Assembly: GCA_947303465.1 (NCBI GenBank)
Contig: CAMYYI010000005.1
Coordinates: forward strand, 1 to 64,000
Length of the DNA stretch: 64,000 nt
DNA from: an uncultured Bacteroidales bacterium
GTDB lineage: Bacteria > Bacteroidota > Bacteroidia > Bacteroidales > UBA932
Direction: 5' to 3'
Part shown: positions 1 to 64,000 of the stretch, piece after piece
Position numbering within the stretch: the first letter of the stretch is position 1
How the letters are laid out: the number at the start of each line of letters is the position of its first letter
Notes under the pieces: generated by a model
Told to the model about the DNA's origin: nothing
Databases searched by the model: none
What the model saw: only the letters and a program-made list of their open reading frames with translations
Made by a program: the position numbers and the translations under genes

Positions 1-1
1 C

Positions 2-607
2 TGGAGCCAGTGGACACAGGAAGAAATGGACAACTTCAAGACCCGTGACGTGCTGCTGGTACGCGGAACGATAGATGGGGAGTTGTTCGGTATTTTCGTC
101 ACCCATCTTCCTTCCAGGATCGGCGGCAAGGGCGCCGACCTCAGGCCCAGGGGGGCGGAGATCATTTATAACAGAGCGATGGAACTTCAGAAGGAGTTTC
201 CCGGCATCAAGATAGTGGTAATGGGAGATATGAACGACAATCCCACTGATCCCAGCATGACCGAGTTCCTCCGCGGCAAGGAGTTCCGCGAGGAGGTGAC
301 CGACGAGGACTTCTTCGACCCGTTCCTGAGCATGATCAAGGCGGGTTACGCTTCCCTGTACTATCAGGGCGGCAATAACATCTTCGATATAGTGATGGTG
401 AACAACGCCCTTGCAAACGCCCCCGACGGGACTTTCGAGATCCAGCCCATCGTAAAGCAGAAGTACTACGGACGTATCTTCGCAAAACCTTTCATGACCA
501 ATCAGAGCGGTCAGTACAAGGGAACGCCTTTCCGTACTTTCTCCGGTGGTTCGTTCATTGGCGGGTATTCCGACCACTATCCCACCTACATTGTAATCAG
601 GAAGTAG
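2..607 (+). CDS. endonuclease/exonuclease/phosphatase family protein (5' end outside window)
   Basis: Open frame from the window edge. Motifs FGIFVTHLPSR, VVMGDMNDNP and GGYSDHYPTYI fit the DNase I/EEP fold. Confidence 0.85.
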   Translation, partial: WSQWTQEEMDNFKTRDVLLVRGTIDGELFGIFVTHLPSRIGGKGADLRPRGAEIIYNRAMELQKEFPGIKIVVMGDMNDNPTDPSMTEFLRGKEFREEVTDEDFFDPFLSMIKAGYASLYYQGGNNIFDIVMVNNALANAPDGTFEIQPIVKQKYYGRIFAKPFMTNQSGQYKGTPFRTFSGGSFIGGYSDHYPTYIVIRK

Positions 608-632
608 ATTCTTCGCTTCGCTCAGAATGACA
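606..632. repeat. dispersed short repeat, intergenic copy (agattcttcgcttcgctcagaatgaca)
   Basis: Near-identical (one strand or the other) to copies at 26485-26514 and 44248-44275. Confidence 0.8.
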
Positions 633-648
633 AGAAACAATTACAGAT

Positions 649-3525
649 ATGATTAAGCGACTTTTATTGGCAATTGCGGTACTCCTTTCGTCACTGGTCC
701 TTTTTGCGCAGGACCCTACGGGCGGAGTGAAGGGTACGGTGGTGAACCGTAACGGCCGTCAGCCTGTCGAAAAGGCACGCCTTACCCTTTTCCAGGGAGC
801 CCAGCAGATTGCAGAGCTGGTTACGGATGAGGATGGAAACTTTTTCATCCCCAATCTGGAGAACGGTATGTACACCCTTCTCATCACTGCTCCTGATTTC
901 CTGGACAACCAGGTTCAGGTTACAGTGAACGACGGCTATGTAAAGAACATGTTCAAACTGTCCCTTACGGCAGCGCAGCAGAGTGCGGAAATAGATGACG
1001 ACTCTTTTGCAGCCTTCGATCTGGACGACTCGGGATACAACGACAATCCTACCATCCTCTTCGGTTCCAACGACGTGTTCAACAACATCGCCGGATACAA
1101 CTTCTCCGCCGTGCGTTTCCGCGCCCGTGGCTATTCGTCCGAATCGCAGGAGGTATATCTGGCCGGCGTAAAGCTCAACGATGCCATTACCGGATACAGT
1201 CCCTACTCCCTCTGGAGCGGACTGAACGAGGCCATGCGCTCGAAGGAAACGGTCAATGGTGTGGAGGTGTCCGATTATGGATTCGGAGGATACAATGGCC
1301 TTACCAACATCTTCGGCAACGCCTCCAGCGTCCGCAAGGGTCTCCGCGGGAGTGTCATGACCAACAGCGCCCTGTACCGTCTGCGTCTCATGGCTTCCTA
1401 CGCTACCGGCCCCATGGACAACGGCTGGGCATTCGCCGCCAACGTGAGCGCCCGACTGGGTGGCAACGACTGGATAGACGGTGTGTACTACCGTTCGTTC
1501 GCCTACTACCTGGCGGCGGACAAGGTCTTCGACCGCAGCAACAAGCTCAGCCTGGCTTTCTTTGCGACGCCCGGCGAGCGCGGCGCCCAGAACGCTTCCA
1601 CTCAGGAGGTTTACGACCTTATGGGAGACAATATGTACAACTCCAACTGGGGCTACCAGAACGGAATAGTACGTAACTCCCGCGTCCGCAAGACCCACGA
1701 GCCCGTTGCCTTCGTGAAGTACGATTTCACGCCTTCCGATACCTTCGTCGCCAGCGCTACGCTGCTCTACCGCTTTGGCAAGAACGGCTATACCGCTCTC
1801 GACTGGCATGACGCGCAGGATCCCCGTCCGGACTATTACCGCAACCTGCCGAGCTACTTCTATGACGAGAATACGGACATGAACCGTAACAACATGGACA
1901 AGTTCATGACGGCAAGGAACGTATGGACATACGCCTCGCAGTATCCCACTCTCACCCATATCGACTGGGACCGCCTGTACAACATCAACCAGTTGCAGCC
2001 CGGAGGACGTTCCAAGTACATACAGGAAGAGCGTCATGTAGACCAGAACGACCTCAATTTCGCTTCCAGCTTCAAGTGGCGTGCTGCCGACTTCGTTACC
2101 GTTACGGGAGGCCTCAGCGCCCGCATGAACCGCACGGAGTACTACAAGCAGGTGGCAGACCTCCTTGGAGGCGAGTATTTCATAGATACGGACAACTTCG
2201 CCGAGCGCGATTTTGCCGCGCAGCAGTGGAAACTGCAGAACGACCTTGATTACTACCTGGCCAACGGCAGTGCCCGCAACATCAAGGTTGGCGACAAGTA
2301 CGGATATGACTACCTGGCGCAGGTCCGCACCCTTGGCGGATGGGCCAACGGCCACTTCGTGTTCGGCAACTTCAGCGCCGACGTGGCCGGCCGGCTGGGA
2401 TACGAGTCGTTCTGGCGCGAAGGTCTGATGCGCAAGGGCCTTTTCCCCGGACAGCCTGAGGACGCAACAATGGCTGCAGCATGGCAGAACGCCGGAATCG
2501 TGCCTACAGACGAGTCTTCCTATGGCAAGTCCGCGGTCTCTTCCTTCTTCACTTACGCCGGCAAGCTCGGCCTCAATTATGTGATAGGAGGAAACCAGAG
2601 GGTATATGCCAACGTAGGCTACTTCAACGACGCTCCCAAGTTCAGCCAGGCTTTCCTCTCCCCGAGGACGCGAAATACCCTGATGGACGGCCTTACCACC
2701 GTAAAGACCTTTGCAAGCGACCTCAACTGGCAGTACAGCGGCAACGGAATCAATGTGCGCGCTACGGCCTACTACACCACCATCAAGGACCAGAGCAAGC
2801 TGATGAGCGCCTACGACGACATTCAGAACGCTTTCTCCAACTTTGCCATAACAGGCATCAACCAGCGTCATGCAGGTGTTGAGTTCGGCTTCAAGATGCC
2901 TACCTATCTGGTAGAGAACCTTTCTCTCCAGGGAGTGCTGGCATGGGGCAACAACATCTACACCTCCAACCCTGTCATGACCCAGACACTGGACAACAGT
3001 GCGGAGGTCGTGATGAAGGATGTTATGCTGCCTTACTGGAAGGCTACCTATTATGAGGACGGCAAGATAGTCAGGCATCACGTTCCTTCCACTCCGGAGC
3101 TTGCAACCAGCCTTGGACTGGCATACAACTACAACTACTGGTTCATCGATGCGGATGTGGAATACTTCGCCAATTCGTATCTGGATATGAGCCCCCTGTA
3201 CCGTACCGACTATGCGACTGCCGGACTCGACAACGACCCCACCTGGGACGAGATAGTGTATATGACCTCCCAGGAGAAGTTCGCTCCTGCGTTCCTGGTC
3301 AACTTCTCGGTTGGCAAGTCCTGGTATATCAAGTACAAGTATCAGCTCGGCTTCTCCCTGAACGCCAAGAACATACTTAACAATACCAATGTGAAGACCG
3401 GCGGTTACGAGCAGACCCGTATCGTAGACAACACCCTGTCCAACGAGCGCTTCTACCGCTTCGACCCCAAGTACTTCTACATGTCCGGATTCAATTACAT
3501 GTTGAACATCTATTTCAGATTCTAA
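649..3525 (+). CDS. TonB-dependent receptor with N-terminal carboxypeptidase-regulatory-like domain
   Basis: Signal peptide, GGVKGTVVNRNGRQPVEKARLTL domain, long beta-rich protein ending in the aromatic YFRF. Confidence 0.9.
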   Translation: MIKRLLLAIAVLLSSLVLFAQDPTGGVKGTVVNRNGRQPVEKARLTLFQGAQQIAELVTDEDGNFFIPNLENGMYTLLITAPDFLDNQVQVTVNDGYVKNMFKLSLTAAQQSAEIDDDSFAAFDLDDSGYNDNPTILFGSNDVFNNIAGYNFSAVRFRARGYSSESQEVYLAGVKLNDAITGYSPYSLWSGLNEAMRSKETVNGVEVSDYGFGGYNGLTNIFGNASSVRKGLRGSVMTNSALYRLRLMASYATGPMDNGWAFAANVSARLGGNDWIDGVYYRSFAYYLAADKVFDRSNKLSLAFFATPGERGAQNASTQEVYDLMGDNMYNSNWGYQNGIVRNSRVRKTHEPVAFVKYDFTPSDTFVASATLLYRFGKNGYTALDWHDAQDPRPDYYRNLPSYFYDENTDMNRNNMDKFMTARNVWTYASQYPTLTHIDWDRLYNINQLQPGGRSKYIQEERHVDQNDLNFASSFKWRAADFVTVTGGLSARMNRTEYYKQVADLLGGEYFIDTDNFAERDFAAQQWKLQNDLDYYLANGSARNIKVGDKYGYDYLAQVRTLGGWANGHFVFGNFSADVAGRLGYESFWREGLMRKGLFPGQPEDATMAAAWQNAGIVPTDESSYGKSAVSSFFTYAGKLGLNYVIGGNQRVYANVGYFNDAPKFSQAFLSPRTRNTLMDGLTTVKTFASDLNWQYSGNGINVRATAYYTTIKDQSKLMSAYDDIQNAFSNFAITGINQRHAGVEFGFKMPTYLVENLSLQGVLAWGNNIYTSNPVMTQTLDNSAEVVMKDVMLPYWKATYYEDGKIVRHHVPSTPELATSLGLAYNYNYWFIDADVEYFANSYLDMSPLYRTDYATAGLDNDPTWDEIVYMTSQEKFAPAFLVNFSVGKSWYIKYKYQLGFSLNAKNILNNTNVKTGGYEQTRIVDNTLSNERFYRFDPKYFYMSGFNYMLNIYFRF

Positions 3526-3529
3526 GCGT

Positions 3530-4678
3530 ATGAAAAAGATTGTTATTATCCTTTCCTTAGCCCTTGTGGCCCTGTCTTCGTGCAAGAGTCTGAAAGAGGA
3601 GTGGCAGCCCGTATTCACCTTCGGGGACAACGAGCCCGCCGCTTTCAAGCCCTGTTCGGAAGCAGACCTGCCCGGGTTCCCCGGCACTTTTACGAGCATA
3701 AAGGATCTCAAGAGCAAATATGTAGGTGGCGGAATAGAGATTACCGGCAATGTGTGGATCAAGGGCCAGGTGATTTCCAGCGACGAAACCGGCAATATCT
3801 ACCGCGAGCTCTATATCCAGGACGAGACCGGAGGCATCGATGTCAAGCTTGGAAGGTCCTCCCTGTACAGCGAGTATAAAATGGGACAGTGGGTCTATGT
3901 CTATTGTGACGGCTTCACTCTGGGTGCGTACAACGGTATGCCTCAGCTCGGCATGGCTCCTGACAACACTTCCGCCAACGAGTACGAGACGTCCTACATA
4001 GATTCTCAGGCCATTATCGACCTGCATGTGTTCCGCGGCGCATTTGCCGATCCGCTTCCTCCTCTGGAGGTCTCGGAGAATGATATCAAAGCCGCCATCA
4101 GCGCCGGCTATTCCGGAGAGCTCTGGGGAAAATATGTGATTATAAAGGGGCTCAAGTACGACAAACAGATTTTTGCCCTGCTGTATCCCAATCCCAACCT
4201 GCCTCACAAAAGCGGCAATCCGGAGAACCGCGTATTCCTCTCGGACAACGGAACCTGGGGTATAAACACCTGGGCAATGTCCAAGTCCAAATATGTTGAG
4301 TACATCAACAGCGGAGCATGGGATGCGGCGGAAGTCGGAAGCGGTAATACCAGGTACGGCCCCATCACAGGCAAGCCTGCAGATTATCTCAAGGACGGCA
4401 AGGTCCTGGGAAGCTTCGGCAAGGACGCCGAACTCAGCTACAAGGAAATAATGGTGAAATATGCCACCGCCAACTATGTGTCGCATTATTTCACGCTTGG
4501 CAAAACCTCCGTACAGGTTCGTACCAGCGGTTATTCCAAGTTCTGTGATTATGAAGTGGACAGCCGTATCATGGATGGCTCTGCCACCTGCGACATAAAG
4601 GGAATCCTGACCATTTACAGCGGTGCCGCCCAGTTCTCCCTGATAGACATCCCGGAGGTGTCCGTAAAGGTAAACTAA
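3530..4678 (+). CDS. DUF5689-type lipoprotein
   Basis: Lipobox LVALSSCKS; OB-like region VWIKGQVISSDETGNIYRELYIQDETGGIDVKL; directly downstream of the TonB receptor. Confidence 0.75.
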   Translation: MKKIVIILSLALVALSSCKSLKEEWQPVFTFGDNEPAAFKPCSEADLPGFPGTFTSIKDLKSKYVGGGIEITGNVWIKGQVISSDETGNIYRELYIQDETGGIDVKLGRSSLYSEYKMGQWVYVYCDGFTLGAYNGMPQLGMAPDNTSANEYETSYIDSQAIIDLHVFRGAFADPLPPLEVSENDIKAAISAGYSGELWGKYVIIKGLKYDKQIFALLYPNPNLPHKSGNPENRVFLSDNGTWGINTWAMSKSKYVEYINSGAWDAAEVGSGNTRYGPITGKPADYLKDGKVLGSFGKDAELSYKEIMVKYATANYVSHYFTLGKTSVQVRTSGYSKFCDYEVDSRIMDGSATCDIKGILTIYSGAAQFSLIDIPEVSVKVN

Positions 4679-4692
4679 TACGAGCAGTTTAA

Positions 4693-6690
4693 ATGAAAAA
4701 AATCATTCTGATAACCGGAGCCGCGATGATGCTGGCATCTTGTAACAATACCAACATTTTCCTCCAGGACTGGGATACCCCGTACGGGATTCCTCCGTTC
4801 GATAAGATTAAGGTAGCCGATTACATACCGGCGGTAAAGGAGGGAATCAAGCAGCAGGAGGCCGAGATTCAGGCTATTGTGGATTGCCCCGACGCTCCCG
4901 ACTTCGAGAACGTCATAGCGGCTCTCGACCGTAGCGGAGAGGTGCTGAACAAAGTGACGGCAGTCTTGTTCAACCTGATTGAGTCCGACTATGGCGAGGC
5001 TCTCAACAAGGCCGTGGAGGAAGCCACGCCCATGGTGTCTGCCCACAGCGACAATATTTTCATGAACGCCGGCCTCTTTGAGCGCGTCAAGGCGGTTTAC
5101 GAGTCGGACCAGAGCGGTCTTACCCGTGAGCAGCAGATGTTGCTGAAAAATGTTTATGAGCGGTTCATCCGCAACGGTATAGGACTGGACGAAGCCGGAC
5201 AGGCCCGCATGCGCGAAATAAACTCGGAGCTTTCCACTCTCAACCTTACCTTCGCAAACAACTTGCTGAAGGAGAACGGAGCCTTCAAGGAGGCTCTGGG
5301 TTTCCCTGCTTCGTCTTATTACGACAGGATGGGATCCGAGGAAGACCGTTCCCAGCGTGAGAAGATATTCCGCATGTATTCCATGCGCTGCAACAACGGC
5401 AATGAGTTCGATAACAAGGCCGTGCTGCTCCGCGAACTGGAACTCAATATAGAAAAGGCAAAGCTTCTGGGATATGATTCCCCGGCAGAGTTTATCCTGA
5501 GCTCCAAGATGGCTCACGACCCTGCTACGGTGGACGCTTTCCTGGCGAATATCATGGATGTCGCCATGGCGCGTGCCCGTGAGGAGGTAGCGGACATGCA
5601 GGAGATGATGGACAAGGACATAGCCGCCGGCCTGCTGCCCGACGGCTCCTGCATAGAGCCCTGGGACTATATGTACTACGCGGAACGTGTCCGCAAGGCC
5701 CGCTATGACCTGGACGAAGAAGAGGTCTCGCAGTACTTCAAGATGGAGAACGTGCGTGCCGGCGTCTTTGCAAATGCTTCAAGGCTGTACGGCATCAGCT
5801 TCGAGCCTCTCGAGGGCATAGCCCTGTACAATCCTGAGGCGGAGGCCTTCAAGGTAAGCGATTCCGACGGCTCGCTGATAGGCATAATAATCACCGACTA
5901 CTATCCCCGTGACAGCAAGCGCGGCGGAGCGTGGATGACCAACTTTGTGGAACAGCGCGAGGGGGTTCGTCCGGTAATAGTGAACGTCGGCAACTTCAAC
6001 AAGCCTACGGAAGATGCCCCGGCACTCCTCACCATAGACCAGGTTGAAACCATGTTCCATGAGTTCGGACATGCCCTCCACGGCCTGTTGAGCCAGTGCA
6101 AGTACCAGGGAACCAGCGGCACCTCCGTGAAGCGCGACTTCGTGGAATTCCCTTCACAGGTGAACGAGAACTGGGCCTTCGAACCCGAGGTGCTCGCCAC
6201 CTATGCCTTCCATTGGCAGACCGGGGAAGTAATCCCCCAGGAGCTTGTGGCCAAGGTTCAGGCCGCTGCCAACTTCAATCAGGGATTCACCACCGGAGAG
6301 CTTTGCGCAGCCAGTATCCTGGATATGAAGTGGTATGAGCTGTCCAGCGTAGAAGGTGTTGATGTAGAGGCGTTTGAGTCCGATGCCTGCAAGGCGATGG
6401 GACTTATAGACGAGATTATTCCCCGGTACCGCAGCACCTATTTCAACCATATTTTCGGTTCGAGCGGCTACAGCGCCGGCTATTACAGCTATCTGTGGGC
6501 CGAGGTACTGGACAAGGATGCCTTCGAGCTCTTCAAACAGAAGGGTATCTTTGACCCCGAGACTGCAATGAGCCTGCGCCGCAATGTTCTTGAGAAGGGC
6601 GGCAGCGAGGAGCCCATGACGCTCTACCGCAATTTCCGCGGTGCCGATCCCGATCCGGGAGCTTTGCTCCGCGCAAGGGGCCTCAAGTAG
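4693..6690 (+). CDS. M3 family metallopeptidase (peptidyl-dipeptidase/oligopeptidase type), lipoprotein
   Basis: HEFGHALHGLLS zinc motif, lipobox MLASCNN, M3 architecture. Confidence 0.93.
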   Translation: MKKIILITGAAMMLASCNNTNIFLQDWDTPYGIPPFDKIKVADYIPAVKEGIKQQEAEIQAIVDCPDAPDFENVIAALDRSGEVLNKVTAVLFNLIESDYGEALNKAVEEATPMVSAHSDNIFMNAGLFERVKAVYESDQSGLTREQQMLLKNVYERFIRNGIGLDEAGQARMREINSELSTLNLTFANNLLKENGAFKEALGFPASSYYDRMGSEEDRSQREKIFRMYSMRCNNGNEFDNKAVLLRELELNIEKAKLLGYDSPAEFILSSKMAHDPATVDAFLANIMDVAMARAREEVADMQEMMDKDIAAGLLPDGSCIEPWDYMYYAERVRKARYDLDEEEVSQYFKMENVRAGVFANASRLYGISFEPLEGIALYNPEAEAFKVSDSDGSLIGIIITDYYPRDSKRGGAWMTNFVEQREGVRPVIVNVGNFNKPTEDAPALLTIDQVETMFHEFGHALHGLLSQCKYQGTSGTSVKRDFVEFPSQVNENWAFEPEVLATYAFHWQTGEVIPQELVAKVQAAANFNQGFTTGELCAASILDMKWYELSSVEGVDVEAFESDACKAMGLIDEIIPRYRSTYFNHIFGSSGYSAGYYSYLWAEVLDKDAFELFKQKGIFDPETAMSLRRNVLEKGGSEEPMTLYRNFRGADPDPGALLRARGLK

Positions 6691-6705
6691 GATTTTTCCT
6701 GATTA

Positions 6706-7737
6706 TCAGAACGTCTTCCGTCTTACAAGGCGGAAGACGTTGTGTATTCTGGCCGGCGTGGCCGAGGCAATCATATTGGCCGCAGTCTCGCCCATGAGGG
6801 CAAAATCCGTGGAGATTGTGGTAAGGCCTCCCATAACCAAATCATTGAGAGGGAAGTCGTTGTACCCTATGATGAATATGTTGCGTCCTATCTCCAGCCC
6901 GGCCTCTTCAATTTTCTGCTTTATTGCCACCAGACCGTTCTCCAGCTGGCTGCTGAGGATCAGGCATACGTCGCCGGGGAGTATCTCGTCCGGCAGGCCG
7001 CTGCTGAATAATGCATTAATATGTTCCCTGGCTGCAAAAGCTCTCAGGCCTTCTTCTATAATGTCTTTGTAGAGGGATGAGTCCAGTGCTATGACACTCA
7101 GCCTGCCTTTCTGCCTGATCTCGTTTGCGTAGGGCTCCAGGGCCTCGCAGGCGTCATTTCCGAAGTCTTGATACACCACGCCGTAATTGCCCGGCAGGGC
7201 TTCAGTCCAGCGGTCGAGCAGAATCAGCTTGCGATTGGGTATCCTGCCCAGCTGGCGCAGCACTCCCTTCTGGGTTGCGGCGTCAAGAGGGAAGTGGGGG
7301 ATTACCACAAACCAGTCGTAGGCATGCAGGTTCAGGTCCAGATAGTAACGGAGCAGATCCACTTTCTGGTTGTGTACCAGCACGGTTATCTCATAATTGC
7401 CCTTCTCTGTAAGCCTTGTCTGCAATGCACTCAGAAGAATCTGCTTGTATATGCTTAATCCGTCACAGATAATGAGTACGCTCTGGTATTTGCCGCTGCT
7501 CTGCTTGACATAAAAGCCTTTCCCCTGACGGGGCTCGATAAGGCCGCGGTCGCGCAGGATTCCGTAGGTTTTTTTTACCGTTTCCTTGGACAGATCCAGC
7601 TTGCTTGCCAGCACGTTCATGCTGGGAAGAATCTCGCCGTCCTGGAGCTGTCCCGACTTGGCCGCTTTCTCAAATTGCTCAACCAACTGAGAATAATATG
7701 GCTTACGGCTGTTTTTATCCAAAATAAAGCGCATCAT
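6706..7737 (-). CDS. GntR family transcriptional regulator with LacI-like sensor domain
   Basis: N-terminal wHTH PYYSQLVEQFEKAAKSGQL...SMNVLASKLDLSKETVKKTYGILRDRGLI. The ORF opens at 7785; the probable start is MMRFILDK at 7737. Confidence 0.88.
   Translation of the reverse strand: MMRFILDKNSRKPYYSQLVEQFEKAAKSGQLQDGEILPSMNVLASKLDLSKETVKKTYGILRDRGLIEPRQGKGFYVKQSSGKYQSVLIICDGLSIYKQILLSALQTRLTEKGNYEITVLVHNQKVDLLRYYLDLNLHAYDWFVVIPHFPLDAATQKGVLRQLGRIPNRKLILLDRWTEALPGNYGVVYQDFGNDACEALEPYANEIRQKGRLSVIALDSSLYKDIIEEGLRAFAAREHINALFSSGLPDEILPGDVCLILSSQLENGLVAIKQKIEEAGLEIGRNIFIIGYNDFPLNDLVMGGLTTISTDFALMGETAANMIASATPARIHNVFRLVRRKTF
6710..6741. terminator. inverted repeat aacgtcttccg-N10-cggaagacgtt between convergent genes
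   Basis: Perfect 11-bp arms (6710-6720 and 6731-6741). Overlaps the last codons of the GntR gene. Confidence 0.6.
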
Positions 7738-7761
7738 TACGAATAATAATGAAAAAAAGTC

Positions 7762-7769
7762 TATATTTG
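7762..7769 (+). promoter_or_regulatory. Bacteroidetes -7 promoter element TATATTTG
   Basis: Matches TAnnTTTG; lies upstream of the sugar operon. Confidence 0.6.
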
Positions 7770-7770
7770 T

Positions 7771-7811
7771 ACCACAGTGCACCACAGTTGGAAATAACTA
7801 TACTGTGGTGC
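7771..7811. promoter_or_regulatory. candidate GntR operator: ACCACAGT direct pair plus inverted ACTGTGGT
   Basis: gcaccacagt (7779-7788) is the exact reverse complement of actgtggtgc (7802-7811); an extra accacagt lies at 7771-7778. Confidence 0.65.
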
Positions 7812-7825
7812 TGTACGGCAAAGGT

Positions 7826-9154
7826 ATGAAAATAAACTATAAATGGGAAGTGCTCCTGTTGCTGTGGATGGCTTATTTGCTCAACCAGGGCGACAGGCAG
7901 GTATTCAATACCGTCCTCCCGGCAATCAGGGACGCCCTTAATCTGACTGACACGTCGGTTGGCCTCATCGCAACAATTTTCAATTTATTCTACGCCCTCA
8001 TGGTACCCGTGGGCGGATGGGCGGGCGACCGCTTCAGCCGCAAATGGGTTACAACCATAAGCATATTGTTCTGGAGCGTGGCCACCATGTTCACCGGTCT
8101 TGCCACCAGTTTCTTCTGGCTTGTGGTGCTTCGCAGCGTTGCCACGGGAGGAGGGGAAGCCTTCTTCGGTCCCGCCAACTATTCGCTGCTCGGCCAGTAT
8201 CACACCGACACCAGGGCCCGGGCCATGTCCATCCACCAGACTTCCTACTATGTGGGAGTCATACTTGCCGGCTGGCTTGCCGGTCTCATTGCCGACAACC
8301 TTGGGTGGAAGTATTCCTTCATCATTTTCGGCGCTGCCGGTATCGTCTGGGGCATCCTGATGGTCATACGCCTGAAGGACTATCCGGAATCCGCATCGGC
8401 TGAGCAGACTGCGGCAACGGGGGCGTACTCAGCCGCAGCAGACAAGTTATCTGCGGAGCAGATGACGCAGGATGCGAGGATGGACGTAGCCCCCGGCCGC
8501 AGTCCTGCCCAGCCGGCAAAGCCCGGCTTCTTCGACGGCTTCAAAACCGTATTCACCACCCCTACCGCGCTTATGCTAACCATAGGCTTCAGCGGCTTCA
8601 TCTTCGTGATCACCGGATACATGACCTGGGTGCCGGCATACCTTCAGGAAGAGTTCGGCCAGAATCAGGCAACCGCAGGCTTCAACGCCATGTTCTGGAC
8701 CTACGTGGCCGCCTTCATAGGCGTGCTGCTGGCGGGGGCCCTGTCGGACAAACTGTCCGTCAAATCCAAGCGGCTCCGCATGATACTGCAATCCATCGGA
8801 ATGCTGGGCGGATCGGTCTTCCTCTTCCTTATGGGCGGCCATCCCGCGCTTCTGCTGCTCTATTTCAGCTTTGCCGGGTGGGGATTCTTCCGCGCATTCT
8901 TCGACGCAAACATCTATGCGGTTCTATATGACGTCACCCCGGAGCATCTGCACGCCTCCTGCTCCAGCGCCATGATAATGACAGGCTTTGCAGTAGGTGC
9001 ACTTGCCCCCGTGATCCTGGGTGCCATGAAAGAAAGCATGGGCAGCCTCAGCGCCACTTTCCCCATACTGGGCGTAATATGGGTGGTGTGCGGCATAATG
9101 CTGGCAATCATCGCCAGGACCAGCTACCAAAAAGATTATAATAAGATTCACTGA
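7826..9154 (+). CDS. MFS transporter (sugar/sugar-acid type)
   Basis: 12-TM type protein with GGWAGDRFSRKW motif. Long central loop contains a palindromic insertion. Confidence 0.9.
   Translation: MKINYKWEVLLLLWMAYLLNQGDRQVFNTVLPAIRDALNLTDTSVGLIATIFNLFYALMVPVGGWAGDRFSRKWVTTISILFWSVATMFTGLATSFFWLVVLRSVATGGGEAFFGPANYSLLGQYHTDTRARAMSIHQTSYYVGVILAGWLAGLIADNLGWKYSFIIFGAAGIVWGILMVIRLKDYPESASAEQTAATGAYSAAADKLSAEQMTQDARMDVAPGRSPAQPAKPGFFDGFKTVFTTPTALMLTIGFSGFIFVITGYMTWVPAYLQEEFGQNQATAGFNAMFWTYVAAFIGVLLAGALSDKLSVKSKRLRMILQSIGMLGGSVFLFLMGGHPALLLLYFSFAGWGFFRAFFDANIYAVLYDVTPEHLHASCSSAMIMTGFAVGALAPVILGAMKESMGSLSATFPILGVIWVVCGIMLAIIARTSYQKDYNKIH
8407..8504. repeat. imperfect palindromic element inside the MFS central loop
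   Basis: gactgcggcaacgggggcgtactc (8407-8430) versus ggacgtagcccccggccgcagtc (8482-8504): inverted with a few mismatches. Inner hairpin atctgc-gga-gcagat. Confidence 0.55.
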
Positions 9155-9155
9155 T

Positions 9156-10619
9156 ATGAAAGCGGAATTAAAAAACAGAAAGGCGAAAGCCGGCTTGCTG
9201 CTGATTGCTTCGCCCCGGTTCAAGAACCTCTCCGGTCCCAGGCGCGGAACCTATGGCGAGCGTAAGGACAAGGTGGTCAAAGAGATCAAGGCCACCATGG
9301 ACTTTCTGGACCTGGTAGATCCGGGTATAGTTTACGAGAGGGAAGATGCCGAAAAGGCGCTCAAACTATTCTTCGCCGAGGACGTGGACTTCGTGTATGC
9401 GGAATTCCTCTCCTGGAGCGAGGACTTTGCGTGGATACGCTTCCTCAGGGACTGCCCCGAGGTTCCGATTATCTTCTGTAACGTAGCAAAGCCCCGCATG
9501 AGCTTTGAAACCACCCTGGACGAGGATGATTTTGTGGATTACCTCTGCGCCGGTACGCTGGTGGGCTCCCTGGAGGGCTCCGGCAGCGTCAAACGCGTGC
9601 CACGCAAAAACGTCCGCACTGTCATGGGCACCCGTGAACAGATTACGGAAAAGGTACGCGTCTTTGCCGATGCAGCCCGCGTTCGCAGCATCCTGCGCCG
9701 TTCCAACGTAGGTCTCATGGCCAATATGAACGAGGCCATGTGGAGCACCTACTTCGATAATTACGACCTCTTCACCAAGATTGGACCGGAGATTCACTAT
9801 CTGCCGTACAGCGACTATGGAATAGAGATCGGGAACCTTTCTGATGAGGAAGTGAAGGCCTACGCCGACGAGCTTACATCAAAGTACAAGATGATGCCCG
9901 ATGTAGAGTACGACAAGTTCATAGGTTGCGTAAAGGCTACGCTTGCCATCAAGAAGATGGCCCAGAAGAACGATATAGACTGCTACGTGTACAACGACAT
10001 AGACCAGGCGACTTTCCGCACAGCAGGCTGCCGGGCCGGGTTCTATCCGCAGTGGTTCAACGAAAACGTAAGCGTGCTGGTGCCTGAGGCCGATATCGGT
10101 GCAGGACTTGCCACCTACATACTCAAGCTCCTTACCGGAAAGAATATCAACTTCATCGAACCCTTCCATATCGAGGACGACTTCGGCACCTTCGCCGGAG
10201 GCCATGCCGGCCCCAACGACCACAACGACCCCCAGTGGCAGGACAACGTGATTATTTCCCGTGACGTCCGCTTTGCCAAGACCAGCTGGAAGTATGCAGG
10301 AGCTCCCTTTGCCTGGTACCGGATAAGCCCCGGCATGAAGACGGTGGCCGGCCTGTACGAGGAAGACGGCAAGTACAAGCTGGTGGCTTTCATGGCGGAG
10401 AGCCTGGATGCCAAAGATACGCCGCAAAGCAGCAAAAAGCATCTTCTGGCAACGTACAGCCATACTATCTTCAAACCCGTCGTTCCTGTCAAGGAACTGT
10501 TCGAGCAGCTTCTGAAGATAGGCGTCACTCAGCATTACGCTATAGTGGACGGCGACTGGCGTCCTCAGCTTGAGGCGCTGGCGGAGATTATGGGATTTGA
10601 ATTTTTTGATATCAGGTAG
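9156..10619 (+). CDS. L-fucose/L-arabinose isomerase-like sugar isomerase
   Basis: 487 aa; overall pattern of the fucose/arabinose isomerase superfamily; sits between a sugar MFS gene and a PMI-like gene. Confidence 0.6.
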   Translation: MKAELKNRKAKAGLLLIASPRFKNLSGPRRGTYGERKDKVVKEIKATMDFLDLVDPGIVYEREDAEKALKLFFAEDVDFVYAEFLSWSEDFAWIRFLRDCPEVPIIFCNVAKPRMSFETTLDEDDFVDYLCAGTLVGSLEGSGSVKRVPRKNVRTVMGTREQITEKVRVFADAARVRSILRRSNVGLMANMNEAMWSTYFDNYDLFTKIGPEIHYLPYSDYGIEIGNLSDEEVKAYADELTSKYKMMPDVEYDKFIGCVKATLAIKKMAQKNDIDCYVYNDIDQATFRTAGCRAGFYPQWFNENVSVLVPEADIGAGLATYILKLLTGKNINFIEPFHIEDDFGTFAGGHAGPNDHNDPQWQDNVIISRDVRFAKTSWKYAGAPFAWYRISPGMKTVAGLYEEDGKYKLVAFMAESLDAKDTPQSSKKHLLATYSHTIFKPVVPVKELFEQLLKIGVTQHYAIVDGDWRPQLEALAEIMGFEFFDIR

Positions 10620-10621
10620 AT

Positions 10622-12493
10622 ATGAGTTTCATGTATAATCCGTTCCCCTTCGACGACCGCAAGGCCGTCAACAGGCCGGAACTCAGCAATAAGACAGTAG
10701 AATCAATAGTGTCCGGAGGCACTCCCAACGTAGCCAAAAAATTCGTTGCCGGGCTGGCTGCAAAGGCCGCAAAGGAGGGCGTGATAGTAGGATTCGACGG
10801 CTACACCACCGCCAGATGGGACCTTTTCCTGAACCTCATGGCCCGCGAATGTGACCTTCTTGGGCTGGAATTCGAGGCTGTGGACTGCAACGCCGCCACA
10901 CTTAAGAGCGGCAAAGAGATAGATGCCATAATCGATCCCATGCTCATCTGGGATACCAAGATAGACCCCACCCTGCTCTACGGCAAAGTGTATCACGGCG
11001 GATACAAGGGGCTGATCGACCCGGCCGGAGCGGAGGCATTCAAAAATGCAGTTCCGGGAAAGAAAGCCGCCGGAAAGATAGTCGCCGTCTATGGTTACGG
11101 CTGCCTGATGAAAGAGTTCCGCAGCCTGTACGACGTCAGGTGCTGGTTCGACATCACCCCTATGAAGTCCATGCTGCGCATACGTGCAGGAGAGTATGCC
11201 AACTTGGGTAAGAAGCACACCGGTATCATCAACCGTACCATACGCCGCTGCTACTACTGCGACTTCGAGAATGCGGTGCAGCTGCGTAAAGAGCTTTTTA
11301 CCACCGGGGAACTCGACTGGTACTTCCTGGACAACGACAGAGCCAATCTCCAGATGATGCCGTATGCCTCCTTTGCAGACATCTGTGCAACGCTGGTGAA
11401 GTATCCATTCCGTGCAAAGCCCTGCTATCTTGAGGGGGTCTGGGGCGGTACTTACATGAAGAAGCTACGTAACCTTCCGGAGAAGATGCGCAACGCCGCC
11501 TGGGTGTTCGACTTCATCCCCATGGAGGTGAGCGTCCAGGTTGAGGCCGGTTCCGAACTCCTCGACATCAACTACTGCTCCTTCGTGCACAAGGAAGGCA
11601 TAAACCTGATGGGAGAAAGCTGCGTCCGCAAGTACAAGGGCTATTTCCCCATACGCTTCAACTGGGACGACAGCTATCATTCCACCGGTAACATGAGCAT
11701 ACAGTGCCACTCCGGCGGCCCGTACAATGTAGAGAACTACAACGAGTTCGGACGTCAGGACGAGAGCTACTACGTCGTCATCACCGGTCACGAGGCAAAG
11801 ACCTTCATAGGCTTCCGCGACGACGCCGACATCCCCGCATTCTTCCGCGAGATAGAGGCGGCTGATACCGAGCATAAGGAGTGCGACTACATGAAGTACG
11901 TGAGCTACGAGGAGTCGGTGCCCGGCCTGCAGGTGATGCTGCCCGCCGGTACCATCCATTCAAGCGGCCGTAACCAGGTTATCCTTGAGATCGGTTCGCT
12001 CACCATCGGCTCGTATACTTACAAGATGTACGACTATCTCCGTCTCGATTTCGACGGCAAGCAGCGCCCCATCCATACCCGTCTTGGCGAGCTCAACGTG
12101 CGTCAGGACCGCCGGCACAGCGTGATTCACGATCCGGAGAGCCCCGAGTACATAGTGCAGAAGCCCCGCCTCGACTGCGAGGGTCCCGGCTGGCAGGAGT
12201 ACATCCTGGGCGAGAATCCCCAGATGTACATATCCCTGCGTCGTCTGGAGTTCGAGAAGAGCTGCGAACAGGATACGCGCGGCGAGAAGTTCCATGTGCT
12301 TACACTGGTGGACGGTGAGCGCGTTCGTATACGCAGCGTGGAGCATCCGGAGCGCTATTTCGACCTCGACTTCATGGAGATTGCCTGCGTGCCTGCGACC
12401 ATGGGCAAGTACGTGATAGAGAACCTCGGCAGGGAGCCGATACGCGTCCATAAGACTTGTCTGAGAGACGGATATGAAAACGATCCTGCTTGA
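10622..12493 (+). CDS. class I mannose-6-phosphate isomerase-like cupin protein with an extra N-terminal domain
   Basis: C-terminal half has YLEGVWGGTYMKKL and LPAGTIHSSGRNQVILEIG...KMYDYLRLD typical of PMI-like cupins. The N-terminal ~240 aa is not part of canonical ManA. Confidence 0.65.
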   Translation: MSFMYNPFPFDDRKAVNRPELSNKTVESIVSGGTPNVAKKFVAGLAAKAAKEGVIVGFDGYTTARWDLFLNLMARECDLLGLEFEAVDCNAATLKSGKEIDAIIDPMLIWDTKIDPTLLYGKVYHGGYKGLIDPAGAEAFKNAVPGKKAAGKIVAVYGYGCLMKEFRSLYDVRCWFDITPMKSMLRIRAGEYANLGKKHTGIINRTIRRCYYCDFENAVQLRKELFTTGELDWYFLDNDRANLQMMPYASFADICATLVKYPFRAKPCYLEGVWGGTYMKKLRNLPEKMRNAAWVFDFIPMEVSVQVEAGSELLDINYCSFVHKEGINLMGESCVRKYKGYFPIRFNWDDSYHSTGNMSIQCHSGGPYNVENYNEFGRQDESYYVVITGHEAKTFIGFRDDADIPAFFREIEAADTEHKECDYMKYVSYEESVPGLQVMLPAGTIHSSGRNQVILEIGSLTIGSYTYKMYDYLRLDFDGKQRPIHTRLGELNVRQDRRHSVIHDPESPEYIVQKPRLDCEGPGWQEYILGENPQMYISLRRLEFEKSCEQDTRGEKFHVLTLVDGERVRIRSVEHPERYFDLDFMEIACVPATMGKYVIENLGREPIRVHKTCLRDGYENDPA

Positions 12494-13247
12494 CGTAGGC
12501 GGCACTTTCATCAAATGCTCCGACGGTCGTGAGATTCCCATCGATTCTGCGGGAAGCCGCGAGTCGATTGTGGCGTCCCTGCGCGAAGCGGTTGGAGATG
12601 CCGGGGCGGCCGCGGTGGCCATCCCCGGCCCCTTCGACTACGGGCGGGGCGTATTCCTGATGAAGCACAAGTTTGCGTCGGTTTACGGGGAGAGTTTTGC
12701 GGATATTGTAGGTCTTTCCGGCTGTCGATGCCGTTTCATCCACGACGTTAACGCCATGCTTCTCGGTGAGATGACATGCGGAGCAGGGAAGGATGTAAGC
12801 AGGGTGGCGCTGGTTACTCTGGGCACCGGCCTCGGTTTTTCAATAGGCATTGACGGACAGATACTTATGAACGAATCCGGGGGGCCTAAGCTGTCCCTTT
12901 GGAACATGCCTTACCGGGACGGCATCCTGGAAGATTATGTGTCTAAACGCGGCTTCCTCCGCGGCTACGAGGGCATAACGGTAAAAGATCTTGCCGATAT
13001 GGCCCGTTCCGGCGACGCTGCGGCGGCTGCCCGTTTCCGCGAGGTCGGAGGCATTCTGGCAGAAGCCATTGCCCCCATCATGAAGGAATACGGCATAGAA
13101 TGCCTGCTCTTCGGCGGCCAGATTTCCCGCTCCTTCGACCTCTTCGGCCCGTCGCTGCAGGAGATTCTTCCGGTTAAACGCATAAGCCCGGTCTCCGACA
13201 TAAGCAACGCCACCTTTAACGGATTGAAAGCCTTGCTTGCGCAATAG
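12474..13247 (+). CDS. ROK family sugar kinase
   Basis: LLDVGGTFIKCSDG, AVAIPGPFDYGRG and VTLGTGLGFSIGIDG. Overlaps the upstream gene by 20 nt. Confidence 0.85.
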   Translation: MKTILLDVGGTFIKCSDGREIPIDSAGSRESIVASLREAVGDAGAAAVAIPGPFDYGRGVFLMKHKFASVYGESFADIVGLSGCRCRFIHDVNAMLLGEMTCGAGKDVSRVALVTLGTGLGFSIGIDGQILMNESGGPKLSLWNMPYRDGILEDYVSKRGFLRGYEGITVKDLADMARSGDAAAAARFREVGGILAEAIAPIMKEYGIECLLFGGQISRSFDLFGPSLQEILPVKRISPVSDISNATFNGLKALLAQ

Positions 13248-13254
13248 AGTTGAG

Positions 13255-13346
13255 ATAGCCAAAAGCGGCAGACCCCGATCGATTTTGAAAATGCGCAGCA
13301 TTTTTGTATCATGAGCGAGGGGGTCTGCCGCTTTTGGCTATTTTTT
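13255..13346 (+). terminator. long-stem intrinsic terminator-like hairpin
   Basis: Perfect 22-bp arms atagccaaaagcggcagacccc (13255-13276) and ggggtctgccgcttttggctat (13320-13341), then T6. Confidence 0.75.
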
Positions 13347-13383
13347 GCTATCTTTGCGTCCGGAAATTAACAAGCAAAAAGAT

Positions 13384-14904
13384 ATGGCAAAGAAAGTTCT
13401 CCTTATGATTCTGGACGGTTGGGGTGAAGGCCGCCACGACCGCAGCAACGCGATATACACTCAGGGCGCGCCGTTTATAGACAGCCTCCGCGCAAAATAT
13501 CCCATGGCTCACCTGCATGCCTGCGGCGAGTACGTAGGTCTGCCGGACGGCCAGATGGGAAACTCCGAGGTGGGTCACATGAACCTCGGTGCCGGCCGCG
13601 TGGTGTATCAGGACCTGGTTAAGGTGAACATGGCCTGCCGCAAGCATGAACTCCTGAAAAACAAGGAAATACGTGCCGCTTACGACTATGTTAAGGCCTC
13701 CGGAAAGAAGCTTCATTTCTTCGGTCTCTGCTCCCACGGCGGAGTGCATTCTTCCCTGGAGCATCTCTATGAGTTCCTGGCAGATGCAAAGAACGAGGGC
13801 TTGGACAAAGTGTTCGTGCATTGCTTTATGGACGGTCGCGATACCGATCCGCGCAGCGGCTACGGCTTCGTGAAGGAGCTGGAAGAGAAGATGGCTCAGA
13901 CTACCGGACGCATCGCTACAGTATGCGGACGTTTCTATGCCATGGACCGCGACAAGCGCTGGGGCCGTATCAAAGAGGCTTACGACATGCTGGTAGAGGG
14001 TAAGGGAGCACAGTTCACCAGTGCTCTCGAAGGCATCCAGGCATCATACGATGCAGAGGTGACCGACGAGTTCATCAAGCCTATAGTAATAACCGAGGGC
14101 GGAAAGCCTCTTGCTACCGTAGAAGAGGGCGACTGCGTAATCTTCTACAACTTCCGCAACGACCGCGCCCGCGAACTTACCAACGTGCTTACCCAGAACG
14201 ACATGCCGGAAGAAGGCATGCACACCATACCGCTGTATTATTGCACCCTTACGCCCTACGATGCGTCCTTCACCGGCCTGCATATACTCTTCCCCAAGGA
14301 AGAGGTTACAGATACGCTCGGTGAGACCATTTCCAAGGCCGGCCTCAGGCAGCTGCGTATTGCAGAGACTGAGAAATACGCCCACGTGACCTTCTTCTTC
14401 AACGGAGGCCGTGAGACCCCGTTCGAGGGTGAGGACCGCATCCTGGTGAATTCCCCGAAGGTCGCAACTTATGACCTGCAGCCCGAGATGAGCGCTGTTG
14501 AGGTTACCGACCGCCTCTGCGAAGCCATACGCAGCGAGCGCAACGACCTTATCATACTCAACTATGCCAACGGCGACATGGTGGGCCATACCGGAGTATA
14601 CAAGGCCATATGCAATGCCGTAGGATGCATAGACGGATGTGTGGAGACCACCATTACATGTGCGCTCAATCACGGTTATACGGTTCTGCTGACTGCAGAC
14701 CACGGCAATGCCGACTATGCCGTTAACGAGGATGGCAGCCCCAACACCGCCCACTCCCTTAATATGGTACAGTTCATAGTGATAGGGGCTGGCGATGAAG
14801 TCAAAACCGTGAAGGACGGCGCCCTTTGCAACGTCGCCCCCACGATTCTCAAGTTGATGGGAATCCCTCAGCCTGCGGCTATGACCGCAGAGCCGCTGCT
14901 CTGA
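13384..14904 (+). CDS. gpmI: 2,3-bisphosphoglycerate-independent phosphoglycerate mutase
   Basis: [39 protein letters not shown] and [11 protein letters not shown]. Confidence 0.97.
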
Positions 14905-14996
14905 CGATCAGCGGCCCAAGGGCTACACGTTACCCCCTGGCGGCAGAGGCCGCCTTCCCCTCGGGGGACTGCTCTGACGATCAGCGGCCCAAGGGC
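14896..14996. repeat. palindromic element flanked by 28-bp direct repeats
   Basis: ctgctctgacgatcagcggcccaagggc at 14896-14923 and 14969-14996. Between them: cacgttaccccctggcggcagaggccgccttcccctcggggg. Confidence 0.85.
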
Positions 14997-17453
14997 CTAA
15001 AGAGTAAAGTCGTAATAAACCCTTTCCTCGGTGCCGTCGTAATAACTCAGGACGGCTGTGTAGGTGTGTGTGCCTGCTGCGAGTGTTGACAGGGCAACGG
15101 GAGCATCCACAGCTACGCCGTCAAGGTACCACTCGGTGGCATATACGGTTTTTGTCGAGGATGGCACTACAACGGGAACATCATCTTTAAGCTTTATGAA
15201 TGCCAGGCCGTAGTAATTCAACTCTGGTTTCACCGACTCCTTAATAGTGGCGGCAATCGTAAAACTGAGATACACGCCGCCCTGCCAGCTGATAGGAACC
15301 CAGGTGTAACTACTGTTAAGGAAGTCCGTGCTCTGCCATGTTCCGTTGTTATCGTTCGTCAGCGCGTCGCTGAGATATACTTTGATTCCTTTAGTATTAC
15401 CCGTTATGGCGTATCCTATATTCACGTTGGCGCCTTGGGGTATAGCGATGTCCGCATCGCTCACATCAATCGTCGTATAGTAATCAGAAACGAATTGGTC
15501 CGTAACATCCCTTAGCAGCGCACATTTGCCTCCAACGTCTACTATGACGTAAACCTTATCGTAATCCTTTGGTGCTACCAGGAACGAGATGCTTTCCAAA
15601 GAAGAGCCTACTGCCTTCGTGGACGCCAGCTCGTCAGCGGAGTAATGAACAGCCAGCGCTATCTGAGACTCAGTGAATGTGGCATAGTACAGATTGGAGT
15701 CGTAGTTGTAGCGCATGAGATCGTATTTCTTGCCTTCGCCCAACTGCAACATGTAGAAGTCCTGAATAGTGAAACGGTTTTCGATTGGAACGTTCGTGGA
15801 TATGGGGGTATATCCATCTGCCCGAACCGTAAGTATCTGATAGTTGCCTGCGGAATTCGACAGGGTAAGCTCGTAATAACCATCGGCGTTGGAATAAGCT
15901 ATGGTATCTCCGCTCAGATGTCCGGGAGCCTTGGCCGGAACGAACATATACTCAGACTGGGTGAGCGTAACCTCGGCCCCTTCCAGAGGATTCCCTGAAG
16001 AATCGTAAACATAACCGACCACCTGCTGGGAGTAAGATACGGCAGCCGTAAAGCTGGATTTGGAGCCGTCGAAGGCTATGTTGCTGAGGAGAACTCCGGT
16101 TTGCTGGCCGTCCCATCCTGTCAGGGCAAGAGTAGTGCCTCCGATCTTTCCGGGGAAGACATATTGGTTATTGCCGGTTGACTCAATGACGTAGTAACAT
16201 GGATGCCCTCCATACTCGTTGATGCTGTTGGTATACTCCCACAGTTCTGCCGCGGATTTGCCGTCGCCTACTATCCGTGAACTCTTGTCTACGTGGTAAA
16301 CCAGCATGCCGTACTGTCCAATTGCGCTGTCCCATTTGTAATTGTCGCGGCATTCCATTATGAAGTACTCGCCACCGGCGGTACTGGCGCTGGTATAAGC
16401 CTTGTCGTTACGGACAGGTTCCAAAATATAGGAACCGGTGCTCAACTCCTGAGGGTAATCCATCCACCCAAGCATGTTGCGTTCTATGGCACTTAAGAAA
16501 GGAGGCCTGCGGCCGCCGTCGTTGTAGCTGCCTGACGCCATCAGATCGAACTGGTTGGTGGTAAAAACGTTTTCGCCGTTTTTCTCGTAATCCACATCGT
16601 AAAAATCCGGAATGCCGAGGGAGTGGGCGAACTCATGGCAGGTAGTGCCAATGTGGCACATGTTTTTGCCTCTGTATCCTTCGAGTTCGGACGTGCAGAA
16701 GTAGCGTACAAACCGCTTGCTTCCTATCATTCCGAAGTTGCCGGTGGACTGGTGCGGCCAGATGGATTCTTTACCGGCTCCTTCCGCCTCGTTGTGCCCG
16801 GGGTAGTAGAACAACACCATGTCGATGGTTCCGTTGTTGTCTGTGTCGTAGTCGTCCACGTTAATCTGGCCTGCCAACTGTTCGTATGCTTCCAGGATAG
16901 CGTTATAGACTCCGTTATTGTCATAATACTCGGAAGAATTACTGAGCGTCACAGGACCGAATACGTCAAAATGCGGATTGTACTGCCCGTTTGAGTTGTC
17001 CACATAGTAGTCGTGAACCGAACCGATGGCGCCGTTGTAATCGTAACCTTCCTTATTCAGCATGTCATCGAAAGCCTGGTGGGGGTTGTCTATGACGAAG
17101 GTGGAATCGGTGAAATTGGCCAGGATGCAGAGTACCCTGCGGTTGCCGAAGTTTGTTTCCCTATGTTCCTCATAAGATGCCCAGGCGGCCCTTTTGGGCG
17201 CTTCTGCCGCCTTTCTGCGCCTGGCTTCAAACGTCTTCATGGAAACCTGGCGGAAGAAGCCGTCCGAGGATTTCTCTACTATCCGGCCTTTCTGGTCGGT
17301 CGTCCAGTGGAAAAACTCGTCTCCGTGATTCTGAAGGGTAAGGACGGTGCCGTCGGGCTGCCTGTAAGTGTATTTGCCCGGGCGTGCGGGGACGGCCATT
17401 GCCATGACGGCCGTTCCGAGAACCAAAAGAGTTATAGTAAGTATCTTTTTCAT
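14997..17453 (-). CDS. secreted M6-type metalloprotease domain protein with carboxypeptidase-regulatory-like domain
   Basis: Signal peptide; TTCHEFAHSLGIPDFYDVDYE zinc motif; VVGYVYDSSGNPLEGAEVTLTQ domain. Confidence 0.85.
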   Translation of the reverse strand: MKKILTITLLVLGTAVMAMAVPARPGKYTYRQPDGTVLTLQNHGDEFFHWTTDQKGRIVEKSSDGFFRQVSMKTFEARRRKAAEAPKRAAWASYEEHRETNFGNRRVLCILANFTDSTFVIDNPHQAFDDMLNKEGYDYNGAIGSVHDYYVDNSNGQYNPHFDVFGPVTLSNSSEYYDNNGVYNAILEAYEQLAGQINVDDYDTDNNGTIDMVLFYYPGHNEAEGAGKESIWPHQSTGNFGMIGSKRFVRYFCTSELEGYRGKNMCHIGTTCHEFAHSLGIPDFYDVDYEKNGENVFTTNQFDLMASGSYNDGGRRPPFLSAIERNMLGWMDYPQELSTGSYILEPVRNDKAYTSASTAGGEYFIMECRDNYKWDSAIGQYGMLVYHVDKSSRIVGDGKSAAELWEYTNSINEYGGHPCYYVIESTGNNQYVFPGKIGGTTLALTGWDGQQTGVLLSNIAFDGSKSSFTAAVSYSQQVVGYVYDSSGNPLEGAEVTLTQSEYMFVPAKAPGHLSGDTIAYSNADGYYELTLSNSAGNYQILTVRADGYTPISTNVPIENRFTIQDFYMLQLGEGKKYDLMRYNYDSNLYYATFTESQIALAVHYSADELASTKAVGSSLESISFLVAPKDYDKVYVIVDVGGKCALLRDVTDQFVSDYYTTIDVSDADIAIPQGANVNIGYAITGNTKGIKVYLSDALTNDNNGTWQSTDFLNSSYTWVPISWQGGVYLSFTIAATIKESVKPELNYYGLAFIKLKDDVPVVVPSSTKTVYATEWYLDGVAVDAPVALSTLAAGTHTYTAVLSYYDGTEERVYYDFTL

Positions 17454-17458
17454 GGCCC

Positions 17459-18631
17459 TTAGAATCTTAAGACAAACAACGATTTCCCGGAACTGAGGGT
17501 GAGAATGCCTCCGTCCAGCGAATCAACGGTCATCTGATAATCTGCGGAAGACTGCTCCTCGCCGGCCAGGCTTTCGCTCAGCGATGCCTGGAACTGGCTT
17601 CCGGGTACTATGTCGGCGGGTATGGGGCCAACTTCGATTACCCGGAGTTCGGAAGGATTGATGAAACGCACCCAGACGTTCCCCTCGGCTTTGTAAATGT
17701 TAACCTGCTCCGAGGCCGGATCATATACGTGGGAGTTGCCGGCTTCCGGATAGATGCCGAGCGATTCATCACTCTCGCCCTGACTTATGATTACCTCCAC
17801 TGCAGCCATTTGTACGGCATGGTTGCGTTGGAGCACGACGGATTTGTCCGTTGTTTTTTCGAAAGTGCCTCCGTTGTCATCGGTGACCGTCAGCGTAAAA
17901 CCATTGGAGAAGGTCATGGGGAGCAGAGTCATCCAGAACGATACCGGTGTTTCTCCGTTCAGCTCGACAGGATTCTCCGCTGTAAGGGTGATTTCGTCCG
18001 ATGCTCCTTCCTGGGCTATCTGGCAATCGGGAACGTCTCCTGCTGATACCACTACGGTGCCGGCCAGCAATTCACCGTTGTTGCCTTTGATGCTCAACGA
18101 TTTGACTTTCACTCCCTGGCCTGTCAGCCGGAAGCCCAGGCAGCAGCATGCGTTCTTGAATCCCATGCTGTTGTTCTCGCTCACGGCAACCATCAGATGG
18201 GCGTCCGGGTCGAAACTCCCGTCGTGCAGCACTTGATTGGCGGGAAGGGTAAGACTCATGACTCCGGAAGAATTTATGCTGTTGGTCTCGCGCCAAGGGT
18301 ATGCGGCGAAGAACTTGTCCAAAGCTTCAGGCTGACCGGATGCCTGGGCGCTCAGTTGGAAGCTGCCGGACTTGTCGCCGTCTTTACCGAGGAAAGCGTA
18401 GCAATCGTTCCGGGTGCTCTTTTCGAAAACGCTTATACGGTCGCCGGCGTTCCAGAACAGTTTACATGATTCGTCCATGTAGGCCTTGGACTCTCCTCCC
18501 TGCTCCAGCCCGGCGTGGATAATCCGTACAGGGACTACGGAGGCCTGGACTTCTTCAGTCTCACCGTTCTTGCAGGAGAACAGAAGGAGGGGCAATCCGC
18601 ATAACAGCAGCAATTTTATGCCTTTCATCAT
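17459..18631 (-). CDS. lipoprotein, fimbrillin-like
   Basis: MMKGIKLLLLCGLPLLLFSCKNG lipobox. Region AYMDESCKLFWNAGDRISVF is typical of fimbrillin-like proteins. Confidence 0.6.
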   Translation of the reverse strand: MMKGIKLLLLCGLPLLLFSCKNGETEEVQASVVPVRIIHAGLEQGGESKAYMDESCKLFWNAGDRISVFEKSTRNDCYAFLGKDGDKSGSFQLSAQASGQPEALDKFFAAYPWRETNSINSSGVMSLTLPANQVLHDGSFDPDAHLMVAVSENNSMGFKNACCCLGFRLTGQGVKVKSLSIKGNNGELLAGTVVVSAGDVPDCQIAQEGASDEITLTAENPVELNGETPVSFWMTLLPMTFSNGFTLTVTDDNGGTFEKTTDKSVVLQRNHAVQMAAVEVIISQGESDESLGIYPEAGNSHVYDPASEQVNIYKAEGNVWVRFINPSELRVIEVGPIPADIVPGSQFQASLSESLAGEEQSSADYQMTVDSLDGGILTLSSGKSLFVLRF

Positions 18632-18711
18632 GAGGTTGAAATATCGTTGATTTGCAAATATAAAAAAATAAGCGATTTTTACGTACATTTGCATATTAAT
18701 AGTTTACTCGC

Positions 18712-19623
18712 ATGTACCGACTGGAACCGATTTTACGCCCCATGGTCTGGGGCTCGGAATTGTGGGTGCTCTCCGGCTACAAGGAGAGGATATCCGTAGT
18801 CTCCGACGGCCCGTACAAGGGCCTTACAATCAATGAATTGGTGGCTCAAGAAAAGGAGCGCCTGGTAGGCAGGTCCGTTTACCGGCGCTACGGTGACGAG
18901 TTCCCGCTGCTGGTAAAGTTCCTGGATGTCCACGATGCGCTGAGCATTCAGGTCCACCCTTCCGAGGAACTGGCACAGAAACGCCACGGAGCCCATGGCA
19001 AGACCGAGATGTGGTATGTCATACGGGCGGAGGAAAACGCCGAGCTCATGGCCGGCTTCTCCCAGCCCATAACCCCCGGGGAGTATTGCCGCAGGGTGGA
19101 AGACGGAAGCATCACGGATGTCCTGGCCCACCACAATATTGCTGCAGGAGATGTGTTCTTTATCCCTACGGGGCGCGTCCATGCCTTGTGCAAGGGGAGC
19201 TATATCGCTGAAATCCAGCAGACTTCGGACATGACATACCGTATCTACGACTACAATCGTCCCGGCCTTGACGGAAAGCCCCGCCAGCTCCATACCGAGC
19301 TTGCCAAAGATGCGCTCGACTACAAGGTTTACGATGAATACAAGACTCCGTACACTCCTCTTAAGGATGCCGAGGTGCAGCTGGTCAGCTGCGAGTATTT
19401 CACGACTTCCGTGATAGACCTGGATGCCCCTCTGGTTAAGGATCTCAAAGGCCTTGACAGTTTTCTCATAGTCATGTGCCTGGAGGGTGGAGGCACGCTG
19501 CGCACAGGCGACGGAGTTGCCGATATAGCAGCTGACGGCTGCATACTGGTGCCTGCGAGCGCGGATTCGATTGAGTTTATTCCCGGCCCCGCCGGAATGA
19601 AGGCGCTGCTCAGTCATGTTTAG
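18712..19623 (+). CDS. manA: mannose-6-phosphate isomerase, class I
   Basis: LVKFLDVHDALSIQVHPSEELAQ, TEMWYVI and FIPTGRVHALCKGSYIAEIQQTSDMTYRIYDYNR. Confidence 0.93.
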   Translation: MYRLEPILRPMVWGSELWVLSGYKERISVVSDGPYKGLTINELVAQEKERLVGRSVYRRYGDEFPLLVKFLDVHDALSIQVHPSEELAQKRHGAHGKTEMWYVIRAEENAELMAGFSQPITPGEYCRRVEDGSITDVLAHHNIAAGDVFFIPTGRVHALCKGSYIAEIQQTSDMTYRIYDYNRPGLDGKPRQLHTELAKDALDYKVYDEYKTPYTPLKDAEVQLVSCEYFTTSVIDLDAPLVKDLKGLDSFLIVMCLEGGGTLRTGDGVADIAADGCILVPASADSIEFIPGPAGMKALLSHV

Positions 19624-19632
19624 CATAATCTG

Positions 19633-21738
19633 ATGAAGAGGAACAACAAGAAAAGGAGACAGGAGCCGCACGGACACAGGAAAGTGCAGCGCAAGCCTGT
19701 ACAGCAGTATGTAGGCAAGGTGCAGATGACCCGCGAGGGCTTCATCTTCGTAATGGTCGAAGGGCAGGACGACGACATCTACGTCAAGGCCGCCAAGACC
19801 CGCCGGGCACTTAACGGCGATATAGTGAGGGTTGCCGTAACCGGACACGGCGAGAAGGGCAAGCGCCGCGAAGGCGAGGTGGTGGAAATACTCGAACACA
19901 GCAAGGCGCCTTTCGTCGGTTACATGCATTACGTAGGAGCCCAGGCATGGGTGCTCATGCAGAGCAAGATCATGCCGTACGATATCGAAGTGGACGCAGA
20001 GCAGGCCCGCGAGGCCGGCGCGAAGTCCGGCATGAAGGTGGCTGCGGTAGTGGACGGATGGCATCGCGGCGAAGCCGGCCCTTACGGGCATATAAGCGAT
20101 GTGCTGGGCATGCCTGGCGAAAACGAGACGGAGATGCATGCCATCCTGGCGGAGTTCAATCTCCCGTACAAGTTTACCAGGGAGGTGGAGAATGCCGCCG
20201 ACAAGATTCCGGACGAGATAAGCGCAGAGGAACTCAAGGGTCGAAAGGACTTCCGCGACACCTTCACCTTTACCATTGACCCTACGGACGCAAAGGACTT
20301 CGACGATGCACTCTCGTTCAAGAAGCTGACCAACGGGAACTACGAGGTGGGCGTTCATATCGCCGATGTGTCGCATTACGTGCACCCGGGCGATGCTGTG
20401 AATGCCGAGGCCCGCGAGCGCGGCACCTCCGTGTATCTGGTAGACCGTACCGTTCCCATGCTCCCGGAGAAACTCTCCAACAAGCTCTGCTCGCTGCGGC
20501 AGGATGAGGACAAGCTGACCTTCTCCGTGGTCTTCGAGATAGGACCCAAGGGAGCTGTAAAGTCCCGCTGGTTCGGCCGCACCGTCATACGTTCCAACCG
20601 TCGCATGGATTACGACCAGGCCCAGCAGATAATAGACAATCCGCCGGAGCCGGATAAGTGTACCCGGCTGGACGAGGCCATCCTTACATTGAACCGTCTG
20701 GCAAGGTGTCTGCGTGACGCACGTTTCCGCAACGGCGCCATCAATTTCGACCGGCCGGAGATGAAAGTTGAGGTGGACGGACAGGGCCGGCCGCTCAGGG
20801 TGTATCAGAAGATTGCCCGGGAGTCCAACAATCTCATAGAGGAGTTCATGCTTCTGGCCAACCGCAGCGTGGCCGAGTTCGTGGCTACCGGCGGCAAAAT
20901 GAACGGTGTGGCTATGAAGAGCGCCAAAACCTTCGTTTACCGTGTGCACGGGGAGCCCAACTACGAAAAGCTGGAGGGACTGCGTGGCTTTGCCTCCAAC
21001 TTCGGCTACAATATGGCAGAGGCATCGAACGGAAAGAGCGCTGCTGCATCGCTCCGCGAGCTGCTTGGCGCCGCCAAGGGCAAGCCGGAGTACGACGCCT
21101 TCGAGAACCTGGCGCTGCGCTCCATGGCCAAGGCGGTTTACAGTACCGACAACATTGGCCACTACGGCCTTGCGTTCCCGTTTTATACCCATTTCACATC
21201 GCCCATACGCCGTTTCCCCGACCTCATGGTGCACCGCCTGCTCGGCAGGTACCTCCAGGGTGGCGATTCTGCGGACAAGGCACGCTTCGAGCGGGAGTGT
21301 GTCCATGCCTCCGAGCGCGAGCTCGTAGCCGCCGATGCCGAACGCACCAGCGTAAAGTACAAGCTGGTGGAGTTCATGCAGGACAAGGTTGGCCTGGAGT
21401 ATGACGGAGCCGTATCCGGAATTACGGAGTGGGGTATGTATGTGGAACTGGACGAGACGCATATAGAGGGCATGGTTCCGCTTCGAGAGATGCACTCCGA
21501 CTTCTATGAATTCGACGAGGGCCATTACCGTCTGCACGGGCGCCGCACCGGCAGGGAGTACCGCCTCGGCGACCGCGTGCGCATCAAGGTTGCGGGGGCA
21601 AACCTGGAACAACGACAATTGGATTTTGAACTTATAGAAAATGAAGAAGATTTTACTGCCGTTCCTGCTGTTGGGCGGCGTGCTCCTGATGTCCGCGCTG
21701 GACGCAAGCGCACAAACAAGGGAAGAAAGGCTCGCTGA
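19633..21738 (+). CDS. rnr: ribonuclease R
   Basis: DPTDAKDFDDALSF RNB motif, FTSPIRRFPDLMVHR, C-terminal S1 domain and basic tail. Confidence 0.95.
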   Translation: MKRNNKKRRQEPHGHRKVQRKPVQQYVGKVQMTREGFIFVMVEGQDDDIYVKAAKTRRALNGDIVRVAVTGHGEKGKRREGEVVEILEHSKAPFVGYMHYVGAQAWVLMQSKIMPYDIEVDAEQAREAGAKSGMKVAAVVDGWHRGEAGPYGHISDVLGMPGENETEMHAILAEFNLPYKFTREVENAADKIPDEISAEELKGRKDFRDTFTFTIDPTDAKDFDDALSFKKLTNGNYEVGVHIADVSHYVHPGDAVNAEARERGTSVYLVDRTVPMLPEKLSNKLCSLRQDEDKLTFSVVFEIGPKGAVKSRWFGRTVIRSNRRMDYDQAQQIIDNPPEPDKCTRLDEAILTLNRLARCLRDARFRNGAINFDRPEMKVEVDGQGRPLRVYQKIARESNNLIEEFMLLANRSVAEFVATGGKMNGVAMKSAKTFVYRVHGEPNYEKLEGLRGFASNFGYNMAEASNGKSAAASLRELLGAAKGKPEYDAFENLALRSMAKAVYSTDNIGHYGLAFPFYTHFTSPIRRFPDLMVHRLLGRYLQGGDSADKARFERECVHASERELVAADAERTSVKYKLVEFMQDKVGLEYDGAVSGITEWGMYVELDETHIEGMVPLREMHSDFYEFDEGHYRLHGRRTGREYRLGDRVRIKVAGANLEQRQLDFELIENEEDFTAVPAVGRRAPDVRAGRKRTNKGRKAR

Positions 21739-23095
21739 GTACGTATACTACTTTGCTTCCGACTCTTTGAAAGGCCGCGAAGCCGGTTCCCACGGCGCCG
21801 AGATGGCCCGGTACTATATTGTCGCCCGTTACAAGGAGTGCGGGCTCAAGCCTTTCCTGAACGGGGATTTTGTGATTCCGTTCAAGCATGGTGACAAAGA
21901 TTATGCGAACGTAGTCGGAATTATTGAGGGCAATTCCCTGAAGCATGAGTACATAGTACTCGGTGCGCATTTTGACCACCTGGGCGTGAAGAACGGAAAT
22001 ATCTATCCCGGGGCGGACGACAATGCGTCCGGCAGTGCCGCGCTTATAGAAATAGCCCGTGAACTCTGCGCCAGGCAGGGAGAGCTGGAGCGCAGCGTGA
22101 TAATTGCCGCCTTCGACGCCGAGGAGAAGGGACTCTATGGCTCCAACGCCCTCTCCGAACTGCTGGACGTTACGTATGGAATAGAAAACGTCAAGCTCAT
22201 GATGAGCATAGATATGGTAGGCTGGTACAGGCAGAGCGGAAAGCTTATCCTGGAAGGCACATCCACCATACGCGACGGCCGCAAGATTGCGGAAGATCTG
22301 GCAACGCGCCATTCCATCAACGTGGAGACCAAGAACTTCGAGACTTCCGTCCTCACCGCAACCGATACCGAAGGCTTTGCCAAGAAGCAGGTTCCTACGC
22401 TTGCCGTGACCACTGGACTCAAGTCCCCGTATCACAAGCCGGGAGACAAGGCGAATCTGATAGATTACGCCGGACTCGACCGGGTTACCGGTTATCTGGC
22501 CGATCTAGCAGCTGCAGTTGCATCCGATCCTTCTTTCGCTTCCAGCGGCAGGGTGGCCCGGAAGCATTCCAACAAGGCGCCTGTCTTCGAAGGCGGTGTC
22601 GTGGCCAGCATAGGCGGCAGCAACATACGTTTCCCCGATGCCAGGCTCACGGCGGATTCCAACCGCAGTTTCAATGCCGGTCTTATGGGGCGCTTCAACT
22701 TCGGCAAGGCCGGCCTGCAGGTCAACGTATTGTACGACCAGGCTGGCAGCTACTTCCCAAACCTCGACAAACCCCTAGGCAAGGCGCAGAAGTACTCGCA
22801 GCAGGCAGTTACCGTTCCGGCTTACCTTATCTACAGGGTAGGGGACGTGTCTGCGGCAGGTTATGCTGGCGTCGGCGGTTACTACAGCTATGCCTTCCAG
22901 CATGAGTTCAGCGTGGCGGACCCCGAGTGGGCGGTGAATCCCCATCAGGGAGGTATGGCGGCGGTTTTCGGCATGCAGGCAGGCCCCATCCTGTTCGAGT
23001 GGAGCTTCCGCTGGCAGCTAAGCCGCCTCTTTGCCGGCCCGGACAACGCCCGTCTGAATTACGGCACTTATCTTACCCTCGGCTGGGTGTTCTGA
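21641..23095 (+). CDS. M28 family metallopeptidase
   Basis: Signal peptide MKKILLPFLLLGGVLLMSALDASA; VVGIIEG, VLGAHFDHLG and GADDNASGSAALIE. Confidence 0.9.
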   Translation: MKKILLPFLLLGGVLLMSALDASAQTREERLAEYVYYFASDSLKGREAGSHGAEMARYYIVARYKECGLKPFLNGDFVIPFKHGDKDYANVVGIIEGNSLKHEYIVLGAHFDHLGVKNGNIYPGADDNASGSAALIEIARELCARQGELERSVIIAAFDAEEKGLYGSNALSELLDVTYGIENVKLMMSIDMVGWYRQSGKLILEGTSTIRDGRKIAEDLATRHSINVETKNFETSVLTATDTEGFAKKQVPTLAVTTGLKSPYHKPGDKANLIDYAGLDRVTGYLADLAAAVASDPSFASSGRVARKHSNKAPVFEGGVVASIGGSNIRFPDARLTADSNRSFNAGLMGRFNFGKAGLQVNVLYDQAGSYFPNLDKPLGKAQKYSQQAVTVPAYLIYRVGDVSAAGYAGVGGYYSYAFQHEFSVADPEWAVNPHQGGMAAVFGMQAGPILFEWSFRWQLSRLFAGPDNARLNYGTYLTLGWVF

Positions 23096-23096
23096 T

Positions 23097-24290
23097 ATGA
23101 TTAACGAGAATTTCCTGAATCTCAAGACCAGTTATCTCTTCGGGGAGGTCGACAGGCGTACTGAGGCTTATCAGCAGCGCCATCCCGGAGCGTCCGTAAT
23201 AAGGCTGGGAGTGGGTGATGTCACCCTTCCACTGGCCCCGGCCGTAATCGATGCCATGCATGCGGCAGTGGATGAGTGCTCCAGGGCAGAGACCTTCAAG
23301 GGTTATGGCCCGGAACACGGTCGTGCCTTCCTGCGCGAGGCCATTGCGGAAACCGATTTCCCCGGACTGGGAATCAAGGCGTCCGAGGTCTTTGTCAGCG
23401 AAGGTTCCAAGACCGATATGGGGAATATCCTGGATATCTTTGCCCCTGGGCTTTCAGCGGGCATCCCGGATCCGGTATATCCCTTGTATACAGATACTTG
23501 CATCATCGCGGGCCATAATATCAAATACCTGCCTATGGATGCGTCCAACGACTTTTCCGGAGACATTCCGGAGGAGCGTCTGGACCTGGTGTACCTCTGC
23601 TTCCCCAACAATCCTACCGGAGCGGTGGCGAGCCGCAAGAAGCTTACGGAATGGGTGGAGTATGCTCTCCGGAACGGCAGCATTATTCTCTACGATTCGG
23701 CGTACGAAAGCTACATCCGGGACGATTCCATTCCGCATTCAATCTATGAGATTCCCGGTGCGGAGGACTGCGCCATAGAGTTCAGAAGTTTCTCCAAGAC
23801 CGCCGGTTTTACCGGCATCCGCTCGGGTTATACAGTTATCCCCGAAGGGCTTGCACTGGATGCTGCGGATGGCAGGAAAGTGCGTCTGGCAGACCTTTGG
23901 GAACGCCGCCAGAACAGTAAATACAACGGCAATTCCTATATCTCGCAACGTGCTGCGGCTGCCGCGCTTTCCCCGGAAGGACGTCGGCAGACCCGTGCCC
24001 AGGTAGATTCTTACCTTGTCACGGCTTCAGGCATAAGAGGCATTCTGGCCGATGCCGGACTGGATCCCGCTGGAGGCGTGAATGCCCCGTATCTGTGGGT
24101 GCGCACCCCTGACGGTATGGGCTCGTGGGAGTTCTTCGACTGTCTGCTGGAGGCTACCGGGGTGGTTGTCACGCCAGGCGCAGGCTTCGGCCCCGGCGGC
24201 GAAGGACGCTTCCGCCTCAGCGCCTTCGGCGAGCGTCATGCCAGCATTGAAGCGGCGGAAAGGATAGCAGACTTTGTGAAGACGTTATGA
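23097..24290 (+). CDS. dapL: LL-diaminopimelate aminotransferase
   Basis: IRLGVGDVTLPLAPAVIDAM, PNNPTGAVASRKKL and RSFSKTAGFTGIRSGYTVIP. Confidence 0.94.
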   Translation: MINENFLNLKTSYLFGEVDRRTEAYQQRHPGASVIRLGVGDVTLPLAPAVIDAMHAAVDECSRAETFKGYGPEHGRAFLREAIAETDFPGLGIKASEVFVSEGSKTDMGNILDIFAPGLSAGIPDPVYPLYTDTCIIAGHNIKYLPMDASNDFSGDIPEERLDLVYLCFPNNPTGAVASRKKLTEWVEYALRNGSIILYDSAYESYIRDDSIPHSIYEIPGAEDCAIEFRSFSKTAGFTGIRSGYTVIPEGLALDAADGRKVRLADLWERRQNSKYNGNSYISQRAAAAALSPEGRRQTRAQVDSYLVTASGIRGILADAGLDPAGGVNAPYLWVRTPDGMGSWEFFDCLLEATGVVVTPGAGFGPGGEGRFRLSAFGERHASIEAAERIADFVKTL

Positions 24291-25903
24291 ACCCTAAATA
24301 CATATTCATCACAGGCGGCGTAGTTTCTTCCCTGGGCAAGGGAATAGTTGCCGCATCTCTTGCTAAACTCCTGCAGTCCAGGGGGTTGAGGGTTACTATT
24401 CAGAAGTTTGACCCATATATAAACATAGATCCGGGAACGCTCAATCCCTATGAGCACGGGGAGTGCTACGTGACGGAAGACGGTGCCGAGACCGACCTCG
24501 ACCTCGGCCACTATGAGCGTTTCCTGGGCGTCCCCACATCCAAGGCCAACAACGTCACCACAGGCAAGATTTACAACACCGTCATTACAAAGGAGCGCGA
24601 GGGCGCATATCTGGGCAAGACGGTGCAGATCGTACCCCATATTACCGACGAGATCAAGCGGCGCATGCTGCTGCTGGGCAACAGCGGCCAGTACGACGTT
24701 ATCCTCACGGAAATAGGAGGTACCGTAGGCGATATGGAGTCGCAGCCGTTCATAGAGGCTGTGCGTCAGCTGCAGTGGGAACTTGCCGAGGAGGACTGCA
24801 TGTCCATACACCTCACGCTGGTGCCCTATCTCAGCGCCGCAGCCGAACTCAAGACAAAACCTACCCAGCACTCGGTGCAGATGCTGCAGCAGAGCGGAGT
24901 GCAGCCTGATGTGATAATTTGCCGCACCGAGCACCCGCTCTCGCCCGAACTCAAGCGTAAAGTGGCCCAGTTCTGCAACGTCAAGCCGGGGCACGTTATC
25001 CAGAGCATGGATGCATGGAGCATCTATCAGGTTCCTCTCAATCTGCACGAAGAGCATCTGGACGAGCTGGTGGTACGCAAACTCTGCATAGACAACTTCA
25101 ACCAGCCTGACCTGAAGCAATGGCGCGGCTTCCTGGACCGCCTTGCCAATCCCAAGCGGGAGGTGGATATAGCCCTGGTAGGCAAGTATGTATCACTGCA
25201 GGATGCCTACAAGTCCATCCTGGAGGCCTTCGTCCATGCCGGCGCCGCAGATTCCTGCCATGTACGCGTGCATTCTATTCTGAGTGAGGATATTACCGAA
25301 GAAAATGCATCTTCGCTGCTGTCCGGAATGGACGGCATCCTCGTGGCCCCGGGCTTCGGCGAGAGGGGACTGGAAGGCAAGGTGCATGCCATACATTATG
25401 CCCGCGAGAACGGGGTGCCGTTTTTCGGTATTTGTCTTGGAATGCAGATGTGCGTAGTGGAGTTTGCCCGCAACGTGCTGGGCTATGCCGATGCCGCCTC
25501 CACCGAGACCAACCCCCGTACATCACATCCTGTCATAGATTTGATGGAGGACCAGAAGAGCACTACCATCAAGGGAGGTACCATGAGGCTTGGCGCCTAT
25601 GAGTGCGAGCTGCTGCCGGGTTCCCTGGCCCACAAGATTTATGGCAGCAAGGTGATACATGAACGTCACCGTCACCGCTACGAATTCAACGCCGATTATG
25701 CCGGGGAATTCAAGGCGGCGGGACTGGTGGCTTCCGGCCACAATCCTCAGACCGGACTCACTGAAATAGTGGAGCTTCCCGCTCATCCATTCTTTATCGG
25801 AGTGCAGTTCCATCCGGAGTACAGAAGTACCCCTGAGAACCCGCATCCTTTGTTCAAGGCATTTGTAGAGGCGGCGTCAAAATGCCGTGCAGAAAGGGTA
25901 TGA
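24287..25903 (+). CDS. pyrG: CTP synthase
   Basis: KYIFITGGVVSSLGKGIVAASLAKLLQSRG, DPYINIDPGTLNPYEHGE and glutaminase GICLGMQM. Confidence 0.98.
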   Translation: MNPKYIFITGGVVSSLGKGIVAASLAKLLQSRGLRVTIQKFDPYINIDPGTLNPYEHGECYVTEDGAETDLDLGHYERFLGVPTSKANNVTTGKIYNTVITKEREGAYLGKTVQIVPHITDEIKRRMLLLGNSGQYDVILTEIGGTVGDMESQPFIEAVRQLQWELAEEDCMSIHLTLVPYLSAAAELKTKPTQHSVQMLQQSGVQPDVIICRTEHPLSPELKRKVAQFCNVKPGHVIQSMDAWSIYQVPLNLHEEHLDELVVRKLCIDNFNQPDLKQWRGFLDRLANPKREVDIALVGKYVSLQDAYKSILEAFVHAGAADSCHVRVHSILSEDITEENASSLLSGMDGILVAPGFGERGLEGKVHAIHYARENGVPFFGICLGMQMCVVEFARNVLGYADAASTETNPRTSHPVIDLMEDQKSTTIKGGTMRLGAYECELLPGSLAHKIYGSKVIHERHRHRYEFNADYAGEFKAAGLVASGHNPQTGLTEIVELPAHPFFIGVQFHPEYRSTPENPHPLFKAFVEAASKCRAERV

Positions 25904-26745
25904 GGCTGGAATTCACAAAGATGGAAGGGCTTGGCAACGACTACATTTACGTCGATGCCTCCCGTTTTCCGGTAGCGGACCCGGCTGCGCTGTCCGTTCG
26001 CCTGAGTGACAGGCACTTCGGCATAGGCGGCGACGGACTGGTGCTCATAGGACCGTCCGGATGTGCGGATTTCTCCATGCGCATGTACAATGCCGACGGT
26101 TCGGAAGGCCTTATGTGCGGCAATGCTGCACGCTGTATAGGAAAGTATGTGTACGAGAAGGGCCTGACCGGATCGCGGGAAATCTCCCTGGAGACCAGAT
26201 CCGGAATCAAGAAGCTTTCCCTGCATACCGGCCCGGACAGGAAGGTGGAGAGCGTGACAGTAGGGATGGGAGGCTTCGTCATAGAACAAAGGAATCTGGA
26301 ACTGGAGGCCGCCGGCTCCGTTTTCTGCGGAACGGTGGTGAATGTTGGAAATCCGCACTTCGTGGTGTTCTGCCAGGATGCCGAAGCCGTGAACCTGCCG
26401 CTGGTCGGTCCCGCAATAGAAAGACACAGGTTATTCCCCGGCCGCATCAACACAGAATTCGTCTCTGTCATCCGGAGTGCCCCTTCTGTCATCCTGAGCG
26501 AAAGCGAAGGATCTCCCTCCTCCCTCCGCATGCGCGTCTGGGAGCGGGGAAGCGGCATCACCCTTGCCTGCGGCACGGGAGCCTGCGCAACGGCCGCCGC
26601 CGCCATCACCTCGGGCCTCGTCTCCAACCCATGCACCATAGTCATGGACGGCGGAGAACTTATAATCGCCCTTAAGGGGAGCGAGCTCTTTATGACCGGC
26701 CCCGCCCGCATTGCCTTCGAAGGAGTTGTGGAATATTCCAACTAA
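25900..26745 (+). CDS. dapF: diaminopimelate epimerase with short in-frame repeat insertion
   Basis: FTKMEGLGNDYIYVD, MCGNAARCIGKY and ERGSGITLACGTGACATA. ATGA overlap with pyrG. Confidence 0.95.
   Translation: MRLEFTKMEGLGNDYIYVDASRFPVADPAALSVRLSDRHFGIGGDGLVLIGPSGCADFSMRMYNADGSEGLMCGNAARCIGKYVYEKGLTGSREISLETRSGIKKLSLHTGPDRKVESVTVGMGGFVIEQRNLELEAAGSVFCGTVVNVGNPHFVVFCQDAEAVNLPLVGPAIERHRLFPGRINTEFVSVIRSAPSVILSESEGSPSSLRMRVWERGSGITLACGTGACATAAAAITSGLVSNPCTIVMDGGELIIALKGSELFMTGPARIAFEGVVEYSN
26485..26514. repeat. dispersed short repeat, in-frame copy in dapF
   Basis: tctgtcatcctgagcgaaagcgaaggatct, translated SVILSESEGS. A partial tandem copy, tctgtcatccggag, lies just upstream. Confidence 0.8.
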
Positions 26746-26760
26746 CAGCTGACCAAGAAA

Positions 26761-27732
26761 ATGATTGACGCAAAACTTATATCCTCTGAAGTGGAGAGGC
26801 TGTTCGCCTCCATAGAGTTCACCGGCGAGCCTGCAGGCCTGTACGACCCGCTGCGTTACATGATAAGCATAGGCGGCAAACGCATAAGGCCCACGCTTTG
26901 CTTCACTGCCTGCAGCCTCTTCTGCGACGAATTGCCAGCGCAGATACGGGACTGTGCCGCCGCCCTGGAGGTATTCCATACCTTCACTCTCATTCACGAC
27001 GATATAATGGACCGCTCGCCCCTCAGGCGCGGAGTACCCACTGTCTGGAAGAAGTGGAACGAGGATACCGCAATCCTGAGCGGGGACGTAATGCTGATAG
27101 ATGCGTACAAGCGCATCTCCAAGGCACCGGCATACTGTCATGGAGCCGTCATGAATCTGTTCTCCAGGACAGCCGCGGAGGTTTGCGAAGGACAGCAGCT
27201 CGATATGGAATTCGAGTCACGCAGCGATGTGGCCATGGAGGAGTATGAGCAGATGATAGGACTCAAGACCGCCGTGCTGCTTGCCTGCAGTGCGAAGGTT
27301 GGCGCCTTGATAGGAGCCGCTCCGGAAGCGGCGTGCGACGCCCTGTACCGCTATGGATATCAACTTGGTATGGCCTTTCAGGTAGCGGACGACTTTCTGG
27401 ATGCCTATGGGGATGAGAAGGTTTTCGGAAAACCCATAGGCGGCGATATCATCAACGGCAAGAAGAGCTGGCTGACCATCCGTGCCCTCCAGAAGACCAG
27501 GGACAAGGCTGCATTCCTGGAAACTTTCAATGCTGAAGCGGCTGGCCCTGAGCAGCGGCAGGCAAAAATCTCCGCAGTCAAGAAACTGTACGACGAACTG
27601 GGCGTTCCGGAAGATGCGCGTGCAGAAATCCGCCGTTACTCCGACCTTGCGATAGAGGCCGTGAAAGGCATTTCCAGCGACATCACTCCGCTTTGCGACT
27701 TTTCGGAAAAACTTATCGGCAGGGCAAAATAG
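26761..27732 (+). CDS. polyprenyl (geranylgeranyl-type) diphosphate synthase
   Basis: GKRIRPTLCF, LIHDDIMDRSPLRRGVPT and FQVADDFLDAYGDE. Confidence 0.93.
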   Translation: MIDAKLISSEVERLFASIEFTGEPAGLYDPLRYMISIGGKRIRPTLCFTACSLFCDELPAQIRDCAAALEVFHTFTLIHDDIMDRSPLRRGVPTVWKKWNEDTAILSGDVMLIDAYKRISKAPAYCHGAVMNLFSRTAAEVCEGQQLDMEFESRSDVAMEEYEQMIGLKTAVLLACSAKVGALIGAAPEAACDALYRYGYQLGMAFQVADDFLDAYGDEKVFGKPIGGDIINGKKSWLTIRALQKTRDKAAFLETFNAEAAGPEQRQAKISAVKKLYDELGVPEDARAEIRRYSDLAIEAVKGISSDITPLCDFSEKLIGRAK

Positions 27733-27734
27733 TC

Positions 27735-28670
27735 ATGGAAGCGACGGTCGTTAAGAATGCGGGCAGCCATTATCTGCTGAGCGAGCTCCCTGTCTGGGCG
27801 CCGTTCCCTGCGGTGTTGAGGGGAAAGGTACGCCTGGAGCGTTCCGTCGCAACCAATCCGGTTGCAGTAGGCGACAAGGTCCGCTACGAACTGGACGGCG
27901 CCCCTGCAGACGCACGTCATCCTGCAATCATCAAGGAGGTGCTGCCCCGCAGCAATTATATTATCCGCCGCAGCACCAACCTTTCCCGGCAGGCTCATGT
28001 AATTGCCGCCAACCTGGACCGTGCCGTCCTGGTGGTCACCCTGTATTTCCCGGAGATCAAGCTGCCCTTCCTGGACCGTCTGCTCGTGACCTGTGAGGTT
28101 TACGGCGTGCGTCCGGTTATAGTCCTTAACAAGCTCGACCTTTACCGGGAACCGGCCCCGGAGCAGGTGGAGTCTTTTTGCGATATCTACCGCGGTGCCG
28201 GATATACGGTGCTGGAATGCTCGGCGCTGACCGGAGAAGGGATAGACGAACTGCGCGCTGTCTGCTCTCACGGCACCAGTCTCCTGAGCGGGGAGTCCGG
28301 GGTTGGCAAGTCATCGATAATCAGGGCTTTGGACCCTTCGCTCGATCCTAAGGTGGGGCTTATAAGCGCAGCCCACCTGCAGGGAAAACACACCACTTCG
28401 CTTTATGAGATGTACCCCCTGAGCGGAGGCGGCTTCATAATCGATACTCCCGGCCTGCGCGGCTTCGGCCTGGTTGACCTGGAGAAGGAAGAGATATCCA
28501 AATACTTCCCGGAGATGCTCAGAGTGGCAGACAACTGCCGCTTCGTCCCCTGCACGCACACGCACGAACCCGGCTGTGCCGTCAAGCAGGCCCTCGACGA
28601 CGGCCTCATCAGCCCTGAACGATACAACTCCTACCTCGGCATGCTCGAGGAAGACAAAAAATTCCGATAA
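27735..28670 (+). CDS. rsgA: ribosome small subunit-dependent GTPase A
   Basis: VLNKLDLY, GESGVGKSSIIRAL, DTPGLRGFGL and the zinc-binding C-terminus. Confidence 0.95.
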   Translation: MEATVVKNAGSHYLLSELPVWAPFPAVLRGKVRLERSVATNPVAVGDKVRYELDGAPADARHPAIIKEVLPRSNYIIRRSTNLSRQAHVIAANLDRAVLVVTLYFPEIKLPFLDRLLVTCEVYGVRPVIVLNKLDLYREPAPEQVESFCDIYRGAGYTVLECSALTGEGIDELRAVCSHGTSLLSGESGVGKSSIIRALDPSLDPKVGLISAAHLQGKHTTSLYEMYPLSGGGFIIDTPGLRGFGLVDLEKEEISKYFPEMLRVADNCRFVPCTHTHEPGCAVKQALDDGLISPERYNSYLGMLEEDKKFR

Positions 28671-29299
28671 TGAACTTGGTTTTTGCTACCGGCAACCGCG
28701 GGAAGCTGCGCGAGGCCCGCGAGATTCTGGGAGACGGCGTACAAGTGCTGTCGCCGGCGGAGCTGGGCATTGACGGCGAGCCCGAGGAGAACGCCCTTAC
28801 GCTCAAGGAGAACTCGCTTATCAAGGCGGTTTATTTCCGTGAGCGCTCCGGCATGGACTGCTTCGCCGATGATACCGGGCTGGAGGTTGACGCCCTCGGC
28901 GGCGCGCCCGGGGTACATGCTGCCCGTTATGCACAGGATGTGGCGCGCCGTGACGGTCTTACGCTGCCGCCGGACCACGATTTCGGCGCCAATATCGATA
29001 CGCTACTGCGTGAGCTTTCCAGGCATCCCGGGGCTCCCCGTACCGCCCGCTTCCGCAGCGTGGTCACGCTCCTGTTGGGAGACCGCACGCTCTTTTTCGA
29101 GGGCACGCTGGAGGGGCGCATCGCGACCGAGCGCAGCGGCTCCGGTGGTTTTGGCTACGACCCGGTGTTCATAGCCGACGATTACCCCGACTGCAGCGTG
29201 GCGGAGCTGCCGGAAGAGACCAAGAACGCCATTTCCCATAGAGGCAAGGCCTTGCGCGCCATGGCACTGTGGTTGCAAGAGAACGGATACGAAAAATGA
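28670..29299 (+). CDS. rdgB: non-canonical purine NTP pyrophosphatase (RdgB/HAM1)
   Basis: LVFATGNRGKLREAREIL, FADDTGLEVDALGGAPGVHAARYA and GFGYDPVF. Confidence 0.95.
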   Translation: MNLVFATGNRGKLREAREILGDGVQVLSPAELGIDGEPEENALTLKENSLIKAVYFRERSGMDCFADDTGLEVDALGGAPGVHAARYAQDVARRDGLTLPPDHDFGANIDTLLRELSRHPGAPRTARFRSVVTLLLGDRTLFFEGTLEGRIATERSGSGGFGYDPVFIADDYPDCSVAELPEETKNAISHRGKALRAMALWLQENGYEK

Positions 29300-30936
29300 C
29301 AGTCTGTATGAAGAAGACATTGCTCGCCATAGCGATGTGTGCCCTATGTGTGGCCGCATCTGCACAGTCCAAAAGTTTCAAGCTCGGCAAGTGGACCGAA
29401 ATCCATAGCTCCATAATCAAGGAGCTGAACCGTTCCTACGTGGATTCGCTTCCTGTCGACAGGATAGAGAGGGCAGGTGTGGACGCCATGCTCTCCAATC
29501 TGGATCCCTATACCGTCTATATTCCGGAAGAGGAGAACGAGGACCTCAAGATGATGATAAATAAGTCCTACGGAGGCATAGGAGCGGTTATTTACAAGCC
29601 GGACCTGAAGGGCAACGTGATAATAAACGAGCCCTATAAGGACTCTCCGGCCTGGGAGAACGGGCTGCGCTGCGGCGACGAAATCATGACTATAGACGGC
29701 GAGACCGTGGAGGGCCTTACCAGCGCCGAGTGCAGCGAGAAGATGCGCGGCGCCCCCGGCACAAAGGTACTTTTCAAGGTCAAGAAAGTCTATACCGGAG
29801 AAATCAAGAACATCAAGATAACCCGCCGCAGCATTCACCTGCCGGACATAGAGTATTATGGATACGTGGCGCCCCATACCGGCTACATCTATCAGACCGG
29901 GTTTACCGAGGGGGTGGGAGAGCAGGTACGTGCGGCCATAAAGGACCTCCGCAGCCAGGGCCAGCTGGATACGCTGGTGCTCGACCTCAGGGGCAACGGG
30001 GGAGGACTTATGTCGGAGGCCACCGAGATTGTGTCTATCTTCGTGCCAAAGGGCTCCCTGGTGGTGAGCGCCAAGGGTCGTGCCGAGGGTTCCGGCTATT
30101 CCAGCAGTACCGCTAAAGCTCCGCTGGATACCCAGATTCCGCTTGTGGTGATGGTTGATTCCGGCTCAGCTTCGGCTTCCGAAATCGTCTCCGGCGCACT
30201 TCAGGATATGGACCGGGCGGTGATTGCCGGCACACGCACTTTCGGAAAAGGCCTGGTGCAGAGCATACGCCCGCTTCCTTACGGCGGCCAGCTCAAGGTG
30301 ACCACGGCAAAGTATTACACTCCCAGCGGCCGCTGCGTCCAGGCCATAGACTATTCCCAGCGCAACGAGGACGGCTCTGTAGGGCACATACCTGATTCTC
30401 TTACGCATGAGTTCAAAACCGCCATGGGACGCACCGTACGCGACGGCGGCGGTATAACTCCGGACATAGAAGTGAAATCCCGGGATTACAGCCGCCTTAC
30501 CTATTCGCTGGTGATGAACGGGGTGGTGGAGCAGTACGCGCTGGAGTACGTGAAGGCGCACCGCAGCATAGTCCCGACTGACGATTTCCACTTCGGCGAT
30601 GCCGAGTACGAAGACTTCATAGAGTTTGCCAAGGGCAAGGAATTCGACTACCGTTCGAGCGCCCGCACCTACTTCGATTACGTACGCAAGGAGCTCAAGC
30701 GCGACGGTCTGGATGAGGCTATGGCTGCAGAACTGGATGCCCTCGGGAAGGCTCTGGAGATGGAAAAGGAGGATTTCCTGCGGCTGAAGAAAGATGAGAT
30801 AGTGCCCTTCATAGAGGAGGAAATAGTTGTACGCTACTACTTCCAGCCGGACGGCGTGAAGGTGCGTCTGCGTTACGACGACCAGCTCCGCGAAGCCCTC
30901 CGCCGTGCCAAAGAATTCAAGTTCACGAATGAATAA
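29296..30936 (+). CDS. S41 family C-terminal processing peptidase
   Basis: PDZ domain GGIGAVIYKPDLKGNVIINEPYKDSPAWENGLRCGDEI; catalytic VDSGSASASEIVSGALQD. Confidence 0.92.
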   Translation: MTVCMKKTLLAIAMCALCVAASAQSKSFKLGKWTEIHSSIIKELNRSYVDSLPVDRIERAGVDAMLSNLDPYTVYIPEEENEDLKMMINKSYGGIGAVIYKPDLKGNVIINEPYKDSPAWENGLRCGDEIMTIDGETVEGLTSAECSEKMRGAPGTKVLFKVKKVYTGEIKNIKITRRSIHLPDIEYYGYVAPHTGYIYQTGFTEGVGEQVRAAIKDLRSQGQLDTLVLDLRGNGGGLMSEATEIVSIFVPKGSLVVSAKGRAEGSGYSSSTAKAPLDTQIPLVVMVDSGSASASEIVSGALQDMDRAVIAGTRTFGKGLVQSIRPLPYGGQLKVTTAKYYTPSGRCVQAIDYSQRNEDGSVGHIPDSLTHEFKTAMGRTVRDGGGITPDIEVKSRDYSRLTYSLVMNGVVEQYALEYVKAHRSIVPTDDFHFGDAEYEDFIEFAKGKEFDYRSSARTYFDYVRKELKRDGLDEAMAAELDALGKALEMEKEDFLRLKKDEIVPFIEEEIVVRYYFQPDGVKVRLRYDDQLREALRRAKEFKFTNE

Positions 30937-32332
30937 GATCGTACGACCAACGGTTAAGGAGCGAAGCGACCAGGGGGGTGTCGGGGGGAACGCTTGCAGC
31001 GTTCGCCAACACGTTGCCCCCCGGCCGCAAGCAGCCGACCCCTCAGGGGTCTGTCCCCTGGGGGTGCAGGGGGATAGTCCGGGGACATTATCTCTCGAGA
31101 TAATGTCCCCTGCAGGGAACTTTGAGTGCCTTCAGGCGGCCATCCAGGGGGGTGCCGATTCCGTTTACTTTGGCGTAGGACGCCTTAACATGCGCTCCCA
31201 CAGCGCCAACAACTTCGCCCCCGAAGACCTGGCAGAAGTGGTGCGCATATGCCACAATGCCGGCGTCCGAGCCTACCTCACGCTGAATATAGTCCTTTAT
31301 CCCGAAGACCTTCAACCTATGCGGGAGGCACTGGATGCGGCTCAGGCTGCCGGCGTAGATGCAGTCATAGCATCCGATATCGCTGCCATAGAATATGCCC
31401 GGAACGTGGGCCTGGAGGTCCATATTTCAACCCAACTCAATATCTCCAACGTCGAGGCCCTTAGGTTTTATGCCCGCTGGGCCGATGTGGTGGTGCTGGC
31501 CAGGGAGCTCAACCTTGACCAGGTAAAGGAAATCTACGAGGCTGTGGGCAGGGAAGGGATTTGCGGCCCTTCAGGTAAACCGGTAAGGATAGAAATGTTT
31601 GCTCATGGGGCGCTGTGCATGGCCGTCAGCGGCAAATGCTATCTGAGCCTCCATGCTTACGGCTCTTCCGCCAACCGCGGTGCGTGTATGCAGATATGCC
31701 GCCGCGGATACGAGGTGCGCGACCTGGAGACCGGCTACACCATGGATATCGACAACAAGTATATCATGTCCCCCAAGGACCTGTGTACCATTGAGTTCAT
31801 GCAGCGCATAGTGGACAGCGGAGTGAGGGTGTTCAAGATAGAGGGGCGTGCCCGAAGTGCAGAATACGTGAAGCGTACTACGGAATGCTACCGCAAGGCC
31901 GCTGATGCCATATGTTCCGGGAGTTACTCTCCGGAGCTTGCGGCAACGCTGAAGGACTCTCTTGCGGAGGTGTTCAACCGCGGCTTCTGGGACGGCTACT
32001 ATCAGGGCGCTTATCTGGGCCAGTGGAGCGAGATTTACGGCTCCCACGCCACCAGGCGCAAGGTTTACTGCGGCAAGGTGAGCAACTGGTTCGACCGCAT
32101 CGACGTGGCGGAAATAAGCGTTGAGGCTACCCCTCTGAGCGTGGGTGACGAAATAATGATAATAGGTGCGACCAGCGGAGTCACCCAGCTCACGGTCAGT
32201 GACATGCGGGTTAATCTCAAGCCCTGCTCCAGGGCGGAAAAAGGCGAACGTTGTTCTGTAGCTATTCCGCCGGCTCCAGGTGCAGAACATGTCCGCCGCG
32301 GCGATAAAGTGTTTCTCTGGGTAGAAGCCTAG
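30929..32332 (+). CDS. peptidase U32 family protein with N-terminal in-frame repeat insertion
   Basis: MSPAGNFECLQAAIQGGADSVYFGVGRLNMR and YLSLHAYGSSANRGACMQICRR. Start ATG at 30929 overlaps the S41 stop. Confidence 0.9.
   Translation: MNKIVRPTVKERSDQGGVGGNACSVRQHVAPRPQAADPSGVCPLGVQGDSPGTLSLEIMSPAGNFECLQAAIQGGADSVYFGVGRLNMRSHSANNFAPEDLAEVVRICHNAGVRAYLTLNIVLYPEDLQPMREALDAAQAAGVDAVIASDIAAIEYARNVGLEVHISTQLNISNVEALRFYARWADVVVLARELNLDQVKEIYEAVGREGICGPSGKPVRIEMFAHGALCMAVSGKCYLSLHAYGSSANRGACMQICRRGYEVRDLETGYTMDIDNKYIMSPKDLCTIEFMQRIVDSGVRVFKIEGRARSAEYVKRTTECYRKAADAICSGSYSPELAATLKDSLAEVFNRGFWDGYYQGAYLGQWSEIYGSHATRRKVYCGKVSNWFDRIDVAEISVEATPLSVGDEIMIIGATSGVTQLTVSDMRVNLKPCSRAEKGERCSVAIPPAPGAEHVRRGDKVFLWVEA
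30945..31110. repeat. GC-rich multi-hairpin insertion at the 5' end of the U32 gene
   Basis: Perfect palindrome ggggacattatctc-tc-gagataatgtcccc (31081-31110); gaacgc-ttgca-gcgttc; gacccc-tca-ggggtc. CACGTTGCCCCCCGGC resembles the gpmI and MFS elements. Confidence 0.75.
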
Positions 32333-32787
32333 TATTTCTGGGGATTCAGCTTCAGGTAGTCTTTGAAGAGCTGCAGGCAGGCGTCGCGGTCAACTTCCGT
32401 CATGTAGCCCTCAAGTTTGTCACGACCGCCGAAGATGCGGTCGAACTTGTCGTCGCGGAAACCTATCATGCCGTTGTCCTCTATGTTGCAGCCGTAATAT
32501 ATCTTGCTGATATTCGCCCACATACATGCGCAGAGGCACATATGGCAGGGCTCGCCGGTAGTGTAAAGCTCGCATCCGCTTAGGTCGAAGGTGCCGAGCC
32601 TTTTGCCGGCATCGCGTATGGCCGCCACTTCACCGTGGCAGGTGGCGTCGTTGTCGCGGAGCACACAGTTATGTCCGCGTCCGACAATCTCACCGTCCTT
32701 CACTATAACGGTTCCAAACGGGCCTCCGTGTCCGTTTTCTATGCCTTCCCGCGCTTCGCGTATGGCGAGTTCCATGTATTTGTTCAT
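32329..32787 (-). CDS. nucleoside (guanine-type) deaminase
   Basis: CHGEVAAIRDA and TTGEPCHMCLCACMWANI zinc motifs. Confidence 0.88.
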   Translation of the reverse strand: MNKYMELAIREAREGIENGHGGPFGTVIVKDGEIVGRGHNCVLRDNDATCHGEVAAIRDAGKRLGTFDLSGCELYTTGEPCHMCLCACMWANISKIYYGCNIEDNGMIGFRDDKFDRIFGGRDKLEGYMTEVDRDACLQLFKDYLKLNPQKY

Positions 32788-32834
32788 GTGGCTGTGAGGT
32801 TTTTGCAAATATACAAATAATTATAATGATCCTT

Positions 32835-32862
32835 GTGCCCATAATCATGGCTATTTCGGCAC
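32835..32862. repeat. REP-like palindrome copy A
   Basis: gtgcccataatcatggctatttcggcac. Confidence 0.8.
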
Positions 32863-32885
32863 GGCAATCTTTTTTTATCAGATTC

Positions 32886-32913
32886 GTGCCCATATTCATG
32901 GCTATTTCGGCAC
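32886..32913. repeat. REP-like palindrome copy B
   Basis: gtgcccatattcatggctatttcggcac; 26/28 identical to copy A, 51 bp apart. Confidence 0.8.
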
Positions 32914-32961
32914 GTTTTGATATATTTGAGAGCGGATAGCACAAACTGCTATTATTAAACT

Positions 32962-33888
32962 ATGAAAACTTTATCTTTTTCTGAAAAAGAGCGTGTATGT
33001 GAATACAGCTTTCTGAAAAATGGTCCCTACTGGCATGTGGCAACTCCAGGAGCGACTACCGAAATCATTTTTACATGTCCTGATGAATTCAGGTTCGGAA
33101 TGACCCTGATGGCCGAGTCGGCGTTATCGTGTAATCTACGGGTGTACAATTTCGAATTGATGTCCAATCACTTGCATTTGATTGTGTCGGCGGACAAACA
33201 GCAGTGCATGGATTTTCTGGCGTACTATCGCAAACGTCTGATTCGTTATGCTCATGAGAATGAACGAACCCTTAATCTGAGCTCTTTCGTCTGCGAACCG
33301 CTTAAGATTGATACTCTTGATTCGCTCAGAAACAACATTTCTTATGTCAGCCGCAATGGTTTTGTTGTTAACTCGGCTTACACTCCTTATTCATATCCTT
33401 GGGGAGCGGGCCACCTTTATTTTCTACCGGATTCATATCCTTTGGGAGCCGTCCTTTATAATAGCCTGAGCAGAGACAGGAAAAGGCTCCTGACGCATAG
33501 CCGGACATTATTACTCCCGGATTCATATACTGTTCGTGACGGGTACATTACTCCTGAGAGTTTTGTGGATTATCATACCGGAATGAGCTTTTTTCGCGAT
33601 GCCCATCACTATTTTTACTCTATTACAAAAAAGTTTGAGAGTTATGCCGAGTTTTCTTCCAGGTTTAGTGATATGGTTACTTTAACCGATGAGGAAATGT
33701 ATGCTGCCGCAGCATCTCTGTCAAGAAATCGGTACAATATGGATAAACCATTGACTTTGAATAATTCGGACAAGATACAATTGGCCAAAACACTCCACTT
33801 TGAATACAATGCCTCAAACTCTCAGATACAAAGAATTCTAAAACTTGGGAAAGAAACCGTGAGTGGGCTGTTTCCAGAGGCTCGCTGA
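32962..33888 (+). mobile_element. REP-associated tyrosine transposase (RAYT, IS200-like Y1 transposase domain)
   Basis: NFELMSNHLHLIVS HUH motif, IIFTCPDEFRFGMT core; flanked by REP-like palindromes on both sides. Confidence 0.85.
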
Positions 33889-33906
33889 GCGTAAACAGAT
33901 CTATCT

Positions 33907-33934
33907 GTGCCGAAAAAAACATAGAAACCGGCAC
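33907..33934. repeat. REP-like palindrome, inverted orientation downstream of RAYT
   Basis: gtgccgaaaaaaacatagaaaccggcac: 28 nt, GTGCCGAAA start as in the reverse complement of copies A/B. Confidence 0.65.
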
Positions 33935-33992
33935 GGTAGGGCAAATACTTATCAGCCGTGCCGGAATCGTAATGGAAAACGGAACGGCGTCA

Positions 33993-36377
33993 CTATTTAA
34001 CGGTGAACTGAACTGCCCGTGAGGCCCCGGTTGCGTCCATGACCACAAGTACATGCCTGCCGGGCGCCGGATGCACCAGCAGGTCGTGTTCTCCTCGGGT
34101 GGTGCCGAGATAGTCGTCGTCCAGATGCCAGTAAAGCAGAGCGGACGGATCCCGGTGGGCTGCACGCACTATCATGCCTTGTTCCTGTCCGTCAAGTCCT
34201 ACCGTGGTCACTACGGTGATGCCCTGCTGAGGATATATTATCTCTATGGGATTGCCATTCTCGGAGGCCGAGTCAAAGTCGGGATGCTTGGGAGGTAACG
34301 GCCTGTAATCCAGATGGTTCTTCATGTAGTACCATTCCATGGCCGGAGGCAGCACGAACCATACTTTCTCCACCATCTTCTCAACCGGGTAGCAGCTGCT
34401 GTTAACCTGTACCTGCCCGTCTGCGTCCAGATGAACGATGCGGTGATAGCGGCACTCGTCAGGCCTCCGCTCTATGTCCGGCACCCATACTGTATCGCGA
34501 TCGGGGCAGATCCGGGAGGCCGGCAGCCCGCTCTGGCGGCACACCACCAGCGGAACCATCTCTTCAATCGGCTTACGGAACCATTCCGACGGCGGCAGCG
34601 CGGCGAAAACGTCGAACATGACGGGGGCTGCATAACCTACTCCGGTCATTTGGGCTCGGCCTTCACCGTCGCTGTTGCCAACCCATACACCTACCACGTA
34701 ATCCGGAGTAACGCCAACGCTCCAGGCATCCCTGTTACCCCAGCTGGTACCGGTTTTCCATGCCACCTTTCGGCCGGAACTGAAGCCCATCCAGCTCGAT
34801 TCCTCCTCCGGGCGATTGGCCTTCGCCAACGCCTCGAACGTCAACCAGATCGCCGCCTTTGACAGCGGCTCGTCGGACTTCGGAGGGGGTAGTGGCCCTG
34901 GTCCGGTACGCCCCTTCGGGGCTATCCCTCCCAGCCTGTCGGCCGGGCCCCTCCCGTTCACGTGGTCACGGGCGGCCACGCCGTCCAGGGCCACTACCCC
35001 CTCCTCGTCCGGCTCCGCCGTCAGTTCGCGGGCCATGTCGCAATAAACTCCTACCAGATCCTCCAGAGTAATCTCCGCACCTCCCAGGATAAGCGAGAGA
35101 CCGTAATGGTCGGCATCCCGGGTAATGGTCGTGAACCCCAATTCCTTAAGAAGTTCCAGGAACCTCCCGGCCCCATACTGTTCCAACATACGCACCGACG
35201 GCACGTTAAGCGAACGTGAAATCACTTCCGATGCCGGAACAGCACCGTCAAAGCTGCGGTTGAAGTTATGCGGAGCGAAGTTGTTGTAGTTGTACGGGGT
35301 ATCCTTAATTAGTGTGCCGGGCAGAATCTGGCCGTCCTGCAGCATGGCGGCGTACAGCAGCGGTTTGAGGGTGCTGCCGCTGGATCGTGCCGCCGGAATC
35401 ATGTCAACGGAAGCCCCGCGGAGGCCGTCCGCCAGCCCTATGGTGTTGCCATAGTAAGCCAGCACCTCGCCGCTCCTGACGCTGCGCACCAGTATTCCCA
35501 TATTGTCCACCATGTTGCTGTGGTACATGCCAAAATACGAGCGGGCAACAGCGTTTACCCTGTCTTGAAGGGCCGCATCCACGGAACAGCTGTAAGCTTT
35601 GTCGCCTCCTTCCGCCCTGAGGCGCTCAAGCAGATGGTAGGCCTTGTCCGGCATGGGCAGGGGCTTCTCCGGCAGGGGCTCGTCTTTAGCCAGGGTACAT
35701 TCCGTTTCGTCTATGGTTCCGTTGGCTGATAATTTATCCAACAAGAAGTTGCGCTTCTCCAGCAGCTTCTGCCTGTTTCTGCCGGGATGTATAAGGGCGG
35801 GGGAGTTGGGCAGTACCGCCAGCATAGCGCTCTCGGCCCAGGACAGCTCGTCAGCCGGCCGTCCGAAATAGCGCCAGGCCGCGGCCTCGAGTCCTACCAC
35901 ATTGCCTCCGAAAGGGGCGTTAGATGCATACAGCAGGAGGATTTCCGGTTTACGGCAGCGCATCTCCAGACGCGTGGCGAGCACCGCCTCCAAAAGCTTC
36001 TCGGGAATGTTTCTGGGAGCTTCCGGACGGCTCAGGCGAATCACCTGCATGGTGATGGTACTGGCGCCGCTCACTACGCCGCCCTGTTTCAGGTTCTGCC
36101 TCAATGCCCTCCCTGCAGACAGGAAATCCACTCCTGGGTGCCATGTAAAACGCTTGTCTTCATAGCACACTATGCATTTGGCGAATTTCTCGGGAACAGA
36201 CCCAGCCGGAGGGAAATGCCATTGTCCGTCAGCCGATATCCTGGCTCCCAGAAGGACTCCGTCCTTATCCGTGAGAACGGCGCTCACAGGAGGGTCGAAG
36301 AGCTTCCCCGGCAGACAGAAAATATATAGTGCCAGCAGGGGAGATAGAATCAATAATAATTTCGTACCTTTGGACAT
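33993..36377 (-). CDS. pbpC: penicillin-binding protein 1C with in-frame palindromic insertion
   Basis: Transglycosylase YEDKRFTWHPGVDFLSAGRALRQN; transpeptidase GSTLKPLLYAAML; WKTGTSWGNRDAWSVG. Confidence 0.94.
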   Translation of the reverse strand: MSKGTKLLLILSPLLALYIFCLPGKLFDPPVSAVLTDKDGVLLGARISADGQWHFPPAGSVPEKFAKCIVCYEDKRFTWHPGVDFLSAGRALRQNLKQGGVVSGASTITMQVIRLSRPEAPRNIPEKLLEAVLATRLEMRCRKPEILLLYASNAPFGGNVVGLEAAAWRYFGRPADELSWAESAMLAVLPNSPALIHPGRNRQKLLEKRNFLLDKLSANGTIDETECTLAKDEPLPEKPLPMPDKAYHLLERLRAEGGDKAYSCSVDAALQDRVNAVARSYFGMYHSNMVDNMGILVRSVRSGEVLAYYGNTIGLADGLRGASVDMIPAARSSGSTLKPLLYAAMLQDGQILPGTLIKDTPYNYNNFAPHNFNRSFDGAVPASEVISRSLNVPSVRMLEQYGAGRFLELLKELGFTTITRDADHYGLSLILGGAEITLEDLVGVYCDMARELTAEPDEEGVVALDGVAARDHVNGRGPADRLGGIAPKGRTGPGPLPPPKSDEPLSKAAIWLTFEALAKANRPEEESSWMGFSSGRKVAWKTGTSWGNRDAWSVGVTPDYVVGVWVGNSDGEGRAQMTGVGYAAPVMFDVFAALPPSEWFRKPIEEMVPLVVCRQSGLPASRICPDRDTVWVPDIERRPDECRYHRIVHLDADGQVQVNSSCYPVEKMVEKVWFVLPPAMEWYYMKNHLDYRPLPPKHPDFDSASENGNPIEIIYPQQGITVVTTVGLDGQEQGMIVRAAHRDPSALLYWHLDDDYLGTTRGEHDLLVHPAPGRHVLVVMDATGASRAVQFTVK
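34882..35004 (-). repeat. 123-bp palindromic element in-frame in pbpC
   Basis: Perfect 20-bp arms ggagggggtagtggccctgg (34882-34901) and ccagggccactaccccctcc (34985-35004). Core on the minus strand: cacgtgaacgggaggggcccggccgacaggctgggagggat. Confidence 0.9.
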
Positions 36378-36401
36378 CAGAAACAAAGATAACCATATTA
36401 T

Positions 36402-39400
36402 ATGAAAATCTCCAAACTAATAGGCGGCGCCATTCTGGCGGCCATTTTGTTCGCCGGCTGTCAGCAGGGCAGCGGCACAGGCAAAGGTTCTTCCGCAGCG
36501 ACTCAGGCCACAAAGGCCAAGGCTGCGGCAGTAGCGCAGACACCGGAAGAAGCCGGGTATCAGACTTACGACGGCAGCGAGGAAAGTCAGGAAACCCCCG
36601 ATGCACCTACCATCAAGCTCCTCAGCCATGGCAGCGTGCTGCCCAGCACAGGCAAGATGGACTTGCTGTTCAGCTCCTACGGCTATGTGAAGGCCCGCTT
36701 CCGCGTGCGTAAGATCTTTACGAGCAACATACTGCAGTTCATGCAGTTCGATACCTACGAGGCAAAATACAACCTCTTCAAGGTAGCTCGTGTGGTGGCT
36801 GATACGACCGTCGTGCTCGGTACCACCGACGCGCCCCACCTGCGTGCGGAACGCAACTACGGCATCAGCATGGACGAACTCATCAAGCCGGAGCCCGGCG
36901 CCATCTATTTCGTAGAGATACGCGGAGTGGAGCCGCTGGAAGAGGAGGATTTCTGGGACAGCGATTCCTACTTCGGCGACTATGAGACCTACGACGAGCG
37001 CAACACCTTCCTGGTGGCCAGCGACCTTGCCCTTATCGCCAAGGAAGGAGACAACAAATGTGATGTCTATGCGTGCGACATACTCAGCGGCGAGCCTCTC
37101 AAGGGCGTGAAAATCAAGCTTTACGACGATGTGCTGCAGGAGGTGGGCAAGGCCGTCACCGACAAGGACGGACGTGCAAGCTTTCCCGCGGCAGACGGCA
37201 AATATGTTCTGGCAAGTTCAGACAAGGGCGCGGCATATCTTGCTCTCAAGAATGAGAAGTCGCTTTCAACCAGTAACTTTGATGTCAGCGGAGTTTATCG
37301 TGAAGGCGGCCTCAAGGCCTATATCTTCGGCGAGCGCGGAGTATGGCGCCCGGGCGACACCATGCACATCACCGTCATTACCATGGCTGAGGGCGACGAC
37401 CTTCCGGCCGGCCACCCCGTGGTTGCGGAACTGCGTAATCCGGACGGCCAGGTTACGAGCACCCTTACTGCCAGGAACGACGGCAGCCATATCTATCATT
37501 TCCCCTTCAGCACCGAGCAGGACGCTCCTACCGGCCGCTGGAGCGTGAATGTGAAGATAGGCGCCCAGAGCTTCAGCAAGTCGCTTAGGGTAGAAACGGT
37601 AAAACCCAACAAGCTGGACATCCAGCTGGCATTCGAAGATGAACTGCTTGTACCCAAGAGCAGTTGCGTGGGTGTCCTGACCGTGAAATGGCTCTACGGA
37701 GCACCAGGCAGCGGCCTGAAAGTCAACGGCGATGTGGAACTCAGCAACGCTCCCACCTCCTTCAAGAATTACCCGGATTACGACTTCAAGGATGATACCC
37801 GCAGCTTCACCTCGCAGTCGCGTTATTACAGCGACATGCGCACCGATGATAACGGCCAGCTGTCGTTAAGCGCCAACATGGACCTCCGCGACGAGGGCGT
37901 ACCCGGCATGCTCAACGTGTCCTTTGCCATGCGCGCATTCGAGCCGTCCGGGGAATTCAGTACGGGCGTCTCCAGTTACAAGATGTCGCCGTTCGACACG
38001 TACGTGGGCATGAAGGTGGAAAAAGACCGCTCCGGCTGGGGTGAGGAGTACCTGAAGGCCGGAAAGGCCCATAAGTTCGATGTGGTCACCGTAGGCCCTG
38101 ACGGAGCCCCGGTAACGGTATCCGACCTGCATGTAGAGGTGTACCATGTGGATTGGAGCTGGTGGTGGAACTCTTCTGCGCAGATTGCCAGCTATATGTC
38201 CGGCAGCAGCAAGGAGCGCCTCTTCGACAAGCACATTGCAACCCATTCCGGCACCGGCTCGTTCAGTTACGACTGGGCCGACGCCCCTGAGGGTCTTTAT
38301 TTCATCCGTGTTTCCGATGAAAAGGGAGGACACGCAACGTCCATGCTTGCAGAAGTTTATGAGAACTACGGCGGCGGCTCGCACAGCACCGACGGAGGTG
38401 CGGCACGCCTGAGTATCAATGCCAGCAAGGATAAATACAAGGTGGGCGAGACCGCCAGGCTTGTGATACCTTCTTCCAAGGGCAACAGGGCCCTGGTGTC
38501 GCTGGAGAAGGGCGGACGCATACTCAGCTCGTCATGGGTGAACTGCGGCGCGGAGAGTACCGAAATCAAGGTCCCCGTGACCTCGGACATGCTCCCCAAC
38601 GTTTATGCGTTCGTAACTTTGGTCCAGCCTCACGCTGGCACCCTGAACGATGCTCCCATACGTATGTACGGAGTATGCAATATCAATGTGGAAGACGAGG
38701 CGTCGCATCTGCAGCCCCAGATCGACATAGCTTCCGAGGTTAAGCCGGAGAGTGAAATCAGCTTCAAGGTAAAAGAGAAGAACGGCAAGGCCATGAGCTA
38801 TGTCGTAGCCCTTGTAGATGAGGGCTTGCTCGGGCTTACAGGATTCAAGACCCCCGACGCATGGAAGGCATTTTACGCCAAGGAGGCTCTCCGCGTGCGC
38901 ACCTGGGACCTCTACGACGATGTAATAGGGGCTTATGGCGGCAAGATAGAGCAGCTGTTTGCAATCGGCGGTGACGATGAGGCGGCCGAGGGCGCCATGC
39001 GTCCCCAGAACGCCCAGCGCTTCAACCCGGTAGTCTGCTATCTTGGTCCGTTTACCCTGAAGGCCGGCAAGACAGCCACCCTCAAGGCTGAGATACCGCA
39101 GTACATAGGTTCATTGCGTGCCATGGTCATAGCCACGGACGGACGTGCCCAGGGCAGCTGCTCCAGCAACGTGGCCGTTACCAAGCCTGTGATGGTGCAG
39201 GCTACGCTCCCGAGAACCCTTAACGTGGGTGAGACTATCAGCGTTCCGGTTACCGTGATGACCCTCAAAGACGGCGTGGGCGCCGTTAAGGTTGGAATCA
39301 AGGCTTCCGAATTGCTGGAGGTCAGCGGACCTGCCCGGCAGGAGGTCAATTCTGCCAAGGCCGGCACTCAGATGTGCTACTTCGAGCTCAAGGTTAAAGA

Positions 39401-40976
39401 CGTAACAGGCATAGCCAAAGTGGGAGTTACCGCTGAGGCGGCCGGAGACAAGTCTGCGCACGATATAGAGATTGACGTGCTGAACCCGAATCCGGAGGTC
39501 ACGCGCAGCAACACCGTGCTGCTCGCCGCCGGAGAATCCAAGGAGATTGAAGTGCCCCTGTTCGGAACTGCGGGCACCAATTCCGCGGCCCTCGAGTTGT
39601 CCACCATACCCGCAATAGACCTCGACGCCCGTCTGAAGTATTTGATTCAGTATCCTTACGGCTGTCTGGAGCAGACGGTTTCTGCCGCCTTCCCGCAGCT
39701 GTACCTGGACAAGGTGATGAATTGCGACGAGAAGCTGCGTTCCCGCAGCCGCATCAACATTGAGGCTGCGATACGTCGTCTGCAGAATTACCGCCGCAGC
39801 GACGGCTCCCTGAGTTACTGGCCCGGTTCGAGCAATGCCTCCCTGTTCGGCAGCGCCTACGCCCTTCATTTCCTCAAAGAGGCTGAAGACCAGGGGTATG
39901 CGGTGCCTGTCGAGCTCAAGAAAGAACTCGTCGCCTGGCTGGGCCGGGCGGTTTCCGATACCAAGGAGGACGCCACATCCCGTGCGTACGGCGTTTATGC
40001 CCTGGCCGTGGCCGGCAAGCCTCAGCGCAGCGCCATGAACCTGCTGCGTGAGAAGGTCAAGAAGATGCCTGCAAGTGCCGCCTGGCTGCTTTCGGCCGCC
40101 TACGCCGTGGACGGAAAGAAGAATGTCGCCCGCGAGATTGCAGCACCTCTGCAGTACGAAGACAAGAGTTATGAAGCATACGGTAGTTCCGACCGCAACC
40201 GTGCGGTAGCCCTCAAGACCATGCTGCTTACAGACCGTAAGGAAGAGGCCTTCCGTCTTGCTTCCGACATTGCTTCCAGGCTCAACGATAAGTCTGTCTG
40301 GATGAGTACGCAGTCAACTGCATGGAGCCTCTATTCCGTATGCGACTATGCCCGTGCCAATGCCGGCGGCGTACAGGCAAGCTGGAGCGTTGGTGGCAAG
40401 ACCGTCAAGGCTGCAGGTGGCAAGTGCATAGAGTCCGCTGTCCTGCCGGTTGACGCTTCTGCCAAGAGCATTAAACTCAAGATCGATAACGCCGGACAGG
40501 GCAATCTGTATGCTGTGGCTTCCGTGACCGGAGTGCCGCCGGCAGCAGAAGAAAAAGCCGTGAGCAACCGTCTGAAGATGAGTGTAAGCTATACGGACGA
40601 GCACAACAATGCCGTGCGTGTTGACACCTTGTCCCGCGGCCGTATCATCTATGCGGTTGTTACCGTCACCAACCCCGGGGCTTCCTCCCTGCACGACCTG
40701 GCTCTCAACCATAAGTTCCCTTCCGGTTGGGAGATACAGAACGAGCGCCTCTATTCCCAGGCGGTTTCCTATCCGGCAGGAGTCAGCTATCAGGATATAC
40801 GCGACGACAGGGTTTACAGTTTCTTTGACCTTGCTGCCGGTGCGAGCGTGACTGTAAAGACCAAACTGATAGCAACTTATCCCGGTCGTTTCTACCTGCC
40901 CGCAGTCAGTTGCGAAGCTATGTACGACGCCTCGGTTTCAGCCCTGATTCCGGGTCTCTGGGTAGAGGTGAAGTAA
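36402..40976 (+). CDS. bacterial alpha-2-macroglobulin family lipoprotein
   Basis: Lipobox LFAGCQQ; MG domains; thioester motif YGCLEQTVSAAFPQLYL. Confidence 0.95.
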   Translation: MKISKLIGGAILAAILFAGCQQGSGTGKGSSAATQATKAKAAAVAQTPEEAGYQTYDGSEESQETPDAPTIKLLSHGSVLPSTGKMDLLFSSYGYVKARFRVRKIFTSNILQFMQFDTYEAKYNLFKVARVVADTTVVLGTTDAPHLRAERNYGISMDELIKPEPGAIYFVEIRGVEPLEEEDFWDSDSYFGDYETYDERNTFLVASDLALIAKEGDNKCDVYACDILSGEPLKGVKIKLYDDVLQEVGKAVTDKDGRASFPAADGKYVLASSDKGAAYLALKNEKSLSTSNFDVSGVYREGGLKAYIFGERGVWRPGDTMHITVITMAEGDDLPAGHPVVAELRNPDGQVTSTLTARNDGSHIYHFPFSTEQDAPTGRWSVNVKIGAQSFSKSLRVETVKPNKLDIQLAFEDELLVPKSSCVGVLTVKWLYGAPGSGLKVNGDVELSNAPTSFKNYPDYDFKDDTRSFTSQSRYYSDMRTDDNGQLSLSANMDLRDEGVPGMLNVSFAMRAFEPSGEFSTGVSSYKMSPFDTYVGMKVEKDRSGWGEEYLKAGKAHKFDVVTVGPDGAPVTVSDLHVEVYHVDWSWWWNSSAQIASYMSGSSKERLFDKHIATHSGTGSFSYDWADAPEGLYFIRVSDEKGGHATSMLAEVYENYGGGSHSTDGGAARLSINASKDKYKVGETARLVIPSSKGNRALVSLEKGGRILSSSWVNCGAESTEIKVPVTSDMLPNVYAFVTLVQPHAGTLNDAPIRMYGVCNINVEDEASHLQPQIDIASEVKPESEISFKVKEKNGKAMSYVVALVDEGLLGLTGFKTPDAWKAFYAKEALRVRTWDLYDDVIGAYGGKIEQLFAIGGDDEAAEGAMRPQNAQRFNPVVCYLGPFTLKAGKTATLKAEIPQYIGSLRAMVIATDGRAQGSCSSNVAVTKPVMVQATLPRTLNVGETISVPVTVMTLKDGVGAVKVGIKASELLEVSGPARQEVNSAKAGTQMCYFELKVKDVTGIAKVGVTAEAAGDKSAHDIEIDVLNPNPEVTRSNTVLLAAGESKEIEVPLFGTAGTNSAALELSTIPAIDLDARLKYLIQYPYGCLEQTVSAAFPQLYLDKVMNCDEKLRSRSRINIEAAIRRLQNYRRSDGSLSYWPGSSNASLFGSAYALHFLKEAEDQGYAVPVELKKELVAWLGRAVSDTKEDATSRAYGVYALAVAGKPQRSAMNLLREKVKKMPASAAWLLSAAYAVDGKKNVAREIAAPLQYEDKSYEAYGSSDRNRAVALKTMLLTDRKEEAFRLASDIASRLNDKSVWMSTQSTAWSLYSVCDYARANAGGVQASWSVGGKTVKAAGGKCIESAVLPVDASAKSIKLKIDNAGQGNLYAVASVTGVPPAAEEKAVSNRLKMSVSYTDEHNNAVRVDTLSRGRIIYAVVTVTNPGASSLHDLALNHKFPSGWEIQNERLYSQAVSYPAGVSYQDIRDDRVYSFFDLAAGASVTVKTKLIATYPGRFYLPAVSCEAMYDASVSALIPGLWVEVK

Positions 40977-40980
40977 GACC

Positions 40981-41946
40981 ATGTGGACTGTCCTGGCAGT
41001 CTTTTCGGCTATCTTGCTGGGTCTTTATGACGCAGCCAAGAAGCAGGCCCTCAAGAAGAACGGCGTTCTTGCCGTTCTTCTTGTGGCAACTGCTCTCTCG
41101 ACCCTTTTTCTTGCTCCTTTCCTCCGCCTGGGGCCAGGTGAGGATCACCTGAAGCTGGCTTTCAAAGCCGTTCTTGTGACGGCTTCCTGGATTTCCGGCA
41201 TGGTGGGATTGAAATTGCTGTCCCTTACCACGGTAAGTATGCTGAAAGGGTCCCGACCGGTGTTCGTGGTGCTTTTTTCAATCCTCTTGTTCGGTGAGAC
41301 TCTCAGCTGGATGCAGTGGGCGGGTGTTGTTATAGTCCTGGCGTCATTGTATATGCTTGGCAGGACGAGCCGTGGAGATGCCACGGTGGAGGTGCGTAAG
41401 GTGGGATTCATATGGATGGGGGTATCCATCATCACCGGGGTTGCCAGTGCGCTGTTCGACAAGCATATCATGCAAGGGATGGAGCCGCTTTTCGTCCAGA
41501 GCTGGACAAACCTCTACATCACGGTACTGCTGGGACTCTGTATCTGTGTTATGTGGCTAATCCGCCGCCGGCAGACTGCCTCTGAGAGACCGTGTCCACC
41601 CTCGGACACGTTAGAGGGAGGGGCCCAGCCTCAGGCTGGGAGGGATGAGCGCAGCGAAGTCTTCCAGAGGCAGTCTGCCGGCGGCTGGAAAGAACAAACG
41701 AAATTCAGCTGGGACTGGACTCTGCTTCTGGTTGCGGTGCTTATAACTGGAGCGGATGCACTGTACTTTTTCGCACTCAAGCAGCCTGGGGCGCTGCTCA
41801 GTGTGGTTTCTGTAATACGCCGCGCCTCCGTCATCGTCGCATTCCTGTGCGGCGCCATCTTCTTCAAGGAAGGAAACATCCGCGCCAAGGCCCTCAACCT
41901 CCTCCTCATGGCCTCCGGCGTCGTGCTCCTTCTGCTTGGAAACTAA
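40981..41946 (+). CDS. EamA/DMT family transporter with in-frame palindromic insertion
   Basis: Multi-TM with SILLFGETLSWMQWAGVVIVLASLYML, typical of EamA. Confidence 0.88.
   Translation: MWTVLAVFSAILLGLYDAAKKQALKKNGVLAVLLVATALSTLFLAPFLRLGPGEDHLKLAFKAVLVTASWISGMVGLKLLSLTTVSMLKGSRPVFVVLFSILLFGETLSWMQWAGVVIVLASLYMLGRTSRGDATVEVRKVGFIWMGVSIITGVASALFDKHIMQGMEPLFVQSWTNLYITVLLGLCICVMWLIRRRQTASERPCPPSDTLEGGAQPQAGRDERSEVFQRQSAGGWKEQTKFSWDWTLLLVAVLITGADALYFFALKQPGALLSVVSVIRRASVIVAFLCGAIFFKEGNIRAKALNLLLMASGVVLLLLGN
41564..41685 (+). repeat. 122-bp palindromic element in-frame in the EamA transporter
   Basis: gccgccggcagactgcctctg (41564-41584) is the exact reverse complement of cagaggcagtctgccggcggc (41665-41685). 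Core cacgttagagggaggggcccagcctcaggctgggagggat. Confidence 0.9.
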
Positions 41947-43122
41947 TTATTTGATGCCATATTTGGCGAGGATGGTGAGAATCGGCTTCTCGATGGATTT
42001 TGCCCAGAGATAGTAGCCGTGGTCGTCGGGGTGGGTGCCGTCTACCGAGTACTCATGGCTGCCTTCCTCGCACGCGTCGGTCTGGATGAAATATACATCG
42101 GCATATTTGGGATCCTTGAGGAGTTGGCTGAACATGTTGGAAGCCATATCCTGCTTGGCCTGCTCACGGGCGTCGTAGGTCAGGGAGAAGTTGCGGTTCT
42201 CGCGGTAAATGGTCTGCTGGAAGATGATGGGCTTGCCGGGATGCGCGGCGATCAGCCTGTCGATAAACGGCTGCAGGCGCTCCTGAATCATCTTGTAGTC
42301 GGGATTTGAGAAGGCGTCGAAGATGTATGCGTCGGCCTCTACGTCGTCAAGCACATCTGCAAAATACTGCTGCATCTTGCAGTTGCCGCTCATACCGAAT
42401 GCCAGGACCTGCATGCCGGTGTGGCGCATGAACTGCATGGGATAGCTCATGCCCGGACGGCTGGTGCTTATGCCATGGGTGTAGGACGAGCCGTGGAACA
42501 ATATCTTGTTCCTGAACTGTCCGTCCAGCCTTCTGATATAGGAGCCTACGGGCACGCCTATCTTGCAGGAACGTACCTCTGAGTAGTTGGGGAGATACAG
42601 GATGCAATCCTTGTTTCCGGGAGCCATATCCTTGATAAGCACAAGGTTGTCTTCTGCATATGCGGCCTTGGTAGCGCCGGAGGCGGCCCAGATCCACTCA
42701 CCCTTCTTGTTCTTTATATACAGGTCATAGCCGCGGTATGCTATAGGCATGGTGGCCACGGTCGAATACTGCTGGCCCCACTGGGTCTTGACGCTTATGG
42801 AAGTTGCATCAGTGCTGAATATCACGGTGATGCCGGGGCAGCAGCGGGCCTGGAAGTTCTCGCCCTTGCTCATGCCCTTGTATTTGACGGTATCGATACG
42901 GTGATAGGGATTGGGGGTATCGTAGAACATTTTACCGAACAATCCCAGGTCGGATGCCTCGGTGAAGCTGTAGGCCGTACCCTTGGGAGTCGTTGGATTG
43001 TCTATGATAGCCTGAAGCTCGGCGAAATGCTTTTCGTCGTAAGATTTTGTGACGTTGTAGAGCTTGGAGCTGCAGGAGCAGACCATCAGAAGCACGGTCG
43101 CAGCAAATAGGAATCTTTTCAT
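41947..43122 (-). CDS. SGNH/GDSL-type hydrolase lipoprotein
   Basis: Lipobox MVCSCSS; FHGSSYTHGISTSRPGMSYP; DGTHPDDHGYYLWA. Confidence 0.85.
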   Translation of the reverse strand: MKRFLFAATVLLMVCSCSSKLYNVTKSYDEKHFAELQAIIDNPTTPKGTAYSFTEASDLGLFGKMFYDTPNPYHRIDTVKYKGMSKGENFQARCCPGITVIFSTDATSISVKTQWGQQYSTVATMPIAYRGYDLYIKNKKGEWIWAASGATKAAYAEDNLVLIKDMAPGNKDCILYLPNYSEVRSCKIGVPVGSYIRRLDGQFRNKILFHGSSYTHGISTSRPGMSYPMQFMRHTGMQVLAFGMSGNCKMQQYFADVLDDVEADAYIFDAFSNPDYKMIQERLQPFIDRLIAAHPGKPIIFQQTIYRENRNFSLTYDAREQAKQDMASNMFSQLLKDPKYADVYFIQTDACEEGSHEYSVDGTHPDDHGYYLWAKSIEKPILTILAKYGIK

Positions 43123-43188
43123 CGTGTTATGATTTAATGGTTATAATCCGGTCTTACAAATATAGCAAAAGTAAGGTATAAAACAAGG

Positions 43189-46119
43189 TCAAAGGAGATT
43201 TGCGATGTAAGGGCCCGTAACGGAAGCGGGGTCTTTGGCTACCTGTTCCGGAGTGCCCTGGCTGACTATAAGCCCTCCCTTGCGCCCTCCTTCCGGACCC
43301 ATGTCGATAATCCAGTCCACGCTCTTGAGGATATCGGGATTATGCTCAATGATAATGACGGTATTACCCTGGTCGACCAGTTTCTGGAGTACGCCCAGAA
43401 GTGTTTTTATGTCTTCAAAGTGCAGTCCGGTGGTGGGCTCGTCAAGCATATAGAGCGTATTGCCTGTAGCTTTGCGGAAAAGCTCGGCCGCCAGCTTCAT
43501 GCGCTGGCTCTCGCCTCCGGAAAGGGTTACCGACGATTGCCCGAGATGCACATATCCAAGACCAACGTCTACCAGGGCTTTCAGCTTGGGAGCTATCTTG
43601 GGATGAGCCTTGAAGAATTCATAGGCCTCATTTATAGGCATTTCCAGCACCTCGTTGATATTCTTTCCCTTGTAATGCACGGCCAGCGTATCTTCTTTGT
43701 AACGGCGGCCTCCGCAGGCGTCGCACACAACGTTCACGGATGGCAGGAAGTTCATCTCCACAACCTTCAGCCCTGCTCCCTTGCACTCCTCGCAACGGCC
43801 TCCCGGAACGTTGAAAGAGAAACGTCCGGCACCGAAACCGCGTACCTTGGCGTCCGGCGTCTCTTCGAACAGCCGTCGTATATCGTCGAAGACTCCGGTG
43901 AAGGTAGCCGGGTTGGATCGGGGCGAGCGGCCAATGGGACTCTGGTCCACTTCCACTACCTTGTCTATGAACTCTATGCCCTCTAAGCCGGAGCAGGGGA
44001 GAGGGCTCTCTTTGCTGCGGTTCAGTCTGGCCTTCAGAAGAGGAATCAGGGTATCGTTTACCAGAGTGCTCTTGCCGCTTCCGGACACTCCGGCAACACC
44101 GATGAAGCAGCCCAGCGGGAACGCGACGTCCAGATTCTTCAGATTGTTTCCAGACGCGCCCTTAAGCACCAGCTGGTTCCCGTCGCCTTTTCTCCGTTCC
44201 TTCGGGACTTCGATGGAGCGTCTCCCCATCAGATACTCCGCGGTGATAGATTCTTCGCTGCGCTGAGAATGACAGAGGGAGACAGCGTCGCTGGAGGGGG
44301 CCTCATGCTCCCGGTATCCGTGTCCACCCTCGGACACGTTAGAGGGAGGGGCCCATGAGCGTAGCGGAATGGGAGGGATGAGCCCGCTTAGCGGGCGAAG
44401 ATATCCGGGAGCAGAGGCCCCGTAGGCGGACTCCGGCGAAGTGGAGCCAGGGCCGGAGTAGCAAATCTGTCCGCCGAGGGATCCGGCGCCGGGGCCGACA
44501 TCTACCAGCCAGTCGGCAGCGCGCATGGTCTCCTCGTCGTGCTCCACAACTATTACCGTGTTCCCCTCGTCCCGCAACTTCTTAAGCGACGCGATGAGTT
44601 TGCGGTTGTCTCTCTGGTGCAGGCCGATAGACGGCTCGTCAAGTATATAGATCACCCCGACCAGCTTGGATCCTATCTGCGTTGCGAGCCGGATTCGCTG
44701 GCTCTCGCCGCCGGACAGCGATGCCGTGGCACGGTCGAGCGAGAGATACTCCAGCCCTACGTCCACAAGGAACTGCAGCCTGTCACCCAGTTCCCGCAGT
44801 ACGTCGCGCGCCACTGCCTTGCCGCGTCCTGTCAGCACGCCGTCAAGCGAACGTACCCACTCCAGCAGGTCCGAAATCTCCATTGCGGATACTTCGGTGA
44901 TGGTTTTGCCGTCAATCCGGAAGCAGGATGTCTCCTCCCTCAGGCGGGTTCCGTTACAGACAGGGCAAACGATACGCTCTTCCACATCGCCCACAACGCC
45001 GTCCCAGGTGACCATCTGCATGTCGTTCCCGTCACCTATGCGGTAAAGGTCGTCCGAGCCGTTCACCAGCAGGGATACACACTCCTGCGGCAGATCCTCA
45101 ATTGGGTCGTTGAGCGAGAATCCGTGCTTGCGGGCGATGGCGCGGACTATATCGAACTTGCGGTTGTTGCGCATGGGGCCGAGGGGAACTATGCCTCCTC
45201 CGGCTACGGACTCGCGGGGATCCGGAATGATGGACTCTATCCTCACGTCGGCTACCGTACCCAGACCCTTGCAGTGCGGGCAGTATCCCTCGGGCGAGTT
45301 GAAGGAAAAAGTATGCGGCTGGGGTTCCTGGAGCGAGATGCCGCTCTCCGGGTCTACCAGGTGCTTGGAAAAGTGGCGTAGCGAACCGTCTTCGGCGGAA
45401 AGCACGGCTACGGAGCCCTTGCCCAGAGACAGCGCCGCCGCTACGGAATTACGGACGCGCGACTCGTCTCCCTCGCCGGGCTTCAGTTTATCTACCACCA
45501 GCTCTATGAAATGCGGCTTGTAGCGGTCTACGGCATCTGTCTCCGGCAGCTCGCAGATTTCACCGTCAATGCGGATCTGGGAATAGCCGCGGCGGCGCAT
45601 CTGCTCGAAGAGTTCGCGATAGTGCCCCTTGCGGCCGCGTACCAGCGGGGCCAGGAGTATGCACTTGCGCCCGGCGTACTCGGACAGTATCAGATCTACT
45701 ATCCGGGCATCCGTATAGCGCACCATCTCTTTGCCGCTCACTGGTGAGTAAGCAGTGGAAGCTTTGGCGTACAGGAGTCGCAGGAAGTCGTATATCTCCG
45801 TAATCGTGCCCACTGTGGAGCGCGGGTTGGAGTTGGTGGTCTTCTGCTCTATGGCAATTATGGGGCTGAGTCCGTCTATGCTTTCCACGTCGGGCTTCTC
45901 CAGTATGCCCATGAAGTGCTTGGCATAGGGGGAGAGGGTGTTCATATAACGGCGCTGCCCCTCAGCGTAGATGGTATCAAAAGCAAGCGAGCTCTTGCCG
46001 CTGCCGCTTATGCCTGTGATAACCACGTATTTGCCACGTGGAATATCAACATCTACGCCTTTCAGGTTATGCGCCCTCGCACCCCGTATCTTAATGATTT
46101 CCTCAGCCATACAATTCAC
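43189..46119 (-). CDS. uvrA: excinuclease ABC subunit A with in-frame repeat insertions
   Basis: ITGISGSGKSSLAFDTIYAEGQRRY, LSGGESQRIRLATQIGS and GVAGVSGSGKSTLVNDTL. Confidence 0.97.
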   Translation of the reverse strand: MNCMAEEIIKIRGARAHNLKGVDVDIPRGKYVVITGISGSGKSSLAFDTIYAEGQRRYMNTLSPYAKHFMGILEKPDVESIDGLSPIIAIEQKTTNSNPRSTVGTITEIYDFLRLLYAKASTAYSPVSGKEMVRYTDARIVDLILSEYAGRKCILLAPLVRGRKGHYRELFEQMRRRGYSQIRIDGEICELPETDAVDRYKPHFIELVVDKLKPGEGDESRVRNSVAAALSLGKGSVAVLSAEDGSLRHFSKHLVDPESGISLQEPQPHTFSFNSPEGYCPHCKGLGTVADVRIESIIPDPRESVAGGGIVPLGPMRNNRKFDIVRAIARKHGFSLNDPIEDLPQECVSLLVNGSDDLYRIGDGNDMQMVTWDGVVGDVEERIVCPVCNGTRLREETSCFRIDGKTITEVSAMEISDLLEWVRSLDGVLTGRGKAVARDVLRELGDRLQFLVDVGLEYLSLDRATASLSGGESQRIRLATQIGSKLVGVIYILDEPSIGLHQRDNRKLIASLKKLRDEGNTVIVVEHDEETMRAADWLVDVGPGAGSLGGQICYSGPGSTSPESAYGASAPGYLRPLSGLIPPIPLRSWAPPSNVSEGGHGYREHEAPSSDAVSLCHSQRSEESITAEYLMGRRSIEVPKERRKGDGNQLVLKGASGNNLKNLDVAFPLGCFIGVAGVSGSGKSTLVNDTLIPLLKARLNRSKESPLPCSGLEGIEFIDKVVEVDQSPIGRSPRSNPATFTGVFDDIRRLFEETPDAKVRGFGAGRFSFNVPGGRCEECKGAGLKVVEMNFLPSVNVVCDACGGRRYKEDTLAVHYKGKNINEVLEMPINEAYEFFKAHPKIAPKLKALVDVGLGYVHLGQSSVTLSGGESQRMKLAAELFRKATGNTLYMLDEPTTGLHFEDIKTLLGVLQKLVDQGNTVIIIEHNPDILKSVDWIIDMGPEGGRKGGLIVSQGTPEQVAKDPASVTGPYIANLL
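44248..44275. repeat. dispersed short repeat, in-frame copy in uvrA
   Basis: agattcttcgctgcgctgagaatgacag; translated CHSQRSEES on the uvrA strand. Confidence 0.8.
44297..44421 (+). repeat. 125-bp palindromic element in-frame in uvrA
   Basis: ggggcctcatgctcccggtatc (44297-44318) versus gatatccgggagcagaggcccc (44400-44421): inverted with two 1-nt indels. Core ccgtgtccaccctcggacacgttagagggaggggccca is identical to the EamA core. Confidence 0.9.
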
Positions 46120-46178
46120 AAAAATAGTGAATCCGAGGCAGAAAAGTGAGAATCTTTGTATTTTTGTGGAAGATACTG

Positions 46179-46829
46179 ATGAAACACGTCTCTGATTTCA
46201 TAGTCCTTGCTGTCACCAAAGTTGGGGACAAGTCGCTGGTACTCCATACTTTGAGCCCTATGTGGGGGCGGCGTAGCTTCATTACAGGTGTGTCGGCAAA
46301 GGCTCCAATGGTGTTGTTCCAGCCGCTTTCAATGCTTGAGGCGGAAGTGGTAGAGAATCCTAAATCTGATCTGTGGCGGCTCAGGGAAATACGTGGTATA
46401 TCACCCCTTAACGGTATACGCGGAGATGTTAGGAAGAATGCTGTATCGCTGTTTCTCAGTGAAGTGCTTCTGCGAACGATAAAGGAGGGTGAAAACGACC
46501 CCGGCTTGTATGAGTGGTGTGCCGGGAGCATTCTGACTCTCGATGCAATGGAGAACGATTTCTCAAACTTCCATCTGCGGTTCTTGCTGGAACTGGCTGC
46601 AAAACTGGGCTTTTCCCCTTCTATAGAGAACCTGATGCCTTTTGCAGGAGAGAATTTGCCGGTGGTGAGGCAACTGCTTACTCTCGGGGCCGCAGAATCC
46701 ATGCTGATTCCAATGAACGGCCAGCAGCGCAACGCCGTCGCCGGGCTGCTAATCGATTACATTTCTTATCACAGCGAAACCCGCGTCCAGATTCGTTCTC
46801 TCGCAGTCCTTCGGGAGTTATTCCGTTAA
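46179..46829 (+). CDS. recO: DNA repair protein RecO
   Basis: MKHVSDFIVLAVTKVGDKSLVLHTLSPMWGRRSFITGV N-terminal OB pattern, then helical domain. Confidence 0.75.
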   Translation: MKHVSDFIVLAVTKVGDKSLVLHTLSPMWGRRSFITGVSAKAPMVLFQPLSMLEAEVVENPKSDLWRLREIRGISPLNGIRGDVRKNAVSLFLSEVLLRTIKEGENDPGLYEWCAGSILTLDAMENDFSNFHLRFLLELAAKLGFSPSIENLMPFAGENLPVVRQLLTLGAAESMLIPMNGQQRNAVAGLLIDYISYHSETRVQIRSLAVLRELFR

Positions 46830-46855
46830 GACGGCGTCATTATTGGGGGTATTTT

Positions 46856-46890
46856 GCTGCCGGAGGCTTAAAAAACAGCCAGCCGGCAGC
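46856..46890. terminator. convergent terminator-like hairpin
   Basis: gctgccgg (46856-46863) and ccggcagc (46883-46890), with attttgc (46851-46857) and gcaaaat (46901-46907) outside. Confidence 0.5.
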
Positions 46891-46918
46891 GTTTCAGTAG
46901 GCAAAATGCTGCCGACTT

Positions 46919-47914
46919 CTACAGCGTCTGGCCGCCGATGAACTCGCGCATGATGGAGGTCGGAGGGATGGCGGCGATTTCTGCGGGCCGCAGGGCGGTC
47001 ACCTTGTCCAGGATGGACAGCAGCTGGCGTGCCTTTTCGTAAGCGGGGGAGGCCTCGGTAATGCCGTACAGCAGCGGTTCCGCGTAATACTTCAGGAGCG
47101 GAACGTCGTACAGGGTGGAGGAGTTGAAAACGATGTCGGCGTTCTCTTCGAAGGGGAAGATGTTGTAGGTCTCCCCGCGGCGTACCGACGGCCAGCGGAG
47201 TATGTTGTCTTCCGGGCTGATGCCGCGGACGCGGTTGTCCCTCACGATGCGGCGCAGCAGGCGCTTGTCGGTGGTGCTGTTGTGCACTTTTTCGCCTCCC
47301 GGCAGGGACGAAAGGGCGGAGATGTAGATATAGAAGATTCGGCTCCGGTCTATTGCGTAGGTGAGCTCCGGGTTAAGGGCGTGAATGCCTTCCATGAAGA
47401 GCACGTCGTTGGGCTCCAGCTTCATCGCCCTTTCCGGAAGGAATTCGCTGCGGCCCTCCTTGAAATCGAACTTGGGGATTATTACTTCCTTGCCGGCGAG
47501 CAGGTCGTTGATGTTTTCGTTCAGCAGCTCCACGTTCATCGCCCCCAGGCACTCGAAATCGTATTCCCCGTTCTCGTCGCGCGGTGTCTGGTCGCGGTTG
47601 CGAAAATAGTTGTCCAGCTCAATTACTTTGGGGTTCATCCCCAGGACTTTGCACTGCTGGGCAATTCTCAGGGAACTGCTGGTCTTGCCGCTGGAACTGG
47701 GGCCCGAAATGAGCACTATGCTGGCCCTCTTGCGTACCCAGAAAATCTGGTCCGCCGCCTCGGCGTACTTGCGCTCCTGGCGCGCTTCGCACAGGTTTAT
47801 CAAGGGGATGGCGTTGCCGCCGGCAACCACCTCGTTTACTTTCTCCAAAGTGTCGATTCCAATCGCGGTGCACCAGTCCCTGTACTCCTGCCTTGCTGCT
47901 TCAATCTTTGTCAT
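46919..47914 (-). CDS. uridine kinase-like nucleoside kinase
   Basis: VLISGPSSSGKTSSSLRIAQQ Walker A; VIELDNYFRNRDQTPRDENGEYDFE. Confidence 0.85.
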   Translation of the reverse strand: MTKIEAARQEYRDWCTAIGIDTLEKVNEVVAGGNAIPLINLCEARQERKYAEAADQIFWVRKRASIVLISGPSSSGKTSSSLRIAQQCKVLGMNPKVIELDNYFRNRDQTPRDENGEYDFECLGAMNVELLNENINDLLAGKEVIIPKFDFKEGRSEFLPERAMKLEPNDVLFMEGIHALNPELTYAIDRSRIFYIYISALSSLPGGEKVHNSTTDKRLLRRIVRDNRVRGISPEDNILRWPSVRRGETYNIFPFEENADIVFNSSTLYDVPLLKYYAEPLLYGITEASPAYEKARQLLSILDKVTALRPAEIAAIPPTSIMREFIGGQTL

Positions 47915-48600
47915 AATTCGTTCAGTTCGGGAATTTCCTCCCTTTCGTTAAACGGTTCCAGGAAGGGGTTGCTCACCCTTTCCGTTCCTATTGTGCTGGT
48001 GCCGCCGTGGCCGGGGAAGATGTGTATCCCTCCGTCCAGCAGTACCAGTTTCTCCATGATGGAGCGTATTTCGTCGTCGTAGCTGCCGTAGATAAGGTCC
48101 GTACGGCCGATGGCTCCGGCAAACAAAGTGTCGCCCGTGAACATCACCCCCTCATCTTCGCAGAGCCAGCAGACGCTGCCGGGGGAGTGCCCGGGGGTGC
48201 TTATCACCTTGAATGTCATGCCGGCCGCAGTCACGGTCTGTCCGTCACTGACAGGGGTGATTTCAAAGCTGCGGTCCGCTACTGGGAGGCCGAATTTGCC
48301 GATGCGGTCGTAATACTCCATTGTCTTTACGTCCTCCGGCGACATGTAAACCGGAACGCCGAAACGCCGCTGCATCTCGGCGACACCGTAGATATGGTCC
48401 ATGTGGCCGTGGGTGAGAAGCACCGCTTCGGGCTTGACGGCGCTAAGCATACCCATCATGCGCTCCGTCTCAGCGACTCCCAGAAAACCGGGGTCCACCA
48501 CCACGCAGGAGGCCTCCGGGCCGCGTACGACCCAGGTATTTTCCTGAAGCATGTTCGCCACGAAAACTTTTATCTCCATACCTCGATTTTTATTTGGCAA
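47911..48600 (-). CDS. MBL-fold metallo-hydrolase (glyoxalase II-like)
   Basis: LLTHGHMDHIYG, STPGHSPGSVCWL and FTGDTLFAGAIGRTDL. Confidence 0.92.
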   Translation of the reverse strand: MPNKNRGMEIKVFVANMLQENTWVVRGPEASCVVVDPGFLGVAETERMMGMLSAVKPEAVLLTHGHMDHIYGVAEMQRRFGVPVYMSPEDVKTMEYYDRIGKFGLPVADRSFEITPVSDGQTVTAAGMTFKVISTPGHSPGSVCWLCEDEGVMFTGDTLFAGAIGRTDLIYGSYDDEIRSIMEKLVLLDGGIHIFPGHGGTSTIGTERVSNPFLEPFNEREEIPELNEL

Positions 48601-48644
48601 AAATACGAAATTCTGTGTATTTTTGTAAAACTAGTTTCAAAGAG

Positions 48645-49259
48645 ATGCACATAGGAATAGCTGGCAATATCGGCTGCGGCAAGACTACTCTTACCCGCAT
48701 GCTTGCAGAGCACTACGGATGGACTCCGAAGTTCGAGGCGGTGACCTACAATCCGTATCTGGAAGATTATTACAAGGACATTCCGCGCTGGTCTTACAAC
48801 CTGGAGACTTACTTCCTTGCACAGCGCTTCAAGGACGTGCTTGAGATAGCCAGTTCCAAGGACGTGATAATCCAGGACAGGACACTGCTGGAGGGCGTGC
48901 ATATCTTCGTTGCCAACAACCGCGAGCAGGGCAACCTTTCGGAGCGGGACTACGAGACCTACATGGAACTCTTCAATCTCATGATGTCCATGGTGAACCC
49001 GCCGGACCTGCTGATTTACCTCAAGTCTTCCGTGCCTCACCTGGTTTCCCAGATACAGAAGCGCGGCCGCGACTACGAGCAGACCATAAGCCTGGATTAT
49101 CTTGCCGGACTCAACCGCCATTACGAGGAGTGGATAGGCAATTACAAGGGCCGCCTGCTGATCATCGACGCGGATTCAATTGACTTCGAGCACAACCCCG
49201 AAGACTTTTCTTCGATAACCGATAAAATAGACGCTGAACTCTTCGGCTTATTTAAATAA
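48645..49259 (+). CDS. deoxynucleoside kinase, paralogue 1
   Basis: MHIGIAGNIGCGKTTLTRMLAEHYGW; VIIQDRTLLEGVHIF. Confidence 0.9.
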   Translation: MHIGIAGNIGCGKTTLTRMLAEHYGWTPKFEAVTYNPYLEDYYKDIPRWSYNLETYFLAQRFKDVLEIASSKDVIIQDRTLLEGVHIFVANNREQGNLSERDYETYMELFNLMMSMVNPPDLLIYLKSSVPHLVSQIQKRGRDYEQTISLDYLAGLNRHYEEWIGNYKGRLLIIDADSIDFEHNPEDFSSITDKIDAELFGLFK

Positions 49260-49292
49260 TTGTTAACTTTGTAGTTTGTAATACTCGACGAT

Positions 49293-49913
49293 ATGCACGT
49301 AGCCATTGCAGGAAATATCGGAAGCGGAAAGACCACGCTGACCAAGATGCTGGCCGCCCACTACGGGTGGACGCCCAAGTTCGAACCAGTAGATTTCAAC
49401 CCCTATCTTGCGGATTACTACGAAGATATGGAGCGTTGGTCCTTCAATCTCCAGATTTATTTCCTGAACAAGCGTTTCAAGGACATCCTGGATATTTCCA
49501 AATCGGACAAGGTGATAATCCAGGACCGTACCATCTACGAGGATGCGAGAATCTTCTCCCGCAACCTTCATGACATGGGCCTCATGAGCACGCGCGACTA
49601 CGAAAACTACACGGATCTCTTCGACCTGATGATGTCCCTCGTAGGCCTTCCGGACCTGCTTATCTATCTCCGCTCGTCCATTCCCAACCTCATAGCCCAG
49701 ATACAGAAGCGCGGCCGTGAATACGAGAAGAGCATACGCATCGATTACCTTACCGGCCTTAACGAGAAATATGAAGACTGGATAGGCAGCTACAAGGGCA
49801 ACCTGCTCATCGTAGATGCCGACAATATAAAATTCGGCAACAAGCCCGAGGACTTCGAACTCATCACTAACATGATAGACGCAAAGCTTTACGGCCTGTT
49901 CCCTGAAAAGTAG
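49293..49913 (+). CDS. deoxynucleoside kinase, paralogue 2
   Basis: MHVAIAGNIGSGKTTLTKMLAAHYGW; VIIQDRTIYEDARIF. Strongly similar to the preceding gene. Confidence 0.9.
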   Translation: MHVAIAGNIGSGKTTLTKMLAAHYGWTPKFEPVDFNPYLADYYEDMERWSFNLQIYFLNKRFKDILDISKSDKVIIQDRTIYEDARIFSRNLHDMGLMSTRDYENYTDLFDLMMSLVGLPDLLIYLRSSIPNLIAQIQKRGREYEKSIRIDYLTGLNEKYEDWIGSYKGNLLIVDADNIKFGNKPEDFELITNMIDAKLYGLFPEK

Positions 49914-49917
49914 AATA

Positions 49918-51834
49918 ATGGAAAAAGAATTGCTTACCATAATCGACTTCGTGGATCACTACGCCGCCATTTACGGCAGTGATACCTTCCTCCGCGAGAA
50001 AGTCGGCGATACCTGGACTGAGACTTCATATGCAATGACCCGTGAGGAGGGTCGCATTTATGCCGCCGGATTCATGGCCCTGGGCCTGAAGAAAGGCGAA
50101 AAGGTGGCCCTGATTTCCGAAGGCCGCAACAAGTGGATATTCAGCGAACTCGGGGTCCTGTATGCGGGCGGCGTGGACGTTCCCCTGTCCTTCAAGCTGG
50201 AGTCCGATTACGACCTGACCTTCCGCATCAACCATTCCGATTCCCGCTTCATCATCGCATCTGAAAGCCAGATAGACAAGGTGCGCCGCGTGCTTCCGCA
50301 GTGCCCGGCCATAGAAAAGGTCATAGTGCTTGACGACCTGCCCCTTAACGAGGGCGAGATGTATGTGGGCGAGCTGCGCAGGATGGGTGAGGATTTCATT
50401 GCCGCGCATGCTGCGGAGCTGGAGGAACGCGTAGCGTCCGTGAAGCCTGGCGATTACGCCAATATTTCCTACACCTCCGGCACCACTGCCGATCCCAAGG
50501 GCATATTGCTTACCCATAACAACTACACGTCCAACATAGTGCAGTGTAATTCGGTGGTGAAGGTGAACAGGGGAGACGTGATGCTCATCATTACGCCTCT
50601 GGACCACTGCTTCGCGCACGTTGCCGGATTCTACTTCATGATGTCAAACGGCGGCAGCATCGCCACGGTGCCGGGAGGCAAGAACGCCATCACCATGCTG
50701 CGCAATATCCCCATGGCCATACGCGAGACGCGTCCCCACCTGATGCTCTCCGTCCCCGCCATCTCCAGGAACTTCCGTAAGAACATAGAGGCCGGCATCA
50801 AGAAGAAAGGACCCAAGGTACAGAAGCTCTACGAGTTCGCACTGGATAACGCCATCAAATACAACCGCGAGTATTACAACATGGGCAAGCCCTGCTGGAA
50901 ACTCTGGTGGCGCAAGCCTGTAAAGGATCTCATGGACAAACTGGTCTTCAAGGGAGTCCGAGAGAGTTTCGGCGGCCGCCTGCAGTTCTTCATCGGAGGC
51001 GGCGCACTGCTGGATATCGAGCTGCAGCGCTACTTCTGCGCCATTGGCATGCCTATCTTCCAGGGTTACGGTCTTACGGAGGCCACCCCGGTGATCTGCG
51101 CCAACTCCGTCGGTCACGCCCGCTTCGGTTCCTCAGGCCGCACCGTGCAACCCATGGATATCAAGATATGCGGGGAAGACGGCGCCGAGTTGCCTCTTGG
51201 CAAGACCGGCGAGATAGTTATCCGCGGCGGCAACGTCATGGCCGGATACTGGAAGAATCCAGAGGCTACCGCCGCCACCATAGTGGACGGCTGGCTGCAT
51301 ACCGGCGACCGCGGCTACCTCTGCAAGGAGGATCCCCGTTACCTCTATGTGACCGGACGTTTCAAGAGCCTGCTCATCTCATCCGACGGCGAGAAGTATT
51401 CCCCTGAGGGTTACGAGGACAGCCTGGCCGACGGCTCAAAGTTTATTGACGCATCCGTCCTCTACAACAACCAGAGTCCCTGGACCGTCGTGCTGGTAAT
51501 ACCCAACAAGGCGGCTCTTGCCGAGGCGGTGCAGGCAAAGGGCCTGGATCCCGCATCGGATGCAGGACTCAAGGCCCAGCTGGACATCATCAAGGGTGAG
51601 GTGGACTCCTACCGTCCGGGCGGCCGTCATCAGGGCCTGTTCCCCGAGAAGTGGCTTCCTGCCGCCATCATAGTGGGCGAAACTCCATTTACCGAGCAGA
51701 ACGGCATGCTCAACACCACTTCCAAGATGGTCCGCGGCAAGGTGGAGAAGTTCTATGCTGACCGCATAGAGTACGCCATGACCGCCGAGGGCAAGGACCT
51801 CTATAACGCAAAGAATTTAGAATCAATTAAATAG
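49918..51834 (+). CDS. AMP-binding long-chain acyl-CoA synthetase-like protein
   Basis: ISYTSGTTADPKGILLTHNN; FQGYGLTEATPVICANS; GWLHTGDRGYL. Confidence 0.92.
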   Translation: MEKELLTIIDFVDHYAAIYGSDTFLREKVGDTWTETSYAMTREEGRIYAAGFMALGLKKGEKVALISEGRNKWIFSELGVLYAGGVDVPLSFKLESDYDLTFRINHSDSRFIIASESQIDKVRRVLPQCPAIEKVIVLDDLPLNEGEMYVGELRRMGEDFIAAHAAELEERVASVKPGDYANISYTSGTTADPKGILLTHNNYTSNIVQCNSVVKVNRGDVMLIITPLDHCFAHVAGFYFMMSNGGSIATVPGGKNAITMLRNIPMAIRETRPHLMLSVPAISRNFRKNIEAGIKKKGPKVQKLYEFALDNAIKYNREYYNMGKPCWKLWWRKPVKDLMDKLVFKGVRESFGGRLQFFIGGGALLDIELQRYFCAIGMPIFQGYGLTEATPVICANSVGHARFGSSGRTVQPMDIKICGEDGAELPLGKTGEIVIRGGNVMAGYWKNPEATAATIVDGWLHTGDRGYLCKEDPRYLYVTGRFKSLLISSDGEKYSPEGYEDSLADGSKFIDASVLYNNQSPWTVVLVIPNKAALAEAVQAKGLDPASDAGLKAQLDIIKGEVDSYRPGGRHQGLFPEKWLPAAIIVGETPFTEQNGMLNTTSKMVRGKVEKFYADRIEYAMTAEGKDLYNAKNLESIK

Positions 51835-51842
51835 CAGTACTT

Positions 51843-53102
51843 ATGACCAAAACTAATGCCAGCAAGAGCTACACACCTGCCATTGCGGTGTGCTTTGCGC
51901 TCTTCTTCATGATTGCATTCGTCACCAACCTCGCAGGCTCCATGGGAGTCGTGGTGACTAACCAGTTTGGCGCCAGCAAGGCCCTCAGCCAACTCGGAAC
52001 TCTTGCCAACTTCATCGCTTATGCCTGTATGGGTATCCCTGCAGGTATAATTCTGCGCCGTAAAGGCTATAAGTTCACCGCCCTGGCCGCCGTTATCGTC
52101 GGCTTCATCGGCGTGGGAATCCAGTTCCTTTCCGGATATGCCGAGAGCTTCGCTGTCTATGTGGCCGGTGCCTTTGTGGCCGGTTTCTCCATGTGTATGC
52201 TGAACATTGTGGTGAACCCCATGCTCAACACCCTCGGCGGTGGCGGCAACAAGGGTAACCAGCTGATCCAGTGGGGCGGTTCCTGCAACTCCATCGGAGG
52301 TACGATAGCTCCCTTCCTGGTGGGCTGGCTCGTCGGCGGTTCCATCCAGGATGCCACCGTTGCCAAGGCTGCGCCCGTCATGATTATCGCCATGGTGATT
52401 TTCGCCATTGCATTCGTGGTTATTTCCCTTACCAAGATTCCCGAGCCTCATATGGAGACTCCCGAGGAGAAGGCCGCCCGTCTTGCAGGCAACAAGGTCA
52501 AGGATCCGTACAGCCCGCTGTCTTTCCGTCACTTCGTGCTCGGCGCCATCGCCATTTTCTTCTATGTGGGTATCGAGGTGGGTATTCCCAACACCGCCAA
52601 CATCCACTTCTCAGGTATCGAGTGGGTGGGCCCTGCACTTACCGGAACCCTTATCAGTGCGTACTGGCTCAGCATGCTTGTCGGCCGTCTTGTCGGTGCT
52701 TCTGTGGGAGCAAAAGTGTCCAGTAAGACCATGCTCCTCTGCACCTCATCGCTGGCTATCATCTTTATCCTTATAGCGATGTTCATACCTGAGTCTGCGG
52801 TTATCGGAAAGATTCCTGTCAGCCTGCTCTTCCTTGCCCTTTGCGGCCTCTGCACCTCCATCATGTGGGGCTCCATTTTCAACCTCTCGACCGAGGGTCT
52901 CGGCAAATACACTGCAGCAGCTTCCGGTATCTTCATGACCCTGGTATGCGGCGGCGGTATCATCCCCTTCGTGCAGAACGCACTGGCAGATGTCATCGGC
53001 TCTCTCCAGAGCTACTGGGTGATTGTGGCCTGCCTGGCGTACCTTATTTTCTACGCCGTCCTGGGCAGCAGGAACGTGAACAAGGACATCCCTGTGGAGT
53101 AG
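51843..53102 (+). CDS. FucP/GluP-type sugar MFS transporter
   Basis: FVTNLAGSMGVVVTNQFG...GIPAGIILRRKGYK...NPMLNTLGGGGNKGNQLIQWGGSCNSIGGTIAP. Confidence 0.88.
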   Translation: MTKTNASKSYTPAIAVCFALFFMIAFVTNLAGSMGVVVTNQFGASKALSQLGTLANFIAYACMGIPAGIILRRKGYKFTALAAVIVGFIGVGIQFLSGYAESFAVYVAGAFVAGFSMCMLNIVVNPMLNTLGGGGNKGNQLIQWGGSCNSIGGTIAPFLVGWLVGGSIQDATVAKAAPVMIIAMVIFAIAFVVISLTKIPEPHMETPEEKAARLAGNKVKDPYSPLSFRHFVLGAIAIFFYVGIEVGIPNTANIHFSGIEWVGPALTGTLISAYWLSMLVGRLVGASVGAKVSSKTMLLCTSSLAIIFILIAMFIPESAVIGKIPVSLLFLALCGLCTSIMWGSIFNLSTEGLGKYTAAASGIFMTLVCGGGIIPFVQNALADVIGSLQSYWVIVACLAYLIFYAVLGSRNVNKDIPVE

Positions 53103-53106
53103 CAGC

Positions 53107-54066
53107 ATGGAACAGCCTTACGTATTAGGAGTTGACATTGGCGGCCAGACCGCAAAATGCGGCGTAGTCAATGCCCGCGGCGAGGTCCTCGCCCAGACTA
53201 TCCTGGTGTCCAATACCCAGAAGGACGCTCCTTCCTTCGTAGAAGCCCTGGCCTCCACGCTCAAGAAGCTTATGGCAGACGCCGGCCTTGAGGGGCAGGT
53301 GCGCGGCATAGGCGTTGGAGCTCCCAACGGCAACTATTATACCGGTGAGATTAAGGATGCCCCCAACCTCACCTGGGCCAGGGCCAAGAACGTGCCCTTC
53401 GCCAGCATGCTCTCCGAGGCTATGGACGGCATGCCCGTCGCCCTTACCAACGACGCCAACGCTGCCGCAGTGGGAGAAATGACCTACGGTGCGGCACGCG
53501 GCCTGAAGGATTTCATCATGATTACCCTCGGTACCGGTGTCGGAAGCGGCATAGTGATCGGCGGCAACGTGCTTTATGGTCACGACGGATTTGCCGGCGA
53601 GCTCGGACACACCTGCGCCGTACGCGGCGGGCGTGTCTGCGGATGCGGAAAACAGGGTTGCCTTGAGGCTTACTGTTCCGCAATAGGTGTTGCGCGCACG
53701 GCAGTCGAGTGGCTGGAGCAGCATCCGGAGGAGTCATCGCTCCTGCGCCTGCGCGAGAACGTTACCTCAAAGGATGTGTTCGAGGCAGCAAAGGCGGGGG
53801 ACAAGGCGGCAAAGGAGATATTCGACTTTACCGGCACACTCCTGGGCCGCAGTTTCGCCGACTTCATAGCTTTCTCCGCCCCCGAGGCCATAGTGCTGTT
53901 CGGAGGTCTGGCCCGTGCCAAGGATTTCCTGTACGAGCCTATCGTGAAGGCCATGAACGAGAACCTGCTGGCAATATGGAAGGATAAGGTGAAGATCCTG
54001 TTCTCCAGCCTTTCCGAGTCGGATGCCGCCATACTGGGCGCTTCCGCACTTGCATGGAATTTATAA
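53107..54066 (+). CDS. ROK family glucokinase
   Basis: LGVDIGGQTAKCGVV, LTNDANAAAVGE, GELGHTCAVRGGRVCGCGKQGCLEAYCS. Confidence 0.92.
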   Translation: MEQPYVLGVDIGGQTAKCGVVNARGEVLAQTILVSNTQKDAPSFVEALASTLKKLMADAGLEGQVRGIGVGAPNGNYYTGEIKDAPNLTWARAKNVPFASMLSEAMDGMPVALTNDANAAAVGEMTYGAARGLKDFIMITLGTGVGSGIVIGGNVLYGHDGFAGELGHTCAVRGGRVCGCGKQGCLEAYCSAIGVARTAVEWLEQHPEESSLLRLRENVTSKDVFEAAKAGDKAAKEIFDFTGTLLGRSFADFIAFSAPEAIVLFGGLARAKDFLYEPIVKAMNENLLAIWKDKVKILFSSLSESDAAILGASALAWNL

Positions 54067-54094
54067 TCTATTTTATTTATTTATATTGTTTAAA

Positions 54095-54901
54095 ATGAAA
54101 ACTGCAAAATTCTTTTTCGCACTCGTACTGGGTGCAATGGTTTTTGCCTGTACTCCCAAGCCGGTAGAGCCCGCTGTGGATGGTGAAGAGGCAAAGGAAG
54201 GCGTTGAAGAAGCTGTCAAGACACTCAAGGATTATACCCCCACCAGGGCGGAGATCGACACCGTGAGCTATCTGCTCGGCGTCAATTTCGGAAGCTTCCT
54301 GAAGGGATACAATTTCGGTGACGTCAACTACTCCAAGATGATTGCCGGTATCAAGGACTTCGTGAAGGCCGAGGGCGATTATCGTGATCCCGACTTCAAC
54401 AGCCAGTTCAAGGTGAGCCCCGAGCGCATCAACGACGTATTCAACGCATATCTCGAGAAGAGGCACAACTACACCCTCCTCGCCAACAAGGAGAAGGGAG
54501 ACAAGTTCCTTGCCGCCAATCGCAAGAAAGCAGGTGTTGAAGAGACCGAGTCCGGCCTGCAGTACAAGATCATCGAGCCCGGTAACGACGTCAAGCCTTC
54601 ACCCGAGGATACTGTTTGGGTAAGGTATAAGGGCACCCATATCGATGGCAAGGTGTTCGACGAGACTGCCGAGGATGCAGACGCCACCCGCTTCACCCTG
54701 AAGGGCGTTATCGCCGGTTGGACCGAGGGCCTGCAGCTCATCGGTGAAGGTGGCCAGATCGAGCTTTACGTTCCTGCTGACCTCGCTTATGGCGAGCAGG
54801 GCCGTCCCGGTATCGATCCTAACTCCACCCTTATTTTCGACGTTACTCTGGAGAAGGTCGGTAAATTCGTTCCCGCTCCCGAGGAGCCCGAGAAGAAATA
54901 A
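54095..54901 (+). CDS. FKBP-type peptidyl-prolyl cis-trans isomerase lipoprotein
   Basis: MKTAKFFFALVLGAMVFACTPK; GLQYKIIEPG...VRYKGTHIDGKVFDET...GWTEGLQLIGEGGQIELYVPADLAYGEQG. Confidence 0.95.
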   Translation: MKTAKFFFALVLGAMVFACTPKPVEPAVDGEEAKEGVEEAVKTLKDYTPTRAEIDTVSYLLGVNFGSFLKGYNFGDVNYSKMIAGIKDFVKAEGDYRDPDFNSQFKVSPERINDVFNAYLEKRHNYTLLANKEKGDKFLAANRKKAGVEETESGLQYKIIEPGNDVKPSPEDTVWVRYKGTHIDGKVFDETAEDADATRFTLKGVIAGWTEGLQLIGEGGQIELYVPADLAYGEQGRPGIDPNSTLIFDVTLEKVGKFVPAPEEPEKK

Positions 54902-54918
54902 TCTTACTTCTTATTAAT

Positions 54919-54954
54919 AAAAATCAGGCGGCCCGCGAGGACCGCCTGATTTTT
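54919..54954. terminator. bidirectional rho-independent terminator
   Basis: aaaaatcaggcgg (54919-54931) and ccgcctgattttt (54942-54954), then T-tract. Confidence 0.9.
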
Positions 54955-54973
54955 TGTGCTATGTCAACGCAGT

Positions 54974-57900
54974 CTATTTGACTACGTTGACTTCAGTAAT
55001 GGAGTTGCCGTTGTCGAGGGCGCAGACCGGCAGGGCTGCCGCACCACCCTTGATGGTGAACGGAGCGCCGTCGGCACCGAGAGTCAGTATGTTGGTTCCG
55101 GCATTGCGGAAGCGTCCGAGTACTGCAGCCTTGGAGGTGGAAGCACCTTCTACGTTGCAGTTCACGGTACACCCGGCCCAGGTCCTCGGATCGGCGCCGA
55201 AGCCGCCTACGAAGCCACCGACAAATGAACCTGCAGCAGCGCTGGAAACATCACCGGTGTTCTCGCAGTCGGTAATGTTAGCATTGGCATAACCAATGAG
55301 GCCGCCGATTTCGGATTCCTTGCCGGCAGTGTCAGAGGTGTATGAACTTGCATTCACAACCTTGCCACTGTTCTTGGTGTTCTTCATGGTGCCGTTGAAG
55401 GCAGCTGCGATACCACCGAGCACCAGAGGATCCTCCATGTTGGCAGTGACGCTTCCGGAGTTGGAGCAGTCTTCCATGGTAATGCCGCCGCTGTAAGAGC
55501 CCATGAGGCCTCCCAGATAAGAGAGCGTACCAGCAGTGGTGAACACGTTGGAGAGAGACAGGTTACCGCTGTTGTGGCAGTTCTTGATAGTCGTGCCCTT
55601 GGCAATGATACCTGTAATACCTCCGATATAGTGCTGCTGTTTCTGTGAACTGTTGTTATCCTTGTCTGCATCAACACTGAGGTCTCCCTTGCTGGAGCAA
55701 TTGGTCATATTACCGCTGCTGAGACCGGAAATACCGCCGGCCATGATCCACCTTGTACCACACTTGATGCTGATGCTGGCGTTGTTATGGCAATTCTCGA
55801 TATTGGCAGTAAGGGCGCCGACCACACCGCCGAAGCACATCTTGGGACCGCCGCTTGAAGCCATGCAGGGATTCAGAACGAGAGGAGACTCGTTGGTGCA
55901 GTTGGAAACGGTCACGTCCATTTCGATGGTGTTGTCAATCTTGGTGTAGTTGTCGGCAACGGTGATGAACGGACCGGCACCGCCGAACACGCCGCCGTAT
56001 GCGGAGTAGTCGGTGTTACCACCGCTCTGCGCAAGTGCTGTACCGCCTGCAAGGGCGCCGTCGATGGAGATGGTGCCGTAGTTATGGCAGTCTGATGCAT
56101 TGCCGGTCACGTAGCCCGCGACACCACCGAAGCTGGCGTCTGTAGCAGCAGTGGTCTTGTTGCCGATATAGGAAATCGAACCGTAGTTGTTGCAAGCCTT
56201 GACCTGGCCTTCGATGATACCGGCAACGCCTCCGAATGCGGGATAGCTTCCGGAACCGCCGGCAGGATAAGACCACTCGAGTTTACCCCTGTTGGTACAG
56301 CCCTCAACCGTTCCGTGATTGGTAGGAGCACCTTCCACAGAAGGAGTCTGTCCTATGACACCGCCTATACCGAATTTCTTCATCTGGCCGGAGGCACCGC
56401 TGAATACGAACTTCACGGATCCCTCGTTCACGCAGTCTTTCACAATCACTTTGCCCTCCATGTCAGCATGACCGACTCGGGCGGCTACGCCTGCAATGGC
56501 GCTGCAGCTCTTGGAGTTGGTGGTCAGTTCAACGTCGATGGAGCCTGTGAACTTACAGCCTTCTACGTATCCCTTTGATGATTGACCGACCACGCCGGCG
56601 CAGAAGATACGTCCTGCGTCACCGGACTTGACGGTAATCTTACCTGCAACGTTGCAATTCAGAATCTGGCCATTGGACTTGGAAGCGATAAAGGCCAAGC
56701 CCGTTTCGTCGGGTATTGCCTCTGTCCAGTTGATGGAGCTGCCTGCATCGATGTTGAGGTTCTTGACGACAGCGGTCTCCTCCAGCTGGGCAAACAGGGC
56801 GTTGCCGATGCTGAGGTTCTTGATGGTCTTGCCGTTGCCGTCGAAGACTCCTGCGAACTTGGGAGCAGGTGTTACTACCTGGCCCTTGAGGTCGAGATCG
56901 GAAGCGAGGGTGATGACATCGGAATCCTGGCAGAATTCAGCAGCGTCGGACAGCCATGACACGAAGTCGGAAGCATCCTCGATGTTCAGAGGATAGGTAA
57001 AGGAAAGGGCCGGGGTGATAAATCCGAACGGTGCGGAATACTTGCCCTCGTTGCCGCCTGTTCCAAGAGCCTTGATGCGAATCTCGAATCTTGTGGCAGG
57101 ACGGAGACCGGTAACGGTATAGGGAGAAGACTCGGCATCTCCGGAGTCAATCCAGTCTGCATCACCCATCTTCCTGTACTCGACATGATAGCCGGTAGCT
57201 TTTTCCACAGCACTCCAGCTTACCTCTGCAGTCTTTGCAGTGGGAACCACGCTGGAAATGACCGGAGCTGCAAGGTTGACTTCCTCAAGGGTGGATTCGT
57301 TAACAGTATCCGAATAACCGGATCCTACTGTAGAGTAAGACTTGATGCGGAAGTTGTAGTCGGTTCCGTGCTCCAGTCCCTCGATGCGGCACTTGGGCTC
57401 GGTTACCTGAGGAACCTTTGTCCATTCCTCGTCTGTCTTCTTCTTGTACTCGACAACATACCACTCGGCATCCTCGACGGGATCCCAGGTGAGTTCTACA
57501 TAATTATACATTATGGTGACTACGATGTTGGTCGGGGCCGCGAGCGTAACGCCGGAGCTGCTGCCGCTGTCACCGTCGGGATCAACGTATTCGGAAGGAT
57601 CGAATTCGGCTTCAACGGTATGGTTGGAGGCGCTGGCATTTGCTGTACCTACCAGATACTGCCTGAAGTTTCCGGAGGTAAGGAGAGTCTTCTTTCCGCC
57701 GAATGTAATGGCACCCTTGACCTTGGGAGTTGCGATGGGCACGCTGGCTGAGGTTCCGTTATAGAAACCGATGAGCATGCCGGTATGGGCGTTTTCGCCC
57801 TCCGGATTTATGACGGAGGCCGCAACGGAGCAGCCCTCAAAACCGCCGGACTTGGCGGAGTTGCCCAGGTTGCCGACCATTGCTGAAACTCCGAATTCGC

Positions 57901-60031
57901 TGGGTACCGAGGACTGGACCTTGCCGCAGCTGGTGCACTTGGTGATCTTGAAACCGTTGGAAGAGAATCCGGAGATGCCTCCCAATGCAGAGCTGGCAGA
58001 ACCTGTCTCCAGTATGACTTCGCCGGAGCTTACACAGCTGGTGACTGTGCCGGAACCGCCATGGATACCGCCGATACGGGCTTTCACAGTACCGTTCAGG
58101 ATAACCTTGCCGGTGAATTTGCAGTTGGTGGTCTTGTTGGCCCTTCCGGTCGTTTCTGAACCGGGCCAGCCCACTATACCGCCTGCTGTGGAGTTGGAAC
58201 CGCCCTTGTCGAAGTTCTCCAGGCTTACAATACCGTTACATTCGCACCCGTCGTAGTTGGTGGCCGACTGGTCGGGCGAGCCGGGGAACCAGTCGCCGCC
58301 GCCGATACCGCCGATACACATAAGGAAGGTGCCTGAAGAGGCTGAACTGCTGGAGGTGAGCATACTGGCGGTAAGGGAACCGTTATGCTTGCAGTTCTTG
58401 ATGAGACCCCAGGGGTTTGCGATAACACCTGCCGCCTGGATACGCTCTACGGTGGTGGTGTACTTGTCCTGGTTGGAGAATTTCATCACCACGTTGCCCT
58501 CGTTTACGCAATTGGTAAGCATTGCTTCCTCGGGTTTCTCCGAGTATGAGTATGCTGCGATACCGCCCACTGCAGGAGTGGCACCCTTGGAAGAACCTGA
58601 TACCTTGCCGATAGCAGTCTCATAGTGCTCGCCATAACCTCCGCAGTAGAGCGCATTGAGGGTTACGCCTCCGTTATTGGTACAGTCTTCGGCAGTGCCG
58701 TCGATGAATCCGGCGATACCGGCAACAGCGGGGGCATGTACCGAATTGGTGACATTGAAGGAGACATTTCCGTCATTCACGCAGCCCTTCAGGGATCCTG
58801 AGTTGACGGAAGCAAAGCCTCCGATGCAGGCACGGGAATTATGCGTGTCTGCGTTTACGGCCACATCGCCGCCATTGGTACAGTTGATAATCTTACCGTC
58901 GTTGCGGCAGACGAATCCGCCTATGTAAAGGTCGGCGTCAGCCTCGGTATTGTGGGTGATATTAACTTTTGAGGAACAATTCTCGATGGTTCCCTTATTT
59001 ATATTGACAAATGCACCGGTCTCGGGCATTGCTCCGGTAACGGTGTAATCACCCTCGATATTAATGTTCTTAATGGTGCCTTCATTCTGGAAGATGAAGG
59101 TGGAGGTGACACCCTTGACAGTATGCCCGCCGCCGTCGAGAGTACCCATGAGGGGCTCGTCCATCGCCGTGAATGCAGCACCGGCGAGATCGATGTCTTC
59201 AGTGAGGGAGTAGACGTCGTTGACGTCAACCTCTACCACGCCGCCCTCGAGCCACGCAAGCAACTCATCTGCGGTTGCCATCTCCTTGGGATAGGAGCCG
59301 GGTTGACGCGTCTTCACTGTAATAACGTCGCAATAGGCTGACATGCCTTCAGGCGTGTCGCACTTTGCCCGTACGTTGTACTCGGTAAGAGAAGGCAAAC
59401 CGTTTATTTTGGTCTGCTTGTCATTGGGCCCGAATTCCAGTACGGTCCAGTCGGATGCGGTGGCGAGTTTATACTCTACGAAGTACTTGGTGGCTCCGTC
59501 CACGGGATCCCATTTAACAATGAGTCCTGTAGATGTAGGGGTTACCTTGTAAACGTAGGGGAACTCTACGCCTTCCGAGATAAAGCCGCGGCCCACTTTG
59601 TAAATGGCGGGGTTGCCGGCTTCGTCACATACCCAGGTCCAGTCTGAATAAACCGATTTGGGATAGTTGGCACGGACACGTACATAGTATTTATCTCCGA
59701 CCTTCTGTCCGTTCAGGGTCGCGGTATAGTCCGTCTTGCCGCTCTCGGCCTGTACGGTTATACCCTTGGAAGGGTCGTACATATCCACTCCATGGCCTTC
59801 CTTGTTGAGGGAGAGCTGAACGGAGAAGGATGTAGCCCCTGCTGCGACAGCGCTGGCGCCGGACCACGAAATCGTGATCGACTTGCTGTCGTGCTTGAAT
59901 TCTCCATAAGTGAGATCCGTAATGCCCGGCTTGGTGAGGTCGATGCCCCCCTCATAGTGCTCCTTTGTACAGGAGGTAAAGAAGAGAGCGGCCAGGGCAA
60001 GCGCGGACGCCAGGATTTTGATTGATTTCAT
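54974..60031 (-). CDS. giant surface lipoprotein with fibronectin III domains and GLUG-like/beta-helix repeats
   Basis: Lipobox LFFTSCTKE; Fn3-type segments (VKWDPVDGATKYFVEYK, VSWSAVEKATGYHVEYRK); many GGVxG...NCxNxGxV repeats. Confidence 0.85.
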   Translation of the reverse strand: MKSIKILASALALAALFFTSCTKEHYEGGIDLTKPGITDLTYGEFKHDSKSITISWSGASAVAAGATSFSVQLSLNKEGHGVDMYDPSKGITVQAESGKTDYTATLNGQKVGDKYYVRVRANYPKSVYSDWTWVCDEAGNPAIYKVGRGFISEGVEFPYVYKVTPTSTGLIVKWDPVDGATKYFVEYKLATASDWTVLEFGPNDKQTKINGLPSLTEYNVRAKCDTPEGMSAYCDVITVKTRQPGSYPKEMATADELLAWLEGGVVEVDVNDVYSLTEDIDLAGAAFTAMDEPLMGTLDGGGHTVKGVTSTFIFQNEGTIKNINIEGDYTVTGAMPETGAFVNINKGTIENCSSKVNITHNTEADADLYIGGFVCRNDGKIINCTNGGDVAVNADTHNSRACIGGFASVNSGSLKGCVNDGNVSFNVTNSVHAPAVAGIAGFIDGTAEDCTNNGGVTLNALYCGGYGEHYETAIGKVSGSSKGATPAVGGIAAYSYSEKPEEAMLTNCVNEGNVVMKFSNQDKYTTTVERIQAAGVIANPWGLIKNCKHNGSLTASMLTSSSSASSGTFLMCIGGIGGGDWFPGSPDQSATNYDGCECNGIVSLENFDKGGSNSTAGGIVGWPGSETTGRANKTTNCKFTGKVILNGTVKARIGGIHGGSGTVTSCVSSGEVILETGSASSALGGISGFSSNGFKITKCTSCGKVQSSVPSEFGVSAMVGNLGNSAKSGGFEGCSVAASVINPEGENAHTGMLIGFYNGTSASVPIATPKVKGAITFGGKKTLLTSGNFRQYLVGTANASASNHTVEAEFDPSEYVDPDGDSGSSSGVTLAAPTNIVVTIMYNYVELTWDPVEDAEWYVVEYKKKTDEEWTKVPQVTEPKCRIEGLEHGTDYNFRIKSYSTVGSGYSDTVNESTLEEVNLAAPVISSVVPTAKTAEVSWSAVEKATGYHVEYRKMGDADWIDSGDAESSPYTVTGLRPATRFEIRIKALGTGGNEGKYSAPFGFITPALSFTYPLNIEDASDFVSWLSDAAEFCQDSDVITLASDLDLKGQVVTPAPKFAGVFDGNGKTIKNLSIGNALFAQLEETAVVKNLNIDAGSSINWTEAIPDETGLAFIASKSNGQILNCNVAGKITVKSGDAGRIFCAGVVGQSSKGYVEGCKFTGSIDVELTTNSKSCSAIAGVAARVGHADMEGKVIVKDCVNEGSVKFVFSGASGQMKKFGIGGVIGQTPSVEGAPTNHGTVEGCTNRGKLEWSYPAGGSGSYPAFGGVAGIIEGQVKACNNYGSISYIGNKTTAATDASFGGVAGYVTGNASDCHNYGTISIDGALAGGTALAQSGGNTDYSAYGGVFGGAGPFITVADNYTKIDNTIEMDVTVSNCTNESPLVLNPCMASSGGPKMCFGGVVGALTANIENCHNNASISIKCGTRWIMAGGISGLSSGNMTNCSSKGDLSVDADKDNNSSQKQQHYIGGITGIIAKGTTIKNCHNSGNLSLSNVFTTAGTLSYLGGLMGSYSGGITMEDCSNSGSVTANMEDPLVLGGIAAAFNGTMKNTKNSGKVVNASSYTSDTAGKESEIGGLIGYANANITDCENTGDVSSAAAGSFVGGFVGGFGADPRTWAGCTVNCNVEGASTSKAAVLGRFRNAGTNILTLGADGAPFTIKGGAAALPVCALDNGNSITEVNVVK

Positions 60032-60033
60032 AC

Positions 60034-60101
60034 TCAATGTTTGTTGTTTATAAACAATTATAATTTACGTCCCTTTTGAGGGCGCCCTTAACAAACATTG
60101 A
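60034..60101 (-). promoter_or_regulatory. 5'UTR inverted repeat abutting the start codon of the surface lipoprotein
   Basis: tcaatgtttgtt (60034-60045) is the exact reverse complement of aacaaacattga (60090-60101). Inner 14-bp palindrome ttgtttataaacaa (60044-60057). Confidence 0.6.
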
Positions 60102-60142
60102 TGTTCAGCCGGCTTTCCGGCCATGCGTCTGACTTGCGATTA

Positions 60143-60150
60143 CAAATATA
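60143..60150 (-). promoter_or_regulatory. -7 promoter element (TATATTTG, minus strand)
   Basis: caaatata on the plus strand, upstream of the surface lipoprotein. Confidence 0.5.
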
Positions 60151-60193
60151 TAAAAGAAATGTTGAAATGCGCGCGCGAGAAGTAAAAAAATAT

Positions 60194-60201
60194 TATATTT
60201 G
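60194..60201 (+). promoter_or_regulatory. -7 promoter element TATATTTG for the SusC-like gene
   Basis: Matches TAnnTTTG, about 150 bp upstream of the ATG. Confidence 0.5.
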
Positions 60202-60350
60202 TAATGAAAAAGTGAAACACAGCGAAACAACATATTAAAAATTTTTAATAACCAAACAACCAAATTATTTAACCAACCTTAAAAACATCTGATTTTCAGC
60301 ACAAAGCGTCCTGGCTTGCACCGAACAATACTAATTACAAAGGACCATTT

Positions 60351-63300
60351 ATGATGAAAATCACTATTCCTAGGAGTTTTGCACTGACGCTCATCGCCCT
60401 CTTCGCCTGGGCAGGCGTCTTTGCTCAGACTTCTGTCGTATCAGGTGTCGTCCGGGATTCGTACAACGAACCCGTGGTCGGAGCGGCCGTCATGATAAAA
60501 GGCGGAACCACCGGATCCATGACCAATGCGGACGGCAGCTATTCCATCAAGGCCAAGAGCGATGATGTGCTCATCTGCCAGCTCTTCGGCTACAAGACGC
60601 AGGAGATACCCGTCAACGGTCGCGCCAAAATCGATTTTGTGCTTGCCGATGATGCGGAGCTCCTTGAGGCCACCGTCGTCGTGGGTTACGGTACTTTGAA
60701 GAAAACACAGCTGGTGGGTTCCGTGGAGAACCTTTCCGGCGAGGCCATCGAAGACCGCCCCAATGCAAACGTCACCCGTTCCCTTCAGGGTCAGGTTGCC
60801 GGTTTGAACATTATCCAGACCGACGGTAAGGCATCCCACTCAGGTAATATCTATGTGCGCGGCAACGCCACTTCCTACTACTCCAGAACCAACTTCAACT
60901 CTTCGGCTTCAGGTTCTTCGCACAGCATCGGTAACGGCGGTTCCGCCCTCGTGCTCATTGACGGCGTAGAAGGAAGCCTGTCAACCGTGAACCCTGCCGA
61001 CATCGAGACCGTAGCTGTGCTGAAGGATGCATCTTCGGCCGCCATATACGGAGCCAAGGCTGCCTACGGCGTTATCCTCGTGACCACCAAGAATGCCAAG
61101 GATGATAAGTTTACGGTATCTTACAACGGCTCATACTCCATCAACCAAAGGGCCATCATGTGGGAGGACAACATAGTGACCGACGGTCTGGAGTGGCTGG
61201 AGGCATTCTATGAGTTCTACGGAGCTGACGCTGCAGTGCCAGGCGCTTCCGGAAAGGTTCCTACCACCATCAATACCCTGGACGTCGCCATGAGCGGTAC
61301 CGACTATCTTACTGCAATCCGTGAAATCCGTGCCGCTGAGGCGGAGGGCCTGGAGCACAGCGACTACATAGGACTTGGCAAGAACAAGCAGTATCTCTAT
61401 AACGGCAACACCAACTGGATAGAAAAATTCTACAACCGTACAAGCACATCGACCACCCACGATATCAGCATGCGCGGTTCGTCCAAGAGACTGTCTTACA
61501 GCCTTACCGGGCGCTATTACAACCAGGGCAGTATTTACAAGATCGGCGAAGAGGAGTACAATACCTTCAACCTCCGCGGCAAGGCCAAGATGCAGATCAA
61601 CGAATGGCTGTCCGTAGACAACAATACATCCGTGTTCCGCAGCAACCAGAAGCAGCCGATGTTCACCACCAGCTCTGTTCTGGGTAAGCAGCTGGACCAG
61701 CACGGAACCCCTCTGGCGGTTCCTTACAATGAGGATGGTACCTACACCCTGCCTGCCAACAAGACCGGTTTCGCCTCATTCATCGAGGGCAATACCGGCC
61801 AGAGCGACCAGAACCTCACCCTTGTCACGGCCACCGGTATCACCTTGGATATCATCAAGAACGTCTTGAAGGTTCGCGGAGATTTCTCTTACAAGGCCAT
61901 TCGCCGCGACCGTGAACGCTACCGTGCGCCTCTGACTTATTATTCCACGGCAACTCCCACCTATTACGTAACCCAGGAGGGTTCCTACAAATCCCGCTGG
62001 AATTACAATACCGACTACATCACTGCTAACGTCGTTGGTACCTGGACTCCTAAACTCGGCGAGAATCACGACCTCAATGTGGTGGGTGGCTGGAATATAG
62101 AGAATTACCAGTACAACCGTTTCTACCTTCAGCGCAAGGGAATGCTCTATCCGGACAAGTATGTATCCTTCGAACTCTTCGACGGCGACATGACGGTTGA
62201 GCAGAACGACAGCAGCTATGGTATCATCGGCTTCTTCGGCCGAGCCAACTACACCCTGCTCAAACGCTACATCTTTGAGGTCTCCGCCCGTTACGACGGC
62301 AGTTCCAAGTTCCCGACCAGCAGCCAGTGGGGCTTCTTCCCTTCAGGTTCAATTGGATGGAGAGTCTCTGAGGAGCCCTGGATGAAGTGGAGCCGCAGCT
62401 GGCTCGACAACTTCAAGCTGCGCGCCAACTACGGTTCACTGGGCAACGGTACAGTTTCTCCGTATACTTTCCTCGAGACCATTGGAGTATCCAAGAGCAG
62501 CGTGCTCATCGGAGGTTCCAAGGTCAACTACACCACTCAGCCGGCGGTTATCCCTTCATCCCTTACCTGGGAGACGGTGACGACCTACGACGTGGGTCTG
62601 GATGCAGACTTCTTCCGCAACCGTCTGTCGTTCTCCGGAGACTACTACATCCGCAACACTACGGACCTTATCACTTCCGGACCTGAAATCCCCGCGCTGT
62701 ACGGTGCTTCTTCGCCCAAGGGTAACTACGCCGCCCTGCAGACCAAGGGCTGGGAAGCTACCCTGTCATGGAGAGACTCCTTCAAGCTCGGCGGTAAAGA
62801 CTTCATTTACAGCCTGAAGGGCAGCGTCTGGGATACCCGCACCTGGGTTACCAAATATGAGACCGAGAACCACCTCTGTCTCGGTTACTACGAGGGTAAG
62901 GAACTCGGAGAAATCTGGGGCTTCCATACCAACGGTTACTTCCTCTCCAACGACGACGCCAACAACTGGGCTACCGACCCTTATCACAAGAACGGTTCCA
63001 ACTTCCGCGCCTACGCCGGAGACCTCCGTTTCATAGATATGAACGGTGACGGTACCATAGGTTACGGCAAGCAGACAGTCGAGGATCACGGAGACCTGGA
63101 CGTCATAGGTAACGTTATTCCCCGCTACCAGTACGGTATCAACCTGGATTTGAAGTGGAACGGATTCGGCGTGAGCGTGTTCTTCCAGGGCGTCGGACAG
63201 CGTGACTGGTATCCTGCCGTCGAGTCTGCATACTTCTACGGTATGTACAACCGTCCGTATTCCTTCCTTATGAAGAACCAGACCGGCGACAATTACGTGC

Positions 63301-64000
63301 ACATCGATTACGGTGACGCGAGCAACGGTTACAACTGGACAGTTACCAATGCCGACGCCAATCCTTATTGGACCCGCCGCGTGGGCTATTGCGCCAACCG
63401 TAACGTAGGTCCTCTCACCGTGGAGAACGACTATTACCTGCAGAATGCGGCCTACATCCGTTTGAAGAACCTCACATTGGACTATTCCATCCCCACCAAG
63501 GTTATCAACAAGATTGGTCTGCAGAACGCCAGGATATACTGCTCCATGGAGAATCTCTGGACCTGGTCGCCTATGTTCAAGTACACCAGTATGTTCGATC
63601 CTGAGGTTATCGCAACAGGTGATAGCGACTTCGACTCTTACAAGGAGTACGGTCTTAGCGGTGTGGGTGACGGATACAGTTATCCTATGCTCAAGACCTT
63701 CACCTTCGGACTCCAGGTGGTATTCGGCGGCGTTGCAACCCAGGTTGCATCTTCAGGCGCCGGCTACCTCACTCCTGCCGCTGCTTCCGGAGTTGCCAAG
63801 CGCACTTACGAGCCTGAGGTCAAGGAGGTTATCAAGGAAGTCGTGAAGGAGGTCGAGAAGATAGTGGAGGTGGAGAAAGTGGTTGAGAAGAAGGTTGAGG
63901 TTCCTGTGTCTACGCTCAAGGGCGAATACACAGATATGCTCTACTTCGTTATCAACAAGGCTGAAATCCTTCCTGAAGAAGCTGTTAAGATTGGCCGTAT
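60351..64000 (+). CDS. SusC/RagA-type TonB-linked outer membrane protein with C-terminal OmpA-like extension (3' end outside window)
   Basis: Not in the ORF track because no stop is reached. My translation: MMKITIPRSFALTLIALFAWAGVFAQTSVVSGVVRDSYNEPVVGAAV...VVVGYGTLKK...LVLIDGVEGSLSTVNPADIETVAVLKDASSAAIYGAKAAYGVILVTTK...GLQVVF, then an extension ending TDMLYFVINKAEILPEEAVKIGRI. Confidence 0.9.
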   Translation, partial: MMKITIPRSFALTLIALFAWAGVFAQTSVVSGVVRDSYNEPVVGAAVMIKGGTTGSMTNADGSYSIKAKSDDVLICQLFGYKTQEIPVNGRAKIDFVLADDAELLEATVVVGYGTLKKTQLVGSVENLSGEAIEDRPNANVTRSLQGQVAGLNIIQTDGKASHSGNIYVRGNATSYYSRTNFNSSASGSSHSIGNGGSALVLIDGVEGSLSTVNPADIETVAVLKDASSAAIYGAKAAYGVILVTTKNAKDDKFTVSYNGSYSINQRAIMWEDNIVTDGLEWLEAFYEFYGADAAVPGASGKVPTTINTLDVAMSGTDYLTAIREIRAAEAEGLEHSDYIGLGKNKQYLYNGNTNWIEKFYNRTSTSTTHDISMRGSSKRLSYSLTGRYYNQGSIYKIGEEEYNTFNLRGKAKMQINEWLSVDNNTSVFRSNQKQPMFTTSSVLGKQLDQHGTPLAVPYNEDGTYTLPANKTGFASFIEGNTGQSDQNLTLVTATGITLDIIKNVLKVRGDFSYKAIRRDRERYRAPLTYYSTATPTYYVTQEGSYKSRWNYNTDYITANVVGTWTPKLGENHDLNVVGGWNIENYQYNRFYLQRKGMLYPDKYVSFELFDGDMTVEQNDSSYGIIGFFGRANYTLLKRYIFEVSARYDGSSKFPTSSQWGFFPSGSIGWRVSEEPWMKWSRSWLDNFKLRANYGSLGNGTVSPYTFLETIGVSKSSVLIGGSKVNYTTQPAVIPSSLTWETVTTYDVGLDADFFRNRLSFSGDYYIRNTTDLITSGPEIPALYGASSPKGNYAALQTKGWEATLSWRDSFKLGGKDFIYSLKGSVWDTRTWVTKYETENHLCLGYYEGKELGEIWGFHTNGYFLSNDDANNWATDPYHKNGSNFRAYAGDLRFIDMNGDGTIGYGKQTVEDHGDLDVIGNVIPRYQYGINLDLKWNGFGVSVFFQGVGQRDWYPAVESAYFYGMYNRPYSFLMKNQTGDNYVHIDYGDASNGYNWTVTNADANPYWTRRVGYCANRNVGPLTVENDYYLQNAAYIRLKNLTLDYSIPTKVINKIGLQNARIYCSMENLWTWSPMFKYTSMFDPEVIATGDSDFDSYKEYGLSGVGDGYSYPMLKTFTFGLQVVFGGVATQVASSGAGYLTPAAASGVAKRTYEPEVKEVIKEVVKEVEKIVEVEKVVEKKVEVPVSTLKGEYTDMLYFVINKAEILPEEAVKIGR

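Follow-up and report, generated by a model that had tools for sequence, protein, structure and literature searches.

In-frame palindromic repeats in essential genes have been described as peculiar to Rickettsia and Wolbachia, both obligate intracellular bacteria. Hairpin-bearing inserts within genes are also represented by the byp segments of yeast mitochondria and the segment of T4 gene 60, where the reading frame need not be kept. The Rickettsia palindromic elements (RPE-1 to RPE-7) of the Rickettsiales are repeats of 100-150 bp that occur in frame within conserved genes and also between genes, and the hosts of RPE-4, RPE-6, and RPE-7 include PBP1C, tRNA (guanine-N7) methyltransferase, a DNA polymerase subunit, and an ATP-dependent helicase (PMC2229807, PMC3767692). 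In the case of Rickettsia gmk, the gene is translated, insert included, into a working protein (PMC2229807). Bacterial MITEs (ERIC, NEMIS/Correia, and RUP) are short mobile elements with inverted repeats, 100-200 bp in length, and code for no enzyme (PMC2229807), and REPs inside genes are known (PMC3733652).

Here, we studied a palindromic insert in the pbpC gene of an uncultured Bacteroidales bacterium, using as the starting point a 64-kb stretch of its genome (the window). A structured core recurs at dozens of unrelated sites, its presence at any one site varies between species, and it can lie in either orientation at one site. We are fairly confident that these copies represent a non-autonomous, probably selfish, protein-coding palindromic mobile element of about 110-170 bp that works much as RPEs do. 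The element is apparently mobile, judging by presence and absence between species; its likeness to RPEs is an analogy of size, placement, and published description, and we do not claim that it is an RPE.

The pbpC insert and its family

The pbpC ORF encodes 797 amino acids, and the insert (Table 1) lies between SLN and KTG in the transpeptidase domain. The catalytic motifs STLK, SLN, and KTGTS are all intact despite the insert, and the alignment of this protein to a solved PBP1A breaks around it. An earlier note on this DNA had described an in-frame peptide interrupting an otherwise typical PBP1C, a description that stands: the quoted peptide is exactly in frame, and, among 61 genomes, insert-free orthologs in three congeners (G004, G023, and G011; 77%-79% identical) have ARELACEEDSTPLGRASIW or a similar sequence, a few residues where the source genome has about 50. 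The insert is likewise absent from the distant Bacteroidales pbpC orthologs examined, and thus the peptide is not a conserved part of distant PBP1C. In the nearest ortholog (G027; 85% identity over the matched part), a copy of the same family occupies almost the identical place in the opposite orientation, with a second repeat behind it.

Table 1. Features of the pbpC locus and further copies of the element in the window
Feature	Position	Strand	Basis or remark
pbpC (PBP1C) ORF, host of the insertion	33993..36386	-	ORF list; Pfam Transgly, Transpeptidase, BiPBP_C
Complete pbpC element, 123 bp	34882..35004	+	Core on + strand, antisense to pbpC; in frame, predicted to be translated as part of EEGVVALDGVAARDHVNGRGPADRLGGIAPKGRTGPGPLPPP
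Left arm (P1), copy-specific	34882..34901	+	GGAGGGGGTAGTGGCCCTGG; without further occurrence in the genome
Right arm (P1')	34985..35004	+	Perfect complement of left arm
P2 hairpin, GCCCC-TTC-GGGGC	34910..34922 (ends approximate)	+	Folding; P2 pairs covary across copies
Conserved core: ATCCCTCCCA, P3 hairpin, GGGCCCCTCCCGTTCACG, P4, pseudoknot	34924..34980	+	Genome-wide recurrence
H-type pseudoknot, CCCGT (5' of P4) with ACGGG (P4 loop)	34952..34979 (ends approximate)	+	Complementarity across cores; pair counts
Second copy, inside EamA-family transporter gene	41564..41685	-	In frame, antisense
Third copy, inside uvrA	44297..44421	-	In frame, sense

The two arms, each of 20 nt and spaced 83 nt apart, are 100% complementary, as the earlier note had stated. 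Palindromes with arms of at least 13 nt number six in the window, versus zero to one in block shuffles, and that of pbpC is one of three with arms of at least 20 nt. The strong mRNA hairpin that had been predicted from these arms was recovered by folding: the sense RNA of the segment reaches -98.4 kcal/mol versus a shuffle mean of -66.2 (z = -7.5), and on both strands the segment folds far more strongly than shuffles.

When the source genome (1.93 Mb) was searched with the pbpC segment, the inner part was found about 20 further times and the arms never. The core, the inner ~75 nt, is present in about 36 copies: a covariance model of it (R1) gives 36 matches at E up to 0.2 and 33 at E <= 0.01, and the motif GGGCCCCTCCC has 32 exact occurrences in the genome versus 0 for a reversed control. 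From outer arm end to outer arm end, copies measure 110-207 bp, typically about 115-135 bp. R1 matches occur in 49 of 61 congeners, with up to 48 copies per genome, and 12 congeners have no detectable core copy. The pbpC insert belongs to a family dispersed throughout the genus, and its explanation is therefore not specific to PBP1C. In an order-wide sample, the core was found in one of about 117 other genera, in three copies (L280-L282, in genome G088 of another family); L280 looks intergenic and is without P2. By the named contigs in a polA search, the group belongs with uncultured Bacteroidales from the guts of ruminants and other animals; one contig carries the name Candidatus Cryptobacteroides, and the genus assignment is our inference. 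The core has no match in Rfam at gathering score or at E <= 0.5, the element is absent from the phage, plasmid, and viral collections searched, and we found no reports of such elements in Bacteroidales in the open-access literature.

Other repeats occur nearby. A second family (GGAGCGAAGCGACCAGGGGGGTGTCGGGGGGAACGC ... CCCCTGGGGGTGCAGGGGGATA; window 30954-31078), pieces of which are found at about a dozen further genome sites, continues here into the N-terminal end of a U32 peptidase ORF, and it is a relative of this repeat that stands in frame directly after the palindromic element in pbpC of G027. The repeat TAGATTCTTCGCTTCGCTCAGAATGACA occurs at window 605-632 and 44247-44274, and its latter copy is in frame in uvrA, where it contributes CHSQRSEESI to the protein. 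Because this copy adjoins the third palindromic element, several repeat families appear to enter the same linkers.

Core structure and evolution at shared sites

Copies share a layout in which long, copy-unique arms (P1) enclose a small hairpin (P2), CATCCCT, a variable hairpin with CCCA/TGGG closing (P3), CCCCTCCC, and P4 with the pseudoknot. Standard pairs fill 96% of the pair cells in 96 distinct cores, and two-sided changes in core pairs were counted in 179 cells, versus 38 in shuffles, a signal that is abolished by sliding the partner. The core alignment was fitted to the hairpins of the model, whereas the pseudoknot played no part in the fit and was added later; the CCCNN/NNGGG pairing is complementary in 83 of the 88 scored cores, with five pair variants. 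The arms of different copies have weak similarity only. In a test for the strand of a putative RNA, G-U and A-C pairs numbered 32 versus 65 in the arms and 13 versus 18 in P4. Because this test does not settle the strand, and because copies face both ways in genes, action at the DNA level is at least as likely as action at the RNA level.

On the minus strand (e.g., window 34926-34955), GGGAGGGG and GGGAGGG (GGGGGGG in L213/L214) provide four G-runs, a potential G-quadruplex in which P3 would be a loop. Two expanded cores (L183 and G000:C8:33799-33950), perhaps a longer ancestral form, have an extra hairpin of about 50 nt in the 5' strand of P4.

At 26 pairs of orthologous sites, identity is 74% in the flanks, 74% in the arms, and 89% in the core. 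The arms show 63 two-sided changes that keep Watson-Crick pairs, versus about 9 expected if the two sides were independent; selection on the stem and template-switch correction between the arms would both yield such paired changes. Relative to the gene, the core has opposite orientations within many orthologous pairs. For instance, between G023 and G071 it is inverted at four of nine shared sites, at which the flanks are mostly 82%-93% identical. In the clearest cases, L147/L167 and L148/L166, the arms align across the inversion, which supports inversion in place. Overall, the arms of inverted pairs are just modestly above the null, with a mean identity of 68% versus 61% for unrelated pairs. 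We rejected inverted sites as proof of in-place inversion, since only four of 12 pairs exceed the 95th percentile of the null and the others are compatible with re-insertion.

Site occupancy also varies. The trmB site is empty in G027, G023 has a bare palindrome at the site of the L162 copy, and pcrA of G023 has lost 57 nt of the core in frame. The palindrome at the polA site is probably old, because two other relatives (L202 and L206) carry coreless palindromes there. That arms are duplicated target sequence was considered because polA in G027 shares the left arm, and is unproven given these coreless palindromes. As a widespread class of targets, coreless palindromes were set aside because few exist in the window. 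At 13255-13341 lies a perfect 22-bp palindrome (43-nt loop) that bears no trace of the core.

Taken as a mobile element, the family might behave as follows. A mobilizing enzyme would recognize the single-stranded fold of the core (P2, P3, and the pseudoknot within the P1 stem), and insertions would persist if they preserve the frame and the protein tolerates them. At a later stage, exchange between the arms, by recombination or template switching, would flip the core and keep the arms complementary, and deletion across the stem would remove the core and leave coreless arms. In a bolder version, the pseudoknotted core alone transposes, gains fresh copy-specific inverted-repeat arms at each site, and then inverts in place; we regard this as possible but doubtful. 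If true, this would make it a mobile element of a new kind, with termini that are not inherited and a structure-recognizing enzyme that is yet to be named. Two points run counter to the main reading as a selfish mobile element: core conservation at orthologous sites could fit a cellular function instead of selfishness, and the weak similarity of arms between copies leaves their origin at insertion unexplained.

The first of these points favors a domesticated structured site, either protein-binding DNA or regulatory RNA, selected by the host and dispersed like REPs or chromosome-organizing repeats. Such selection would account for a core conserved above its flanks and arms and for a pseudoknot that covaries, yet site occupancy varies between close species, the 12 congeners noted above have no detectable copy, orientation relative to genes shows no strong preference (24 sense and 15 antisense), and many copies are within genes rather than between them. 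We consider this explanation unlikely.

Mobilization, reading frame, and translation

The ends of the element offer little by which to recognize a mover. Target-site duplications are absent in 63 of 94 copies and are 1-3 nt long in the rest, with boundaries that depend on arm detection. No conserved terminal sequence was found in these copies: end tetranucleotides are dispersed, the commonest occurring six to eight times among the 94.

Y1 transposase genes are present in 43 of 49 element-bearing genomes versus three of 12 element-free genomes (Fisher p = 4.5e-5; Spearman 0.49, both computed without correction for phylogeny or assembly completeness). RVT_1 and DDE_Tnp_1 have no significant link with presence of the element. 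A reverse transcriptase was rejected as the mover because RVT_1 is undetected in seven of nine copy-rich genomes, and a DDE transposase because it shows no correlation with the element. Searched with the core model, 17 Y1-containing regions gave no strong match and two weak ones, in L294, upstream of a Y1 gene, and the Y1 loci of four genomes yielded no adjacent autonomous partner of the element. Several Y1 loci have short palindromes of their own. A trans-acting Y1/HUH transposase is the likeliest mobilizer, a weakly supported step of the proposed mechanism; mobilization by Y1 is a lead and not a result, because the correlation is uncorrected for phylogeny and completeness and the Y1 loci are without a strong core match.

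Y1 genes at L293 and L298 are flanked by palindromes with GGGAGGG, the G-tract of the element's minus strand, which is possibly coincidence. In the window itself, an ORF at 32962-33888, resembling a Y1/HUH transposase, has an HxH motif, is not recognized by Pfam, and lies about 1 kb from the element; 29-nt direct repeats stand upstream of it (32835-32863 and 32886-32914) and a palindrome downstream.

This neighboring ORF invites the reading of the element as a RAYT-type REP or REPIN with a GTAG or CGTC tag, moved by the adjoining gene, and the correlation of Y1 families with the element points the same way. Against this, no conserved GTAG or CGTC end was found, the palindromes at several Y1 loci are their own and not the element's core, and pbpC of G027 bears the element with the neighboring Y1 ORF absent there. 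For the last reason, together with the missing strong core match beside Y1 loci, the adjoining ORF was rejected as the cognate mover, and the REP/REPIN reading is improbable.

Using codon usage trained on the window, we assessed the reading frame of 94 copies (seven genomes) by testing outward from each copy for an open frame; this approach replaced a short-window codon-usage frame test, which was too weak. Same-strand coding DNA lies on both sides of 27 copies, and 26 of these are in frame and open. The lone exception (L080) is intergenic, located downstream of one gene's stop and upstream of the start of the following, co-directional gene; thus, truly intragenic two-sided copies are in frame in 26 of 26 cases. 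The chance of this would be 3^-26 if frames were random, a figure to be read in light of the fact that orthologous copies are not independent. By family models, hosts include TsaB, PolA, TrmB, TilS, Fmt, UvrA, PcrA, a SpoU-type methylase, a radical-SAM/UPF0004 protein, and EamA, and copies lie mostly in linkers of conserved genes. All six frames are in use, and the frame that meets a TGA in CGTGAACG is used by one copy only, whose core variant is without the TGA. The element is predicted to be open to translation: strict retention of frame and avoidance of the stop-containing frame argue for a translated peptide and against splicing or bypassing.

Essential genes interrupted by strongly structured, pseudoknotted RNA are what might be expected of removal or skipping at the RNA or ribosome level, by a mini-intron or by bypassing like that of T4 gene 60 or the yeast mitochondrial byps, in which case no peptide would be made from the insert. 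Neither excision nor bypassing requires a segment to preserve frame or avoid stops, yet all 26 copies do; an RNA signal would need one orientation, whereas both occur; and the pcrA deletion in G023 is itself in frame. We therefore judge skipping very unlikely. Replication template switching at each site, with no mobility, is suggested by copy-specific arms that are perfectly or nearly perfectly complementary and by coreless palindromes at some sites, and it may keep the arms in step, but a core of about 75 nt with a pseudoknot at dozens of unrelated loci is beyond in-place events, making it a highly improbable origin. Finally, an assembly artefact comes to mind because the genomes of the genus are mostly MAGs and short inverted repeats are prone to misassembly of orientation, and we give it almost no credence, given that 49 of 61 species genomes contain the family, among them an eight-contig assembly (G016, 38 copies), and that at sites shared by several species the arms have diverged in parallel with the flanks.

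Comparison with known palindromic repeats

Like the byp and T4 gene 60 segments, the Bacteroidales element is a hairpin-bearing insert in a gene; unlike them, it keeps the frame. The terminal repeats of MITEs are conserved, and a target duplication usually accompanies them; neither feature was found in the Bacteroidales element, where arms differ between copies. With REP/REPIN-RAYT systems it shares multi-copy, dispersed palindromic DNA in genomes where Y1 genes are common, but it is without the GTAG/CGTC tag, its arms are much longer, and no strong core match was found beside Y1 genes.

Of the known kinds, RPEs come nearest, and the likeness extends to element size, in-frame insertion in conserved genes, and shared host families (including PBP1C and tRNA (guanine-N7) methyltransferase). 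In contrast to RPEs, the Bacteroidales element belongs to another phylum and has copy-specific arms, an internal core with a covarying pseudoknot, and core inversion at orthologous sites. The covarying core provides a handle for finding the moving enzyme, which is unnamed in the cited RPE papers (PMC2229807, PMC3767692). For annotation, dozens of conserved proteins in the genus contain repeat-encoded segments, and the many natural pairs of essential enzymes with and without an insert make the cost of inserts testable. In these gut Bacteroidales, an apparently mobile repeat recurrently lengthens protein genes outside the setting of Rickettsia and Wolbachia.
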